From Trichaptum fuscoviolaceum (Eukaryota > Basidiomycota > Agaricomycetes > Hymenochaetales > Trichaptaceae): DNA of 64,000 bases. Location: contig CAJSYZ010000003.1 in NCBI GenBank assembly GCA_910574455.1, forward strand, positions 4,587,250 through 4,651,249, given 5' to 3'. The position numbers and the translations under genes are program-made. The stretch's first letter is position 1, and each line of letters opens with the position of its first letter. Of this stretch, positions 1-64,000 are shown one piece after another. The notes below the pieces were generated by a model. It had not been told where the DNA came from, did no database searches, and saw only the letters and a program-made list of their open reading frames with translations.

Positions 1-473
1 TGACCTTAAGACGGCCTCGTCGCCATTGGCTGTGTTCCGATCACCCTCTGAACGGGTTTGAAGGAGAAATAACAACGTGCACTAATTATAATACTCAACA
101 TCTTTCTTGGGGTTTTTATAGTGATTCTTACGGTCAATTATGTTCTTGGTTGCTCGGAGTATACTAGTAGCACGCGTATCCTTCTTATATTTTCTGATGA
201 ATCTGGATGAAATTTTCTGCACTATTCGTAGCAGCAGAGTTTCTATGCTGAATTGCATTTTAACTATGTGATAATCCAACATCATGTCGATCACGCGGCT
301 AAATTCAACGCCACTACCAGTCATACCAACTGGTAAGTATTAACTGAGATTTAGAAGACGAGGTATTAAATGGAATTGTAACTATGGATGTTGCGCCCAA
401 AAGGGATGATAGGGTGCACACCCATGGATAATGGGTGTTCTTCAATTGAATCGGATGGCCCATGCTTGTCCCG
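1..473. other. Intergenic sequence, no gene seen
   Basis: This AT-rich stretch lies downstream of the DBP8 stop codon. The only open frames are short and lack family motifs or plausible splice partners. It probably holds the DBP8 3' untranslated region and spacer. Confidence 0.5.
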
Positions 474-2599
474 CTAAACTTTGAGCTTCTCTACACGCTG
501 TTGCTTCGCATGCTTTATTTTATGTATCTCCTCACGCTTGCCAAAATCAGAGTCATGAAGTTCCTATTCATCATTGAGTCTCGGTTATTCTGGTGGAAAG
601 ATCAGAGCGCGTACCATGTTTGCCAGGCGCTTCGCTGTCGAAACGATGTTGAGCTTGTCAAGGACTTTCTCTTCTGGCAACATCATCTCCGTCAACTTCG
701 TCTCTGGAATTGTTGATAGTGAGACACCTCTGAGAACTAGGTACAGAATGAAATACATACTGATACGTTGCTCGATCTTCACCACGCGCTCCTCATCCCT
801 TTCAGTCACAAAGCTGACAGCCATACCCTGTCTCCCCTGACGTGCTGTTCGACCGACCCGATGCGTATACTCCTCGGGTTCGAGAGGCATATCCCAATTC
901 ACTACCAACGCGACGTCATCAATATCCAGACCACGAGCACCGACATCTGTACAGATTAGCACGGGTACGACATGTGCTCGGAAGAGGTTCAGTGAGTTAA
1001 GGCGTTCGCGCTGCGTCAGCCGAGAGTGCAACGCTGTACTCCGAATCTCAAGCGTCTTGAGCAATGATGTCAGATACGCGGCAGTGCGAGTTCTGGCACA
1101 GAAGATAATGGTTGGAGGGGGTTGAATGGGTGTATCTTCGTCTTCATTTAGCCGAGTTTTTGCCTTGGGCTTGGATGGCTTCGGTCTTTTGGAAGATTTA
1201 GAGGTTTCTGGGGGTGCTTTTCGGAGATGTAAAATAGAAGATGGAGGATTACATAACAGGTAAAATAGATAGGGTTCGCGGATGTGTGAGGGTACGAGAA
1301 TATAGTATTGTTCGAGGGTGTCGACTGTCTCAATCCTAAAATCCTATATAAGCAGTGATTTCAAAACAAATAAGGACGCAGGCATACGATGTTGACATGC
1401 GATGCACGAAAGGCTTTGTTTTTCCTGGCCTTGGTGGTGCGGCAATTAGGGACTCAATTGAATCGGTCATAGTTGCCGTGAATAGGCACGTTTGTCTTTC
1501 TTTCGGAAGTATGTTGAACAGATAGGCTAGTTCAGGAGCGAAGGTGGGGGTCAAAAGCCTATCGGCTTCGTCAAGAACCTGCATAGATAAGGTAACGTTG
1601 AACAAAGTGCTGCCATTTCGGAAAGCGTAGATACGCACCAAGAACTTTACTCTTGATAAATCCCATTCGCCGCTGGAGCCTGAGCTCTTCAGATGGTCGA
1701 CTATTCGGCCCGGAGTGGCTACCACAACGTGGGGTCGACTGGCAAGTTCAATTGCCTGGGCAATCATATCCATGCCGCCGACAACTACAGACGTCTGAAT
1801 ATTCAAAGGTGCGCCGACAACGGCAAATTGCTCGGAAATTTGAAACGCAAGTTCTCTGCAGAAGAAATGCATGTTAGTAGGAGTTACACCATAACGTCCT
1901 TGCGAATGGAGGTACCTTGTTGGCGTCAGAATCAAGGCGTAAATCCCGTATGGATCTACGGATAGTTTCTGGAGAATCGGGAGGGCAAATGCGATTGTCT
2001 TTCCAGAACCTGTTTTAGCATTTCCAACACAATCTCTTCCTAACCAGAAAGAGCGATGTATCTTCATTGTAGATTATCAGTAGAGTGATAGGCTTTGACT
2101 CACCTGCCAATAAAGGGGGTATGCAAGCGGCTTGTACTTCGGTGGGTGTACGAATGGACATTGTTGCTAACGAGGCAATGAGTGCCTTGGAAGCTCCCAA
2201 TTCTGCAAACCCGCTTGCTTTTGGGGCTTTTGGCTTGTCCGGTGCTTTCACTGCCAATGAACGCGTTCTTGAAGGAAGTGGCACTCGAGGGGTCTCCTCC
2301 ATAAGCTGTACATTTGAGTGACCATCGAATGCATCTAGTTCTTCCCCAGAATCCTCCCCCTCCCCATCCACTCCTCCTCCACCAGATTCATTCGCTTCAT
2401 CCGTTTCCGACAAATCTTCATCGTCGCTACTTTCCCCTTGCTCGTCATCAACATTTCCGATGCGGATAGGTCCGTCTTCACCTTCATCTGAATCTAGCTG
2501 GTCCTCCGCAATTTTACGCCTCTTTCGTCGAGGTTCCTCCATTTGCTTGAGCAGGTCATCTGCAGATAGCTCCTCTAAATTGCTTGATGGCTTCCTCAT
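474..2599 (-). CDS. DBP8: ATP-dependent DEAD-box RNA helicase Dbp8 (ribosome biogenesis)
   Basis: Nucleolar RNA helicase that in yeast acts in 40S subunit assembly. The protein starts with [16 protein letters not shown], then an acidic Ser/Glu/Asp-rich tail of about 110 residues. The helicase core follows: Q motif ([20 protein letters not shown]), motif I AKTGSGKT, Ia TPTREL, GG, Ib TPGR, DEAD, motif III TAT, then V ([10 protein letters not shown]) and VI ([11 protein letters not shown]). The run [17 protein letters not shown] and the TAT form of motif III point to Dbp8 rather than other DEAD-box proteins. There are at least six introns; two of them (inside TPTR|EL and just before LDEAD) stay in frame and would be misread as coding. 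The last exon ends ...DSDFGKREE...KLKV, matching the Dbp8 C-terminus; its stop is at 474-476. The spacer between motifs III and IV carries a Lys/Pro/Ser insertion of about 30 residues. The start was chosen over an upstream extension because it begins the acidic Dbp8-type tail. It shares a 233-base divergent promoter with SUA5. Confidence 0.9.
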
Positions 2600-2832
2600 A
2601 TTCGTTTTATAGCGCGAAAGTAGTGGATGGGATGGTGTGCGAGTAACATCCGGAAAAGTTGAGAAATGAGAATTTGTTCCCGGAGGCACCTTCCTTTTCC
2701 AGACCCAAGAATTCTTCGGTGCAGTGTTCTATACCAGCAACCACCATGATTCATCCCCGCCATCAGCTATAAAACCTATTTACCACCATTTTCTTTCCTT
2801 CTCGAACCGAAGATGCTACACTTCTTAATCGT

Positions 2833-4086
2833 ATGATCCGACTTACTGCTAGAATTCCTCAAACACTGTACTCTAGAATCCCGAGGATACCATACACCAT
2901 GTCGATATCAAAAGTACTGCGCTGTGACTCCGCATCGATCACATTCAATGGCAACACAGACTCCTCCGATCTGCCAAAAGTCGGTGATGAAGAGACATCG
3001 GAGGCTCTGAGGGTCGCATCTCATCACTTAGAGGTTTTAGATGATGTAGTCATCATGCCCACGGAGACTGTTTATGGTCTTGCAGCAAATGCTCTATCGT
3101 CGACGGCCGTCTCGCGAATATTCTCAACGAAAGGGAGGCCTCAGGACAATCCACTTATAGTACACGTATCATCTCTCCCGATGCTCAACACCTTACTCCC
3201 GAAGTCGTACTCGATGCCTCCTCCATACCGGACATTTATCAATGCGTTCTGGCCAGGGGCATTGACACTGCTCTTCCCTGCAGACCCTTCCATTGTTCCA
3301 CGAGGCGTAACAGCTGGTCATCCCACCGTTGCCGTACGAATGCCTGCGCACCCAGTAGCTCGAGCTCTCATTGCTTTGTCGGGGAAGCCGCTCGCAGCCC
3401 CCAGTGCAAACTCATCCGGAAAACCAAGCCCTACTCGTGCAGAACACGTAATGGGTGACCTCGGCGTGAGCGGGAAAGTGGCTATCGTGCTGGACGGCGG
3501 AACGTGTGATATCGGATTGGAGAGCACGGTCGTTGATGGACTGGGCGAAGACGGGAACGTTCGAGTCCTTAGGCCCGGAGGAGTCACCGTCGAAGACTTG
3601 GAGAAGGTCTTGGTTGATGCGAAGGAGAAAGAAGGCTGGGAGACTCTGCCAAGGGTACTTGTTCACAAGAGAGACTATCAAGATACGGAAGTGGAGAGTG
3701 CACCAACGACGCCTGGGATGAAATACCGTCACTACGCGCCCTCTGTCCCAGTCATTCTACTCTCCCGATCTGATAAAGAGCCCTATCTATCATTATCAGA
3801 AACTCTGGAGGGGATAAGCAAGCGTTTCTCAAACCCAAAGATGGGTATCCTCGCACCATCTGACTCTCTTTTGCTCGCGTGCATGCCCTCGTCCGTTCGT
3901 CATTTTCCATTAGGCTCCAAGGAAGACCCTGCCACCAGTGCGGCTCGTCTTTTCGACGGTTTGTTGACCTTGGAAAAGGAAGGCGTTGATGTTATTCTCA
4001 TTGAAGAGATACCCGAGGAGCGCGAAGGACTGGCCTTTATGAATCGAGCACGAAAGGCCGCTGGCGATGTAGCGTATATACAGTGA
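2833..4086 (+). CDS. SUA5: Threonylcarbamoyl-AMP synthase Sua5
   Basis: Makes threonylcarbamoyl-AMP from threonine, bicarbonate and ATP, the first step of t6A37 modification of ANN-decoding tRNAs. It is a single uninterrupted 417-residue frame, unusual among these intron-rich neighbours and close to the family length. The YrdC/Sua5 N-domain (about residues 50-260) shows PTETVYGLAANA, the KGRPQDNPLIVHV substrate loop and SANSSGKPSPT. The linker TTPGMKYRHYAP joins it to the C-terminal Sua5 domain (about 290-417). There are two candidate starts. The first ATG gives a 22-residue Arg-rich, acid-free leader that resembles a mitochondrial presequence. ATG at 2899 (MSISKVLRC) gives a cytosolic form. 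Dual localisation is known for yeast Sua5, so both may be used. Confidence 0.93.
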   Translation: MIRLTARIPQTLYSRIPRIPYTMSISKVLRCDSASITFNGNTDSSDLPKVGDEETSEALRVASHHLEVLDDVVIMPTETVYGLAANALSSTAVSRIFSTKGRPQDNPLIVHVSSLPMLNTLLPKSYSMPPPYRTFINAFWPGALTLLFPADPSIVPRGVTAGHPTVAVRMPAHPVARALIALSGKPLAAPSANSSGKPSPTRAEHVMGDLGVSGKVAIVLDGGTCDIGLESTVVDGLGEDGNVRVLRPGGVTVEDLEKVLVDAKEKEGWETLPRVLVHKRDYQDTEVESAPTTPGMKYRHYAPSVPVILLSRSDKEPYLSLSETLEGISKRFSNPKMGILAPSDSLLLACMPSSVRHFPLGSKEDPATSAARLFDGLLTLEKEGVDVILIEEIPEEREGLAFMNRARKAAGDVAYIQ

Positions 4087-4432
4087 GTAGTGACGTACAA
4101 AAGAAAGGTACACATATTGTGCCCTGACGAAGATATTTTATCATTTGTTCATCGGAAGAGCCCAAGAGTCTATAAGGTCGGAAAGAGGTAATCGTAAGTG
4201 AAGTTGTTAATACATCGTTTGATACATTATACACATTAGAAACGTTCTATTGGCAAGATTACAAAGTGAGAGTTTTTATACAGTCTTTACGATATCGAGC
4301 ATGATAAACATGAGAAATAAATTCAATCAGCGTCTGAACCTAAATAATGTTTGATGACTAGGTGACGAGCTGTAGCAAGAAATGAGAAAAAAAGTCCATC
4401 AGTAGACCTGCTGGCCAAAAGCAAGAGGAGTA
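4087..4432. other. Convergent 3' spacer
   Basis: AT-rich spacer between the stop codons of SUA5 and the DUF262 gene, which point towards each other. It is presumably shared 3' untranslated sequence. No gene or repeat was seen. Confidence 0.5.
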
Positions 4433-6072
4433 TCATGAGTCAGACTTCATAGGTATATTCGGCTGATGCGAGGTCTTGGCCTTCGTCTTTGGCGGAATGC
4501 CCAAGGCTGTGATCGGCGTCGGTTTGTGAACAGCGGTTGAAGCACGCTTGCGCTTTTTCTTTTCCGACTCTACCATGAAGTCAGAATCGCCGTTGCTCGT
4601 ACGTTTAAGGGCCCCTTCAATGAATTCCCAACAGGATGCTATGACAACGGTGTTTGCGCGAACATCCTTATGTCGTCCTCTTAAAAAGCTTCGAAGCTGT
4701 AGTGCTTCAGTCGCCTTGGTCTCCTTTGGGGAATCATGTAATACAGCCAAGAGCATACCTATTTGAGTCTGATGAGCGCCGATTAAAAGGATGGGAATAA
4801 GGGGTATGATACACCTATGAACACAAACTCGACGGGCGCCACTGGCGCGGTGATGGTCTTGAACGCACCGTTCAGTTTAGGAGTTGAAGCAATGACCCAA
4901 AAGCTGTTCAAGACTTCGTCGATGTCTCTTTTAATTTTGTCTGAGGGAGAGTCTGTACGCGACAGCCATGGATGGAGTTTGTTGCTGGTCGGTGTTGAGC
5001 GGGCTGGCAACTTCTCATAGCAGTACACCATCTGCGCGAGACATTCAAGCGCCTTCCCTCGGGCAGTCGACCAAACAATATGTTGTGAGAGACCGTCACG
5101 CTCATGATTGATGTGTTTGAGTTCAAGTTCTTGTAACCACTCCGTGTACGGTGTATTAATCGCGGCAAGTTTTTCTGAAGTTAGTCATTATTGTGAGCCT
5201 GGCGACAAAGTAGTTGTAAGAATTTATTTACCGGCGCTTGTAAGCGTGACGCCCAGTTGCACACGGCGGAAAATATCCCTTTCCGCCTCAGCAGTTATGC
5301 CGCGAAACTCGACTTGGACACCTAGTTAACATGAATGTAATGAGTGACGGTCCGCTCACTTACCACAACGGATTTTCTTGGAGTCAAAGATACGTTTGAA
5401 ATGCTCTGGGACTTCTAGTTGTTTCTTCGTGTGGCTCGCAGGCAGGGTGTAGTAAAAGGATCTTTTACTTTCGGCATTCTTGTCTGGAAGACATGTGAGC
5501 CATGTCTCAAAGGAGAGATAGAAAACATACAAGGAATCTACTTGTAATTTTAGTGTTGATTCCCTACAGATAATAAGGCGACGCACTTGTCCATCGAAGA
5601 AAGAGAGAATAGATGTTAAGCGTTGCTTGCCGTCCATGCAGACTCGCATCGGTGGTTCGGAACCTTCAGCGTCTTGGACACTGAAGACTATGGGAGGAAC
5701 GTAGTAGTTCTTGAAAATTGATTCAACAAGTGCACTTTGCTTGTCTCTTCCCCAAACGGGATCTTCAAAAGAGATTTTCGTTTAGGTTCATAACAAAAGG
5801 CCGGTTCATTAAAAAACTGACCTCTTTGGTAGGGAGGATTCAGATCGATATAGCCCTCATGGATAAGATTATGAAGCTCCTTTGCCGTGAGTTCCATCAG
5901 TGTCGATTCAGGCAAAGTGTCCCTTACAAAAGACGCCCAGTATGAGCCACAATATAACATCATTCAACCAAACATACCCTAGATCGAGACCCGAGGTTGA
6001 TGGTACTTCAGCATCTCCGTAGTCAGAGTCGAGTTCATCATACTCGTTTTTGTACTCATCCTTGTCGGACAT
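4433..6072 (-). CDS. Fungal DUF262 (GmrS/ParB-like fold) protein
   Basis: The DUF262 family is best known from bacterial modification-dependent restriction enzymes (GmrSD), where this domain is the NTP-binding ParB-like part. Its role in fungi is not established. The start MSDKDEYKNEYDELDSD is acidic, and exon 1 joins exon 2 at ...SGLDLG|DTLPESTLMELTAKE. DUF262 landmarks are LNPPYQRG (about residue 60) and MDGKQRLTSILSFFDGQ (about residue 110), the fungal form of the bacterial DGQQRLTTL motif. At least five introns split the gene. The C-terminus is basic (EKKKRKRAS) and could be a nuclear signal. No HNH nuclease (DUF1524) partner domain is visible. The assignment to DUF262 is strong; the function is unknown. 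Confidence 0.8.
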
Positions 6073-6903
6073 AGGAAGAAGGAGCTCAAGCTAAAATAAA
6101 CTTGAAATGAAGTGCGGCTAGAGAGGTAAGATGAAAAGAAGCGTAAGTTAAGCATCCTGATGATCCCGCGCACAGCCACTAGTACTACTTGCCAGTGCAA
6201 ACAAAGGCACGTGCACTTGTTACATTCATACTCATTAGTATGTAACAACAACTGCGTTGAAGTCTTGAACTGGAGTGCTCACTCTTTACTTCTTACAGAA
6301 ATAAGCTCAAGTGTAGTTGCGAGTTATGTGTTGACACTCAATAAGACACTCCCTGAAGGAATAGCAATAGATAACTATTAATAGATTGGAGGCTACTTAT
6401 TTTGGACTACTTACCCTATTAAGTAACTTGAATACTACATGTACATAGAGTACGTAAGTAGCACCTCTATATATATAAGGAAGGTATGGAAATGAGCACT
6501 ACCATATTTGACCAGTGAAATTGCGCAATTCGCAACGTTTGTTGCTCTATGACTTTGGACAGTGCAGTGATCCGAGTAAGCGTCTTCTTCTCCGACGCGC
6601 TATGATCGACACGACGCGACGCGCCCGCCCTTCCTTAATTGCCATTTCCCGACGCTCGAAGTGCTGCCACGACAAAGGCCGTTATCTCGAATGCTGCCAT
6701 CTGACGCTGTTCCAACTTTAGCCTATCAGCAGCCGCGTTTGCTCAATGAGTAATCCCAGTTACACTCTCATTCGTAAGCTTCCAGCCCGTGAGTACTAGG
6801 CCGCCTGCGGAATGCTATCTAAACCGTTCTGTGTTCCCCATTCCCTTATCGTCACCCACTCCGCCTCGTAGGTAGACTTTAGTGGCGAGCACCTTTATTC
6901 GCA
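6073..6903. other. Divergent promoter region, no gene
   Basis: An 831-base divergent spacer between the DUF262 start and the aminotransferase start. It contains an AT-rich run with a TATA-like CTATATATATAAGG near 6467-6480 and a CG-rich stretch of short GACGCG-type repeats around 6594-6660. No coding exon with a recognisable motif was found. Confidence 0.45.
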
Positions 6904-9017
6904 ATGACAGACATGTCTGAAAAGCTTCCCAAGGCTATAGACCTCTCGCACCACTTATCTGACCTTGCCAAAGCTCGCCAGGTCTCCCCCCTAAAGGGCC
7001 TGGCGAAGTACTTCGGCAAGCCAGGTCTAATAAGTCTTGCGGGTGGAATGCCGTCGCCTGCTTACTTTCCCCTATCGACCTTATCCGCCGAGACGCTCGT
7101 CCAGGACTCCTTTGCTTTGACCACCAATGACGCTCAGACGGAAGCAAACTCAGGCCTGGGCTGGTTATGGCGTCTTTTTGGTACAGGCTCGAGTAAGAAG
7201 GAGCGGACAGAGCACTTGGAGGTTCCCAAGTACGCAAGCGATCGGGAGGAGGTGTCTCTAGAAGTCGCATTGCAATACGGGACAGCACAGGGCCTTATTG
7301 CTTTGCAGAAGTTCATGCGTGAATTCACTGCTAAGGTGTACCAGCCGCAATACAGCGACTTTACGACCTTGGTGCATGCTGGGAACACCGACGGGTGAGT
7401 TCTACATACATGAGGTACTTCACGGATATATCTAAAAAGCATTCACTTCAAGGTGGTCTAAATCTCTCCAAACATTCTGCAACCGTGGCGATGTATTTCT
7501 CACAGATGAATGGACATACCCTTCCGCTCTTTCGTCAGCGCGTCCACTTGGTGTCGAGCCCATCGCAATCAAGATTGATGGAGAGGGTATGCGAAGTGAT
7601 GATCTGCGGAAGGTTCTTGCGGAGTGGGATGAGGATGAGCGCGGTGCGAAGCGACCACGTCTGATGTATACCGTTCCTGTCGGTCAAAATCCAACTGGCG
7701 CTGTGAGTTCAGGACCGTCTTGCATAACGATGATTGCTAAATGACATTTATAGACCATGGGTACAACTCGGAAGAAAGAAATCTACAACATTTGTGTTGA
7801 ATATGGTCAGTATCTCCCAGCCACGCGATCTCGTGTACTGAAACATCCTACTCAGACATCTTGATTGTGGAGGATGACCCGTATTACTTCTTACAGCAGG
7901 ATCCATATGTGCCGGCTAAAGATAGGAAGAAGGCATCGGGATCCTCGAAGGCGTTCGACGATGCGGAGGCCTATGTTGCTTCGCTCGCGCCTTCCTACTT
8001 GAAGTTCGACTATCAAGGCCGAGTGATCCGCCTCGATTCATTCTCGAAGACCATCGCGCCCGGCTCGCGACTCGGTTGGTTCACTTGTAACGAGGTCTTC
8101 GCCGAGCGTCTCGAGCGCCAGGGCGAAACATCCACTCAAGCACCCTGTGGGTTTGGCCAGGTATGTTGCATATGCTCCATGAAGCACTTTTCACTCTCCG
8201 CGACGGACCGTTTCTGACCGTGTCTTTCCCCTTGCATCTCCGCCATCCTTCCGGCTCCCAACTCGGGCTTATCATGCATACACTCGATGACGCACATCAC
8301 TTAACGACTTAACCCCGTTTGTAGTCCGTGATAACACAGCTTTTGACGAAGCAGTGGGGCTATAACGGCTACATCCGGTGGCTGCGTGGTCTCCGGACGG
8401 AATATACCCTCCGGCGGGACTTCTTCATCGATCAGCTAAGTGAACAATTCCATCTGCGGCCCGTGTATGTGGCCCAGGGTAACTGGGCTGGCTGCACCGC
8501 ATACGTTGCGCGCGCGAAGCCTGAACACCTCCGTGGCCCAACCGGTGGTGAGGTGGCGGACGAGAAGCACGCATTCGGGGAGAAACCCCTGTTCAGTTTC
8601 GTTGCCCCAACCGCCGGGATGTTTATATGGGTATGCGTACTTCTCTTGCGATCCATGTCAAAGTCTATCTAATTAACTTGCATTGATGCGCCTCCGTGTT
8701 TCAGCTCAAACTCCACTTCGAAAACCACCCAGCATTCACGTCACCTGAGGACAAGGCTGACCTTGAAATTAAACTTTGGACTGAATTGGCAGAAGCTAAT
8801 GTGCTCGTAGGGCCGGGTTATATTTTTGCGGCAAATGATGGGATTCAGCAGGAAAGTGAGGGTCATCTGCGAATCTCATTCAGCAATGCAGAGGTGAGCT
8901 GACAATTGCCAACTTTTGTGTATACTGCTAAGCATTACCTCATTGTAGTATTCAACTATGAAAGATGCCGTGGCGATCATGCGAAGAGTGATTCTCGAAT
9001 TCTTTGGATCTCATTAG
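6904..9017 (+). CDS. ARO8: Aro8-type aromatic / 2-aminoadipate aminotransferase (PLP, class I)
   Basis: PLP-dependent aminotransferase of the Aro8/Lys2-aminoadipate type, acting in aromatic amino acid metabolism and possibly lysine biosynthesis. The protein opens MTDMSEKLPKAIDLSHHLSD. It then shows SLAGGMPSPAYFP, VALQYGTAQG, VGQNPTGA (PLP-ring Asn), IVEDDPYYFLQ (Asp for the pyridine nitrogen), DSFSKTIAPGSRLGW (Schiff-base Lys) and GHLRISFSNAE (substrate-carboxylate Arg). About seven exons are joined by short introns, for example after HAGNTDG, QNPTGA and ICVEY. The last exon starts YSTMKDAVAIM and ends EFFGSH with TAG at 9015-9017. All catalytic residues are present. The gene symbol is by family; an ARO9-like role cannot be excluded from sequence. 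Confidence 0.88.
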
Positions 9018-9227
9018 ATATGTTAGATACAAGACATGTCTTGCATCAATCCGTTATCATTCTTTTCGTGATTTCTAATAAGGGTTCACATCAATGCAAT
9101 CATTTTTTACAAACATTTAGCGAAAACAATTCAGCAATTTAAGCTTCAATGCAACTGTATAGCATTGATAAATGTGAATTGGACTGTATAAATCCTTAGC
9201 TATACATATTAAATTGTAAAAGAGAAT

Positions 9228-9232
9228 AAAAA
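9228..9232 (-). terminator. Pol III oligo-T terminator of tRNA-Arg
   Basis: Five consecutive T residues on the minus strand, about 20 bases after the tRNA 3' end; they are the first run of five or more T in that direction. Confidence 0.6.
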
Positions 9233-9252
9233 GGAACATGCTTTTGACTTAT

Positions 9253-9332
9253 TGACCACCGCAGGGCTCGAACCTGCAATCTCCTGATTACTCATTTCGT
9301 AGTCAGACGCGATACCATTTCGCCAGGCGGCC
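9253..9332 (-). tRNA. tR(ACG): tRNA-Arg, anticodon ACG, with an 8-base intron
   Basis: A full cloverleaf folds on the minus strand. The acceptor stem GGCCGCC pairs with GGTGGTC (two G-U pairs). The D arm has GCG/CGC, the anticodon stem TCTGA pairs with TCAGG around loop CT-ACG-A...A, and the T arm is GCAGG-TTCGAGC-CCTGC. The internal promoters are intact: box A TGGCGAAATGG and box B GGTTCGAGCCC. The anticodon loop only closes if eight bases (AATGAGTA) after position 37 are removed, the canonical position for a nuclear tRNA intron. The mature tRNA (A34 edited to inosine) would read CGU, CGC and CGA codons. The discriminator base appears to be A. Confidence 0.9.
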
Positions 9333-10789
9333 ATACAAAATCGTGTGAAGTTTAAGAGACCAAATTGGCATTTATATATTCCAGACTTCACTGGCAAACA
9401 GTTATGTAAAGCCGCCGGAACTTCGTGAGTATAACCGCGAAGGTTTCCGAGCCGCAACACAGCTTACAGGATGCAAGAACACCTGATGATCATCGCCTCT
9501 AATATGAAGATCTGCTCATAGATCTGTCACGATGTGCCTTCTGAAGCTGTGATCTCTTGATAAGGGGAATCGGAATAATCTCCGGTCAATCTAGTCTACC
9601 TTTGGGTAATGGGATTGGCGTTCACCTGCAGCCGATCGACTTACTTGGACACTCTGATATTCAGCACATCGGGTTTATAACGAAGCGGAAGAATGTCAAT
9701 CGTAGGATCGTGGTCATGGTAACATTTGCTCAGTTTTGCATGTGCAGGGATACTTAATTTAAGATAAATACCCAAGTTCGGAAACTCTGTGAACGAGGAG
9801 TACCTTTTACAACTACAGTCATGGATCTCCTAGATTATCTTTGGCGATCGATTGTCCGACAAATTCGGACAGAGATCATAACTAGTGTGTTTGGCTTCAG
9901 GTCAGTGGTGGGCTTGTATAGTAATTGCTACATATCTGAATGCTACAAGATCCACAGGCGATCTATTTACCACGAGGCTTCCGTCGCGGATATCCCGTGC
10001 CTCGTGTCTTACTGCTTGTACGTAGGTTTATATGCATAAACTGACTCGGAGTTTGCTCATTGGTATATTATTCAAGTTGAGTTGACTGTTAGTCAATAAG
10101 AGTCATATTTAAAGTTCCATTGACGGTACTAGCCGCAGCTTCTGAACTTTTGCAGTGGCTTCACCGTGGTCGGATCATTACTGCAGCTAATCTCATTCGG
10201 AAATATTTACCAAGGGTGACAAGGAATAACAAATACCTAAGAATCCTCTCACCGCCATAGCCGAAACAGTAAAACAGAGGGCACCGATGGCTCTAGCGCT
10301 ATGATACATGTATAAGAGCTCTGAGGTTGATAACTGCCGACTCATTTGCACAGCTCGATCATCCCTCCATTCGAAGCACGACCTCATGCTCGAAATCGCC
10401 GCCCCGAGAGCCCCGATAGACCGTATCTCATTCGCGTTTATGGCCACCTTTGACTCCCATTAGTATGTCTTCTCTTTCTCTTTTATTCCCTTGTTTCATT
10501 CAATTAATATTAATTGCAAACACTGGCAGGATTGCGCGCAAGAGAAGCCAACCAGTGAGACGAGGTGTTCGGGGTACCGACCTTTCATTCAAGTTAAGGT
10601 TTTAAGGTTAAGCTCATCAAATTGTACAAATATGGCTATGTCGAGCATACAACTGAAGACACAGATATATTAAGAGGCGCGAAAGGACAACAGGATTGTA
10701 AGTCGGTCAGTCAGAAAGAATTATTAAGATGGGTACTTTAATAGCAGATATGTGCAGTTGTAGAACTGATCTGACTGCGAAAAAGAGAT
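9333..10789. other. Gene-poor spacer
   Basis: About 1.46 kb without a convincing gene on either strand. Open frames are under 90 codons and carry no family motif. No inverted or tandem repeat stood out. Confidence 0.4.
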
Positions 10790-11614
10790 TCACCGAATTC
10801 CGACGAATGTTCGGCCCTGGATCATAATAGTTGCAATAACTATGAAGTGCAGCATCTCGTCCAGAAGTCCTTCCTGCACAATATTGACTACAACACCGTT
10901 ATAGTTCTTGACATATCCGAGCGATCTTGGTGCGCTCATGTTGGGAGTAATCTAGTTGCCAGCGTATGAGAACTTATCCTGAAGAAACACGAGACAGAGC
11001 TTACCGTTATACCACTCCGGTCTATCACCCAGAAGAGGGTGAGGTCAAGAACGTTCATAATCTTTACACTATGTGCGCTTTTTTCAGCTACGCTCTTCAA
11101 TCTAGTATTACAAGGGGACTTACGTAGATCCAGGAATGTCCCGCAGGAACTCTGACATCCTCTTCACCTGGCCATAGCGATTGCATGTAGGCTCTGGGAC
11201 AGAGCCAGGTGCACCAGAAGGCCAGGTGATAATAGCGACTTGCTGGGTAGGTGTCGATATCATGCTCTGGTACATCGAAGTTTTGATCAAGTAGCACGTG
11301 CGATTTGAGGTCACGATGCAGAGCTCGGTGTGGTTCTTGCGTGCCATAAAGCGGAGCTGTATTGAGGGACCCAAGAGGTTCGGCGGTGAAGCACCTGGTA
11401 CAGCTGAGATGGGGAGCGCCCCAAAGGACGACTGGGCAATCGTCCAGCCGTTCACAGAGGCGCTGCTACCAGACGAGCTTGACGAGCGCGATGACGGAGC
11501 TGGAGATAATGACCCTTCTCGAGGTGAACCAGGAGGATAAGGCAAGTCGCCCTCACCATCCCACCCACCCTGGACAAGTGGGTTGTTATGAGTCGCAAAC
11601 TGATTGTGAGCCAT
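10790..11614 (-). CDS. DUF6593-like fungal protein
   Basis: A small protein of about 230 residues in three exons. Exon 1 starts MAHNQFATHNNPLVQGGWDG and has a Ser/Pro-rich low-complexity N-terminus (about residues 30-60), then a beta-rich stretch (IQLRFMARKNHTELCIV, CYLIKTS). Exon 2 supplies VKIMNVLDLTLFWVIDRSG, and exon 3 ends LLDEMLHFIVIATIMIQGRT plus FVGIR with stop TGA at 10790-10792. The overall pattern (beta strands, F/DG-like middle, hydrophobic LLDE...hhVhh end) fits the DUF6593 family, which is expanded in agaricomycetes and has no known function. It is divergent from the two DUF6593 genes further right. The intron phases agree (phase 2, then phase 0), which supports the model. Confidence 0.55.
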
Positions 11615-14600
11615 TTATTTGAGAGAGATGTGAAGCTAGAGCTGAGACGATGAGGGGAATGAAGCTGATTATGCTGCAGAAGACTTGTTCTGTGTTTTTC
11701 TGGCGTACATCTTTTCATCTTTATACCAGCTTCAGGTGACTAGATATTCCTTCGGTGAAGAAAGTACCAAAATCCAGCGTAAGTAGAACTTGAACGACGT
11801 TTCCGTGTACACCACAGATCCCTGGATTGCATTAGCAACGAGACGATCAATACGCGATTGCCATTATTTGGAAACTATCCGCCCACATGTCAGTATGGAG
11901 GCTTGGGCGAATATGCCTATTAAGCTCTTCCAGCGGTCGCGTGTTAGTAGGTTGCTTGTAATCATATTTACCGTCAGTCGATATGTCACCGCGATATCAA
12001 ATTCTATTTCCCGGTCGATCATGAGCTGTGCAGATATCGGGCTAGCTCCATCGAGGATGAAATAAATCTGTAGAGCAGTCCTAGGCTCGACGTGTTAGAT
12101 GATATGGCAAGGTCAAAAGCTTGGCGCTTAGTCGCTTCACGATAGTAAGGCATCGGAGAGCACAGAAACGATGTAAATTCCGCCGAACGACAGAACGCGC
12201 TCACCCAGCATACTGTTGTTGCCATGTTAGACAGCTTATTCGCCGATTTTTATGCCGTCAGTCTTGATTGAGCTCCAACCATGGAAGAGTTGGACATGCC
12301 GCCCTAATTGCATCGTCGTTAGATAATGATGAATATCTTAGAATACCCATCTTCCTAACGTCAAAGATTGGGTTATAGTCTGAGATGATCTACATGAATC
12401 TTCCGCAACTTTCAGCGAATAGCGAATAGTCAGACGTGAAAGTGAAACACACCTCAAGAAGGAAAATCCACGACGAAACAAGAATCAGGAACTGCCTTAC
12501 AGCCTCACCAGCACGTCGACCCAAACGACATCAGAGTTCTGAAATGAATTCATATGGATATTTGATGCTGGAAAGGATAAAACTCTTGCTCCAACATTCG
12601 TAGGGTGAAGTGCGGCGTTCCTGCTCTCAGGTGCATCGACAACAATCATATCTTCTGTGGAAAGAAGCTTTGATGCATCTTCTTACAACATTAATTAGGC
12701 GATTACTCACCTGGAATTAGATAGAATCGTGATTTCAGTAAATAAATTATAAGAAGCAACTAGACGCCAAAGACGTTCAGTTAGCACGTCAGTAAGCAAG
12801 GTGACCGTTCACTTGCAAGATGTCCTCCTACGCTATGCTAAAGGGCTCTCCGACACCGTCGGACGACTTGCAGCGCAGCCTTCTGTCTCCACGAGTAATC
12901 ATCCCTGTAGTTCTAAAATGCACGAGTTAGTCAGTCTGACTCACTTTCTTAGGACTCTTGCGACAAGGACTCGGTATTGATAGCTCTTCCGACATGTGTT
13001 GACTCCATACTCCATGAGACAGACGGCGAATTAAGACTCAAGAAGGAGAAACAGGTCCCTAGGACTGCGGAGACGTTGATGGGGTATGGGCGTTCGTGAC
13101 TTCAAAAAACCTCGGAGTTTGTGGAGGAACGTGCTCGCTGTGAAGACGGCTAGAGCATCAGACTGCACAGGGAGAATCCAACTACTCGTACGTAACATCT
13201 GGGACCACAGCGCTACGCTCAGAAGATAACACGATGGGCGTTGGTAGCAATTTGTGTCCGCGACATGAACACATCGAAATGAGATGAGATCGTTCTCGAG
13301 CACAAGATGAGAGCGCAAACGTTCGAATAAGAGGAGCTTGTTGAAGAAGGGATGTGAGATAAAGAGTTATAATAATGGCAGCAGCTCTTCTGTTGCAAGA
13401 ATATGACCTCCAGAATTGACCTCCAGAATCGCCGATGGTCCGTAGTCCAGAAAAGGCAATAGGTATGCGGACCTGTCCACGTCCGAGATTTGATCACTTG
13501 CAATTAACCATCCGGAAAGATATAAGTGCGCGGCCATACAAATTCAGAGACACATGTCTTCCAAGCACTGGAAATTTCAATATTTGGAGAGCGGCGCAAG
13601 GACGAGCATAAACTCAGCCGATGCCACACTCCCGAAGAGGAAATAAGCTACATCCTAGCGCCTCAGACTCATGTACACGCAGTTATGAATATGATGACTA
13701 GACCTCCGTCAGCATTCTTAGAGCATGCTGGTCTCTTCACCAAAAGGCCTACCCATAGAAAAACAGGGATGTCAGGCAGCCGCACCGACATCTACGGGCT
13801 TTCTACGTCAGGTACTCCTCGCACAGGATGCCAAATCCGTACGTGCACCACCAAACTTGATGCAAGATCGCCGATAGCTATCCGAGTAGACGTGCTTAAG
13901 TTCCTGAATGAAAAGCCAGATATTCAGCCAGATATCCTAGGTTTCCAGTGTTCTAGTGCCCGGGGGGGGGGGGTTGAGTAGGTGTCGCTATAATGAAAAG
14001 AGAGGGGGAAGCGACATTGAAGGAAACAATATGGCCGACCTCCCCAGGGGCCAGCAGTACTGTTAAGAAGTAGTCTCCTAAACACCACGAAGCTATAAGA
14101 AGAAGTAAATCGTGTGCCGTTATGGAAAAATAAGAATTCTTTGGACTATGCCTTAGGGGACGACAAAGGATGCAGGAAGAAAGGGGGGGGGGGTTCTGCT
14201 ATCGCGGAAGATATTATGAGCCGCAAGCGCTATGGGCGTTGAATGGGCTTCTCGCTGTCATAACTGAAGAGATGAACTTCATATGTCCTCTCTTTCTCTT
14301 GAACTCTATCCTTCGACACAGAGAGTGCTCTCCATTGATGAACAGCCGTGTGCTTTCATCCATAGGACAAGGCTTCCAGACGAATGTAACGCGGAAGTAG
14401 GCCTTAATGAATTTCCTCACATTGATTTCTGACTCAGAAGGGTAAGAAAATGCACATTGCTAGGAAGTATGCTTTTCTTCTCACCTTTTGCCCAGTGTGC
14501 CAAATTTCCTTACTGCCACCGCGAAAAGTTAAGGATTTCGCAGAAATTATCTTCGATAAGTTTTATCAGGATGCTCACATGGTGACTTTGTATGGAACAG

Positions 14601-14920
14601 AGCATTTCAAGGCCAATGAGCAAATAGTCGCACAAGTAAAGTTGAAGTTTAAGCAGGTTGAAGTCAGGCTAGAAAAGGAACATAAAGTTGAGGGCAGGCA
14701 TTGCATTAATTAGCAAGATTTGTCCGGCTCACTACTCAGTTTAGGACTTTTCCATCTCCCACCATCACTTACGTCGTCGAAGGGCCAGAGGAGATTGGAC
14801 GAGTAGGAAAAGAGGACAGAGAGCCGAGGGACGTGAGAGGTTTGCACTTGAAGGTAGTTTTGTGTTGGGTTTTGGGAGAAATCTGCGGATAAGGGAAAGG
14901 CGTAACCGGGAAGGGTAGCG
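11615..14920. other. Gene-poor 3.3 kb region with two poly-G runs
   Basis: No frame here shows a family motif or a consistent spliced model. The longest open frame (13526-13981, 151 codons) ends in a poly-G-encoded glycine run and looks like chance coding. Uninterrupted G runs of 12 and 11 bases occur at about 13962-13973 and 14183-14193. No long terminal repeat, integrase or transposase sequence was recognised. It may be degraded transposon-derived DNA, but this could not be shown. Confidence 0.4.
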
Positions 14921-15681
14921 ATGGCTTATCAGTTTTCGAGGAAGGGCTGCTTCAAGTGCGGAAACCGTGCGTATCATTACTTTCTACCATGATTACTTGA
15001 TTTCTGAAAATCTTTTCAGTGGGACACATCGCGGAGGCGTGCTCCTCGGACCAGCGTCTATGCTACAACTGCCGTCAACCTGGCCATGAATCTGCTGCTT
15101 GTCCTCAGCCTCGCACTGTAGCTGCGAAGCAATGCTATTCCTGCGGAGGGGTTGGCCATATTCAGGCGGAATGTCCGAGCCTGAGAGTGCAGGGTGGAAA
15201 CCAAAAGTGCTACGTGAGCCCCTTCTCTCTTTTTCGATGGGTGCTTGGTTCGATAAGACTGTGTACAACAGAACTGTGGGCGATTCGGACACATCGCGCG
15301 TGTATGCCCGAATGGTGCTGCTGCTTCTCGCCCACCGCCTGCTGGACGGTCTCTCAATACAGCCTCACTACCTCCGGTGAAGTGCTTCCGATGCGGCGGT
15401 TTGAACCATATGTCGAGGTAAGTACCAACGGACTACGTTAAGATACAGGACTTATTCGGCTTTGTGTCAGAGACTGCCTTGCACCTCCTGGCACAACTGT
15501 CAACGACCAGGTTGCTAGCAACAATCAACCTGGCGGACACAGCAGGAGCAAGACGTGCTACAGGTGCCAGCAAGAAGGACATGTGAGTGCCTTACCTCTC
15601 CACTTCCAGGATTCTCCTTTCTCTAATCAATCAATTCAGATTGCGAGAGATTGTCCCCAAAATGCGGAGGTTGCGGCCTAA
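14921..15681 (+). CDS. GIS2: CCHC zinc-knuckle nucleic acid-binding protein, Gis2/Byr3/CNBP type
   Basis: Single-stranded nucleic acid-binding protein; yeast Gis2 and animal CNBP associate with mRNAs and translation. The start MAYQFSRKGCFKCGN is typical for fungal Gis2. Six CX2CX4HX4C knuckles can be read across five introns: CFKCGNVGHIAEAC, CYNCRQPGHESAAC, CYSCGGVGHIQAEC, CYNCGRFGHIARVC, CFRCGGLNHMSRDC and CYRCQQEGHIARDC. A Pro/Ala-rich linker separates knuckles 4 and 5, and a Gln/Asn/Gly-rich linker separates 5 and 6. The protein ends QNAEVAA. Most introns fall inside knuckles, so an unspliced reading destroys them. Family members usually have six or seven knuckles. Confidence 0.9.
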
Positions 15682-16574
15682 TAGCGCCTTGTATCTCGCC
15701 TTCTATGATTAAGGCAGTCGAGTCTATATCCATTGCTTCATGATCTCGGACTTGATTATTCGTGAAGGCTGTTTTGGCCTGATCCATGATTAGATCTTGT
15801 GTGTAAGACTAAACGTAGTTCATATGAATGCTGATTTTTGTCTAATTCACGAAGGTCTCGAGAGCTGTAGAGCGGAGACGATGCTCGACCTTCAATTCAA
15901 ATTGTTTCCTTCATGGACTCTATCGCAAGGCTTGCTTCACCGCCCTACATAATATTGTTAGACTCGTGTATGCTCAGCCCCAGGCGGAAAGGAGGTATAT
16001 CCGATCGATAATATACTTTCTTCAAAAAACCCCTCCCAGGGAGGTGTATTGTGATTTATGAGATGCCGCTGTCCCCCTTCGTTGTCTGCCTCACAGAAGT
16101 GAGCTCAAGGCTAAGCTATCTTACATTCCAGGTTAATGACAGTCGCTCAGCCCAAGCCTTGCATTATAATAGGGGCTTGAAGGATATTCAATGTAGGGAT
16201 AACTGTTCGATCGAACGTTATAAAGAAATCTAATCCTCCTCAGAACACGTTCAAGAGTTCATCGTATTTGCGTATTGTGTCATCAAGTCTCATCCGTGGA
16301 GGCTCATTTTAATGATATCGGAATCGACCCACAGTCTTCCATGATTATTTGTGGCCTTGAAGTATGTATAAGTGTGGTTAAACTAGAGATAACAAAATGG
16401 CCTAAATACCAGTGACTCCGAGTTCGAGTCTGCATGTCGGGCGCTTAAACGGGCGTCTCATGCTGCAGCAAAGAGTTATATTAGTAATCAAATATTTGTA
16501 GTGGCATGCACTGAGGAAACCTGACGCTCTCAACTTGTTTACACACTGTTCGGCATAGCTATGAAAATCTCAAG
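15682..16574. other. Spacer, no gene seen
   Basis: About 0.9 kb between the Gis2 stop and the next start. A tRNA-box-B-like GAGTTCGAGTCTGC near 16410-16423 has no matching A box or acceptor stem. Nothing else was recognisable. Confidence 0.4.
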
Positions 16575-17225
16575 ATGACACTCCTAAACTACATGTCCGT
16601 GTCCCCAAGGGCACGAAAGTTAGCAATCGATGTCTTTCGCAAGTTTCCCCCGGGTGAATTTTTGACCACGAAGCAAATCTACGAGGAGGTCATCCAGAAG
16701 GACGTCAAGACTGACCTTGCGCGGGTACCTTTGCCTGCCCTCGGAAAGAGAGGAGCAGTTTGGAGGAATAAGAAAGGAAACATTGCTTTACCCTCGATGT
16801 CTCTACCCCCACATCCGGATCATCCTGTTCGGTCAGTGAGGTGAGTTTGTTCATCGTTTTCTATGTATCGGGTGTCGAGGTTTCTGACGAGATTTACAAC
16901 TTTCAGATACCTTAAGAAGAGAGTGCTCGAGTCGCTCGCAGAGGAAGGTATCATTGAAAAGATACACAGGAAGCGAGTACCGGAAGAACCATCAGACCTC
17001 GAGAGGTGGGAGAAGAAGCGGGCAAGACTGGAGCGAAGAAATGCGTTGCGAATGGTTAGCGGAATAATGCCGAAATTAATGCCCCAGAAAGAAGTGTCCG
17101 AGTGGTTCTGGAGAGTGAAGAAAGGAAGGATTTGGGAGGAGGCGAAGAAGAAGGTTGAAGAGGAGGAGGCAAAAGAGAAGGAAAAGGAAAAGGATGTTGA
17201 AGGTACACCTACCGAAACTAGCTAA
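16575..17225 (+). CDS. Unrecognised small basic protein
   Basis: Two exons joined in frame at ...HPVRSVR|YLKKRVLESL with a clean GTGAGT...CAG intron give about 190 residues. The start MTLLNYMSVSPRARKLAID leads into a predicted helical region containing FPPGEFLTTKQIYEEVIQ and YLKKRVLESLAEEGIIEK, a spacing reminiscent of a winged-helix unit, although this is only a guess. The C-terminus (about residues 115-190) is highly charged (KKRARLERRN, EEAKKKVEEEEAKEKEKEK) and probably a helix or coiled coil. I do not recognise the family. It converges with COQ10, 121 bases away. The clean splice and absence of stops suggest a real gene. Confidence 0.7.
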
Positions 17226-17346
17226 TCGAATAGTCTTGCTCTTTGTGAGAAGGTGAGTCTACAATGCAAGGGCCTGTACTCTATGGCGATGTGACTAAAC
17301 ATAATTTAGGTGCGAAACAAGTTTATACGACGTCCAATGAAAGCCA

Positions 17347-18208
17347 TCACTTCGTTCCTCTGCCATAAACCTCCACACACCGTTGTTCGAACGCCTGGAC
17401 CATCATTGCCGATACTTGCTTAAAGAAAGCGGAGGAAACACTGGCGTATATAGGATTTGAGAACTGGAAGGTGAGGTCGATGGAGAGCAGTGTCGGGCCA
17501 TCTGAGCCGTCTGTTTTGGAGGAGCTTGGAGCAGGTTGCTGGGTGGGGTGCGGTGAAGACGGGTCGGCGGGTTGAAAGCGCCATGTCGTTACTAGCTTCT
17601 TGAATAGAGGAGTTTTGGAAGAAGCGACCGCCTATATATATCATATATTAATTCTCTATGAAAGTAGTATAGTTCAGGATAATAAACACGAACCTCCACT
17701 GAGCTGAACGGCGTGCACGTCACTTCACTCAAGTAACTCTCTTTGAATGCCAAGAAACCGACTGTCAAGCTCGCTTGCTTCTTCTCCACCGCCTGCGTAC
17801 CTCCAGGTCCGGGTACTTGAACGCTTTGCGAACTATGCACCTTAGAATCCGTGCAATACGGTATGAAGTACCGGTAGTTGTCCACATCTGCCACCAGTTC
17901 ATAGAGCTGTTTGCGAGTGTATCTGAATTTGAAGGATTGAACGGTGATCGTAGAATTCGAGAATGCAATATGACTCTGAGCTGAACTCACGGCATTATCT
18001 TCCTCTCGTGATAACTCTGTTCGTCAATACCACCTGAGCTCTCTCCGCCATTTCCACCGTTGCTGCCTCCGAAAGGAGAGAACGAAGGGAGGTTTGGTAG
18101 ATTAAATAGGGTCCTCCTATGTCTTGTACATCTTGGATTTTGTTGTTGAGTCGTAAAGCGTGCGCAGAGGGATGGACGTGCGCCAAGGAGGCTTGAAGAG
18201 AGTTTCAT
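17347..18208 (-). CDS. COQ10: Coenzyme Q-binding protein Coq10 (START/polyketide-cyclase fold)
   Basis: Mitochondrial lipid-binding protein needed for coenzyme Q function in respiration. The N-terminus MKLSSSLLGARPSLCARFTT is Arg/Ser-rich and free of acids, a good mitochondrial presequence; a Gly/Ser linker follows. Exon 1 ends SYHERKIMP and joins YTRKQLYELVADVDNYRYF (the Coq10 hallmark) across a 68-base intron that is open in frame and would hide the junction. Then come IPYCTDSKV, LTVGFLAFKESYLSEV and, after another intron, FKKLVTTWRF. The C-terminal helix is SSAFFKQVSAMMVQAFEQR with end VYGRGTK and TGA at 17347-17349. An upstream ATG at 18265 would add 19 residues but would put acidic residues before the presequence, so the downstream start was chosen. 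Confidence 0.88.
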
Positions 18209-18511
18209 GGTGAGCAATGACGCGCGTGGATCTGTGTTTGTCTCCGACTCGTTGATGAGCGCCAATATAAGCGCTCGTGTAACTTAGCCACGAACAATTC
18301 CTCTCTTGAAAGACATCATTTCAATGACAATTCAGTAACAATAGCGTAGCAAAATCAGTCGGTAAGTGCTCAACAAGCTAGTCCTGTATTGACTTTACAT
18401 ATGTACAGTGCTTAACCAAAATCTCTAAACAACAGTGCGATACGTCTTTGCTAATATCACAATCATGACTAATGACCAGCCCCAGCTAAGTATCAAATTA
18501 TAACTATACAC
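18209..18511. other. Promoter of COQ10 / 3' end of carboxylesterase
   Basis: A 303-base spacer between the COQ10 start and the carboxylesterase stop, both on the minus strand. No gene was seen. Confidence 0.45.
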
Positions 18512-20913
18512 TCAAAGCTCAGTTTTCAGCGTCGCATAATGTGTCGAGTGTCTCTTCACCTTCTCGTCCGAAGTACCTTGACTTTTGATTCCCTGTCCAG
18601 CCGCTTCGGATTCGGCTTTGGCCATCTCAAGCTGAATCTGAATCAAGGTCTCGATCGGCTCTGCACGGAACGTATCCTGTATGAGGTCGACACCGTGCTC
18701 CTCGTTGAACTCGAGGAGAGCGCCGCGCGGGAGCGACACGTACGTGGGCCAATGTACGGGGAGAGCGCTGTCTGGCGCGACGGCGATGTTTGGATCCATG
18801 TTGTACGCGAAGTTGACTATGAAAGCATAGGACGTCAGCACCAGGCCCTTTCATGTGAAGTAGCTGAAGAGAACGAAGGCATACTTAAGAAATCAAACCC
18901 ATGCGGGTGCTTTGCAAAGGCAGTGCCATCCGCGCCGTGTGCCGCACCTAGGAAAGATAGGTCCTTGCCAATCTTGAAGTCTGCAACTCAATTTAGTACG
19001 AATTGTGAAGCGGCTTTTAGACATCACTTACTGTACGACCATGCCTTCTGGCGGTTCTTTGTCGATTGTAAATTGTGTCTGCGCGGTCCGATAAATACCC
19101 AGTCCCCTGTGAAGGCGGCTATCCGCTTGTATTGGGGCCTGGTATTGGGCGGAAACGTCAACTGGGCAGCATTGGGAATGACGGGGATACTCACGACAAG
19201 CTCCACTTTTCCCCAGTCTCGAAAGGGGATCCCTGTGTGATTGTCACTTATTCTGTAGTCAGGATTCTATAGAAAATCCCGTCGTACCTGAGTCGGATCA
19301 TCCGGATACAACTGAGCAACGCGTTCTACATGTGCATCGGACATTCCAGTCAAGAAACGAACATATTCTTTGAACTCGTCATTGGTCCTGTCGTAAAGAT
19401 GAATTTGATGCTCGAAAATGAACCAAAATATTTACGTTATGTTCAAACTGCTCAGCGAGAATATCCTAAATGCCGAATTGTCAAAATAGTACTCAAGGTA
19501 AATTTATTTGAAAAAGTACGCACGTTCCCTCGTCATCATTAGTTGCGGCGATGAATGGGACTTTCGCGACCCTCCCTGCTTCGACGCTCAGAACCGGGTC
19601 CTCCGTGAAGAATTCACCGTCCACGCGCGGTTGCCACGCAAGCTTGAAGCTGTCATACCCGAGGATGCTCGCCATCTGGTTCACGGCGTCGACGATCTTC
19701 TCGGACGACGTCCGGCGGAGGCATTCCAGGGAGGTGTCTTGGCCTGCTGTGGGCGAGCAACCAACGATTTCGGCAAGCTGATTGTAGTATGCCTGTCCCG
19801 AAGTATAGTGGCCTGTCCTTGTCGCAGATCCTGATTGAAGAACCCCAGCGCGGAAGAGACCCTCGAGGTTTCCATCGCGAGCGACCATGTGCATCCCGAT
19901 GGAGACGCCTCCTGCGCTTTGGCCGATACTGGAGATGATTCAGAGTATTAGTCCGAGGAAGGACGGAACAAACTGAGCATGGTGTTAACTCACACTGTAA
20001 CTTTGCTAGGATCGCCGCCGAATAGATGAATGTACTTCTGCGTCCAGCGAAGGGCCATACGCTCTGCAATAGTGCGTCAGACATACTTAGAAGCCGACGT
20101 CGCTAGTAAGTCGAGTAAAAGCTTACGATCGAGCAACCCAGCGTTAACACCGCCAGTCTTCAGCGTCTGCTCACCCGAAAGAAAGCCGAAGGCGTTCAGA
20201 CGATAATTTGCAGAAACGTAGATTACCGGGGTGTCAAGCGCAGCCGCACGTACAAGGACATGCTTAGCAAAGTCAAGTTTGGAAGTGGCACCGACGACGA
20301 AACCGCCCCCGTGTATTTGCTAGAAAACGTAACGGTCATGTAAGACATGGTGAAGGATCTCGAAGGGTGAACACGCACGAAAATGACAGGCAAAGCTGCT
20401 CCAGCCGGTGTGTCTGTTGGTTTAAAGACGTTGATCGTTAGACCTGAAATGGAGTTTTTATTTGTTTGTTTATGAGTTTAGAGTTGCACGACAGAAGGAT
20501 GAAACCCACAATCCTCGGAGCTTGAATTTGGGCGGAGGTCGTAGGATGGAAGCCCCACATCTGGGTTGAGGACGAGAGTCTGTTGGAGGCAGCCTGGCCC
20601 ATACTCCTTTGCTGACTGTATTTCAGGATAGTACAGAGGTGGTTGCGGCGCAGCGAAGCGCAAGGGCCCGATGCTGTTAAAGGAAGTGAATATCTCGAAT
20701 TACAGTAGGATTCGCGTCTTCGAAGAGTACTTACGGGGGTGCCGCATATGGGATGCCTAAGAAGGAAGATATCCCATTCGAAGAGACGCCTTCGAATGAG
20801 CCATAATCAAGAGCTACGACAGGATCGGTGCCGAGTGGTTCCTGAGTGAGCGACTGAGAGAGCAACGGGATCGCCACAGCTGCCAGTGCAACCGTGAATA
20901 TCGACGTAAACAT
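18512..20913 (-). CDS. Secreted type-B carboxylesterase/lipase
   Basis: Alpha/beta-hydrolase of the carboxylesterase family, expected to cleave carboxylic esters outside the cell; the substrate is unknown. The start MFTSIFTVALAAVAIPLLSQ is a signal peptide. Downstream are SSNGISSFLGIPYAAPP, the oxyanion-hole HGGGFVVG, YRLNAFGFLSG, nucleophile motif GQSAGG with the catalytic Ser, an acidic residue near ATNDDEGT, and the catalytic His in GAAHGAD. Near the end is VNFAYNMDPN, with a long tail after it (QLEMAKAESEAAGQG). About ten exons are split by short introns. All triad elements are visible, so it should be active. The upstream in-frame Met (21033) was not used because it precedes the signal peptide by 40 polar residues. 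Confidence 0.85.
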
Positions 20914-22078
20914 TTCTTGCTCGCCTCTCCCCTTGAACAGAAGATTGCAGATGAAGGTGAGTGCGCAAGCTGTAGACTGAATTGGTGCACTACGAGCGAG
21001 GATGTTTGTGCCTAGAGAGCAAGGATCATCCAATGTGAGGCGTACAACCCTTAGAACAAGCCGCAGACAGCTGAGGTCTTTTTGAAGGCCTTTCGCCCGG
21101 CGCCCGGATATGCGTGCTGAGCGGATATCCTTTTGGATCCTGCTGGTATCCTGATGGGACCCGTATGGTTCGTCACCTCACCCGCTCGCTTCTTTCGATT
21201 CGTCAACTGTGCTTCGTCTTCGCAGGCGAACGCGGCCGGGGAAAGCGTGCTGGGCATGAAGGGGCCCGGATAGCCTGAGGGCCCACGGGGCTGGCGGCGA
21301 GCTTGTACGAGCAGACAGGAATCCCAAGAGACGACATGGAAGCGCATTTTCAGGTAGTAAACCCTGAGATTTGGAGGGAGGTGGCGGGATCGGCGCCCGA
21401 TTTTGCAGGGTCGAAAGTAGCCCTTGAAGGTTAACCTCTTAATTTTGCTTCGTCAATTTGCTTCCGCCCGAAAGGCTCCTGTAAGGCCGCTAAAGGAAGC
21501 TCTAGTAAACTCGGGTCGGACTGTCTTCGATCAATCAGAAACCGCAGATTATGAATCCAAGGAAGGGTTCACTGAGCTGCACCATGCAGTTGCTTGTGAG
21601 ATTAGCTAGATAGAACATCGCATGCCATCCGGTACGAAGCACTCCAGCATGTGAGATGCCTTGAAACTTCTCATGATATTCACAAAGAAGCAGAACGGTT
21701 TGGGAGGAAGAGAGGAAGAGGCTGAAAACCGGGACTCGAGGTGCGGCCGCAGAGAGTGACAGTGAAAAAAGTCACATTGCAGGCGCTCACCACGTGACCG
21801 TGACGCATATACCCATAATGGTTCCGCTCGCTGACCACGCGACGCGACGCGACTTCTTTGCGGTTCATTATTACCTTGTGTGGTCAGTGTGGTCAGTGTG
21901 GTTATGGGGTTTGAGGTTCGAGTGATAAGAAGGAGCTCACAGTTTTCCTGCGAATGTCCTTACACCTGTCTTCATTCTACTCCTACGGCCGTCATATTCT
22001 TGTCTTGCATCTCTTTCACGTTATTCACTGAAGATCCGTATTCAGACGTTATCATCGCACTGCCATTGAAACGCCCAC
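20914..22078. other. Spacer between carboxylesterase and kinase-like array
   Basis: About 1.2 kb. The left third is the probable carboxylesterase promoter. A CG-rich stretch with GACGCGACGCGAC repeats lies at about 21837-21851, and a doubled GTGGTCAGT follows near 21880-21900. No coding motif was seen. Confidence 0.4.
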
Positions 22079-22531
22079 ATGGATAACCTGCTGAAAGCAC
22101 GAAGGCAGCGCAGATTCGAAGAGGACACAAGGGACAGGAAAATCGTCGCGCCTTTAGCTCCGCGCATGCGCGATATCAAGGATTTCCCCAACTTGACCAC
22201 TCTACTAAGTGCAGTGTGCGACCAGCTTCATGGTAATCATAAATGATCCTATAAAACGAAATTTTCACGTTGATGAGATCATTACCGTGTAGCCATCCAA
22301 GCTCTTTCTCAGCAATGTGGCATGATCCATGGCGATGTGTCTCCCGCGAACATGCTCTGGTACAAGAACAAAGACGGAAAGATTACCGGAGTCTTGCTCG
22401 ATTTCGACACACCGGAAGAGGAGCGGGGGGCACCCCCGCCTCCGCCTCCAAAGACCCCATCCGAGGCCGCGCAAAGTACAGCGACTGCAACAAGCTTGCT
22501 GGCCCGCCGGCGGCTTGGCTATAAATTTTGA
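22079..22531 (+). CDS. Truncated kinase-like protein, array copy A
   Basis: Two exons (22079-22232 and 22293-22531) give about 130 residues. Exon 1 starts MDNLLKARRQRRFEEDTRDR and has the array motif as IVAPLAPRM. A phase-1 intron follows, then exon 2 AIQALSQQCGMIHGDVSPAN, the kinase catalytic loop (HGDxxxAN), and LLDFDT in place of DFG. The C-terminus is proline-rich (PPPPPPKTPSEA). HGD...N plus DFD is the C-lobe signature of fungal FunK1-type and aminoglycoside-phosphotransferase-type kinases. The Gly loop, the VAIK lysine and the alpha-C glutamate are absent, so it is not a complete kinase. It may be a remnant, a pseudokinase fragment or a small regulator. Confidence 0.65.
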
Positions 22532-22778
22532 GGATGTTTGTCATTGTTACATGTAGTTACTCATGTATAATATGTAAAGATGTAAATCGTACAAAGCTCT
22601 TTTCAAGTTATGCTTGACGAAGGATATGTCGAAGTAAGGACAAAAGCCTTTTGGGCCTGAAGACGCGAAAGTGCCGGCCCTAACTCGGAACGTGCCAGTG
22701 GGCATAATTGCGGTCTGGCTTGATGAGTACCGACCTTGTCACATACTCATTCGATCTACATAGTTTAATCACAATCTC

Positions 22779-23557
22779 ATGGCCTCGCCCAACGCAGGGA
22801 AGCGCAAAGACAGAGAAGACGACGTGATAGACGATGAAGGAGCCTCATCGAAGATGCGGGCGACGTCCTCCTCCGACGACGACGACGATTCGGACAACTG
22901 GGCAGACGCGTATGAGCAAGAGCTGTATACGTTCATGCAAGCAGACGTCGAAGTAAAAGAACTTAAGCGCAATGCTCAGGCGTTTCCCATCCCGAACTTC
23001 TCGATGACGCCGGACGCCAGCACGCTGGAGATGGCAAAGGCACTGCTGAAGAGCAGCGGAGGCAACAACAAGTATCTGAAGATGCTTGTAAGAGAGATCG
23101 AGTCGACCGTCTATCCTGATGATAAGGGAACGAAGGTCAAGGGCAAGCTGGCTCCGCGCATGGTCTCCTGGGCAGAGAGTCGAGAAGGGAGGAGGCAAAC
23201 TACGTTGAGCGAGTATGCCATGCATTCTTTTTTTGATAGCATGAAAGGTGAGCCCAATTCTTCGGTACCCACTCACTGACTTTCCTCTTACTCGTCCACC
23301 AATACTCAATGCTCCTCATGCGTCTCACAGGCTCTTACCTTTTCTCCCAAATCTGCGATCTCCTTCATGGCGATGTTTCTCCGGCGAACATGTACTGGTA
23401 TTTTGGCCAGAATGGGAAAATGGTTGGCGTTCTGAACGACTTCGACCATCATGAGATGACCATCACCGAATACTACAGTGATCTAAAGAAAAACAAAGAG
23501 GATGTGAAGAAAGAGGAGTCGGAATGCGCTACATCAATGCAGCTTGAGGTTGTTTGA
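22779..23557 (+). CDS. Truncated kinase-like protein, array copy B
   Basis: The longest array member, about 235 residues. The N-terminus (1-60) is acidic and low-complexity (KRKDREDDVIDDEG, SSSDDDDDSDNW). A mixed segment without known motif follows, then the array motif VKGKLAPRMVSWAE at about residue 122. The phase-1 intron lies after SFFDSMK, and exon 2 begins GSYLFSQICDLLHGDVSPAN, giving the HGD catalytic loop, then GVLNDFDHH. The tail is Lys/Glu-rich (LKKNKEDVKKEESE). As in the other copies, no N-lobe nucleotide-binding elements can be found. It is in the same orientation as copy A, 247 bases downstream. An intact reading frame with correct splice signals suggests expression. Confidence 0.7.
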
Positions 23558-23706
23558 GGGCGCTTAGGCTACCTATTGCGCAACATGCATCCCGTATGTC
23601 TGTCTCTTTCACAGAAGCATGTTACGTTGTACATCTATATTTACATCAAGCTAAGACTCGGAGGACTGTCCTCCATGTACCAATATATACTGATACAGCA
23701 ATCTTG

Positions 23707-24243
23707 TTATGGATCACTTCTGCCTTGGTTCTCCAGTTCGCCTCCTCCGACAGCACTGATAGCAACGACTTCAGCCTTCGCCTTCGGACTCTCCTGCGGT
23801 ACGTCATTCTCGCGGATATCTTGTGGTCGATGATGGTCGAAGTCATTCAGAACGCCTCTTGCCTTCCCTTCCTTGTTTCTGAACCAAAGACAGTTGGCGG
23901 GCGCGATATCGCCATGTAAGATGCCGCATATGCTGTACAGCGCGTGCGATGCTGTCGTTCACGAGCACAACAACATATGTTACAAATAAATTTGTGCCCG
24001 ATAATCGATTAACATCATCCCCTGCTTCATGCGACCTTGTTACACAAACTCACAGTACACATAATCAACAAAGACATTCACGTCCGGTCCCTTCGCGTCA
24101 CCTTGAAGACGACCAAGGGTTGACAAGCGAGGAGCTAGTTGCGCTTTGATCTTTCGTTCATCTTCGTTTTCGACCCCTCGGGAGGATTCTGTTTGGAGGA
24201 TAGACTGAGGACGAGTGGAAATAGGAAGATAAACGCGTAACAT
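23707..24243 (-). CDS. Truncated kinase-like protein, array copy C
   Basis: Two exons. Exon 1 (from 24243) reads MLRVYLPISTRPQSILQTES, then ERKIKAQLAPRLSTLG. The phase-1 intron lies after VDYVY, and exon 2 reads SSHALYSICGILHGDIAPAN, then CLWFRNKEGKARGVLNDFDH. The HGD loop and DFD are present, with no N-lobe. The tail RPQDIRENDVPQES is followed by a Lys/Gly-rich end; stop TAA at 23707-23709. It is the closest relative of copy D immediately upstream (same exon-1 leader and very similar exon 2), so the two are recent tandem duplicates. Copy B points towards it with a 149-base gap. Confidence 0.65.
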
Positions 24244-24477
24244 GATAGTGGCAGTCAGAAAGAGAAGCTCAACACGCTTGAGAGCCTCAAGTCAAAAATT
24301 AGGGCAGGCATATGCATGTACACGTAGAATGAGTAACATGTATAGTACAGTACCAAACACACGAGCTAGGGGTTCAATGGATAATATGGACTAGTACTAT
24401 GAAAGATGATGCCAGAGACGTACGTAGGGTTTTTATGCAGCATAAGCACTCTCCCAGCCTTCCTTCAAAGCGTATCA

Positions 24478-24950
24478 TCAGTCCAGCGACGCAACCACCT
24501 CGTCGTGGCTCATCTCGACATCATTCTTGCGGATATCTTGTGGTCGATGATGGTCGAAGTCATTCAAGACGCCGATTGCATGCCCGTTCTTGCCTCTGAA
24601 CCAGAGACAGTTGGCGGGTGCGATATCGCCATGTAAGATCGGTACCGCATTTGCTGTACAGCGCGTGTGAGGCTGTCATTCGCCAGCACAGGCATATATG
24701 GTGTAATTTGTGCCCGATATTGCCAGTGATAAACGCCAGGCGACTTTCAGACTCAAGTTGCAAACTCACCGAGCAGATAATAAAAAAAGATAACAAGGTC
24801 AGGTCCTTTCGCGTCAAGACTACCGATGGACGCCATGCGAGGAGCTAGCTGTGCTTTGATCTTCTGTTCATCATTGGCTTTGACTCCTCGGAGGGATTGC
24901 GTTTGTAGGATAAACCGAGGAGTGGAGTTGGGAAGGCTAGTTTGTAACAT
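24478..24950 (-). pseudogene. Truncated kinase-like gene, array copy D, with 4-base insertion
   Basis: Near-duplicate of copy C: exon 1 MLQTSLPNSTPRFILQTQSL, then EQKIKAQLAPRMASIG. Relative to copy C, exon 2 has four extra bases (about 24640-24643) between CG- and -ILHGD. With the ancestral 3' splice site, translation therefore leaves the HGD frame and ends ...QERACNRRLE. The HGDIAPAN...NDFDHH frame itself is still open to TGA at 24478-24480 and ends DVEMSHDEVVASLD. A second CAG acceptor 19 bases further in would restore that frame, so it may still be expressed as a slightly shorter protein. It is called a pseudogene provisionally. Confidence 0.55.
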
Positions 24951-25171
24951 AGTAGTGGTAGTCGGAAAGACGAGCACGACGTTGACTTAGAAGGCGAGCT
25001 CAAATTAGGGCCGGTATATAGTATAGTAAGTAATAGTACATAGTGCACAGCACATCAGGAATTCATGTTACAGAATTGGATCCTATCGAATAGCATGAGA
25101 AGCATCGTAGGAGGCGTACGTGAGCTTGTTGCAGCAGAAGTAGTCTCCCAGCCATCCTGTCCATCAAGCGA

Positions 25172-25646
25172 TCAGTCCAGCGACGCAACCACATCGTCGT
25201 GGCTCATCTCGACATCTGCATCTCCCGATGCCTTTTTGCTTGACTCCGCTTCCTTCTTAGAGCCCCAATCGATGTGTCGCCCCGCAAACACCATACCGTC
25301 AAAGTCGTTGAGGACGCCGACGGTGGTGTGTTTGTCCTTCTTGTAGTAGAGGACGTTTGCTAACGAGACGTCACCATGGGTCATGTCGCATTTGCAGGTC
25401 AGAACTTGGAGCGCTGTCCATCGAGAGGCGGAGCCGCTTCAGCTAAGTGTGGCACACCGGCACAGAAGGAGGAGGCGTACCCACTGTCGCATCGCTCATA
25501 ATACCCAGGACGTCCGCCAGCTTCCTCTGTTTACCAATGGTCACCATGCGCGGTGCGAGCTGCGCCTTGATCCGTCTAACCTTTGCATCAGCGGGAGGGC
25601 TTCTTTCTATCGCTGGGATATTCGGAAAAGGGTTTGGCTCGAACAT
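25172..25646 (-). CDS. Truncated kinase-like protein, array copy E
   Basis: Exon 1 starts MFEPNPFPNIPAIERSPPAD and has the array motif RRIKAQLAPRMVTIG. After ...SDATV a phase-1 GTACGC intron leads to exon 2 ALQVLTCKCDMTHGDVSLAN, then VLYYKKDKHTTVGVLNDFDG. The loop is HGDVSLAN (Leu instead of Pro) and DFD lacks the following His pair. The C-terminus DVEMSHDDVVASLD is almost the same as that of copy D, showing a shared origin of their 3' ends. No N-lobe is visible. It is divergent from copy F, starts 109 bases apart. Confidence 0.62.
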
Positions 25647-25755
25647 GCTTGAGTGCTGCAATTGCAACTCGAGCGCATGAAGGGGCGAAGGTGTGTCGCG
25701 TCAGCGCCTCCCCTAAACAGCAAGGCATGGCACTCGCCCCACCACCGGGCATCCC

Positions 25756-26313
25756 ATGCACAAACGCTCACGTACATACACAATGGGCTCATCTGATGAG
25801 GACGATCACAGCTCAGGCGATCAGGTTGAGGACGGCGACGGCGACGATGCCCCCAACGCCCTAGCCAACGCCGACGCGAAGGTCCCATTCGAGGACACCC
25901 CGTCCGAAGCGCCGCTGTCGACCACGAGCACCTGGGCGGAGGACAGCGAGCTGCGGCCCGGGCTGAACAAGGTGTCCGTCGTGGACAAGGGCTGGAAAGT
26001 CAAGGCCAAGCTCGCACCGCGCATGTCCTCCCTGGCAGAGGGCACAGACGACGAAGACGGTCTTGCTCATTCGGGAATGCCTGGAGCTATCCAGGGTAAG
26101 CCGTGCATTCGTACTCTACCACAAACTGTTACACCAGCTCATCGTGCTCTCGCTCCAGCTACGCATGCGTTCTTCAGTATTTGTGGGCTCACTCATGGCG
26201 ACATCTCGCCAGCTAATATCTGTTTCTATTACGACAACGAAGGAAATATGGTCGGCGTCATCAATGACTTTGATCACCACCGGGCAGAGGAGATCCGACC
26301 ACACGCACGATAG
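25756..26313 (+). CDS. Truncated kinase-like protein, array copy F
   Basis: Starts MHKRSRTYTMGSSDEDDHSS, with a strongly acidic, Asp/Gly/Ala-rich N-terminus (about residues 10-60). The array motif is WKVKAKLAPRMSSLAEG. The intron (GTAAGC...CCAG, phase 1 after GAIQ) contains no stop, so the unspliced frame is open throughout; the family pattern shows that it should be removed. Exon 2 begins ATHAFFSICGLTHGDISPAN, then ICFYYDNEGNMVGVINDFDH, with end EEIRPHAR. The HGD loop and DFD are present and the N-lobe is missing. ATG at 25783 (MGSSDEDD) is an equally good start. Confidence 0.66.
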   Translation: MHKRSRTYTMGSSDEDDHSSGDQVEDGDGDDAPNALANADAKVPFEDTPSEAPLSTTSTWAEDSELRPGLNKVSVVDKGWKVKAKLAPRMSSLAEGTDDEDGLAHSGMPGAIQGKPCIRTLPQTVTPAHRALAPATHAFFSICGLTHGDISPANICFYYDNEGNMVGVINDFDHHRAEEIRPHAR

Positions 26314-26700
26314 CTAGGAAGCGCAAGACGATTGAACCAGGAGACTTGTAATTATTTATTGTGATGTATGTTAGACCTGCTGATTCCACTTTGCAGGCGG
26401 CTGTTGAGATGTGTACATGTCATTACTTGAAGATGCTATAAAGATGACTTACTACGTACTACACGTGGTTATCTAATCTATGTCTGCGTGCACGGACCTC
26501 TTCGGCCATATAACATTGGTTGCAAGCTCTAGAAAATGGCAATTCGACTTCATCGGATCTTCTCTTGCTCGGTTGGCTTCGTGTGATGCGCCACCATATA
26601 AGACAGCTATGTGGCTGCTTCTCCATGTATTCTCACCACCGCAGCTCCTACCACCAACTTATACAATCACTTCCTACCAAAGGTGCACACAGTCTCGAGT
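26314..26700. other. Spacer/promoter before DUF6593 gene 1
   Basis: A 387-base spacer. ATATAAGACAGC near 26596-26607, about 95 bases before the next start, could be its core promoter. No gene was seen. Confidence 0.4.
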
Positions 26701-27470
26701 ATGAACCGCATTTCATCTCTGTTATCCTCGCGCAAGAACGGACCCGACACGGCGACTGCGAGTGATGCCCACCACTCGAATTCGAAGAAGCGCGTAGGCA
26801 TCACCGCACAGGAGATGCCGCAGCCCAAACCCACGTCGGAACACGTCTACCGTTTCACGGCCGGGCGCAACCGTGTGCTCAATTCCGAGGTTCTTGGCTA
26901 CGACGGCGCTGTCGCGTACCGCTTCGTCACGGAGGGCAAACGCATGGCAATGTACGACGCTGCGGACGGCCGCGAGATCGCTAGCGTCCTGTGGGGATCG
27001 CGGTCGCGGGTGACCTGGGAGGGCGTTGAGACAAAGCTTGGGAAGTTCATATTCAAGAACAGTGGCAACACGTGAGTGACTGATTAATCGATGCCGACCT
27101 TGAACTAAGTTGAAGACTACTTGCAGAGGCCGTTTGTTCAGACATGTTCTTTGCGACAGTGCGTTGACTTACATCATTCATTAGCGTGTAATGATTGATG
27201 TATTTATGTCAGGTCCGTACAACGCCTGGTGCAGTGCGCATGGCAGTTATCTACAACGACAAAGAAAAGCCAGAGGTGGAGCTTACTCCAGAAGGTCAAG
27301 CCGCGGGGAATGGACTATTGGAACAGATTCTTCTCACAACAGCGCTCTTGGAATGCCGCCTCCACAAAGATCGAGCTTTCACGGGTTCGTATAAGCTGAA
27401 TAAGGTTCTGGCTTCGGTTGAGCGTAAGGACCATACTGAGTCGTCTATGACGGTTAGTGCTAAAGCGTGA
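26701..27470 (+). CDS. DUF6593-family protein, module copy 1
   Basis: Exon 1 starts MNRISSLLSSRKNGPDTATA, with a polar leader, then the domain: HVYRFTAGRNRVLNSEVLGY, VAYRFVTEGKRMAMYDAADG, SVLWGSRSRVTWEGVETKLG, ending FKNSGNT. The last exon starts VRTTPGAVRMAVIYNDKEKP and ends TVSAKA. This is the agaricomycete DUF6593 fold; the function is unknown. In the sister gene at 34728 a 64-base middle exon joins the two in frame. Here the matching exon (around 27127-27160) is shortened: it starts similarly but lacks the DGxxYxW codons, and no splice choice I tried kept the frame. The gene may therefore be decaying or use an exon I did not see. Confidence 0.6.
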
Positions 27471-28149
27471 TATACCCTTTAAAAGTTTTGGGAGTTTATA
27501 AATATAATATGTGTAACATGTAAAGATAACTTGGTTTGCTTTCTTTTAATGTGATATCTGTCTTCTTTTTTACAGTACACCGAGACTGGATTCCTCTAGT
27601 TGACACGAGTTGATGTGGCGAATGCAATCAATGCGTATAGTATAAAGTGCGTTTTTGCCGGTATGCATCATCTTCATCATCTTCTCTTCCCGGTATTTCC
27701 CCTAAACGTCAGATACTGGACACATCCACACTCTCTCTGGGTCTAAGGATTTGTGGTCTTTTCTTTCTATTGTTTGATTCCACGAGCGACCGTGACAGTG
27801 CTTGGAAATCATTCATCAAGATAACCACCTGGGATGATCAAATTGACTACTTTCGCCTCCGAGTCCGGTCCCATGCATGCATGAAATGACAGGTTAGGGA
27901 GCTTGGCCGCATGCCCAGTCATGAATAGGCATGATTGTACCCTGCAATCCAAAGCAGATTTAACTGTGTGTTTCATGAGAGGTAGACGTTTTCAGGCTCC
28001 ACGTCGGACTTCGCTTCCTCGATAATTCGAAATAACCTGTCCGAAGCTCATGAGGTAGACTAGAGGTACTGAATGGTGCTTCCCGCCTTTTCTCTCGTGC
28101 TCCCTATCTGACGCCATAGGGAAGGAGGTTGAACACAGTTCTAATCACA
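27471..28149. other. Spacer after DUF6593 gene 1
   Basis: Some 0.7 kb with no recognisable gene. It lies between the DUF6593 gene and the duplicated unassigned block. Confidence 0.4.
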
Positions 28150-29145
28150 GACTTGAATTGAGCAAGGCTCCAACCCCAGCTCCCGGCGTCCGAACGCTCA
28201 GGATCTTGCATCCACCCACCGTGTACGAACTACAATGTCACATCCATGAAGCTGACATTGTCGGCTGACACGACTAGGCTGGAGTGAGAAGAAGGCCTTT
28301 TGAAAGCAAGCAGCGCCGGTAGCCCTCAGTGTGACACTGTCTTTGTCCGCCCACTCTTCGACGTGCGAAACACAGTGAGGGTGGGAGACAACACCGAAGT
28401 CTGATTCCTGCTTGCCTGGTCGGGGATGGTCTACGATGAGAGCCCTCCGTCGGCCCTACGCCACCCTCCCGGCGGAGATGTGGATTTAGGATGGGTCGAG
28501 GCCAAAAGCACTGGCAGGCGTGCACGTACTAAACGACTGTGGATATCATCTTCCACCTCGAACACCGTCTCGATGTCGAGATCACGGTGGCCATAAGCCG
28601 CAATGGATCACCAGTGGATCGAATTAGGTCGTACGAGTCGTCGTGGTGGTCGGATCCAAGGAGAGGTGGGCGGCGAGAACCGCTACTTATACTCTTGGAT
28701 TTCGATATAGGCGGCTGACAAGTGGCGAGCATAGGTCAGACTCTGAGACTCCGAGACCGGTCTGCGACGATTCAGTGTTAGACTGGGAGGCTAGGAAGTA
28801 GTCCGCCCCTGATATCCATATACTGTGAATAGCTAGTCGGTTTGCATGCACATCGTCCTCTGGCTCATTATCGCGATGGGCACACAAGTCATCATAGCAA
28901 GACGGTCGGCGATGCGTTACTGGAGGTAATGCCAAAGCCATGGCGAGCATGAGACGCCGGTGTCAGATACATTCAGTCCTCACCTCATCGCCGACAACCC
29001 GGATCACGTCGTAAACACATACCTGAGATTCGTGTGCATTCCAGTAAGCGTTGCATATGATGAGATTATACACTTTATAGACACATTCCGGCACCTATTG
29101 ACTTCCAGCATACTTCTGAAACTTATCTATTCACGAATCCAAGCT
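28150..29145. repeat. Duplicated unassigned block, copy 1
   Basis: About 1 kb that matches 30940-32399 over its whole length once the inserted element in copy 2 is removed. Shared stretches include CTTGCATCCACCCA, GACAACACCGAAG, GAGAGCCCTCCGTC and CATTCCGGCACCTAT. The match runs directly into the 3' end of the BTB gene. Neither copy keeps an open frame of useful length, so it is either non-coding or a decayed gene. Confidence 0.7.
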
Positions 29146-30052
29146 TCAGTGAGTTGAGGTGCCTGAATGCGAACTCGGCAGCGATGGTGGATGCACGATG
29201 ATGGGCGAAGTCGTTTGCGGTGGGTCAATGGTTTCGGTGGGCCCCCCGTGACCGTAACCGTAAGGCCAAGAACACGCTACAGGCCCTCTGGGCGAATATG
29301 AGAAGCCCCTTTGAATCCTCTCCCTGATCCGTTGTTCACGCAGTTCCGCAACACGCACAGTGAGCTCAATACCCAGTTGCTTCCCATCGTCGAGACTCAA
29401 TGATTCCTGACGCCCGGCAAGGTCTTCTATCGCCTTTTCGCGCCATTCCGCACGGGCGTCGTATCGCGTGGTCAAAAGCACTCGCTCTACGTGCGGGACA
29501 TCGAGTTTGTCGAGCTCGCGAAACGCGAGATCTCGTATTTCATCGCACTGCCAGATATGAGCAAGTCGAAGAATGGACGCCCATTCTTCAATACTTGCTT
29601 CATATACGGAATATTTCCTAGACAACACTTAGAAAAGGAGTAGTCTGTATGACAGATTTTGCTCACGGATTGTAGAATACCCATAGAAAATGTGCAAAGT
29701 CATCGCTTGTAACCTGCGGTAGCAATATGGGATGTTGGTCCGATGTGCCTTCCTGTTCTAACCTAGACTCCAGCGGTGCTGGTAATGACAGCATGTCTCG
29801 AAACACTGGCGAGTCACGCAGGAGGAAATATCGATGAACGCGGAACAGCGTGTTTTCAACCTACAAAGTCATCAGTCTTATGGGTACCCCAACGATGCAA
29901 TCCGGGCTACAAATTAGTTTACTCACGAGAAACACAACATCGCCGCTTGGAATATAGTACACTTCATGACGCTCCCATGTCTTCCCTTTCCCTTTCTCCG
30001 TCGACGATAGCGTCAAATACGTAGGCAAGGCGGCGGTATCGCTGGAGGCCAT
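29146..30052 (-). CDS. BTB/POZ domain protein, module copy 1
   Basis: Short agaricomycete-type BTB protein, probably a protein-protein interaction adaptor; partners are unknown. Exon 1 starts MASSDTAALPTYLTLSSTEK and ends YYIPSGDVVFL. Exon 2 is the BTB core VENTLFRVHRYFLLRDSPVF, then EGTSDQHPILLPQVTSDDFA and HFLWVFYNP. Exon 3 is KYSVYEASIEEWASILRLAH and WQCDEIRDLAFREL, then a helical segment (VERVLLTTRYDARAEWREKA, LTVRVAELREQRI) and a Pro/Ser-rich tail. Introns are phase 0 and phase 2. The length, about 260 residues, fits the family. It is head to head with the DUF6593 pseudogene at 30666. A Met three codons upstream (30061) is an alternative start. Confidence 0.82.
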
Positions 30053-30665
30053 CGCAAACACAAATAATGTAATTGAAGCGATGGGTAGTGAGGTGCGAAT
30101 TTCAGCAGAGTATAAGAGCAGAACAAGGTGGGGAAGGAATGCTATATGTATGAAATAATGGCAGTGCCCAATATAAATCTATGTTCGGGGCCGTTCTTGG
30201 AAGTGCATAGCCCTTGTTAGCGAGTTTTCTGTGCTAACACAGCGTTCGTAATTATTCAGTAGAGTTTTGGCCTTCATCATCGTGATGTTGCCATGTTGGT
30301 AATAAGAGCGAACTCGAGTTTGGAGCATTTTGCATAATTTAAACTGTCAAAACAAATACAAACGGAACCAAAACGTGGTTCAAGTTATCTTATCTTCAAC
30401 TTCAACTTCAAGTTGAACTTGATAGTCATCATCGATACAAATTGTCTGGATGCGGATTCAGAGTTCAACAGCTTGACCTTGAACCACGTCCTATGCGCAG
30501 CAGCAATGATTAGTACAATCACTGTCAGACCGCCCATCAACACAATTATTGGCGAATGGTGTCCCCTATTATTAGTACATCCACATTTCAACAGCATGCA
30601 TATGTGTAAGACCTATGTATTTCTCGCGTCGCCTGGTTTTCATGTTGCACTACGACGAGCCCACC
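30053..30665. repeat. Duplicated head-to-head promoter, copy 1
   Basis: Spacer between BTB copy 1 and the DUF6593 pseudogene, nearly identical over long stretches to 34129-34727 (for example GCATAGCCCTTGTTAGCGAG and TAATTATTCAGTAGAGTTTT). It contains a 12-base inverted repeat, ACGTGGTTCAAG at 30373-30384 and CTTGAACCACGT at 30478-30489. Confidence 0.75.
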
Positions 30666-30900
30666 ATGTCCTCTGAACAACCCACCCACACAGTTTCGCC
30701 GCAGCGTGGAAAAATCACTAAAGCCAACATAGCACTTGCTGGGCATGCCTCCCTGCCAGTAGTGGTAATCGAGTGTTCAACGCCGACTCGGAGGTCGTCG
30801 ACCATGCTGACAGAGTCGCTAATCGCTTCGTCACGGAGGGGCGTGAGGTTGGGAGCGATCTTTGGGGTGCTAAGTGGTGCCACTCGGTTCTTTCTGCTCT
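30666..30900 (+). pseudogene. DUF6593 pseudogene, module copy 2
   Basis: Starts ATGTCCTCTGAACAACCCAC, closely matching the intact gene at 34728. Relative to that gene it lacks several internal segments: part of the leader, the codons for HVYRFTA, and those for KRMTLYDVA. The frame shifts, and the alignment fades after SVLWGA. The downstream exons are not recognisable. The promoter in front is still almost intact. Confidence 0.75.
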
Positions 30901-30939
30901 CACTTTCTGCCTGGCAACTCAACGCTTGGACTGACATTG

Positions 30940-32399
30940 ACTCTGAGCACCTGTTCCGGCGACCGAAAATTCTTGCATCCACCCATTGCACCGAATCACG
31001 ATGTCACCTCCTTCATGAGGCTGACATTGTCAGCGCACACTGCAGAGTTCGAGGGTGAAGAGGGCCTTTCGAGCGTAAGCGGCGACGACAGTCCACAGTG
31101 TCTTCTTATCCCGCTTTTCGACGACGAAACGCAGTAAGGGTGGAAGACAACACCGAAGCCTGCTTCCCGATGGTCCGGTCTGGGATTAGTCTCGAACCAG
31201 ACCGGGCTACTTATATGTGTCGCTTTGCTCGGAAGGCGTTACTAGTCTCGTAACCAGACCAGGCTACTTCAAGTACTGAGTATGTCTGCGAGGCAGACAC
31301 GGCGTAGCCGGTCTGGTCCCTGAGCGCTAAATTTAACTGAGGATCCATGGAGTTTGAAATTAATCCAAATACAGTAGTGGCATCGTAGATACACACTTGT
31401 AATCAAGAACTAAAAGGCTATTTATAACTTCTTGTGCATTACTGTCACGGTATATCACACTAACGCATGCATAAATGCGTGCCAGCGGATGCCTGCCGTG
31501 TTTTGGGCGTGACAAGAATATAGATTTACGAGAAAATCTAAAATTAATCAATCATTACATGAGCAAGACCTATGATATCACTACCCTATTTGTATTAATT
31601 TCAAACTCCATGGATCCTCAGCTAATTTTAGCGCTCGGATACCAGGCCGGCGACGCCGAGTCTGGTTACGAGACTAGTATCAGAAGAAGTAGCCTGGCCT
31701 GGTCACGAGGCTAGTCTAGGATGGTCTGCGAAGAGAGCCCTCCGTCAGCCCTAACTTGAACACCTTCCTGGGGATGTGGGTTTAGTGGGGTCGGGTCCCA
31801 AAGCAGGCGTGCGCGTCCCATACGGCCAAGGTCATCGTCCTCCACTTCGAATACCGCCTCGTTGGAGACTCGGGGGTTGCGGCGGCCATGCACTGGGTTA
31901 GAGCCAACGGATGGCACCTCGAAGCCGAGCCGGTTCATAAAAGTCGTGGTGGTGGTAAGATCTTAGGAGAGACCGGCGACGTGAACCGCTCTTTATGCTT
32001 CTTTGATTCTGATGTAGACGGTTGACAGGTGGCGGGCGCATTGGAGACTGAGACTTCAAGACCGGTCAGAGACGATTCAGCGTCAGACTAGGAGGTTGGG
32101 TGGCAGTCCGTTCGAGACTAAATATCCACCTACTGAGGACAGTTCATTCGCCGAGTCAATTTGCATACACATGGTCCTGATATGACTTATCGTGGCAGTC
32201 TGCACACCAATCAATGTAGCGAAAGAGTTGGTGATGCTTTACTGTGGATATGGGAAGCAATACCAGAGCTCGGGTGCGCATCCTCCTCGACATCGCCGAC
32301 GATCTGGATCACGTCGTGAACGCATATCTGACATTCTTGTTTATTTCAGCAAGCGTTACACATGATGAGGTTATGCACTTTACAGAACCATTCCGGCAC
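30940..32399. repeat. Duplicated unassigned block, copy 2 (with inserted element)
   Basis: Second copy of the block at 28150-29145, interrupted at about 31184-31720 by an inverted-repeat element. It ends at the stop codon of the double-BTB gene, just as copy 1 ends at BTB copy 1. Confidence 0.7.
31241..31714. mobile_element. MITE-like element with inverted-repeat arms of about 145 bases
   Basis: The left arm (about 31241-31385) and the reverse complement of the right arm (about 31570-31714) align along their length. Both read ACTAG(T/C)CTCGT(A/G)ACCAG, then GGCTACTTC, later GAGCGCTAAA and the 20-mer GAGGATCCATGGAGTTTGAA. The core of about 185 bases has no coding potential. Just left of it (31185-31240) a partial repeat of the end (TCTCGAACCAGACCGGGCTA) suggests nesting or a second element end. 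The sister block at 28420 has the uninterrupted empty site, GGTCGGGGATGGTCT, which shows that this DNA was inserted. No clear target-site duplication could be fixed by eye. Confidence 0.78.
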
Positions 32400-34128
32400 C
32401 TATAGATTCCCAGCATACCTCCTAAAGGAAACTTTCCACTTACTCCAAACTTCAGGGAGTCGACGTGCCTGATTGAGCGCTGGGGGATGTGCCTGATTGG
32501 GCGCTGGTGGGTGATGTATGATGATGTCCGAAGTCCCATTGGAACCAGGTATGAACTCGAATCCCAATGAAGCGCCTGGTCCCACCGGCCAGCCGACATT
32601 CTCAACAGGATAAGCCTCGGGGCTTCTTCGCTCACTAATCGGTCGGTTTCGCATTTCCGCAATACGCACAGTGAGCTCTTTACCCAACAGTTTCCTTTCT
32701 TTGCGACTCAATGGTTGGCGACGCCAGGCAAGGGCCTCCAGAGCATATACGCGCCATCTCTCACGGGCTTCAAACCGTATGGCCAGGAGAACTCGCTCTA
32801 CGTGCGGGACATCGAGCTCGTAAAGCTCGCGAAACACGAGATCTCGTACTTCATCGCACTGCCAGAGATGAGCAAGTCCAAGAATGGACTTCCATTCTTC
32901 AATGCTTGCTTCATATACGGAATATTTCCTAGACAACACTTAGAAAAGGAGTAGTCTGTATGACAGGTTTTGCTCACGGATTGTAGAATACCCATAGAAA
33001 ACGTGCAAAGTCATCGCTTGTAACTTGCGGTAGCAATATGGGATGTTGGTCCGATGTGCCTTCCTGTTCTAACCCTGACTCAAGCGGTGCAGGTAATGAC
33101 AGCATCTCATGAAACGATGGCGATTCACGCAGGAGGAAATATCGATGAACGCGGAACAGCGTGTTTTCAACCTGCAAAGTCATAAGTCTTATGGTAATAC
33201 CAATGATGCAGTCTGGACTAAAGTCGATCTACTCACGAGAAACACAACATCGCCACTTGGAATATAGAATTCTTCATGACGTGCTTGACGTACTTGATTG
33301 GGCGCTGATGGGAGAGGTACGATGATGGGCGGGCTCGGAGTGTCATACGCGACGGTGAGCGGCGGACTGGGGGTGCGACAAAACGCTACAGGGTATTGCG
33401 GCATACTCTGCTTAATCCGTTGTTCACGCAGTTCCGCAACACGCACAGTGAGCTCAATACCCAGCAGATTCCCTTCCTCAAGACTCAATGGTTCCCGACG
33501 CTCGCTGAGGCCCTCCAGCGCCTTTTCGCGCCATTGCTCACGGGCTTCATACCTTGTGGTCAAGAGAACTCGCTCTACGTATGGGACATGGAAATGGTCA
33601 AGCTCGCGAAACGCGAGATCTCGTACTTCATCGCACTGCCAGAGATGAGCCAATCGAAGGATGGACGTCCATACTTCGAAACTTCTTTCGTATACGTTGT
33701 ATTTCCTAGACAACATTTAGAAAAGGAGTAGTCTGTATGACAGGTTTTGCTCACGGATTGTAGAATACCCATAGAAAATGTGCAAAGTCTTCGCTTGTAA
33801 CTTGCGGAAGTATTATGGGATGTTGGTCCGATGTGCCTTCCTGCTCTAACCCAGACGGTGCAGGTAACGACATCATGTCTCGAAACAATGGCGAGTCACG
33901 CAGGAGGAAATATCGATGAACGCGGAACAGCATGTTTTCAACCTGCAAAGGCATAATTCTTATGGGTACCCCAACGATGCAATGCGGACTACAAATCAGT
34001 TTACTCACGAGAAACACAACATCGCCGCTTGGAATATAATACTCTTCATGACGCTCCTTCCCTTTCCCTTTCTCCTTCGACGATGGCGTCAAATCTATAG
34101 GCGAGGCAGCGATATCGTTGGAGGCCAT
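32400..34128 (-). CDS. Double-BTB protein formed by fusion of two tandem BTB genes
   Basis: Five exons. Exon 1 (34009-34128) starts MASNDIAASPIDLTPSSKEK. Exon 2 is the first BTB core, VENMLFRVHRYFLLRDSPLF ... HFLWVFYNP. Exon 3 has KYNVYERSFEVWTSILRLAH and the helical segment, then runs without a stop through SAPNQVRQARHEEFYIPSGD and VVFL, the exon-1 end of the next copy. Exon 4 (from 33171) is a second BTB core, VENTLFRVHRYFLLRESPSF. Exon 5 is KYSVYEASIEEWKSILGLAH to the stop at 32400-32402. The second copy has lost its own start codon and leader; the phases match across the join (phase 0 GTGAGT donor). The result is about 560 residues with two BTB units. Single-gene expression is inferred, not shown. 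Confidence 0.75.
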
Positions 34129-34727
34129 CACAAACGCAGATAAGTGCGTACTTGAAGCGATGTGTGGACGGGTAGCGAGGTGCGAAAGTCAACAGAGTAT
34201 CAGTGCAAAACAAGGTGGGGAAGGCATGTTGTTGTATTTATGAGATAATGGCAGTGCTCAATTTCATATCTATGTTTGGGGCCGTTCTTACAAATGCATA
34301 GCCCTTGTTAGCGAGCTTTCCTGTGCTAACACAGCGTTCGTAATTATTCAGTAGAGTTTTGGTCTTCATCATCGTGATGTTGGTAAGAGCGAACTCAAGT
34401 TTGGAATATTTTGCATAATTTATTCAAACTGTCAAAACAAACACAAACGGAACCAAAACGTGGTTCAAGTTATCTTATCTTCAACTTCAAGTTCAACTTG
34501 AATGACATCATCGATACAGATTGACTGGATGCGGATTCAGAGTTCAACAGCTTGAACTTGAACCACGTCCTATGCGCAGCAGCAATGACCAGCATAATCA
34601 CTGTCAGACCGCCCACCAATGCAATTACTGGCGAATGGAGTACCCTATTAATACTTCTTAATAGCATATAAGACCCATCTCTCACGTCGCCGGGTCTTCA
34701 AGTCGCACAACGACTCGCGAGCCCACT
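34129..34727. repeat. Duplicated head-to-head promoter, copy 2
   Basis: Near-identical to 30053-30665 over long stretches. It keeps the inverted repeat: ACGTGGTTCAAG at 34458-34469 and CTTGAACCACGT at 34557-34568, extendable here to 14 bases (ACGTGGTTCAAGTT). It lies between the double-BTB gene and DUF6593 gene 2. Confidence 0.75.
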
Positions 34728-35504
34728 ATGATCTCTGAACGACCCACTCGCACAGTCTCGCCGCAGCGCAAACAGAAGCATCGTGGAGGACTTACTGAAG
34801 CTAACATTCCGCACGCTGACCATACCTCTCGGCATGTATACCGGTTCACCGCTGGTGGTAATCGAGTGTTCAACGCCGAGGTCGTCGACCATGCCGACAG
34901 AGTTGCTTATCGCTTCGTCACCGAGGGAAAACGCATGACTCTGTACGACGTCGCGGAGGGGCGTGAGGTCGGGAGTGTTCTTTGGGGTGCTCACTCTCGT
35001 GTCACTTGGGAAGGTGTCGAGACGAAGCTCAGGAAGTTCATATTCTCGAACAGTGGGAATACGTGAGTGTAGTGATTCAACTATAGGAGGAACCGTTGGC
35101 TCAACTAGTATTCCTAGTGGACCTTTGTTTCAACATGATGGAGTCCTATACAATTGGCTGCAAGAGAAGCTCTACGCTTTGGTATGTCTTAACGTCAATT
35201 CATTCTTTGATTCGGACACTCATAATTTAATGAAATTCGCTATCAGGTCCGCACCACCCCTGGCGCAGTACGCATGGTGACTATCTACAACGACGGAGAG
35301 AAACCGGAAGTAGAGATCACACCGGAGGGCCAAGCTATTGGTAGCGGTCTACTTGCAGAGGTTGTTTTCGTGACTGCGCTCTTCGAGTGCAACCTGTGGA
35401 AGAATCCAGGCTTCTCAGGTTCCCCTAAGCTGAATAGGATTATGGCTGCTATTGAACACGAGGATCACACTAAGATACCCTCGGAAGTTGACACTAATGC
35501 TTGA
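34728..35504 (+). CDS. DUF6593-family protein, module copy 3 (intact)
   Basis: Three exons resolve cleanly: 34728-35062, 35118-35181 and 35247-35504, about 218 residues. Exon 1 has a basic polar leader (PQRKQKHRGG), then HVYRFTAGGNRVFNAEVVDH, VAYRFVTEGKRMTLYDVAEG and SVLWGAHSRVTWEGVETKL. Exon 2 adds GPLFQHDGVLYNWLQEKLYA with the family's DGxxYxW motif. Exon 3 adds VRTTPGAVRMVTIYNDGEKP, ITPEGQAIGSGLLAEVVFVT and the end SEVDTNA. The pattern fits DUF6593; the function is unknown. It is head to head with the double-BTB gene, and the promoter is shared. Confidence 0.8.
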
Positions 35505-35929
35505 AGTTGTGTATGTTGTCTCATATGTGAACAATGTTATTGTATTTTACCATAGTAACTCCTCATGACCGCTCCAAAATATCGAGCTTTGTTACCTCTG
35601 GGTGCACGCAATGCAATGTATTGAGGAAGTTCTCAATTATAGATTAATATGAATTCCATACACCATCTCAGTCACCGGTCCGAAGATAGCAGGTCACTGA
35701 TTGAAGGATGAGTATGCGAAGCATCTAGTCACAAATGCATGCTCGCCCTCATAAAGAGTCGTCTCTTTCAAGCGAGACTGGAAAATGGATGCTATTCAAT
35801 GCTCAGTGACAGTAGAAAATACAATGAAACATGGGTGGAGACACAGCTATGCATGATAATACAGAAGATAAGAGATATATGACAGTGAACTGAAACAAAG
35901 AGGAGGTGATGTAAGTACATGCATACATT
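35505..35929. other. Convergent spacer
   Basis: A 425-base convergent spacer between DUF6593 gene 2 and the 14-3-3 gene. No gene was seen. Confidence 0.45.
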
Positions 35930-36872
35930 CTATGCCTTAGTACCGTTCAGCTTCGCTTCTTGTTCATCTATGCGGGAAGTCACATTTCGCTCTTCAGTAA
36001 TCCGAGATCTCCTTTATGACACGATTTCGTCACTCACCATGCTCCTGGATCTCCTTAAACCACAAAGTCAGGTCCTCCCGGAGGAGCTGAAGAATCAAGA
36101 GCGAGTCACGGTACTTCGACTCGGGCATCTGGTCCAAAACGGCTACCGCCTCGTCGAACGCGTGCTTTGCTAAATGGCACGCGCGTTCGGGGCTGTTGAG
36201 GACATCGCGGAAGTAGACAGCGAAGTTGAGCGCCAGGCCGAGGCGCGTGGGGTGTGTGGCATCCAGAGTGGAAAGCGCTACTTTGTACGCGATTTTGTAG
36301 GCCTCCAGGGACGCGGTCGCATAGTCCTTCCTCGTGTCTGCTTGTGCGAACTCTGCTAAGTAGCGGTAGTAGTCGCCCTTCCTAGAATATTAAAATTAGG
36401 TCAGTTGTATAAATCGAGTAAGCCTTGGGATTCTGAATAATCACATTTTGTAGTAGAAGACCGTTTCGTCTCCCGGTGCGGCAGCAGGGATGAGAGTAGA
36501 CGTGACCAGATTTAATACATCCTCGCAGGCGTGCACAAGCTCTCGCTCAATTCCCGCTCTCTGTTTTTGCATGAGCAAAACCTCCTTGCGTGTTGCCTTA
36601 CGATTTTCAATCTCCTCGATTGTAGTAATTGCTCGCCAGCTATGGCGAAGGGCTCCCGTAATGTTCTTGTACGCCACAGAGAGCAGGCTGCGTTCCTCTA
36701 CCGACAAGTGAGCTTTCGCGTACGCGATTATGCCCTTGACGTATTCGAGCATGTCTGATGAATCATGAGATTGCTGTACGTAAAATAAGTAGAAGACCTC
36801 ACCATCATATCTTTCGGCCGACTCCGCGACCTTGGCAAGATAAACACATTCTTCTCGAGAATTTGCGGCCAT
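35930..36872 (-). CDS. 14-3-3 protein, divergent paralogue
   Basis: Dimeric adaptor that binds phosphoserine/phosphothreonine proteins. The start MAANSREECVYLAKVAESAE leads to ERYD, then a short in-frame intron, then DMLEYVKGIIAYAKAHLSVE, LLSVAYKNITGALRHSWRAI, FYYKM|KGDYYRYLAEFA and LRLGLALNFAVYFRDVLNSP type helices (the exon begins TRLGLALNF). Helix 9 is LLREDLTLWFKEIQEH and the last exon DEQEAKLNGTKA. Ligand residues equal to K49, R56, R127 and Y128 of 14-3-3 zeta are kept (YKN, LR, RY), but R55 is Leu, and many positions differ from the usual highly conserved fungal 14-3-3. It is therefore probably a second, faster-evolving paralogue. Confidence 0.85.
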
Positions 36873-38045
36873 TATTCACGATTTAGCAAAACGAAGACCG
36901 TCGACAAGAGAGCAAAGCGCCAGGAACTAGAAGAAGCGTCGTCGTAAGGGGTAGAGGGGACAGAAGGTGTGGGACCCTTTGAACAAGATAGCACAAGCCC
37001 TATATTAGTGCGTGTCACCGCACAACGGGGCAGAGGGGTGGCGCCTGTGAGGTGTTGAGGAAGATGTTAGAGATGGGTCGCGGAAAAGCATGGCTTTAAG
37101 CAAAGTCACTCCGATCATAAGGCCGGCTTAGGCACGCGTCCCATTAATGAGGCTCCGGCGCATGAGGTTACACGGCCGGTTTCCAAGTTCTTCGTGAATA
37201 GATTCCATGGTTAAATAGGGCAAAAGAGGACCATGAGAGCTATCTGGGTATGGGGTAGCTAAAGCCGGCGATCTTGGGTAAAGGGCGGACAGGCTCACCA
37301 TATTTCCGTGCCGGTAGCCCCTGCTGAGTCTAACGTCTATTTCTCTCCCTCGACAAGTAGGAAGACGGCAGGTGTTTCTTCATTGAAGATAAGCTTGCTT
37401 GAATGTAGCACGACGGAAGGGCAAGGGTTACGCTGAAATCCCCGCTCGAATCCGAAAGACCGCAAACAGCCTTAGCTCTCATACGACGTTCATATGAAAA
37501 CAAAGAACCGTACTAAGCAAATCGGAACAGTATAGCCAGCCAGAAAGCCCAAGACGTCATCTATAAAAGGAGAGAAGAATGCGTGTTCTTGGAGTATGAA
37601 TCTTCAGTACGCAGGCGGCTACGATCTTCTTCTTCTTCGGCAGCTCTGGCAAGTACCAAATGGATACCGGCCTGAAGAGCTGGTAGCTCAACGTAATGAA
37701 AAGCATTGCATTCCCAACTCGAAGTGACTTTGGCTATCACTATCACTGACGACGTTGAGGGATCCGAGCACGGTGTCCGTGCGGCCTGAGCGTGTTGGGA
37801 GCCTCCTTGGCGAATACCCTCCTTTCTTCGATGGGATAATTTGAAGATCTCTTGTAGACCATCATAAGATTATTAGATGGTTTGTCAACTTGAAGCTATA
37901 CACGCAAAGATGAAGTCGAAGGTAATTGTTGTCCTCCAGAAGGTGCCAGTCAGTGGTTACCATACCGTGTGAAGATGAGTCATCTCCGATTAAAATGTAC
38001 TTCTATCGCAGTGAGCACTGTCAAGCGTCTTCGTCGACGACCACG
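36873..38045. other. Spacer, divergent promoters
   Basis: About 1.2 kb between the 14-3-3 start and the U1-C start. Short frames only, without motifs. It presumably holds both promoters and untranslated leaders. Confidence 0.45.
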
Positions 38046-38958
38046 ATGCCGGTGAGCAGCAGTACATCTTTATTTCAATGCCCACAGCTAACCAGGGCTA
38101 TAGAAACACTATTGCGACTACTGTGATGTCTTTCTCACTCACGACTCTGCTTCGGGTGAGTTGGAACCAATATAACTTATGTGCTTTCCTGATCATGGGT
38201 TTTAGTCCGCAAGGCGCACAACAGCGGTAGGAATCACTTGCAGAACGTCAGAGACTACTATGCTTGTGAGCTATTATATCATACCTTGTCTGCATTGACC
38301 TCTGATGGCATTTTGCAGCCTTAGGACACGATAAAGCGCAGAGCATCATCGATCAAATCACGTCTTCATATGAGTCTGGCGGCGGGCCTCCTCCAGGCGG
38401 ATTCTCATTGCCTCCATCAGCATTTGCCGGACCACCGCCCTTTGGAGGTGCTCCGCCACCGCCATTCGCAGGCTTCCCGGGCGGTACGTCAAAGCCATTG
38501 CTTAGCACAGTGATTGTAGTCCAATCGTCTTTTGTAGGTCGCCCACCCTTCCCTCCTGGCCCCGGTGGGTTCCCTATTCCTCCTCCCGGTATGATGGGTG
38601 CTCCTCCATTCCCTCCAGGTGGTATGGGTCCTCCAGGTAGTTTCCCTCCAGGTGCGTAACTGCTATTCACTTCCAAGATCGTTTTATTGACTTCTTCTTA
38701 GGTGCGCCGCCCTTCCCTCCCAACGCAGGCGCTCCTCCGTTCCCCCCTCCGGGTTTCGGTGGTGGACCACCAGGAGGCAACTTCGGTCCTCCGCCAAATC
38801 AGAATGGACCCCCTCCTGGTTTCAATGGTTTCCCTCCAAACATGAACGGACCTCCTTCTCAACAACAAAATTTCAGCGGCTCAGATGAATCGAACGGACA
38901 ATCGGCCCCTCCAGCTATGCATCCTGATCGGATGAGGATGGTGGGTGGTGGGCGCTAG
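38046..38958 (+). CDS. YHC1: U1 snRNP protein C (5' splice-site recognition)
   Basis: Component of U1 snRNP that stabilises pairing with the 5' splice site. The first coding exon is only six bases (ATGCCG, 38046-38051). Exon 2 (38104-38155), exon 3 (38206-38265) and later exons then give [20 protein letters not shown] and RKAHNSGRNHLQNVRDYYA. The U1-C zinc finger ligands fall exactly at C6, C9, H24 and H30. SLGHDKAQSIIDQITSSYES follows, then a long Pro/Gly/Phe-rich tail (APPPPFAGFPGG, PPFPPGAPP-type repeats) with two more introns, ending MRMVGGGR. The Pro/Gly-rich tail is normal for the family. Confidence 0.93.
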
Positions 38959-39335
38959 AGATCAGCGTGACGTAGGGGAGCAAGCAGATGTGTATTTCGT
39001 ATCTTCCTTCACCGCTCGCTGATCTGCTTTCGTCAGAGTTTTCGTTTCTCAATTTGTGATGGTAATGAACTATTTTCTTCGCCTACTCGCTGTATTATAA
39101 ATTTGAAAAAGGGGTCAAGAATGAATATTCGTATGGTCTTCGCAATCCCCACCGTGGTGGTTCCTATACAAATGCTGATTTTCAAAGCTTGTACTACTAG
39201 TACTATCGGCGAATGATGTTCAAGACTTCAAGTCCAGTTGACTTTCTCAATGGAAATTCCCATCTACACAATACAGCAGGGGAAATCTAATCGGTATCGT
39301 GCGAACCTTGACTGCCAATCAAGATAGGAAAGAAG
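38959..39335. other. Spacer after U1-C
   Basis: AT-rich 377-base spacer that probably includes the U1-C 3' untranslated region. No gene was seen. Confidence 0.4.
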
Positions 39336-40098
39336 ATGGATCCGCTGCTGGTTTGGCCTCGAACAAGACTAGGCTACTTGTATCGTAGCACGATCGGACA
39401 GTGCGACTCGGTCCAGATTGTCAGGTTCTCGACTCTGGAACAGGTACTGGTAAGCAACATCAGAGAGATAGCATTTCAATATCTCACCAGGAGATCGTGT
39501 TCAAGTGCTTGCTACTTCAGTTATCAAAGGAGGTGCACAAAACTCTACGGTAGTGACATCTATTCAATCAACTTTCCCAAAGTCTATCCGGGAAATGTTG
39601 AGTTCCGAGTTGCTTCGGTCACGTCTATGCCCCAGGACTGGTCTGGCAAGTTTGATCTCGTCCACCAACGATTCCTCATCGCGAGTCCGCCCGGGTCAGG
39701 CTGGTATTCGGCAATGTCGGAGCTGTTTCGTGTACTCAAGCCAGGAGGGCATATTGAGCTCATAGACTTAACTGTAAATGCAGGTCCACATGCGACGCGC
39801 TTTCTTGGGCTTATTTCTGAACCATTTTGCCAAACGTGGCTTGTTGTTTGACTGCGCTAGGCGTCTTCGAGGGTTCGCGGAGGCAGCAGGGTTCGTCGTT
39901 GTCAAGGCGGACAAACAATACTTGCCGGCAGGAAGAAAGGCATGGGGCAGGATAGGAGAACTTATGACAAGCAATGCGGTCGGTGTCTTCACAGGACTGG
40001 GGTCGTTCATTAAAGCCATAGACATTATGGCTTCGGATGAGGAGATATCTTACCTCATTGACAATTGCGTGCAGGAGTGGGACCAAAATCGGACATAG
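39336..40098 (+). pseudogene. Degenerate SAM-dependent methyltransferase
   Basis: Class I methyltransferase remains. YGSDIYSINFPKVYPGNVEF, FDLVHQRFLIAS and ELFRVLKPGGHIELIDL (post-motif III) are readable in one frame. The continuation LFLNHFAKRGLLFDCARRLR and FAEAAGFVVV is in another frame, with the shift between about 39765 and 39805 and no suitable intron. The SAM-binding motif I (DxGxGxG) is missing upstream; the sequence there resembles the end of the inverted-repeat element at 31185-31260. It is tail to tail with a related methyltransferase at 40651. A sequencing error could mimic the frameshift but not the missing motif I. Confidence 0.6.
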
Positions 40099-40650
40099 GA
40101 ACGCGGTTTGTGGCACATGTTGTATGCGCTAAGAAACCAGAGAATGGCATCGCCAGGCTATAATTGCTTGTAAATAGGTTAAAGATTTAGTGCGCTCCGA
40201 TTGCAAATTACACCCATCATCCAGCATCATCCACATGAACCCACGGTTACAAGTGATCCATAAACCTGAGGCCGGGCTCACGGGATGAATGACTAAATGG
40301 CTGTCTGGGATGTTGCTATTCTCGTCATGGCGCGTGAATATTAATGAAGGGGGTCATAAGAAATGATAAAATCTGCAACAATACACAAAAAGACCCAACG
40401 GCAAGGGACTATAGAAACGTAAAAGAGATGAATCAGTGAGCGAAGGTCAGGGATCTAGAGGAATATACACAGTTGCCCCCAAGGCATGGTAAAATTAATG
40501 AAATATAAGTTACTGTGAGTCAAGATACAGAAATAGATCACAGCTAGATTGCAGCAGGAAGTCCACTGACGGTCGTAGTAAGTAATGTATTGAGAAAGAC
40601 AAAGATTGAGTTTAAATCACTCACAAATATCGATAATGAAAAGGATTAAT
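40099..40650. other. Convergent spacer between methyltransferase genes
   Basis: About 0.55 kb of AT-rich sequence, with no gene seen. Confidence 0.4.
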
Positions 40651-42012
40651 TCAATCTTCGAAAATAGCCTCCTCTTTTCGGGCGAAGACATAGAAGACGC
40701 GCTCGAATAGTTCAAGGTTCTTCTCGTACAGTTCGTATCTTGCCTGAACCAGCAATTGTTCAACTTCCTCAGCAGTCTTCCCGGCCCGGCGCATCAGCGG
40801 AGTTGTCGAATACAGTGCGCCCATGGCGTTGTCGCGCACCATCTCGCCTAACTCCACCTGCAACTCTGACTCCGTGTCCCACGTCCCCATCGGCACGCTC
40901 ATAACCAAGTCGTCGATGTCCGTAAACCCGCCTATCTCACGAAGGTACGTGCCCACGAGGGGGAGATGGGCTATTGGAATCCCGTCTGCAGTGAGACACT
41001 TGACGATCCCCTCCGTAAAAGAACAAAGCGCAGGCGCATGGAGCCGAGCGTCTGAGCCGTCACGCATCCATGCAGACATTTCCATGTCATACAAGATTAG
41101 GATTCCACCAGGCTTTAGTAATCGCCTCATTTCTCGGAGTAGGAACTTGAAATCTCGACTCTGAAATTATTTTAGTTCGGGTCACATATCATGAAGATAG
41201 TACGTACAAATTTGAAAAGACCTGAGCCATGGATCACATCATATGATTCATCTCTTCCTCGAAGACCCTCATGTAGATTGTATATTTCGATCTGTACATT
41301 TTCTTGATGTGCATGTCGTACGGGCACCAAATGACAGCCTGTAAATTTGACGTGAGGGTATTCTGAAGCCATATCATCTATCCTGGAGGGGTATTAAACT
41401 TCAAGCATTGATTGTTGTTCGGCAAAGAAGAACAAACCATGGCGTGTTGCACAATACGTCCAAAGCACGTATGCTTCCTTCATATGGAGGATTCAGCACT
41501 TCCTCGATGTCCTCCCGGTGGAAATGACCGACGATGAGCTGCAGTATGTTTTGTTGTCCTCTTACACGATGTATTTCTAGGCGATCAACCGGCAGGACCG
41601 CTGGAACATTATCCTACTCCGGTGAGCCTCAGAATGCGAACGAAGCAGAAATTGTCCATGTCTTACAATAGCAGGAAACATGCGCCCAGCTTCTTCGCGA
41701 TAATAGCCTAAGATTAAGCATGAGGAACTGGCATGTCCTCTGTCTTTGGTTACACGTACCGACAGTTTCGACGCTGCTCACGCTGGTCATGGAAGTAGCG
41801 TCGGAGAATGGCGAAGGCGCCCGTCTTCGTAGAACTGTTTCCGGTGAAGGTGTTCGCGGGGGCGACAATGGTAGTTCAATCGGATTCTGTGCGAATTGCG
41901 AGAACTCCATGTCGTATTCCGGTTCCATTTCCGCATAGTTTATGGACTCGTCCTCTTCGTGATGGAACTCATGACCATCTTGCGAGCCAGTACGTTGTTC
42001 GTCGTAGTCCAT
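40651..42012 (-). CDS. SAM-dependent methyltransferase-like protein with altered motif I
   Basis: The start MDYDEQRTGSQDGHEFHHEE opens an acidic, Ser/Pro-rich leader of about 90 residues. Exon joins give ...ETVGYYREEAGRMFPAI, then DNVPAVLPVDRLEIHRVRGQ, LIVGHFHREDIEEVLNPPYE, RALDVLCNTPW|IDDMASEYPH, VKFTGCHLVPV, YDVIHGSGLFKF, LREMRRLLKPGGILILYDME, and an end VFYVFARKEEAIFED. The layout is that of fungal LaeA-like/Methyltransf_25 proteins. The SAM-binding glycine motif (LDxGxGxG) reads LDVLCNTPW, with all glycines lost, so catalysis is doubtful. The intron right after it is GTTTGT...CAG. The open frame extends upstream of 42012 but without another ATG. Confidence 0.68.
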
Positions 42013-42911
42013 GTCGACGCCAGGATGGTGGAACGAGGGCAAGCTTGAGCTGAGGCCAAAGGCAAAGGTGTCGCTGGGCTGTTTCGAAGAAGTACGGTAA
42101 CCAGCCCCGCGTTCGCACTCCTGTCGGATTAAATTCAAGAAACGGCGAGCGAACGCCCCAGTGTTACGGCGCAACGGATGTTCCAGAAGTCCAATCCCAC
42201 GAAGCTGCAGGTGCGCAGCGCGCTCGTATGTAATTCGGGAGTTTAATAGCCTTCGGTCTCGGATCGCGGTGAACGCGATGACGGTGTTCGGCCACGGCTG
42301 TCCATCCAACGCGTTCGGCGATGTCAAGAGGGTGTTGGTCGCTGTCGAAGACGACGAGCTGAGAGGAGGGTATGACAGCCATTTTGTTGAGTGCTTACTT
42401 TCATCTGGAGGCCAGTGGGAAACACTTTCCTTTTTGTCTCCGAGTCTCAACTTGAAGTTCGACTAAACTTCGACATACCCGAAGCCAATTATAATTGACC
42501 CACCAGTCGACCTATCTCCATAAGTCAGGAAGCACCTCATTTACTGGCCACGTCTTAAGCATGAGGCAGAGGATACTATATGAGCCTTTGCTTTCACAGG
42601 GATTGTCAGTGGAGGACGCCACCTGGGAGCCAATAAATCAGAGATGTGCGGTACAAACCGCATTTCGATGCGGTCATTGTGCAGGGAAGAGGATAATAAA
42701 CATGATAATCAGGAAGATCGCTATGAGCTAAATTAAGGTAATCTAAGAGGGTGAAACAAAAGTTGGCGCGAGGATCGACGACATCGCCGCCAGAGCAACC
42801 GAATCCATGGCTTGGACGGACGAAAGGGCGGTCCCCGGGGCAGAAACAGTGGTATTGACAAGCTTAACGGGCTGTCCTGACTAGGGCTAACCGGCGGCAG
42901 CAATCTCAACT
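42013..42911. other. Spacer, no clear gene
   Basis: An open frame runs from 42450 into the methyltransferase start but has no ATG of its own, so it may be leader or an unrecognised upstream exon. The rest holds the 3' end of the OMA1-like gene. No other feature was seen. Confidence 0.4.
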
Positions 42912-45074
42912 CTATGATATCGCCGCTGTGCTGGGCGTGAGTTGTTGCTTCTCCCACTGTGCGAGTTCGTCTTTAATTCTGACCAGGCGCTCTTCGTTCA
43001 CAGGATGCGTTAGGGTGAATCCACTTCGCGCCAACCAACTGTCGTCTTCTTTGCTTCCGGACGCTGCGCCAGAGAGGGCTGCTTCAGTCTGGGCTGCGCG
43101 TTGCATGACACCAGTCTCGCTCCAGACCTCACACGCAATGCGAGGGTCGATCCCCGCACCCAGGAGAATTCGCAGACCAATGAGGTCTGCTTCGTGTTCT
43201 GCTTTCCGGTGCTCACAATTGTTCTTCAGGCTCAGCCCGAGAGCCGAGGTAACCTTTATTTGTTCGCCAAACCAGTCATTGAATACCGGGCCAAGGAATG
43301 CGGTAAGAGGATACAATATTATCCGAACAACTGTCGAGAAGGGAATTCAGGAAGAACTATGAGGGTAGTCTGCGATGTGCAACTTACGATCGGTGGATAG
43401 GGTTCCGAGGAGGTCATAAAAATTACTCGAGGCCCAGGCTTCCAGTGAATGCGAGAGAAGCAAGTGGCCCAGTTCATGTGACAACACAACCGCCAGCTGA
43501 TCTGAATGATACTTCGTCGCTCCGACTGGCACGGGAGCTTCCTTCGGACGTTGGAATATACCGAACATTGACGCAGGTGCAGGTGCAGTCTTGACTTGAG
43601 GTTTGTGCTCTTGACTTGCCGTAGACAGTATCTCATCCAACAGCCCTGTATCATATCATCAGACGTTGCGAAAAGCTGAAGATCACTATCAAGCTTATCA
43701 CCACATACCTGTATAAACGACAACAACCCCCGGTGCTTCTCCGTATCTGCTCGCATCAGAACCGAGTGCAGGTCCAAAACCAATACTGAATGCGTTTCGC
43801 AAGGGACTCTCGACTACAAGGCAACCATGGTGTGTGACTAAAGGGCCATCCACGGGCACATCCTCCGAGTAGTGCTTAATCATAGCCGGCCTGACAGTCA
43901 GCGGATACTTAACGGGAGGGAGTACAAATTCGTGCCCATCAATGCTGAAGACCTTGTTCTCTTTGCAATCGGCGGTCAAATTGGCCCGGTCAACGCCTGC
44001 CTCCAGTCGATGGAAGACATCTTGAACCCACCTTACGCGCCAGTCTGACGCTGGGTCGACCACCCTCAGGCCGCAAAGTGTTCCTGGTGGACCAGATTCT
44101 TCCCCACTTGCCTCGCGAAGAATAGCGAGCCAGTCGCGCTTGATAGGAGCGCTTGGCTCTACTCCTTGGGGGGTCCCAGGAGCTAGGAATTCATCGATGA
44201 GCAGTGCTTCTTCGTCCGCGCTCATCATTATGACACGCCAACGACCCCATACTGGTGTTCGCTCAAGGGAAGCGAGCACGGCAACGGCAAGAAGCACTAC
44301 GGGGGCTGCGAGTAAGACAACGGTTGTCCGATGGAAATGTGGTCGGTGCCAGTGGTGCGAACCGGCTTTCTCGCCGAGACCACCGAGTACCGTGGACGCA
44401 AGTTGCTGGGCACGGAGCTGAGCGATGTGTTCGTGGCCATGCCACCAGATTAAAATCCGCTGAGCACCAAGCTTGAGAGGCGCCACTAATGAGACAGCAA
44501 CTCGACTGACGATAGCGATCGTTTTCACGACTGTACCAGACTTCAAGAAAACGAGAAGGGGGGCGAGGAAGAATGGTGCTGCCAATCGAGCATGTGAGGA
44601 GTTGAATAGAGCTACATTGCCTGAAGGAATGTCCGAATAGTAGAAAGTATACTGTGATAAACTTGATACATTGATTCGTCGTTGGAGAACGCCTAGTGTT
44701 GATTTCTTCGATAGATGTGATTCACCTTCCTTGAGTCTTTGTAGCAGCGCATTGCGCAAAGATACGTCCACACGATTGCTAATCTGGGTACTTCGCAATG
44801 TTGTCAATTGCTCTCTCGTTGAGCTGGGGGGATGAGCATCTCTTTTGCATTGGACACGGGATAAACATCTGGAGAGAGAAAGTTCGATGATTATTGATTG
44901 CTGAGCTAATGCCATTATCTTAGTCACAAAGGACTCACGTATAATCAGAATGTTTGCCGCCAATTCTCCTTAATCTTAAAGCAGCTTGATGGTATGGGTA
45001 TTGCACTGCCGATGTCGAGCTAAGCACTGCCTTCGTACTCGAACATGAAGTAGGCCGCAGAAAGCGATGCATTA
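42912..45074 (-). CDS. OMA1-like M48 zinc metalloprotease, mitochondrial
   Basis: Integral membrane metallopeptidase; Oma1 cleaves inner-membrane proteins under stress. Exon 1 (from 45074) reads MHRFLRPTSCSSTKAVLSST, an Arg/Ser-rich presequence, and joins CLSRVQCKRDAHPPSS in exon 2 (phase 2). Hydrophobic stretches LAAPFFLAPLLVFL, AIVSRVAVSLVAPL and VVLLAAPVVLLAVAVLA follow (about residues 105-230). The catalytic part has GVVVVYTG, VVLSHELGHLLLSHSLEAW (HExxH zinc site), EHEADLIGLRILL (third ligand Glu) and FTLTHPVNEERLVRIKDELA (the Oma1-type TLTHP end). It ends TPSTAAIS. Several introns interrupt the 3' half, for example after YTG. The M48 assignment is secure; OMA1 orthology is likely rather than proven. 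Confidence 0.82.
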
Positions 45075-45666
45075 AGCTAGTTTATTTAGTTTACACATTC
45101 CAGTGCGAGTTGAAAGGATACCAGAGCAGCTCGTCGAGAGACAGGGAAGGAAAGAAAACGAGATGTCGGAAGAATAAGGTCGATTCCAGCCAGCTGTGCC
45201 GCCTCCGCCCTCACTGGCAGCAGTGAGCTAAGAATAGATGTCCCGTTGGTTGCGGCTCTGTCACGTGCCGTCAAAATACCGGACCGATCTCGGCATTGTA
45301 ACTGATCTCCGGCTATTTCTGACTTCAAGTTGCCGGAATACTATAGTAAAGAAATAATTCTCACGTTTCAATTTTGTTTTATATTGAAGCTTGCCAGTGA
45401 GCTCTCCTTGAACATCCGAGTCATTGTCGAGGCTGCCAATGGTTATTACTCTTGAACAGTGCTTATATATACGACACATATCTGCTACATTGCACTACGC
45501 TATAACCCCTTCAGAGTAATTTCGTACCATAGCGGGGAATATTATCGTGTGGGACATCACCCTGAAGAAGCGAACTCACATCAAGCTTCCTTAGCTATTC
45601 TTACAATCGGTAAATGTCTCGACAAACTAGCACTATCTCGTGACTCGACAAATAGAAAAGGGCGAT
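45075..45666. other. Divergent promoter region
   Basis: A 592-base spacer between the OMA1-like and Atg22-like starts. No coding motif was seen. Confidence 0.45.
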
Positions 45667-48112
45667 ATGGAGCCTGGCCGTACGGAGAACTCGGCTGGAG
45701 CCAGTGGACAGCTCATAACTGGCTCAGTTGCAACATACGGCTCAACCTCAACTTTCTCCATCATGTCCAAACAGCCATCGCCGGAGGGGCCTGCAATTCT
45801 CATATCAGACGTTGAGTCTCTCGGAAATGAAAGAGATATCGGAAGGACGGGCTCCCCACCGATAGCAAGTATCGACAAGAATGAGCCTGTTGTAACTCGA
45901 AAGGAACTCTGGAGCTACTATCGTACGTGTTCTTCTCGTGAGTTTAGCAATGTCGGTTACAATATTTGCGAACAGTCTATTACAACGGAGACAATGTGAG
46001 CTCTTCTTTTACACGACATGGAAACGCTCTTATCTTTTCGGGTCCCTCCAGGGTGTCGGTCCTCTGGGTATGTCTCTTCAGGACTACTACGACAAACGGT
46101 TTTGTGTTCAATGGACTTTTAGGTTACTCAATGACTCTGTTCCAAGGCTTAGCAACAGCTGCGGGGTTTGATCCGGTTCGAGGTCCAGGTTCGTCTTGTT
46201 TAGACGCAGGCGCTTCCGGCCAGTGCGTACTTCCATGGGGCAAAGGCACGAAGTCCATCAGCTCTATCGTCTTGATATCAAACGGATTGAGCTTTGCTGT
46301 GCGTGCATCATGTATCGTTCCAACACTGATTCACTTTCGAGCTGAAAACTTTCTTAAAGGTCATGACCCTTATCTTCACTACCATTGGATCAGCGGCGGA
46401 TTATGGAAACTTTGGTAAATGGCTGTTCTTTTCGATGACGGTCATTTGTTGGGCTGCCCAGTTCTCCAGCATGAGTCTGACTTGTGGGTGTATGCTATTG
46501 TTGTGCATTATCATCCCACTTATTTGATCTACTCCTACTCAAGCACCTGGCAGATGGAGAGCGGCAATGGGCCTATACATGCTTGGGTTCATATCATACG
46601 GTGCGACGCTCGTATTTTATGCTGCTCTCTTCCCACGTCTGGCTCGCAACACACCTCACGCTCGGGCGCTCCGAGAGAAGTACGAGAACGGCGAAATTTC
46701 TGCCGAGGTGTACGAAAAGGAAGAAAGTCTAGAGAAGAACAGGATCAGTAACATCAGTACCGTGACTATATTCCCCTTTATTATTGAATCGTTTGACGAA
46801 ACAGCCATCAGATGCACAGCAACATCGGCTACGTGGTCACACTGGCACTGAATCTCTCACTTCTTCTCCCTCTCATGAACAACCCGAAAGTTAATAACTA
46901 CGTGATCGTGCTCACAAATGGTTATTGGGTACTGACGGGAATCTGGTGGTGTATGTCAAGCCTTGCACTATGACTATCGTACTTTACTGATCGCTTAGCT
47001 AGATATCTTTCAACAACCACGACCCGGACCTCCGCTCCCAAAGGGCGAGCATTATATTACCATTGGATGGAAGCAAATATGGGAAGCGGGTCGACAGTAT
47101 AAGAAACTGCCTTACACCTTCACATATCTGTTCGCCTTCTTCCTCTTAGCCGACGTAAGATATGCATTTACTGGTCTGTAATGTAAAATCCTGATTCCCC
47201 TGCAGGGTCTGAACACGACGGGGACTCTCGTGTCCATATGCCAAAACAACAAGTTCACGTTCTCTTTCCTGCAGAACACCTACCTCGGTTTGGCGCAGGC
47301 TATCACTTCAACGATCAGTACTCTTGGGTTCTGGTACATCCAGCGTTACTGGAAGATTAGGACGAAGCCAATGGTTAGTCGGAGCTTGGCTTTTCAGTTT
47401 GTCTACGTTCTAATAATAACTATTAAGTTTGTCATCACCAACGTTGTGACGATCTTGATACCTTTGTGGGGCATGATTGGCATATGGACGCAGAAATTCG
47501 GTTTCCATAATGTCTGGGAATTTTGGTGCGAACTGGACACTGGCAGTGGCTATACTTTAGATCTAGACTTGCTCACTCGCTCATTTTGCAGGGCTTACAA
47601 TGTAGTGTTCGGGCTATTCCAGGCTCCTTATTATGCCTTCTCTCAGACGATGATGGCCGAGCTCGCGCCTCCGGGCTTCGACAACATGGTAACCTCAATA
47701 ATTAATATGAGCATCCGCGTACTTCGCACTTACCCCTTTTTTCCGAAGTATTTTGGTCTATTCGGCCTCTCGAACCGAGCCTCTAGCATGATAGGCCCAA
47801 ACGTCATACAGGCGATCATAGATCGAACAGGTGTGTCACGCAGCAGATCTACGCATTCTTCCCATGACCTAACTGGTGTATGTTAACGAATGTCTACTAG
47901 GCGATAATTGGAAGGGATTCCCCTTCTTATTTGCCTTGTGTACGGCAGCTTCGATCGTCATCTGGTTTGGCGTGGACGTTGAGAAGGGCAGACGCGATGC
48001 GGTCGCCTTCGCTGCTGCTCACCGTGCTGCAGATGGAACCAGAATTGTCGAGACGGAATCAGCGAATGTAGACCGTGCGTCGGAAGAAGAACTTGAAGCA
48101 AAGAAAGATTAA
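45667..48112 (+). CDS. Atg22/UNC93-like major-facilitator membrane transporter
   Basis: Multi-pass membrane protein of the Atg22-like MFS branch; yeast Atg22 releases amino acids from the vacuole after autophagy. It starts MEPGRTENSAGASGQLITGS with a polar N-tail of about 80 residues. Then VVTRKELWSYY|VYYNGDN, GYSMTLFQGLATAAGFDPVR, GKGTKSISSIVLISNGLSFA and TTIGSAADYGNFGKWLFF lead to AAMGLYMLGFISYGATLVFY, LARNTPHARALREKYENG and EKNRISNISTV|HSNIGYVVTL, ALNLSLLLPL, YIFQQPRPGPPLPKGEHYIT, YLFAFFLLADGLNTTGTLVS and FLQNTYLGLAQAITSTISTL. The end RASEEELEAKKD is charged. Roughly 11-12 membrane segments can be counted over about eight exons. In unspliced DNA the exon pieces lie in different frames. Confidence 0.82.
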
Positions 48113-50476
48113 TGTGTTACACGTCTTTGGGGGGCTTCTCCTGTCTTGGATTCGCATGCCTGTGTATATTTAGTTGCACTCTATCTACTACTTTTTATCA
48201 CACTTTCTTGAAACTTATCACCGACCTGCGTTGGAAATCAGGCTCCACATGCCTCTCTCTTTAGAACTAAGTCGTAACAATTGAAGCTGCTAGAAGAAGC
48301 ACTGTCTCTTCTGGATCCTCGGATATAGACTAGTTAGCCTATCGCGTATGAAGAGAAGAGGGCGATGCGGTGCAGAAGGGCAGATAGTAGTTCATTCGTT
48401 CTAAGCAAAAAGTCCTTTTGAAATACATGGCATGGTACACATTCTGTCGTTTGAGAACTGCACAATTATTGCTTGATCATAATCTAGGCTTACAAAATTT
48501 CGACTTCACCAGAAACAGCATAAATAATTCTGATGCGAATTCTGCAAAGAAGAGAGGAGAAGAGCCCGTGCAACGGGGCCAAAGAGCATGCGAATTAACA
48601 TGCTTTACAGAGACAACTCAGGCCAATGTGCCGCTTCCGAAACGTCTGGCGTGCTCAACAGCGTCAAGATATCACACAAGTAGCGACACCAGATGGAGGG
48701 GAGGTGGTCACTTCGGCCTGAGTGGCACAATGCGCACATGTAGCAGCTCTGGCGCTATGGAGTCGAATAAGATTGAGAAAAGAAGAAGAAAACGGCCTAG
48801 GAGTTGCTGTGAGGAGCTGAACGAGGCTGAGAACAGATATGCAGTCTGAGACGAACGAGGAGAAGAGTCGCGAGCAAACCTGGACACTCTGAGGGGAAAC
48901 GATAAGAGCGAAGGCCTTTATATACCTTCACAAAGTAAGGCCCGTGCACAATTGACGCTGAAGGGGGTAGACAGAACGGAGAGGTTGGTTGAATGGTTGC
49001 TCCATACCGGCTCTGAAGACCCATCGAGCCGTACCTTGAAAATTCAATCGTTGCGTTGCAAGAGTAGGTGTTGCGGTTACCTCGGAGGCTGTTGTCCCCG
49101 AAGATAACCGTCAGATCGAAGCTGGGTACTGCATTGCGGATCTCTCAGACAGCCAGTCCTTGAACCCCGTTCTCCGCCCGATTAGATCGCAGACACGAAG
49201 CTTCAGCGGCGGGTCGGTGACTTTACCTTCTTACGAGTTCCAGAGGTCGTCATAGATCCATTTATCAGATTAAGTGATGCATATGTACGTATATTGTTCT
49301 TGCTCGTTATTCGCCATACGATATGACTGATTTCTAAACGTTGGACCAGTCTGTAGCTGCTTCCTGTGAAAAAAAAATGATTTGCTCATCTTCCATTGTT
49401 CGACGAATGGTCAGAGAGTTAAATTACACTCCGCTCGCTTTTTATATGCACCTCGCGTGGACTCAACGTGCCGGGGCTCACCGGAAGCACCTTATTATGT
49501 CTCCCCCGAGTCCACCAGAACACCGCCGCCCCCCTTCCTCAGGGTTGCACACGGGGTTTGTACAAAAGCGCTTATGGTCAGCATCATGCATGCCGGTCGA
49601 GAGTGCGCATTGTGAGGTAGCTGTACTAACTCACGTAAAGCATGGACTTGCAATATCCCCTCATCTGTCGCAACTTTAATCATTCGTGTCATGAGCAGCC
49701 CGAGGTGTTGAAAGAGAACCCTCTTTTGCAACACCACTCACTGTGAATCAAGGGTCATAGACCTTCAAGGTCCGATTATCAGCCACATCGGCCTCATGGA
49801 CGAGCTATATCTTGCAGCGCTGGATGCAATGCTCTCAGCGAAGAGCTTAAACGAGCAGAACGGAGATAGGACTTTAGACATACCAAGGTCAGAGGTGTAA
49901 GCGTCTTGAAGGGGCGTGCAGGTTATTCATTGTCCTCCATTCCTATTCCCAATTAAACCCATTCAGGCGATTCATTTGCGCTCCGGCCATTGCGTGCCAT
50001 CCTCCTGCACCTTATTGTTTTCGCCTTTCCCTAGAAAGGGGTGCCTTAAGCGTGCAATCAGCTCTATCGATGGACCACTTCGTTGAGAGTGAAAGGGGGA
50101 GCCAAATATATCTCAATGTAGCAGCGTATTGGAAGGACTAAGTCTCGTGAAGGGCGAAATATATTGTAAATGCGGATGGGCGTAGGAGAACATATTGCAA
50201 AGGAACTGGAAGACGAGACTTTACAAGGACTGACAGTTCGTGCCGTTTCATGCCGAAGAAATAGCAATTTAGGGATGACTGAGTATAACTTCGATAGCAT
50301 TCGCCCCATGCGACTGGGTGGCAATAGTACAGATTGAGGATAAATCTGGGTCTGAAGTGTGCAGCGTAATCATATCGCACATCTACCAAATAGTTCTACA
50401 AACTCACAATTCAGATACTCTTCATGCATCAAGGCAGAGATCGCTCTTTGTGTAAGATTACAAGATAGGTAGGGAA
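48113..50476. other. Gene-poor 2.4 kb region
   Basis: No frame shows a motif or a consistent spliced model; the longest (48418-48849, 143 codons) is Ser/Arg/Thr-rich with no recognisable domain. No terminal repeat or transposase remnant was seen. Confidence 0.4.
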
Positions 50477-51863
50477 TCAGATGGTCATGCCAGGTTCAAT
50501 CTCGCCTAAAAGCATTGTCGCATCCTTGCTTCCGGACAGAACTGCGTAATAGGTCGTTTGTAAGCTTATGCTCACAATACTTGATACAACTCACTGATTG
50601 GCTCCTTTGGATGGAAATCCACAGCAGTAACTGTGCCCTTATGCCCAGGGAGCTATATCTCTCACGTCAGTCGTTTTTGGGAGAAGCCAATGCACAAAAT
50701 GAGCACCTTGTACTGAATCTTTCCGCTCTCAACTTCCCAGATGCATACCATTCTATCTGCCCCGCCAACAGCAACCCTGGAACCTCCATCATCTTTACTC
50801 CAGGCCGCACGTAATAAGGTATTTTCAAAACCAGCAGGTGACCCAACAAGGGTCCGATGTATCCGAGACGGACTTGCTGAGAAGGGGCGAACGTCGTGAA
50901 TGATAACTTGTGAAGAGAAGGAGGGCGACAGCAAGAAATTGCCGTTGGGAGAGAGAGACAAAGACGTAGGAGTGTCAGTGTGTCCACTTAGAGTGAATAC
51001 TTCTGCACTTTTACGAATGTCATAGACCTATGAGTCGCTTCTTCAGTAGACAATCCTTGTAGACAAATGAGACGCAATGACGTACATGAATCTCATTATC
51101 CAAAGCACCGACATAGACATTCGAACCATCAGCACTCCAGGCCACCGATGTCACAGGGCACCCAATCTCGAAGGTCGCAACTGCCTGCTTTCCACCTTCA
51201 TCCCCTCCTTCCCAGATGTGCACCATACCATCGTCCGCCCCCGTTGCAACCAGCTCTACCCCAGCCCCACCCGCAATTGTCCGGTCAAGCGAGTTGATAA
51301 CCCCACGGTGTGCGCGTATCTTTCGCATTCGTTGGCCCGTGGTCAAGTCGGTGAGGCAGAATGTATGGTCGGCGGACACGGTGTAAAGAATCTGTGAGAA
51401 CAATGACCACTGCAAGTCAAGGATTGCCGCCTTGTGTAGCGTGGTGAAGTGTCCGTAGTTCGTAGTTGGTGGATACGTTCGCCATAATGCTAGACCATGC
51501 TTTCAATGCGAGCATTATGATGCTGAACTTCGCGCAAACTCACAAACACTCCGGTCAGCTGAACACGCAGCTATATTCTGACCGGTGGGATCAAAACGGC
51601 AGCTCAGGATCTCCGACTAAGCATAGACGTATCATGGCATAAGTTGACTTTCATTGTCAGTCCTCGTTCGCACTCACCGAGTGTGCTCCCTGCAGACTAA
51701 CAATTGGCGCTTCCAAACCACTTGTCCTTTTCACTGTTCGAATCAAACCCTTCTTGTCATCGCCGGCTGAGGAAATTGCTATTTGATTAGAAGGAGGAGA
51801 TTGTCCTCGAGCTCTCTTAATGAGGACGCCTTCTGGCGGAGGTGATCTTTCTCTCTTCGACAT
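50477..51863 (-). CDS. U5 snRNP 40 kDa WD40 protein (Spf38/SNRNP40 type)
   Basis: Seven-blade WD40 protein of the U5 snRNP and spliceosome. The start MSKRERSPPPEGVLIKRARG is basic. VKRTSGLEAPIVSLQGAHS|SEIL, CRFDPTGQNIAACSADRSV and LWRTYPPTTNYGHFTTLHKA then give the first repeats. TVSADHTFCLTDLTTGQRMR, ATGADDGMVHIWEGG, VGALDNEIHVYDIRKSAEVF, LSGHTDTPTSLSLSPNGNFL, VRPF, GFENTLLRAAWSKDDG and GGADRMVCIWEVESGKIQYK follow. The last exon completes IILSGSKDATMLLGEIEPGM plus TI with TGA at 50477-50479. The insert after VRPF and the FENTLLRAAWS block are specific to Spf38. At least six introns are present. Confidence 0.88.
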
Positions 51864-52162
51864 GTTCAGCGGAGTCCAACACAAGTAGAGAAACTGCAAT
51901 AAATTTCACTATGTATTGTTTAAACTGCCAGTGATAAATTCGGCACTCCCCGGTGCTAATTAAAGCTCCGCAACACAGTAAAGGATCTGCGTCTGACTTG
52001 ACAATATCAATAAACTTCGACTCCAAGTACTGAAATGCGATATATCTTCTCGGAAGGTTTGAATTATATACAAGATGGATATTATCTACTTTACACTGTG
52101 ATTTTACTGCTTTAACTGTCGAACAGAACGATGCTAGCAAAGCAAGAAAAGGGCAGGCGTCC
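51864..52162. other. Spacer
   Basis: About 300 AT-rich bases between the U5-40K start and the stop of the upstream minus-strand gene. No gene was seen. Confidence 0.4.
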
Positions 52163-54250
52163 TCACGCGGGGGTTTCACTAACAGTGCGGCCTTTTTCGC
52201 CCACTTTGACATACGGTTTCGGTTCGGCCTGCATCTCATACCAAAAGCTGGGAAGAATTTGAGTAATTTGCTCGCAATACCAGAAGATCTCGTCGGTTTG
52301 TCGCTTCTCGGGGGTCAGACCTTCTTCACCAACGTGGGTGTGCATTTGCCAGGACCGATCAGGAACAACCTGCACAAATGTCCCTCCGAGATTCATGTTC
52401 ACGATGAGGGTCTCCGCAGCTTTCGGAAGGAGATAGAGAACGATGTCATCTACCCTCGGATCATGCCTGGGTAGGTTTACGTCCACGCTATCTGCGGCCT
52501 TCTCGCTGTACGGGTCTTCAAGGAGCTCTGGGGCTTGAATCGCCGCGCGATAATTCGCCTTGCGATTTGAACCGAAAAACTTCTTGTGAGATGAGAGAAC
52601 CACCTTCGCAAACATACTCAGGTCAACAGTCTTTCTGCTATCGGCAGGCATTGTCACGCTTTTGATATACCGAGTCGACCTTTCGACATAGCCCACTTTG
52701 TGTGACAGAGGCAATGTTGTCGGGCCCATAAGAGTCATGAGGAAGTACTCTGGGACAGTCCAAACAGCCATCGAAGCTGGCTGCGCCCACGGATTGTCCA
52801 TTGCTGTGTCAGCAGCTTGACCTGCACCTTCTCCGAGATTATCTGCAGATGCTGTGTCGAGCGCATCGGACGTGCTGCCCCACGCATCTCCAATACTATC
52901 CCCATGGTCTCCGGACCCCCACACGTCAAGATTCGACTTATCTGGACTGCAGGCTGATTCTTCCGCGGGCAGGCCAGGCGGCTGGAGAGCGTCAGATCCA
53001 CTCATATCGAGAACTTTGTTCTCCTCCGATAGTTTCTCGAGACCAGAATTCAGATCACGCCAGGGGTTGGGAATTTGGCTCCCGTAAAGGGCTTTGAAGC
53101 AATTGGAAAGTTCGTCCGGAACAGCCGAGCCTATAACTTGCGTCTGAGGAAGCTCCTCTTTCGCTTTCTCAACGATAGCGATGGCCTGAGGGAGTTTGTC
53201 CTTCAGCTCCGGGAGTGCTTGATTGCGAATGATGAAATTCAGAAAGAATAACACGACGCGAGGACAATCACGAATTGCTACTTTGTCCCTGGAAGGAGAT
53301 CGTGTGGATGTAAGCACATTTATACTTCTGGGACAACACAGGGTCTCACCAGAGCATGCCGCGGACGCGGAAGTATGAAGAGAAGAATATCTTCATCGAG
53401 CGCATCGGGTTTTCCAAAAATCTCTCCATGCGACTTTCTTTTGTCTGAAGCTCTCTAGCCTTTTCCTCCTCAGTGGGTTCAGCTGTATCTTTGTATTTGA
53501 CGATATCATGTTGAGAAAGATCGAAGGCCTGAATAGCAACAGGTTGTGCAGCCTGCGAGGCAATCTCGCCCCCCTCTGCACACCTCTGCACGCCATCATC
53601 GCTTTCAACGTCGGATACCGAATCATCGTCATCGTCACATGCGTTGAACTGCCTTGTTCCGCCACCGATTATACCGGTAAAGACCTGGAACTATTAACAA
53701 AGTCAAAATTTATTTTCTGAAGCATAATAATTAATGAGCGAACCATATCCCATAGTTCTTCTAAGGATCTTTCCCCTGTCATGCGAGGAGGCCAAGTACG
53801 TTGTTTTCGAAAATCTGCGGCTACGGATGTCAGACGGTCCGTCATGTGCAACTTTCTTCGTTGACGAGAAGAAATCAGTGCTTCTACTGACTCTTATGAG
53901 CGGAACACGAACTTATCATATTTGAAGTTACTCCTCAGATCCTCTCCCTCCGCCCAATCTTCCCACCACGGCTTCCTCTTTACTATTTCCCCTCCTGCCG
54001 TTTTCTGAGTCTTTCGCTTCTTCTTGGGCCGTGCCTCGCCATCGTGTGTGACGAGCAATTGAACGGTGGGAATATTTTCGCCGTCGAGTTCCACCTCATC
54101 GTCCATCACAACCTGGATCCCCGACGGTTTGAAGTCCTTGAACGGAATGATGTTAACACCGTGAGGTGGATTAGGGAAAGGAGGCCATTTATAGTACGGA
54201 ACCCCCTTGTCGTCGTATTCCACGAGTGCTCCGGGCACAGCAGGCTCCAT
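52163..54250 (-). CDS. Probable Argonaute siRNA chaperone (ARC) subunit Arb1 homologue
   Basis: In fission yeast Arb1 binds Argonaute and helps load siRNA for heterochromatin silencing. The start MEPAVPGALVEYDDKGVPYY is followed by a basic patch RPKKKRKTQKT (about residues 76-86) and WWEDWAEGEDL. DRLTSVAADFRKQRTWPPRM and SLEELWDM|FQVFTGIIGG come next, then an acidic stretch (ACDDDDDSVSDVESDDG), MRSMKIFFSSYFRVRGMLW and CPRVVLFFLNFIIRNQALPE. A Gly/Asp/Ser-rich linker leads to EYFLMTLMGPTTLPLSHKVG, YVERSTRYI and DEIFWYCEQITQILPSFWYE. The FFxxYFRxRGMxW and FFLxFIIRN blocks and the PTTLPLSHxxGxVERSTR block are what I associate with Arb1-domain proteins. Five or so exons. The alternative is an uncharacterised fungal family. 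Confidence 0.6.
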
Positions 54251-54815
54251 TGGTGAAAGAGGGCAAGTAAGGTGGGCGTAATTCGCGGGGCGCAGCCTCC
54301 TTAGGTCTCACGTGTACACACTTATAGTGAATGGGCGCCCTTCTGAGTCACAAAGGAGTGCAACGACGCGTATTCAGCTTTTCGGAGATACGGAAGCTTC
54401 AAAGGTCATATGCACACGCAAAGAACGTCTTCCTAGTGTCAGCACTGCTATTGATGGAATAAGCTTTAATTTGCGGAAAAGTTTCTGTATAGGTTAATGT
54501 ATTCTCAAGCTGAAGAGTGTTAATTTTGCTGTTACTAGTATTTGGCCGCCGAAGTCACGGAGATGGAAGTGCAAAGAGGAGTTATAAAGAGAAGGCCCCG
54601 GGGTCACGCACTGCCACTGGCAGTGGTAAACGCGTCGTGTCACGCAAACATCACCAGTGTCACGCATTGTATCGCATGGGTCGCCACAATGGAGCTTTGC
54701 AGGTTTCAAGTTTCAGTCCGTCTCTCCTTTCAATTTTCGTGCAATCTTTTCAAAGCTGCTATTCAAACCATTTGAATCTTCTGATACCCACTGACGACCT
54801 ATTACGACTTAAATT
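54251..54815. other. Divergent promoter region
   Basis: A 565-base spacer between the Arb1-like start and the next plus-strand start. No gene was seen. Confidence 0.45.
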
Positions 54816-56187
54816 ATGGTGTTTGGCCTTTTTGGACGGAAAGCAGCCCCTGTAACTCAGGTTGATGATGTACAGAAACAACTACGCACCCCTTCTCCAT
54901 CTGAGTCTATATCTGCGGTCACAGGTCCACCGCAGTCTCCAGAACTACCCCCCATTGATGGACCTCGTGGCTTAAAGCGTTCGCGCAGTCATTCTCCAAC
55001 AAGACCGACGTCTGGCGACATCCAGCTTCCTCCAGCAGACGCCGGCGAGCTGTTAGAACTAATACAGAAAGTTCCTGCGAAGACATTACACTCCTTCGTC
55101 GTTACAAGCATCCCGAATGCATCGCAGCAAGAGATCCAAGCTCTAATCGAATTCTTTGCTACACTGACTCCGCCGCCCAAGCTGCACTGCGTGCGCTGTC
55201 ACAAGAACTACGTCGAAGTTGAGAACACGGACCGGAGTTGCCTCGTGCCGCATGATGATGAAAGCGCAGAAGTCGAGTATGTGGGTAACGCGAAGAGCAA
55301 AGTTGCAGGTGTGGTTGGAACCACGTATGAGACGCTGTGGGGATGCTGCAACAAATTAGTGGAAGTGCGTTCAATCGTGCGATCATTTCAAAGCACGGAT
55401 TAATCTAACAAGCTTCTTTCATCAGGGCGACGGGGATCAAGGTCCACCAGACGGATGGTGTTATGAAGGGTTCCATACTACGGACGTCAAACGCGCTCGC
55501 TTTCGTGCAGATTCGACGCCCCAGGCCGACAAGCTTATCTCATGTCGGAGAATGCGCTGTTTTAGCCAGGACGATCCGGCCGAAGGGCGCGCACGAAGCC
55601 AGCGGGCAGTGGCTCAGAAGAGTTTGAAGGAAGAGAGCGACGAAGAGGAGGACTACGACGAGAGAGAGCTGGAGCGGGAGGCAGCTGTCTTGGAGGGTGC
55701 CAAACGGCAGAGAAAGAAGAGCATTGGGCATCAGAAGCGCAAGAGCGATGCGAATGCGATGGAAATTGAAGCCGACGAGACTCAAAGTGTTGCTGGATCA
55801 TCGAAGTCGAATGCGAAGGATAAAGAAGATAAAGTCGGAAAAGCCACGAAACCAAAACCGAAGAGTACGAAGGCGGAAAGCATGAAGCCGAAGTCGGCCG
55901 CGGCAAAGTCCAAGACATCTGTCATACCTGTACCACCTGTGCAGTCACCCTCCACCCTTCCAGAATCATCAGTGCCACCAAGGTTAGATATCAGTGGCGG
56001 TGATGCCGAGATGACCTCTGCGTTCGCTGAACAGGCGGAGGTCAGGCCAAAGCCGAAGAAACCCAGAAAACCAAGGAAGAGCACGGATGGGGGGAAATAC
56101 GTTCCGCCGAAAGGTGAAGAAGAGTCTACGGATGAGGAACCTGTCGATATCGATCGGCCCAAGCGCAAGAAGCGTAAATCAGCGTAA
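54816..56187 (+). CDS. Unrecognised nuclear-type protein with a Cys/His cluster
   Basis: Two exons joined at ...GCCNKLVE|GDGDQGPPDGW give about 440 residues. The start is MVFGLFGRKAAPVTQVDDVQ. Residues about 50-70 are Ser/Pro/Arg-rich (KRSRSHSPTRPTS). A middle domain has LHCVRCHKNYVEVENTDRSC, then WGCCNKLVEG and WCYEGFHTTDVKRAR, a Cys/His set (CxxCH...C...H...CC...C...H) that looks like an unusual zinc-binding site. The C-terminal half is low-complexity: KESDEEEDYDERE, repeated Lys/Pro/Ser (KPKPKSTKAESMKPKS) and KPKKPRKPRKSTDGG, with end RPKRKKRKSA, a nuclear-localisation type tail. I do not recognise a named family. Confidence 0.75.
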
Positions 56188-56826
56188 ATGTGCACTAATC
56201 TTAGGCCTTCTTCTCGTTGTCCGTCGCAAATGAAAGGGTCACATGCAAAATTGGGTACGTTTATCTCGTACAGGAGATTTCAACATACTTTACCATCTAT
56301 TCATTTGTTGTGGCATCGTTCCCTGCCGGATATGATATATCTACTGGTGTTGTACTTTTTTATTATTACTCCGACTGAATTGTGGCATTTGGTCCACTGC
56401 TATATCTTGATCCACCCACCTACCGCCTTTTATTATGGATTGATCCAATTTCTTTCCTTCTAACTTTCAGAATCCTTCACGATTCGTGTTTGATCCTCCA
56501 TGCAAATGTAAGCACGCTAAGCGCACTTTTGATGGTGAAGCTCGGCTTTCCTTTCGTATTAATCTTGCACACCTGATCTCATCAACTCAACCCACTTTCT
56601 TTTGCTTCTTCCTCATCTGTATATCAGACCATGCACCATTCATTCGTTCTGCTTTGGGATTTCGCTGCCGATACTTTGAACTTAGCCCCATCGCTTGACT
56701 CCCCCCTTCTCTTGTGGATACATTAATATGTGCATAAATAATGGGACTTCAAGCATCGCATACTTGTACAGTAGGAAATACAGAATGTTTCTTTCCTCAT
56801 TCAAAGACAATCGTTCACTCTACAGC
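56188..56826. other. Convergent spacer, pyrimidine-rich
   Basis: About 0.64 kb, T/C-rich on the plus strand, between two convergent genes. The open frames there are short and hydrophobic because of the T-rich composition; they are probably not genes. Confidence 0.45.
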
Positions 56827-57798
56827 TTATATCCAATTTCTCTCCCAAGCAATTCCATCACAGTATATCCCCCTGCGCTTATGCTCTGTGAAGAACGTAT
56901 ACATCTTCTCCGCCTTGTCCTTGGCGCCCGTCACGCCTAGGTGACCTCCGTAGAACTCGTCTGCATATCTGTCGCTTTTCGCTTCATCCATCGGGTTATT
57001 CTTCATCTCAAACACGAGATCCCGACTGCGCGATGCCCATATCCATCTGGAGATGTGAATCGAAGCCGAGGGATCACGAGGGACCGGGTCGAATGTAGCC
57101 CATCGTATCCCGGACTTGGGGTCGATGTCGCCAAGGGCACAGAATTTCTTGAAGTATTTAAGCCCCATGAATCCACATCTACAATCACAGTGCGTATGAA
57201 TAAGCGTGATCTGGTTTGCGAGGGAGAAAGAAAAGGACAGGTATTCAGAAACTTACCCAGATGCTCCCCAAGTACGCCACTCAATATGTACTGGGGGTTC
57301 GTCAAGAATGATAGGTGGGTATCTTCGTGCGGGCTGCCTGAGTCTTCGGCTGCATACAGTGTATTCCTATTAGATTTTATTAGCTTCGAGCAAACTAAAA
57401 CACATAGCCATCCAAGTTGCAATCGAACTATTCGAGTAGCTTACCCATTTCGCTTCATCTGACTTTTTGGTGGGAGCACATAGTCTCGCGAAGAAGCGAT
57501 TCACCTCCGCGAAGGAAGCGAGACGCTGCTGGGGAGTCGCCAGTTCAATGATAGTGGGCCAAAGGTCCTCGAACAGGTTGCTGGACTGAGACAGCATGTC
57601 AATGATTTTAGGATGTAACTCGATGTCCGATACTGGATCCTTATAGTCCCATTCATCTAAAGGGGGCAAAAAAGCGTCAGAGGAAGGCAAGTGGGCGTAT
57701 TGTGGATCAGCTGCAAAGACGGCAGATCTTGAATTCTGTCCGTCATCGCTGTCTACGCTTAACGAAGGAGGGGACGAGTCGAACTCCGAAGTAGACAT
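56827..57798 (-). CDS. Unrecognised fungal protein
   Basis: Three exons, about 270 residues. Exon 1 starts MSTSEFDSSPPSLSVDSDDG (polar, Ser/Asp-rich), then DAFLPPLDEWDYKDPVSDIE, KIIDMLSQSSNLFEDLWPTI and LASFAEVNRFFARLCAPTKK. Exon 2 gives NTLYAAEDSGSPHEDTHLSF, and exon 3 GLKYFKKFCALGDIDPKSGI, RWATFDPVPRDPSASIHISR and YADEFYGGHLGVTGAKDKAE, with end GIAWERNWI. No domain was recognised and no signal peptide or membrane segment is visible. The exon-1 donor (TGG|GTAAGC type) and open exons support a real gene. The start at 57798 was chosen because the frame further up lacks an ATG close to conserved-looking sequence. Confidence 0.65.
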
Positions 57799-58258
57799 TG
57801 AGGAGAGGAGGATCTGCTTTAATGAGGTGAAAAGTCCAGCGTCAGATGCACAGTGGAAGATCAAAGTGACTGTCTAACGGAAAGCAGAGGACAGCTCATT
57901 CAATTTCTTCAAGAATCTTAAGTACAATCAGCACATCGATTGAGCCATCCAGAAAGCGTCGCTTAAAGTAGACGTCTAAAGCTATTGTGAGCTTCGAGCC
58001 TGAAGTTGCTTTAAAGGGTGTAGTATACGAAATAGTGACTTGGAGCCTGAGGGAAAGTAAGTCAGATCTGATTCAAGTAGTATCGGCGATGCAGTAACGT
58101 ACATAATAGTAAATAGTCTACTGATAAAGCATATATGTATTTATATATAGTAAGTTATATGCGTTTCCTTTGAAAAGGTCAAAATGGAGTAGAAATACAT
58201 GCACCGTTGTCGTCAATCATGAGAACAGAATGAAGTAAGGGATTGATGTCGAGCAACC
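57799..58258. other. Spacer
   Basis: A 460-base AT-rich spacer (including TATATATAG near 58141-58150) between the unrecognised gene's start and the SMC5 stop. No gene was seen. Confidence 0.4.
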
Positions 58259-61200
58259 TCAGTGTGCTCTGCCACGCGTCTTCGCAAGATAGCGGTCAAT
58301 CATAGCCATCATGTTTCCGCTAGTGTTATCATCCGGTAACCATTCGCCGTTATTCACGCAGAGGACCTTCATGCGAGCATCGTATTTTAGGTCCGTGAGC
58401 AACTTCGGAGTGATGAGGAAGTATTGCCCGCTATCGGCCCTGCAGGTCACTTCAACTAGCGAGTTGTGAACAGCCCGTTCGTATCGTGCGTCCATACCCT
58501 AGTTCATGATGGTTTTGTCAAGTATTGAACCACGCCATGACTCGGGAGACTTACCTGATTAATCTCATCCACGAGGGAGAAAGGAGTGCGCGACAGCTCA
58601 GTCAAGCTCATGAGATACATAATAGTCGTTAAAGCACGTTCCTATGAAGAAGATGAGTTGCTTATATTAGGGAGACATATCCAACAAGGAAGACACATAC
58701 TCCTCCGGACTGACGCTGTCCTGTTAGCAATTGCATTTTCTCCGTATCCCTGAACTTGACCATGATGTCAATCGTCCAATTGTCATAGTCGTCATCGGCT
58801 TCACCGATCTTGATTTCACCCGCACAATGGACACCTACATAAGGAGTTTGTGAGATGTCTGAGACTGAGGTGGATGTCCAACTCACGCTCAAAGGAGTCA
58901 GAGAACTTCTTGTTGACTTTTTCGACAAGGGCGCGCAGTGCTGGGTACCATTTGTCCTGTGCCGACAAGTGAGAAATAATGCACATCGGGAAAGAGAAGG
59001 ACATACTCTAGTCTTCCGTAACTTCTTGTCGCAATTCGCTCGTTTGGCCTCTTTGTCTTCGAGAGCTTTACGTAGACCATCAATCTGCGAAGAGAAATCA
59101 GGATATTGTACAGCATCGTAGTCATCGAGCGACTGTAAACCCACCTGGCGTTGACGTTTCTCGAATTGTTCCACAACACCAGGATTCGTGGCCATATTGA
59201 GTTCGAGCTTCGCTCGGAAGTTCTCTAGTTCCTGTCGCATATCATCGACATCTCCGATATCATTTGTCTAGAAACAGGTCCTTTTAGATGTCCTTGTGCA
59301 ACGAAATATCTCGTAACGTACGTTTGCCAGTTGCTCGAAGTGAGAGCGCATTTCGTCGGTGACTGTACTTAGTTTCGCTTTGCTGATGTTTAACTTTTTC
59401 TTTGTAACGTCTTTTACTTGGAAGAACTCCCTGCTGACTAGAAATCCAGATTCAATGAGTAAACACAGGGATATGAACCGTTTTGACTCACTCATCTCGT
59501 ATTCTTCTTGTGCTCTGGCATACTCTTGATCATGAGTACTGACCAGCATTTCTAACGCTGCCAAATTCGCTCCAGCCTGCAATTTTGTGAGTGCTGCCTT
59601 TGTTTGTTGAGTGTTATCCCGAATGACTTTGCGGACGAGCTTTTGCATATCCTTTACGAGAGCAGCCTTTTTCTTCGCCACGTCAAAGAGCTTGGTACGT
59701 AATTCTTGCCGAACTTCGTCCACCGGAGGGGCATTCTGTTCTCTCTCAAGCTTGCCTTGGAAGTTGGCTGTACTCTGGAAATAAGTCCTCTATAACTATA
59801 ACACGGCCAAAATTGACGTACCTAGCCTGGCTGTTAAAGCGGCAATCCTCCTGCGCAATTCCAACAGTGCATTTCTTCTCGCAGCCACAGCGTTCCTTTC
59901 CCCTTCCATCTCCCCCATACCTGCTTCGACTAAGCGAATTTTCTGATGGATTTTTTCAACCTCTTCATTAGCAGCTTTTTGCAAGGCAGTTGCTTGTTCG
60001 ATTTCGTTCTCGAAATGACGTTTCCTTTCCTGGTCGACTGTGGTAGAAACGCAGTAAGAATAAGAGTGCGAAATAAACAATGCTTTTGATAATTTACCAG
60101 GACGGAAACGTAGAAGATTTTGAGTTCGAAGATCTCGTATGACGTTCACTGGAAGGCGCCTTCCGTACCTCGAGCGAGTGACTTGATTCATTTGGCGTCC
60201 TGTGATGAAAGACCCACTCCCGCCCTTTCCGTTCGGAAGAATGCGAGACACTGCATCCATGGCAGTCTTCGTATCAACTTTGTCGGTATGGAGGGTGATG
60301 GCCTAATGCAATATGTATTAATTTCTAATAGTCATTTGCCACGGATACATACAGTTCGGTGCATCTGGCATTCCATAGTGAGGAAGGTCTTAAGGCTCTC
60401 TGGGAATTCCAGAAGATCTAATGCATAACAATCGAAGCCAATACTTCGCATCTTTAAGAGTAAATTAGATCGGTTTTCATGTTATGAACAATGTTAGCAC
60501 ACCTCGTGTTGGTCCATCGGAGGCGGCATGATTAGATCGGGCCTGAATGGGCGGAACCACGTAAAAATCCTAACTTTTCTTTTCAACTCGTTGTCGTTAT
60601 CGATGATCAACTTATTGAACAACTTGTAATCCTCCTCGCACTGGAAGACGAAAGTCTGAGATAACGAGGAACATTAATGCAACCTTATCGCAAGACAGAC
60701 GAGAAAAGAGTGTCCACACCTTCAACTGGTTTATGCTGATACAGCTTTCCACAGCCTCGCAGTACCTCTGATCTTTAACGCTTAGACTGAGAATGGCTGG
60801 CTCACAAACTTCCATTTTGAAGCGGTCTTTATTTTGGCGAAGCCAACGAACCACGTCTGCAGTATCTCTATCAAATCTATCCAGTGCTTGAAGCTTCTGG
60901 TGTGCAACGTTCTCTAAGTTCTGTAACCTATGACAATTTGCACTTAATTTTCTGAATAATTACAACGAAACAAGCTCACTCAATTCCAGCATTCCGTATA
61001 TTTGTTTTTTGCCTTGCTTCTTCCTCAAGGAAAGGCGCAATTTGCGCCTGTAAATCTTCCTTTTCAGCCCTTGCTCGAACAAGCCGTTCACCTATAGCTC
61101 TCTTAAAATAATATATTCTATCAGTTCGGGTACGGAGAGTAAGTCAACATACATACATTGTCGGCATCTATCTTTGCTTCGTCCTCCATAGCTGGAGGAT

Positions 61201-62876
61201 TATCGATTTCTGCCTGGGTCTGTTGAATCTGCCGGGTGTATGCCGCAATGCGGTCCTTCCGTGCCTTTTCTTTATCCTTTAGCCCGGAAAGCAGTTCCGA
61301 GAGTTGTTCATGTTCTCTCGTCTAAGGGCAGTCATAAGCAAAATGTGGAACGTTGAACGCGAAAGGCACTCACTAATTCATCATTTACTCGCCACTTTCT
61401 TTTCATAGCATCGGTAGCAGCCTTTGCGGCATCCTGGTATCTTTCACGATCGACGGTGCATTTTTCGTATTGCTCCTTAAGTTGCCTGAAAAAACCCATC
61501 CAATTTAACCACGAACAAATAAGTGTTTCTTGTGAACCTACTCTTTGAGTATCCTCACGGGTTCATTCCTCCGCTGAAGCCTTAGAGCCTTCTCATGCAG
61601 AGTTTCACGTAGTGTTCTCAGCCTTTCGTATTCTTTACGCGAGTCGAGATACTCTTTGAAGGGCAGAAGAAGTTCTAAGAGGTCAATCTGTTGCTCGATC
61701 TCTTTGCGTTCCATATATGCTTGCACGTCCTTTTCAAGAGCTGCATTACGCTGTTCTTGAGTCTCCAAGTGACTACGCTCGGAGCTGATCTCCTGTAAAG
61801 ATCTAAGAAATGCATTTGCTTGACAAAGATATGACGACCTACGGCGTTCAGGGTTTTCAAAGTTTTTCCTTCCGTGATAAGAATTGCATGCCATTTAGAG
61901 AGGTTTTCATCTCCCGCAGCCTTTTCAGTAGCCTTCAAGAGCGTTTGAGGAGACATTGACGCAAACTGCGACACCTTATCCTGTGGTAAGAAGGAGCAAA
62001 GGTTGTTAACTTGAATTCCAAGGGCTTCGACGCGTTCTGTGATCTCCGATCCTTTGACTTTCACTCCATTGAGAGTGAACGCCTGTGTTTTTTTGTCGTT
62101 GCGCGCTATATATCTCTGTATAACGAGGTTCGGCTGTCCTCTAGGGCCTTTGACTTCTATCTCAATAGATCCTTCATCATATCCTAGCTTTACGAAGGCT
62201 CCAAGAATGTCTGCGCGACCCAATACCTATTCATAGTGTCAAGACGTGAACAGGAAGACGTGATCACAACTTACTGTCGGAGACCAATTAAGACCCAGAC
62301 AAAGTGCGCACGCGATTGTGGATTTTCCAGTCCCGTTCGGACCCAAAACCATATTGAGATAAGGGCCAGGGCGGAATTCGACATCATCATAAGTCAAAAA
62401 CTGATGAAGTTTCACGCGCACGATGCTTCCCGGAAGATACCTTTGAAATCGTTGTCAGTCGGTGTACGAGTTAATGTATAATGGCATTCGTACCCATCAT
62501 CATCGCGAAGAAGAGGTCCTATGGACGCCCTTGCCTTTCCCTTTCCCATACGGGTGGGCTGAGAATCAGAACCATCTCTGCTGTTGTTTAATCGCGCACG
62601 TTTCGAACCCTTAGGGGAGCCTTCCCCTTCGTCATCCTCGTCGTCGGATTCATCAGCTTGATCAGCTTGCCCCTCTTCCTCTTCCTCCTCCTGCTCCTCC
62701 CCCTCAGGATCGCTGTCTGCCCCTCCAGGCTGCGAGGCGCTCTCTTCAACGCGTGCCTTTCTGTCTTGTCTCAGATTTCGCCTGCTTTCCCTCAATTTCT
62801 GCTCTCTAGATGAGGTAGGCATTTCGTCGATGGTCCGTGAGGATTCGTCTGATTCTGTGTCAGGTCGCCGTGCCAT
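58259..62876 (-). CDS. SMC5: Structural maintenance of chromosomes protein 5
   Basis: Core ATPase of the SMC5/6 complex (DNA repair, replication-fork and recombination control). The start MARRPDTESDESSRTIDEMP opens an acidic extension of about 140 residues (EGEEQEEEEEEG). Then come VRVKLHQFLTYDDVEFRPGP, Walker A GPNGTGKST, LGRADILGAFVKLGYDEG and VNNLCSFLPQDKVSQFASMS, the hallmark of Smc5. Two long coiled-coil arms (Glu/Lys/Arg/Leu-rich) flank a hinge at about 60.4-60.9 kb (YCEAVESCISINQLK, VRIFTWFRPF). The C-terminal head has QSGGERALTTIMYLMSL (signature), PFSLVDEINQGMDARYERAV (Walker B/D-loop) and the end LAKTRGRAH. More than fifteen short introns are present. All ATPase motifs are intact. 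It is divergent from the SH3 gene. Confidence 0.93.
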
Positions 62877-63204
62877 ACTCGCAGCGACGCGACAAGGTTG
62901 AGGACGCGTTTGAAGACGCGTTGAGGCGTTTGACCGCGTCTAATGGTGTTTGGCTGTGTTTACGCCGGATGCCAGATTAGGCAGGGCTGGGTGCGGTCCT
63001 ATTCATGGTGGCACGTTTCTCACCGACCTCGACGTCAACGGCAGCGTCGACGCCGTCTGACACGCTCCTTCATCTCTGAAAGTTGGTGGCGACGTGCGGC
63101 ATACTCGTGCTGATCACTACTCAAGCCCTCAACCTCCAAAGCTTTGCCTTAAAGCCCACGCTGAACTACTTCTCAAGCTCACTTCCTGCGGATTACACGG
63201 CAGC
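62877..63204. other. Divergent promoter of SMC5 and SH3 gene
   Basis: A 328-base CG-rich spacer with repeated GACGCG-type motifs (62885-62940). A sharp divergent promoter is inferred. Confidence 0.5.
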
Positions 63205-64000
63205 ATGCCAGAATACGTCTACGCTCTTCACGACTTTGCTCCAGAACATGAAGATGAAATTGCCTTCAGTGCGGGTGACCGTATCGAGGTGATTGAGAAG
63301 GATGATATGTATGGAGATGGATGGTGGCAGGTGCGTTAACTTCTCTTCTTCATGCCTTCAGTGAAGGCGTTCTCATTCAGACGTCTCTCGCTGGCCCAGG
63401 GACGGAATCTTTTTGGAAAAGTCGGTCTTTTTCCACAGAGCTACACTACAACCGACCAGTCCGTCCTTCAACCTCAACCCGTGCCACAAGCCAACGGCTC
63501 TAGCTCGGTCCCCGTCAACCAGTTACAAGCGCTCGCTGAAGAATCCGATGCGGAATCGAGGAGGGATGAACCGACAGTGGGAAATGGTGACGGTGTGATG
63601 CGAGCCACGCTTACTGATGTGCAACAGGCCATCGAACAACTGGGACGCAGTGGGATCGACCGGGATGGTGGTGGTAGCTTTAGCTTCGCTAGCACACGGG
63701 ACGGAGACACTACAGATCGCGAGCTCGACACCGACAGAGAGACAGACAACGAACAAGTGGAGGAGAATGCGAATGGCTGGCACAAGGGAGGTCGATCTGG
63801 CCTTGCGGAGAAAGCGCGTCTTCAGCAACAGAAACAGCTTGAGCAGGAGGCTGCTCTGGAGGCTGCCGCACTTCCAATACCCGAGTTATCTGCTCCACCG
63901 ATTGAGTTTGAACTGAGCGACGAGAGTGAGGCAGAAGAGGAAGAAAACACGCGTTTCCCTCATCGTGATCATGCTCGCATTCCCGAGGAGGATGAAGAAG
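63205..64000 (+). CDS. SH3-domain protein, Boi-like, N-terminal part
   Basis: The start MPEYVYALHDFAPEHEDEIA is an SH3 domain (ALYDF-type motif, then GDRIEVIEKDDMYGDGWWQ). A short intron follows, then GRNLFGKVGLFPQSYTTT completing the domain. Then come Gln/Pro/Ser-rich sequence and GVMRATLTDVQQAIEQLG, a stretch seen in basidiomycete Boi-like proteins between SH3 and SAM domains. An Asp/Arg-rich region, KARLQQQKQLEQEAALEAAA and an acidic segment (ELSDESEAEEEENTRFPHRD) follow. The gene runs off the window, so SAM and PH domains cannot be checked. Boi proteins act in polarised growth and exocytosis. Confidence 0.8.

Follow-up and report, generated by a model that had tools for sequence, protein, structure and literature searches.

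A cluster of six FunK1-like mini-genes keeping only the middle of the kinase in Trichaptum fuscoviolaceum

Six small two-exon genes (A-F), FunK1-like minis reduced to the middle of the kinase, lie at positions 22079-26313 of a 64-kb window, the whole stretch of 64,000 nucleotides from Trichaptum fuscoviolaceum analyzed here, and raise the question of whether such fragments are remnants of larger kinases or a family in its own right and, if the latter, what a protein built around part of a kinase active site could do. FunK1, or Pkinase_fungal (PF17667), is a fungus-specific kinase family that is expanded in mushrooms. According to PMC3203195 and PMC3591445, this large family has no established function. 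Among the literature matches listed, no title or abstract opening concerned FunK1 proteins devoid of the N-lobe, and the term "truncated" in PMC6001611 refers to a copy of the TOR kinase.

A six-frame scan of the window recovered six LAPR(M/L), six HGD[VI][SA]xAN and six (N/L)DFD motifs, all of them grouped within 22154-26274, and spliced models built on GT..AG sites picked by eye, without RNA, agree with the six two-exon genes described in a previous, sequence-only reading of this locus. The consensus (V/I)KA(K/Q)LAPRM put forward in that reading identified a genuine motif but was drawn too narrowly, given that A carries IVAPLAPRM, B carries VKGKLAPRM and the version in C ends in L. The predicted introns are all phase 1, measure 60-116 nt and occupy one homologous position in the six genes, which sit on mixed strands and are separated by successive gaps of 247, 149, 234, 221 and 136 bp:

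22079..22531, plus strand: mini gene A; exons 22079-22232 and 22293-22531; 130 aa; strongest PF17667 match among the six
22779..23557, plus strand: mini gene B; exons 22779-23247 and 23331-23557; 231 aa, with a long, acidic N-terminal extension; relatives P0001, P0003 and P0026
23707..24243, minus strand: mini gene C; exons 24054-24243 and 23707-23951; 144 aa; LAPRL replaces LAPRM
24478..24950, minus strand: mini gene D; exon 1 24770-24950, exon 2 24478-24653 through a later, alternative acceptor; 118 aa
24477..24522, no strand assigned: 3' end of D; 46 nt with a 98% match to 25171-25216, where E has its 3' end
25172..25646, minus strand: mini gene E; exons 25481-25646 and 25172-25413; 135 aa; relatives P0004 and P0009
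25647..25782, no strand assigned: 136-bp interval from which E and F diverge, flanked by their start codons; an upstream region common to both
25783..26313, plus strand: mini gene F; exons 25783-26095 and 26159-26313; 155 aa, with an acidic N-terminus; close relative P0002

D and E have diverged apart from the 46-nt stretch at their 3' ends, which may reflect partial conversion or duplication. A lone extra DFD match from the six-frame scan lies outside the cluster, at 28689-28706. A scan for bacterial-type promoters and terminators gave results near shuffle level and is uninformative for a fungus.

Five of the six copies have intact frames, as had been claimed. Compared by eye with C, gene D contains 4 extra nucleotides, because of which the acceptor equivalent to that of C (exon 2 from 24672) loses the frame and yields a product of 97 aa with both motifs gone. 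With an acceptor 19 nt downstream the motifs stay in frame, but the end of alpha-E and a Cys discussed below are lost. D is probably damaged in this strain; unshifted D-type sequences are found elsewhere, in P0005 and also, as judged from its translation, in P0015.

The retained span runs roughly from the hinge to DFD. The beta-5/hinge segment is kept and is occupied by the LAPRM motif, and an HxDxSxxN-like catalytic loop and DFD follow in all six minis, none of which has lost the Asp or Asn of this loop or the Asp of DFD. Ala stands in for Ser in the loops of C and D, and DFD is extended to DFDHH in B, C, D and F, the HH being missing from A and E. The absence of an N-lobe noted in the sequence-only reading holds: the PF17667 matches of the minis start at model position 257 or beyond, with no ATP-binding lysine region before the hinge, the gaps between genes are short, and 0/117 genome matches to PF17667 fall in the window, in a search that covered single exons, scored 107 of 163 candidates and leaves the exons of the minis themselves unlisted too, and hence is not exhaustive. 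The reduction goes further than that reading had it, however, extending to the activation segment and the remaining C-lobe past DFD. No match to the activation-segment pattern ([GS]T, 1-2 residues, [FY][MI]A) occurs in the six frames of the 64-kb window, and a GTxPFMA-type segment is present in longer FunK1 loci.

Profile scores and gene structure support the descent of the minis from a FunK1 (PF17667) kinase. Gene A scores 37.2 bits against PF17667 (cut-off 24.1 bits) over model positions 257-339 of 387, followed by P0004 (24.1), E (23.1; positions 277-342), C (20.9; positions 290-339) and F (13.8), with no match for B, D, P0001, P0003 and P0009. The APH profile (PF01636, cut-off 23.2 bits) is reached by A only, at 23.6 bits, well under its PF17667 score. 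The phase-1 intron lies about 10-12 residues ahead of HxD in all six minis and in FunK1 loci L036, L037, L038, L039, L040 and L041 of the same genome, whose splice sites were read by eye, and this common position therefore argues for derivation from FunK1. The minis thus resemble FunK1 kinases in their catalytic loop, DFD, hinge segment and intron placement, and differ from them in having no upstream domain, N-lobe, GTxPFMA-type activation segment or C-lobe past DFD, and in a LAPRM hinge and a Cys that are absent from ten longer sequences compared. The full-length FunK1 genes of this genome have very long 5' exons, some of these genes apparently have an intron past DFD (as split matches suggest), and damaged FunK1 copies are present elsewhere. 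Six exon or part-protein queries for further minis in the genome returned, among the best candidates scored, only these six and known FunK1 places; a short candidate at C10:2194851 falls inside a longer PF17667 match with three stops.

A phylogenetic tree sets nine minis apart from ten longer FunK1s as a single group with support of 99/95, which changes to 98/94 without the longest branch and to 95/92 without the LAPRM, Cys and AN columns. The tree omitted D (damaged), P0009 (intron read-through), P0001 (a near-copy of B), shorter proteins and the broken FunK1 copy in L038, and its longer rows are a sample of six sequences from this genome and four named proteins, with the homologous segment cut by eye. 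Because the nine group together, the minis are not independent wrecks. The six genes are best explained as members of an old mini-family that expanded once at this locus. Two signatures accompany the grouping: LAP[RK][ML] is found in 9/9 minis and 0/10 longer rows, as is a Cys four residues ahead of HGD (9/9 vs 0/10, five of the ten being gapped there).

Other assemblies contain relatives, as does Phellopilus nigrolimitatus, which belongs to the same order as Trichaptum. Among 30 mini-type proteins from our searches, LAP[RK]M is present in all 20 that cover it, the Cys in all 11 that reach it, and the catalytic Asp, Asn and DFD in all 15 that cover the stretch in frame; the HGD His is present in 14/15, P0011 having LGD instead. 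P0003 and P0004 lack the intron precisely at the predicted splice junctions and, like the named Phellopilus protein, are short and free-standing. A third protein search returned 6 proteins and nothing new, and none of 52 pattern matches in viral contigs was a relative.

Lacking the N-lobe, the substrate lobe and the activation segment, a mini on its own is not expected to work as a protein kinase. We propose that an ancestral FunK1 lost all that lay ahead of beta-5/hinge and all past DFD, and would have retained the phase-1 intron together with the C-lobe elements around the ATP cleft, from the hinge through alpha-E, the catalytic loop and beta-7/beta-8 to DFD. The mini would then be a non-enzymatic module presenting half of an ATP site to another protein, for which a full-length FunK1 is the most plausible candidate. 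It would compete with that kinase or prop it up, and its variable N- and C-terminal extensions would set the choice of partner. Expression in this fungus, folding, a partner and a regulatory role are all presumed here. We put forward the partner or competitor mechanism tentatively; to the account as a whole, an old FunK1-derived mini-family acting as a non-enzymatic ATP-site-half module, we would give slightly less than an even chance.

Several known systems help to delimit this proposal. Pseudokinases usually have an entire kinase fold from which catalytic residues have disappeared. The minis are likewise kinase-derived and probably inactive alone, but their fold is cut down, the N-lobe with its lysine is wholly absent and the catalytic-loop and DFD residues are retained, making the earlier label of "pseudokinase-like" a poor fit. 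MicroProteins and dominant-negative single-module derivatives are short stand-alone offshoots of larger proteins, a description that suits minis as derivatives of a larger signaling protein, except that their module is half of an enzyme site and not an established dimerization domain, and their partner only a candidate. RIO kinases do without a canonical activation segment but possess an N-lobe, which minis do not; when the family profile is compared with PDB sequences, RIO3 ranks first (E=0.0019), with a short and weak match in the catalytic-loop region. Structure prediction, suggested beforehand as a check, gave poor AlphaFold2 models (mean pLDDT 59.7 and 55.0), and Foldseek returned no PDB match at E<=0.001. 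A fragment without alpha-F may fail to fold.

A pure decoy would have no obvious use for the catalytic Asp, Asn and DFD Asp, and their retention in 6/6 copies and 15/15 covering relatives lends some weight to a different role, in which the mini would provide the catalytic half in trans to an N-lobe protein and so reconstitute a working enzyme. The absence of the activation and substrate-binding segment makes such complementation improbable, and neither of two FunK1 loci that at first seemed limited to the N-terminal part is an N-lobe-only partner, C11:260 kb and C3:1.38 Mb both adjoining catalytic-loop sequence. The mini-specific Cys, the HGD His and Asp and the DFDHH Asp and His could alternatively make up a new metal- or phosphate-binding site in a small protein repurposed away from kinase signaling. 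Consistent with this are the distribution of the Cys and the DFDHH of B, C, D and F; the lack of HH in A and E, of the His in P0011 and of the Cys in D read through its alternative acceptor, together with the low confidence of the structure models, render it doubtful.

It might also be that one FunK1 fragment was captured, copied locally and is now drifting without function. Comparisons with relatives mostly speak against such decay. Identity between B and P0003 is 27/31 in the core vs 68/146 in the N-terminus and tail (p=4e-5), and between B and P0026 24/31 vs 31/116 (p=4e-7), and core conservation is well above that of the flanks in E/P0009. In E/P0004, however, the core (21/31) is no better conserved than the N-terminus (19/24) or tail (27/37), and the differences between B and P0001 are evenly spread; F vs P0012, P0016, P0018 and P0023 was excluded for the core, as these proteins leave frame at the intron. 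The comparison of dN/dS between copies suggested in the earlier reading gives a divided answer. For C/D the ratio is 0.47 (p=0.015, uncorrected, region-wise alignment) and falls to 0.29 in the exon-2 core (p=0.04, uncorrected), with dN 0.30 and dS 0.55 by automatic alignment, but exon 1 alone, at 0.59 (p=0.22), is indistinguishable from neutral; distant paralogues were excluded as saturated (dS >=1.6 or undefined). Exon 1 of C/D and the E/P0004 core are what decay would predict, as are the frameshift of D with its natural acceptor, a frameshifted tail in P0029 (a B relative from another assembly) and the damaged FunK1 copies. Against it count the single mini group with its Phellopilus relative, the five intact copies, the motif set retained in relatives and the read-through insert of P0001, which at 66 nt differs from the 83-nt intron of B by a length that is not a multiple of 3 and yet leaves both exons and their frames intact. 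Constraint on the core is thus supported in most comparisons, not in all; we regard relics as quite improbable, and a genuine maintained family, separate as first suggested and not a product of random decay, as very likely.

That the minis are exons of bigger kinases with other exons overlooked is highly improbable: the long 5' exons and apparent late introns of full-length FunK1s would allow it, but gaps of 136-247 bp on mixed strands leave room only upstream of A and downstream of F, the single-exon genome search placed no PF17667 match in the window, which has no activation-segment motif either, and P0003, P0004 and the Phellopilus protein stand alone.

Returning to the maintained mini-family, we consider it unlikely, though worth stating, that a selected family at least as old as the Trichaptum/Phellopilus split consists solely of the half of the C-lobe that bears the ATP site, has the complete Asp-Asn-Asp set but neither N-lobe, activation loop nor substrate lobe, and still performs chemistry or binds Mg-nucleotide by pairing with the N-lobe of another protein or with a second copy of itself; if true, few functional units derived from a kinase and held by selection would be as small. 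A conserved derivative that dispenses with most of FunK1 while retaining the catalytic centre would reveal what part of the kinase is of use when separated from the rest, and it offers a compact, testable way into the function of FunK1. It is also a caution that what mushroom annotations list as "kinase fragments" can be real families.

The genome spans 59.09 Mb in 12 contigs, with the window at positions 4587250-4651249 of contig C3. Spliced models and a motif scan confirmed the location proposed in the sequence-only reading for the six short FunK1-like genes (A-F, hereafter minis), at window positions 22079-26313. The predicted proteins are 130, 231, 144, 118, 135 and 155 aa long, respectively, all predicted introns are in phase 1, and LAPR, HGD, AN, GV and DFD are invariant in their alignment. 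Beyond these six, the motif scan of the 64-kb window detected no LAPR/HGD/DFD set, and it returned zero matches to the activation-segment pattern. E and F are divergent, with start codons 136 bp apart (25647-25782), an interval that could possibly be a shared promoter. D and E have in common a 46-nt 3′ end (24477-24522 and 25171-25216; 98% identity), perhaps resulting from partial conversion, the rest of the two genes having diverged. The window also holds an open frame matching Arb1, an Argonaute siRNA chaperone subunit (52166-53392, minus; 29.8 bits, cut-off 25), and a tRNA-like gene (9252-9333, minus) with an unassigned four-base anticodon call.

Comparison with the fungus-specific kinase family FunK1 (PF17667) places A above the cut-off, at model positions 257-339 of 387, E and C just under it and F further below, with no match in B or D. 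At six FunK1 loci of the same genome (L036-L041), with splice sites read by eye, the exon boundary ahead of the catalytic loop is in phase 1 and lies about 10-12 residues before HRD/HGD. The corresponding exon of the minis ends in the same phase and place, and hence this boundary seems to have been inherited from FunK1 and retained. In an alignment with the longer kinases, LAPRM falls on the segment that we take, from general kinase knowledge, to be beta-5 and the hinge, and the minis terminate shortly past DFD. The genome contains at least 117 PF17667 matches, none of them inside the window, and FunK1 genes form several dense arrays.

Dense arrays of FunK1 genes, from PF17667 matches
Contig C3, 1.79-1.83 Mb: FunK1 array
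Contig C6, 2.45-2.52 Mb: FunK1 array
Contig C7, 2.46-2.78 Mb: FunK1 array
Contig C8, 3.04-3.10 Mb: FunK1 array
Contig C10, 2.15-2.23 Mb: FunK1 array
Contig C12, 0.44-0.47 Mb: FunK1 array

At L038 (C12:466000-472000, minus), the catalytic-loop exon of a FunK1 copy directly abuts sequence that resembles another copy's upstream region; the locus may be a chimera produced by unequal recombination.

Protein searches returned five longer FunK1s and 30 mini-type proteins, including close relatives from other assemblies, more distant ones (P0003, P0004, P0009, P0026) and P0027 (hypothetical protein DFH11DRAFT_1569469, 186 aa) from Phellopilus nigrolimitatus, which belongs to Hymenochaetales, as does Trichaptum fuscoviolaceum. 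Counting only the mini-type proteins that span the site in question, LAP[RK]M occurs in 20/20, the catalytic Asp, the Asn and DFD in 15/15, the Cys in 11/11 and the HGD His in 14/15 (P0011 has LGD). The sequences of P0003 and P0004 have no intron, the exons meeting precisely where splicing was predicted, and are therefore probably derived from spliced RNA, intron loss or intron-aware annotation being the alternatives; P0001, P0002, P0009 and P0026 are translated through the intron. The read-through insert of P0001 is 66 nt long against 83 nt for the B intron, a 17-nt change that leaves both exons in frame, as would be predicted for an intron that is spliced out.

In a maximum likelihood tree of nine minis (A, B, C, E, F, P0003, P0004, P0026, P0027) and ten longer FunK1s, built on 71 columns only and with several inner branches unresolved, all nine minis lie on one side of a single branch (support 99/95). 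Excluding the long-branched L040 gave 98/94, and removing the LAPRM, Cys and AN columns as well gave 95/92; the midpoint root serves drawing purposes only. B clusters with P0003 and P0026 (99/99), E pairs with P0004 (98/97) and A pairs, not strongly, with P0027 (83/74). From these groupings, the A, B and E types appear to have split before this species arose.

The count of five intact copies also held: A, B, C, E and F are intact and D is damaged. Using the acceptor equivalent to that of C, D encodes a 97-aa product with neither HGD nor DFD; an acceptor 19 nt downstream yields 118 aa with both motifs, missing the Cys-bearing end of alpha-E. Since D-type sequences without this frameshift occur in other assemblies (P0005 and, judged from its translation, P0015), the damage to D in this strain is probably recent.

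Between B and P0003, 27/31 residues are kept from catalytic loop to DFD, against 68/146 in the N-terminus and tail; the figures for B and P0026 are 24/31 and 31/116. E and P0009 share 30/39 in core and hinge against 24/83 elsewhere, and A and P0027 share 19/30 in the core, 4/20 in the N-terminus and 6/35 in the tail. No excess core conservation was found between E and P0004 (core 21/31, N-terminus 19/24, tail 27/37) or between B and P0001, where differences are even along the whole length. The comparison of dN/dS between copies suggested in the sequence-only reading gave, for C and D, values below 1 overall (0.47 over 100 codons, p=0.015) and in the exon-2 core (0.29, p=0.04), but 0.59 with p=0.22 in exon 1 (all uncorrected). 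In P0029, a B relative from another assembly, the tail is frameshifted after DFDHH, and the B tail therefore tolerates change.

The function of FunK1 is described as not established in two papers (PMC3203195, PMC3591445). Among the matches listed from a largely open-access body of literature, there is no account of a FunK1 family devoid of the N-lobe. Judging from kinase structure, the minis would retain the part of the C-lobe that lines the ATP cleft and would have lost the N-lobe and the substrate side; unlike typical pseudokinases, they keep the catalytic residues in every copy. The simplest reading of these sequences is that the minis would act as a non-enzymatic binding module, pairing with full-length FunK1 kinases or competing against them; the main alternatives are that they would constitute a trans-complementing half-enzyme or a new metal-binding protein.
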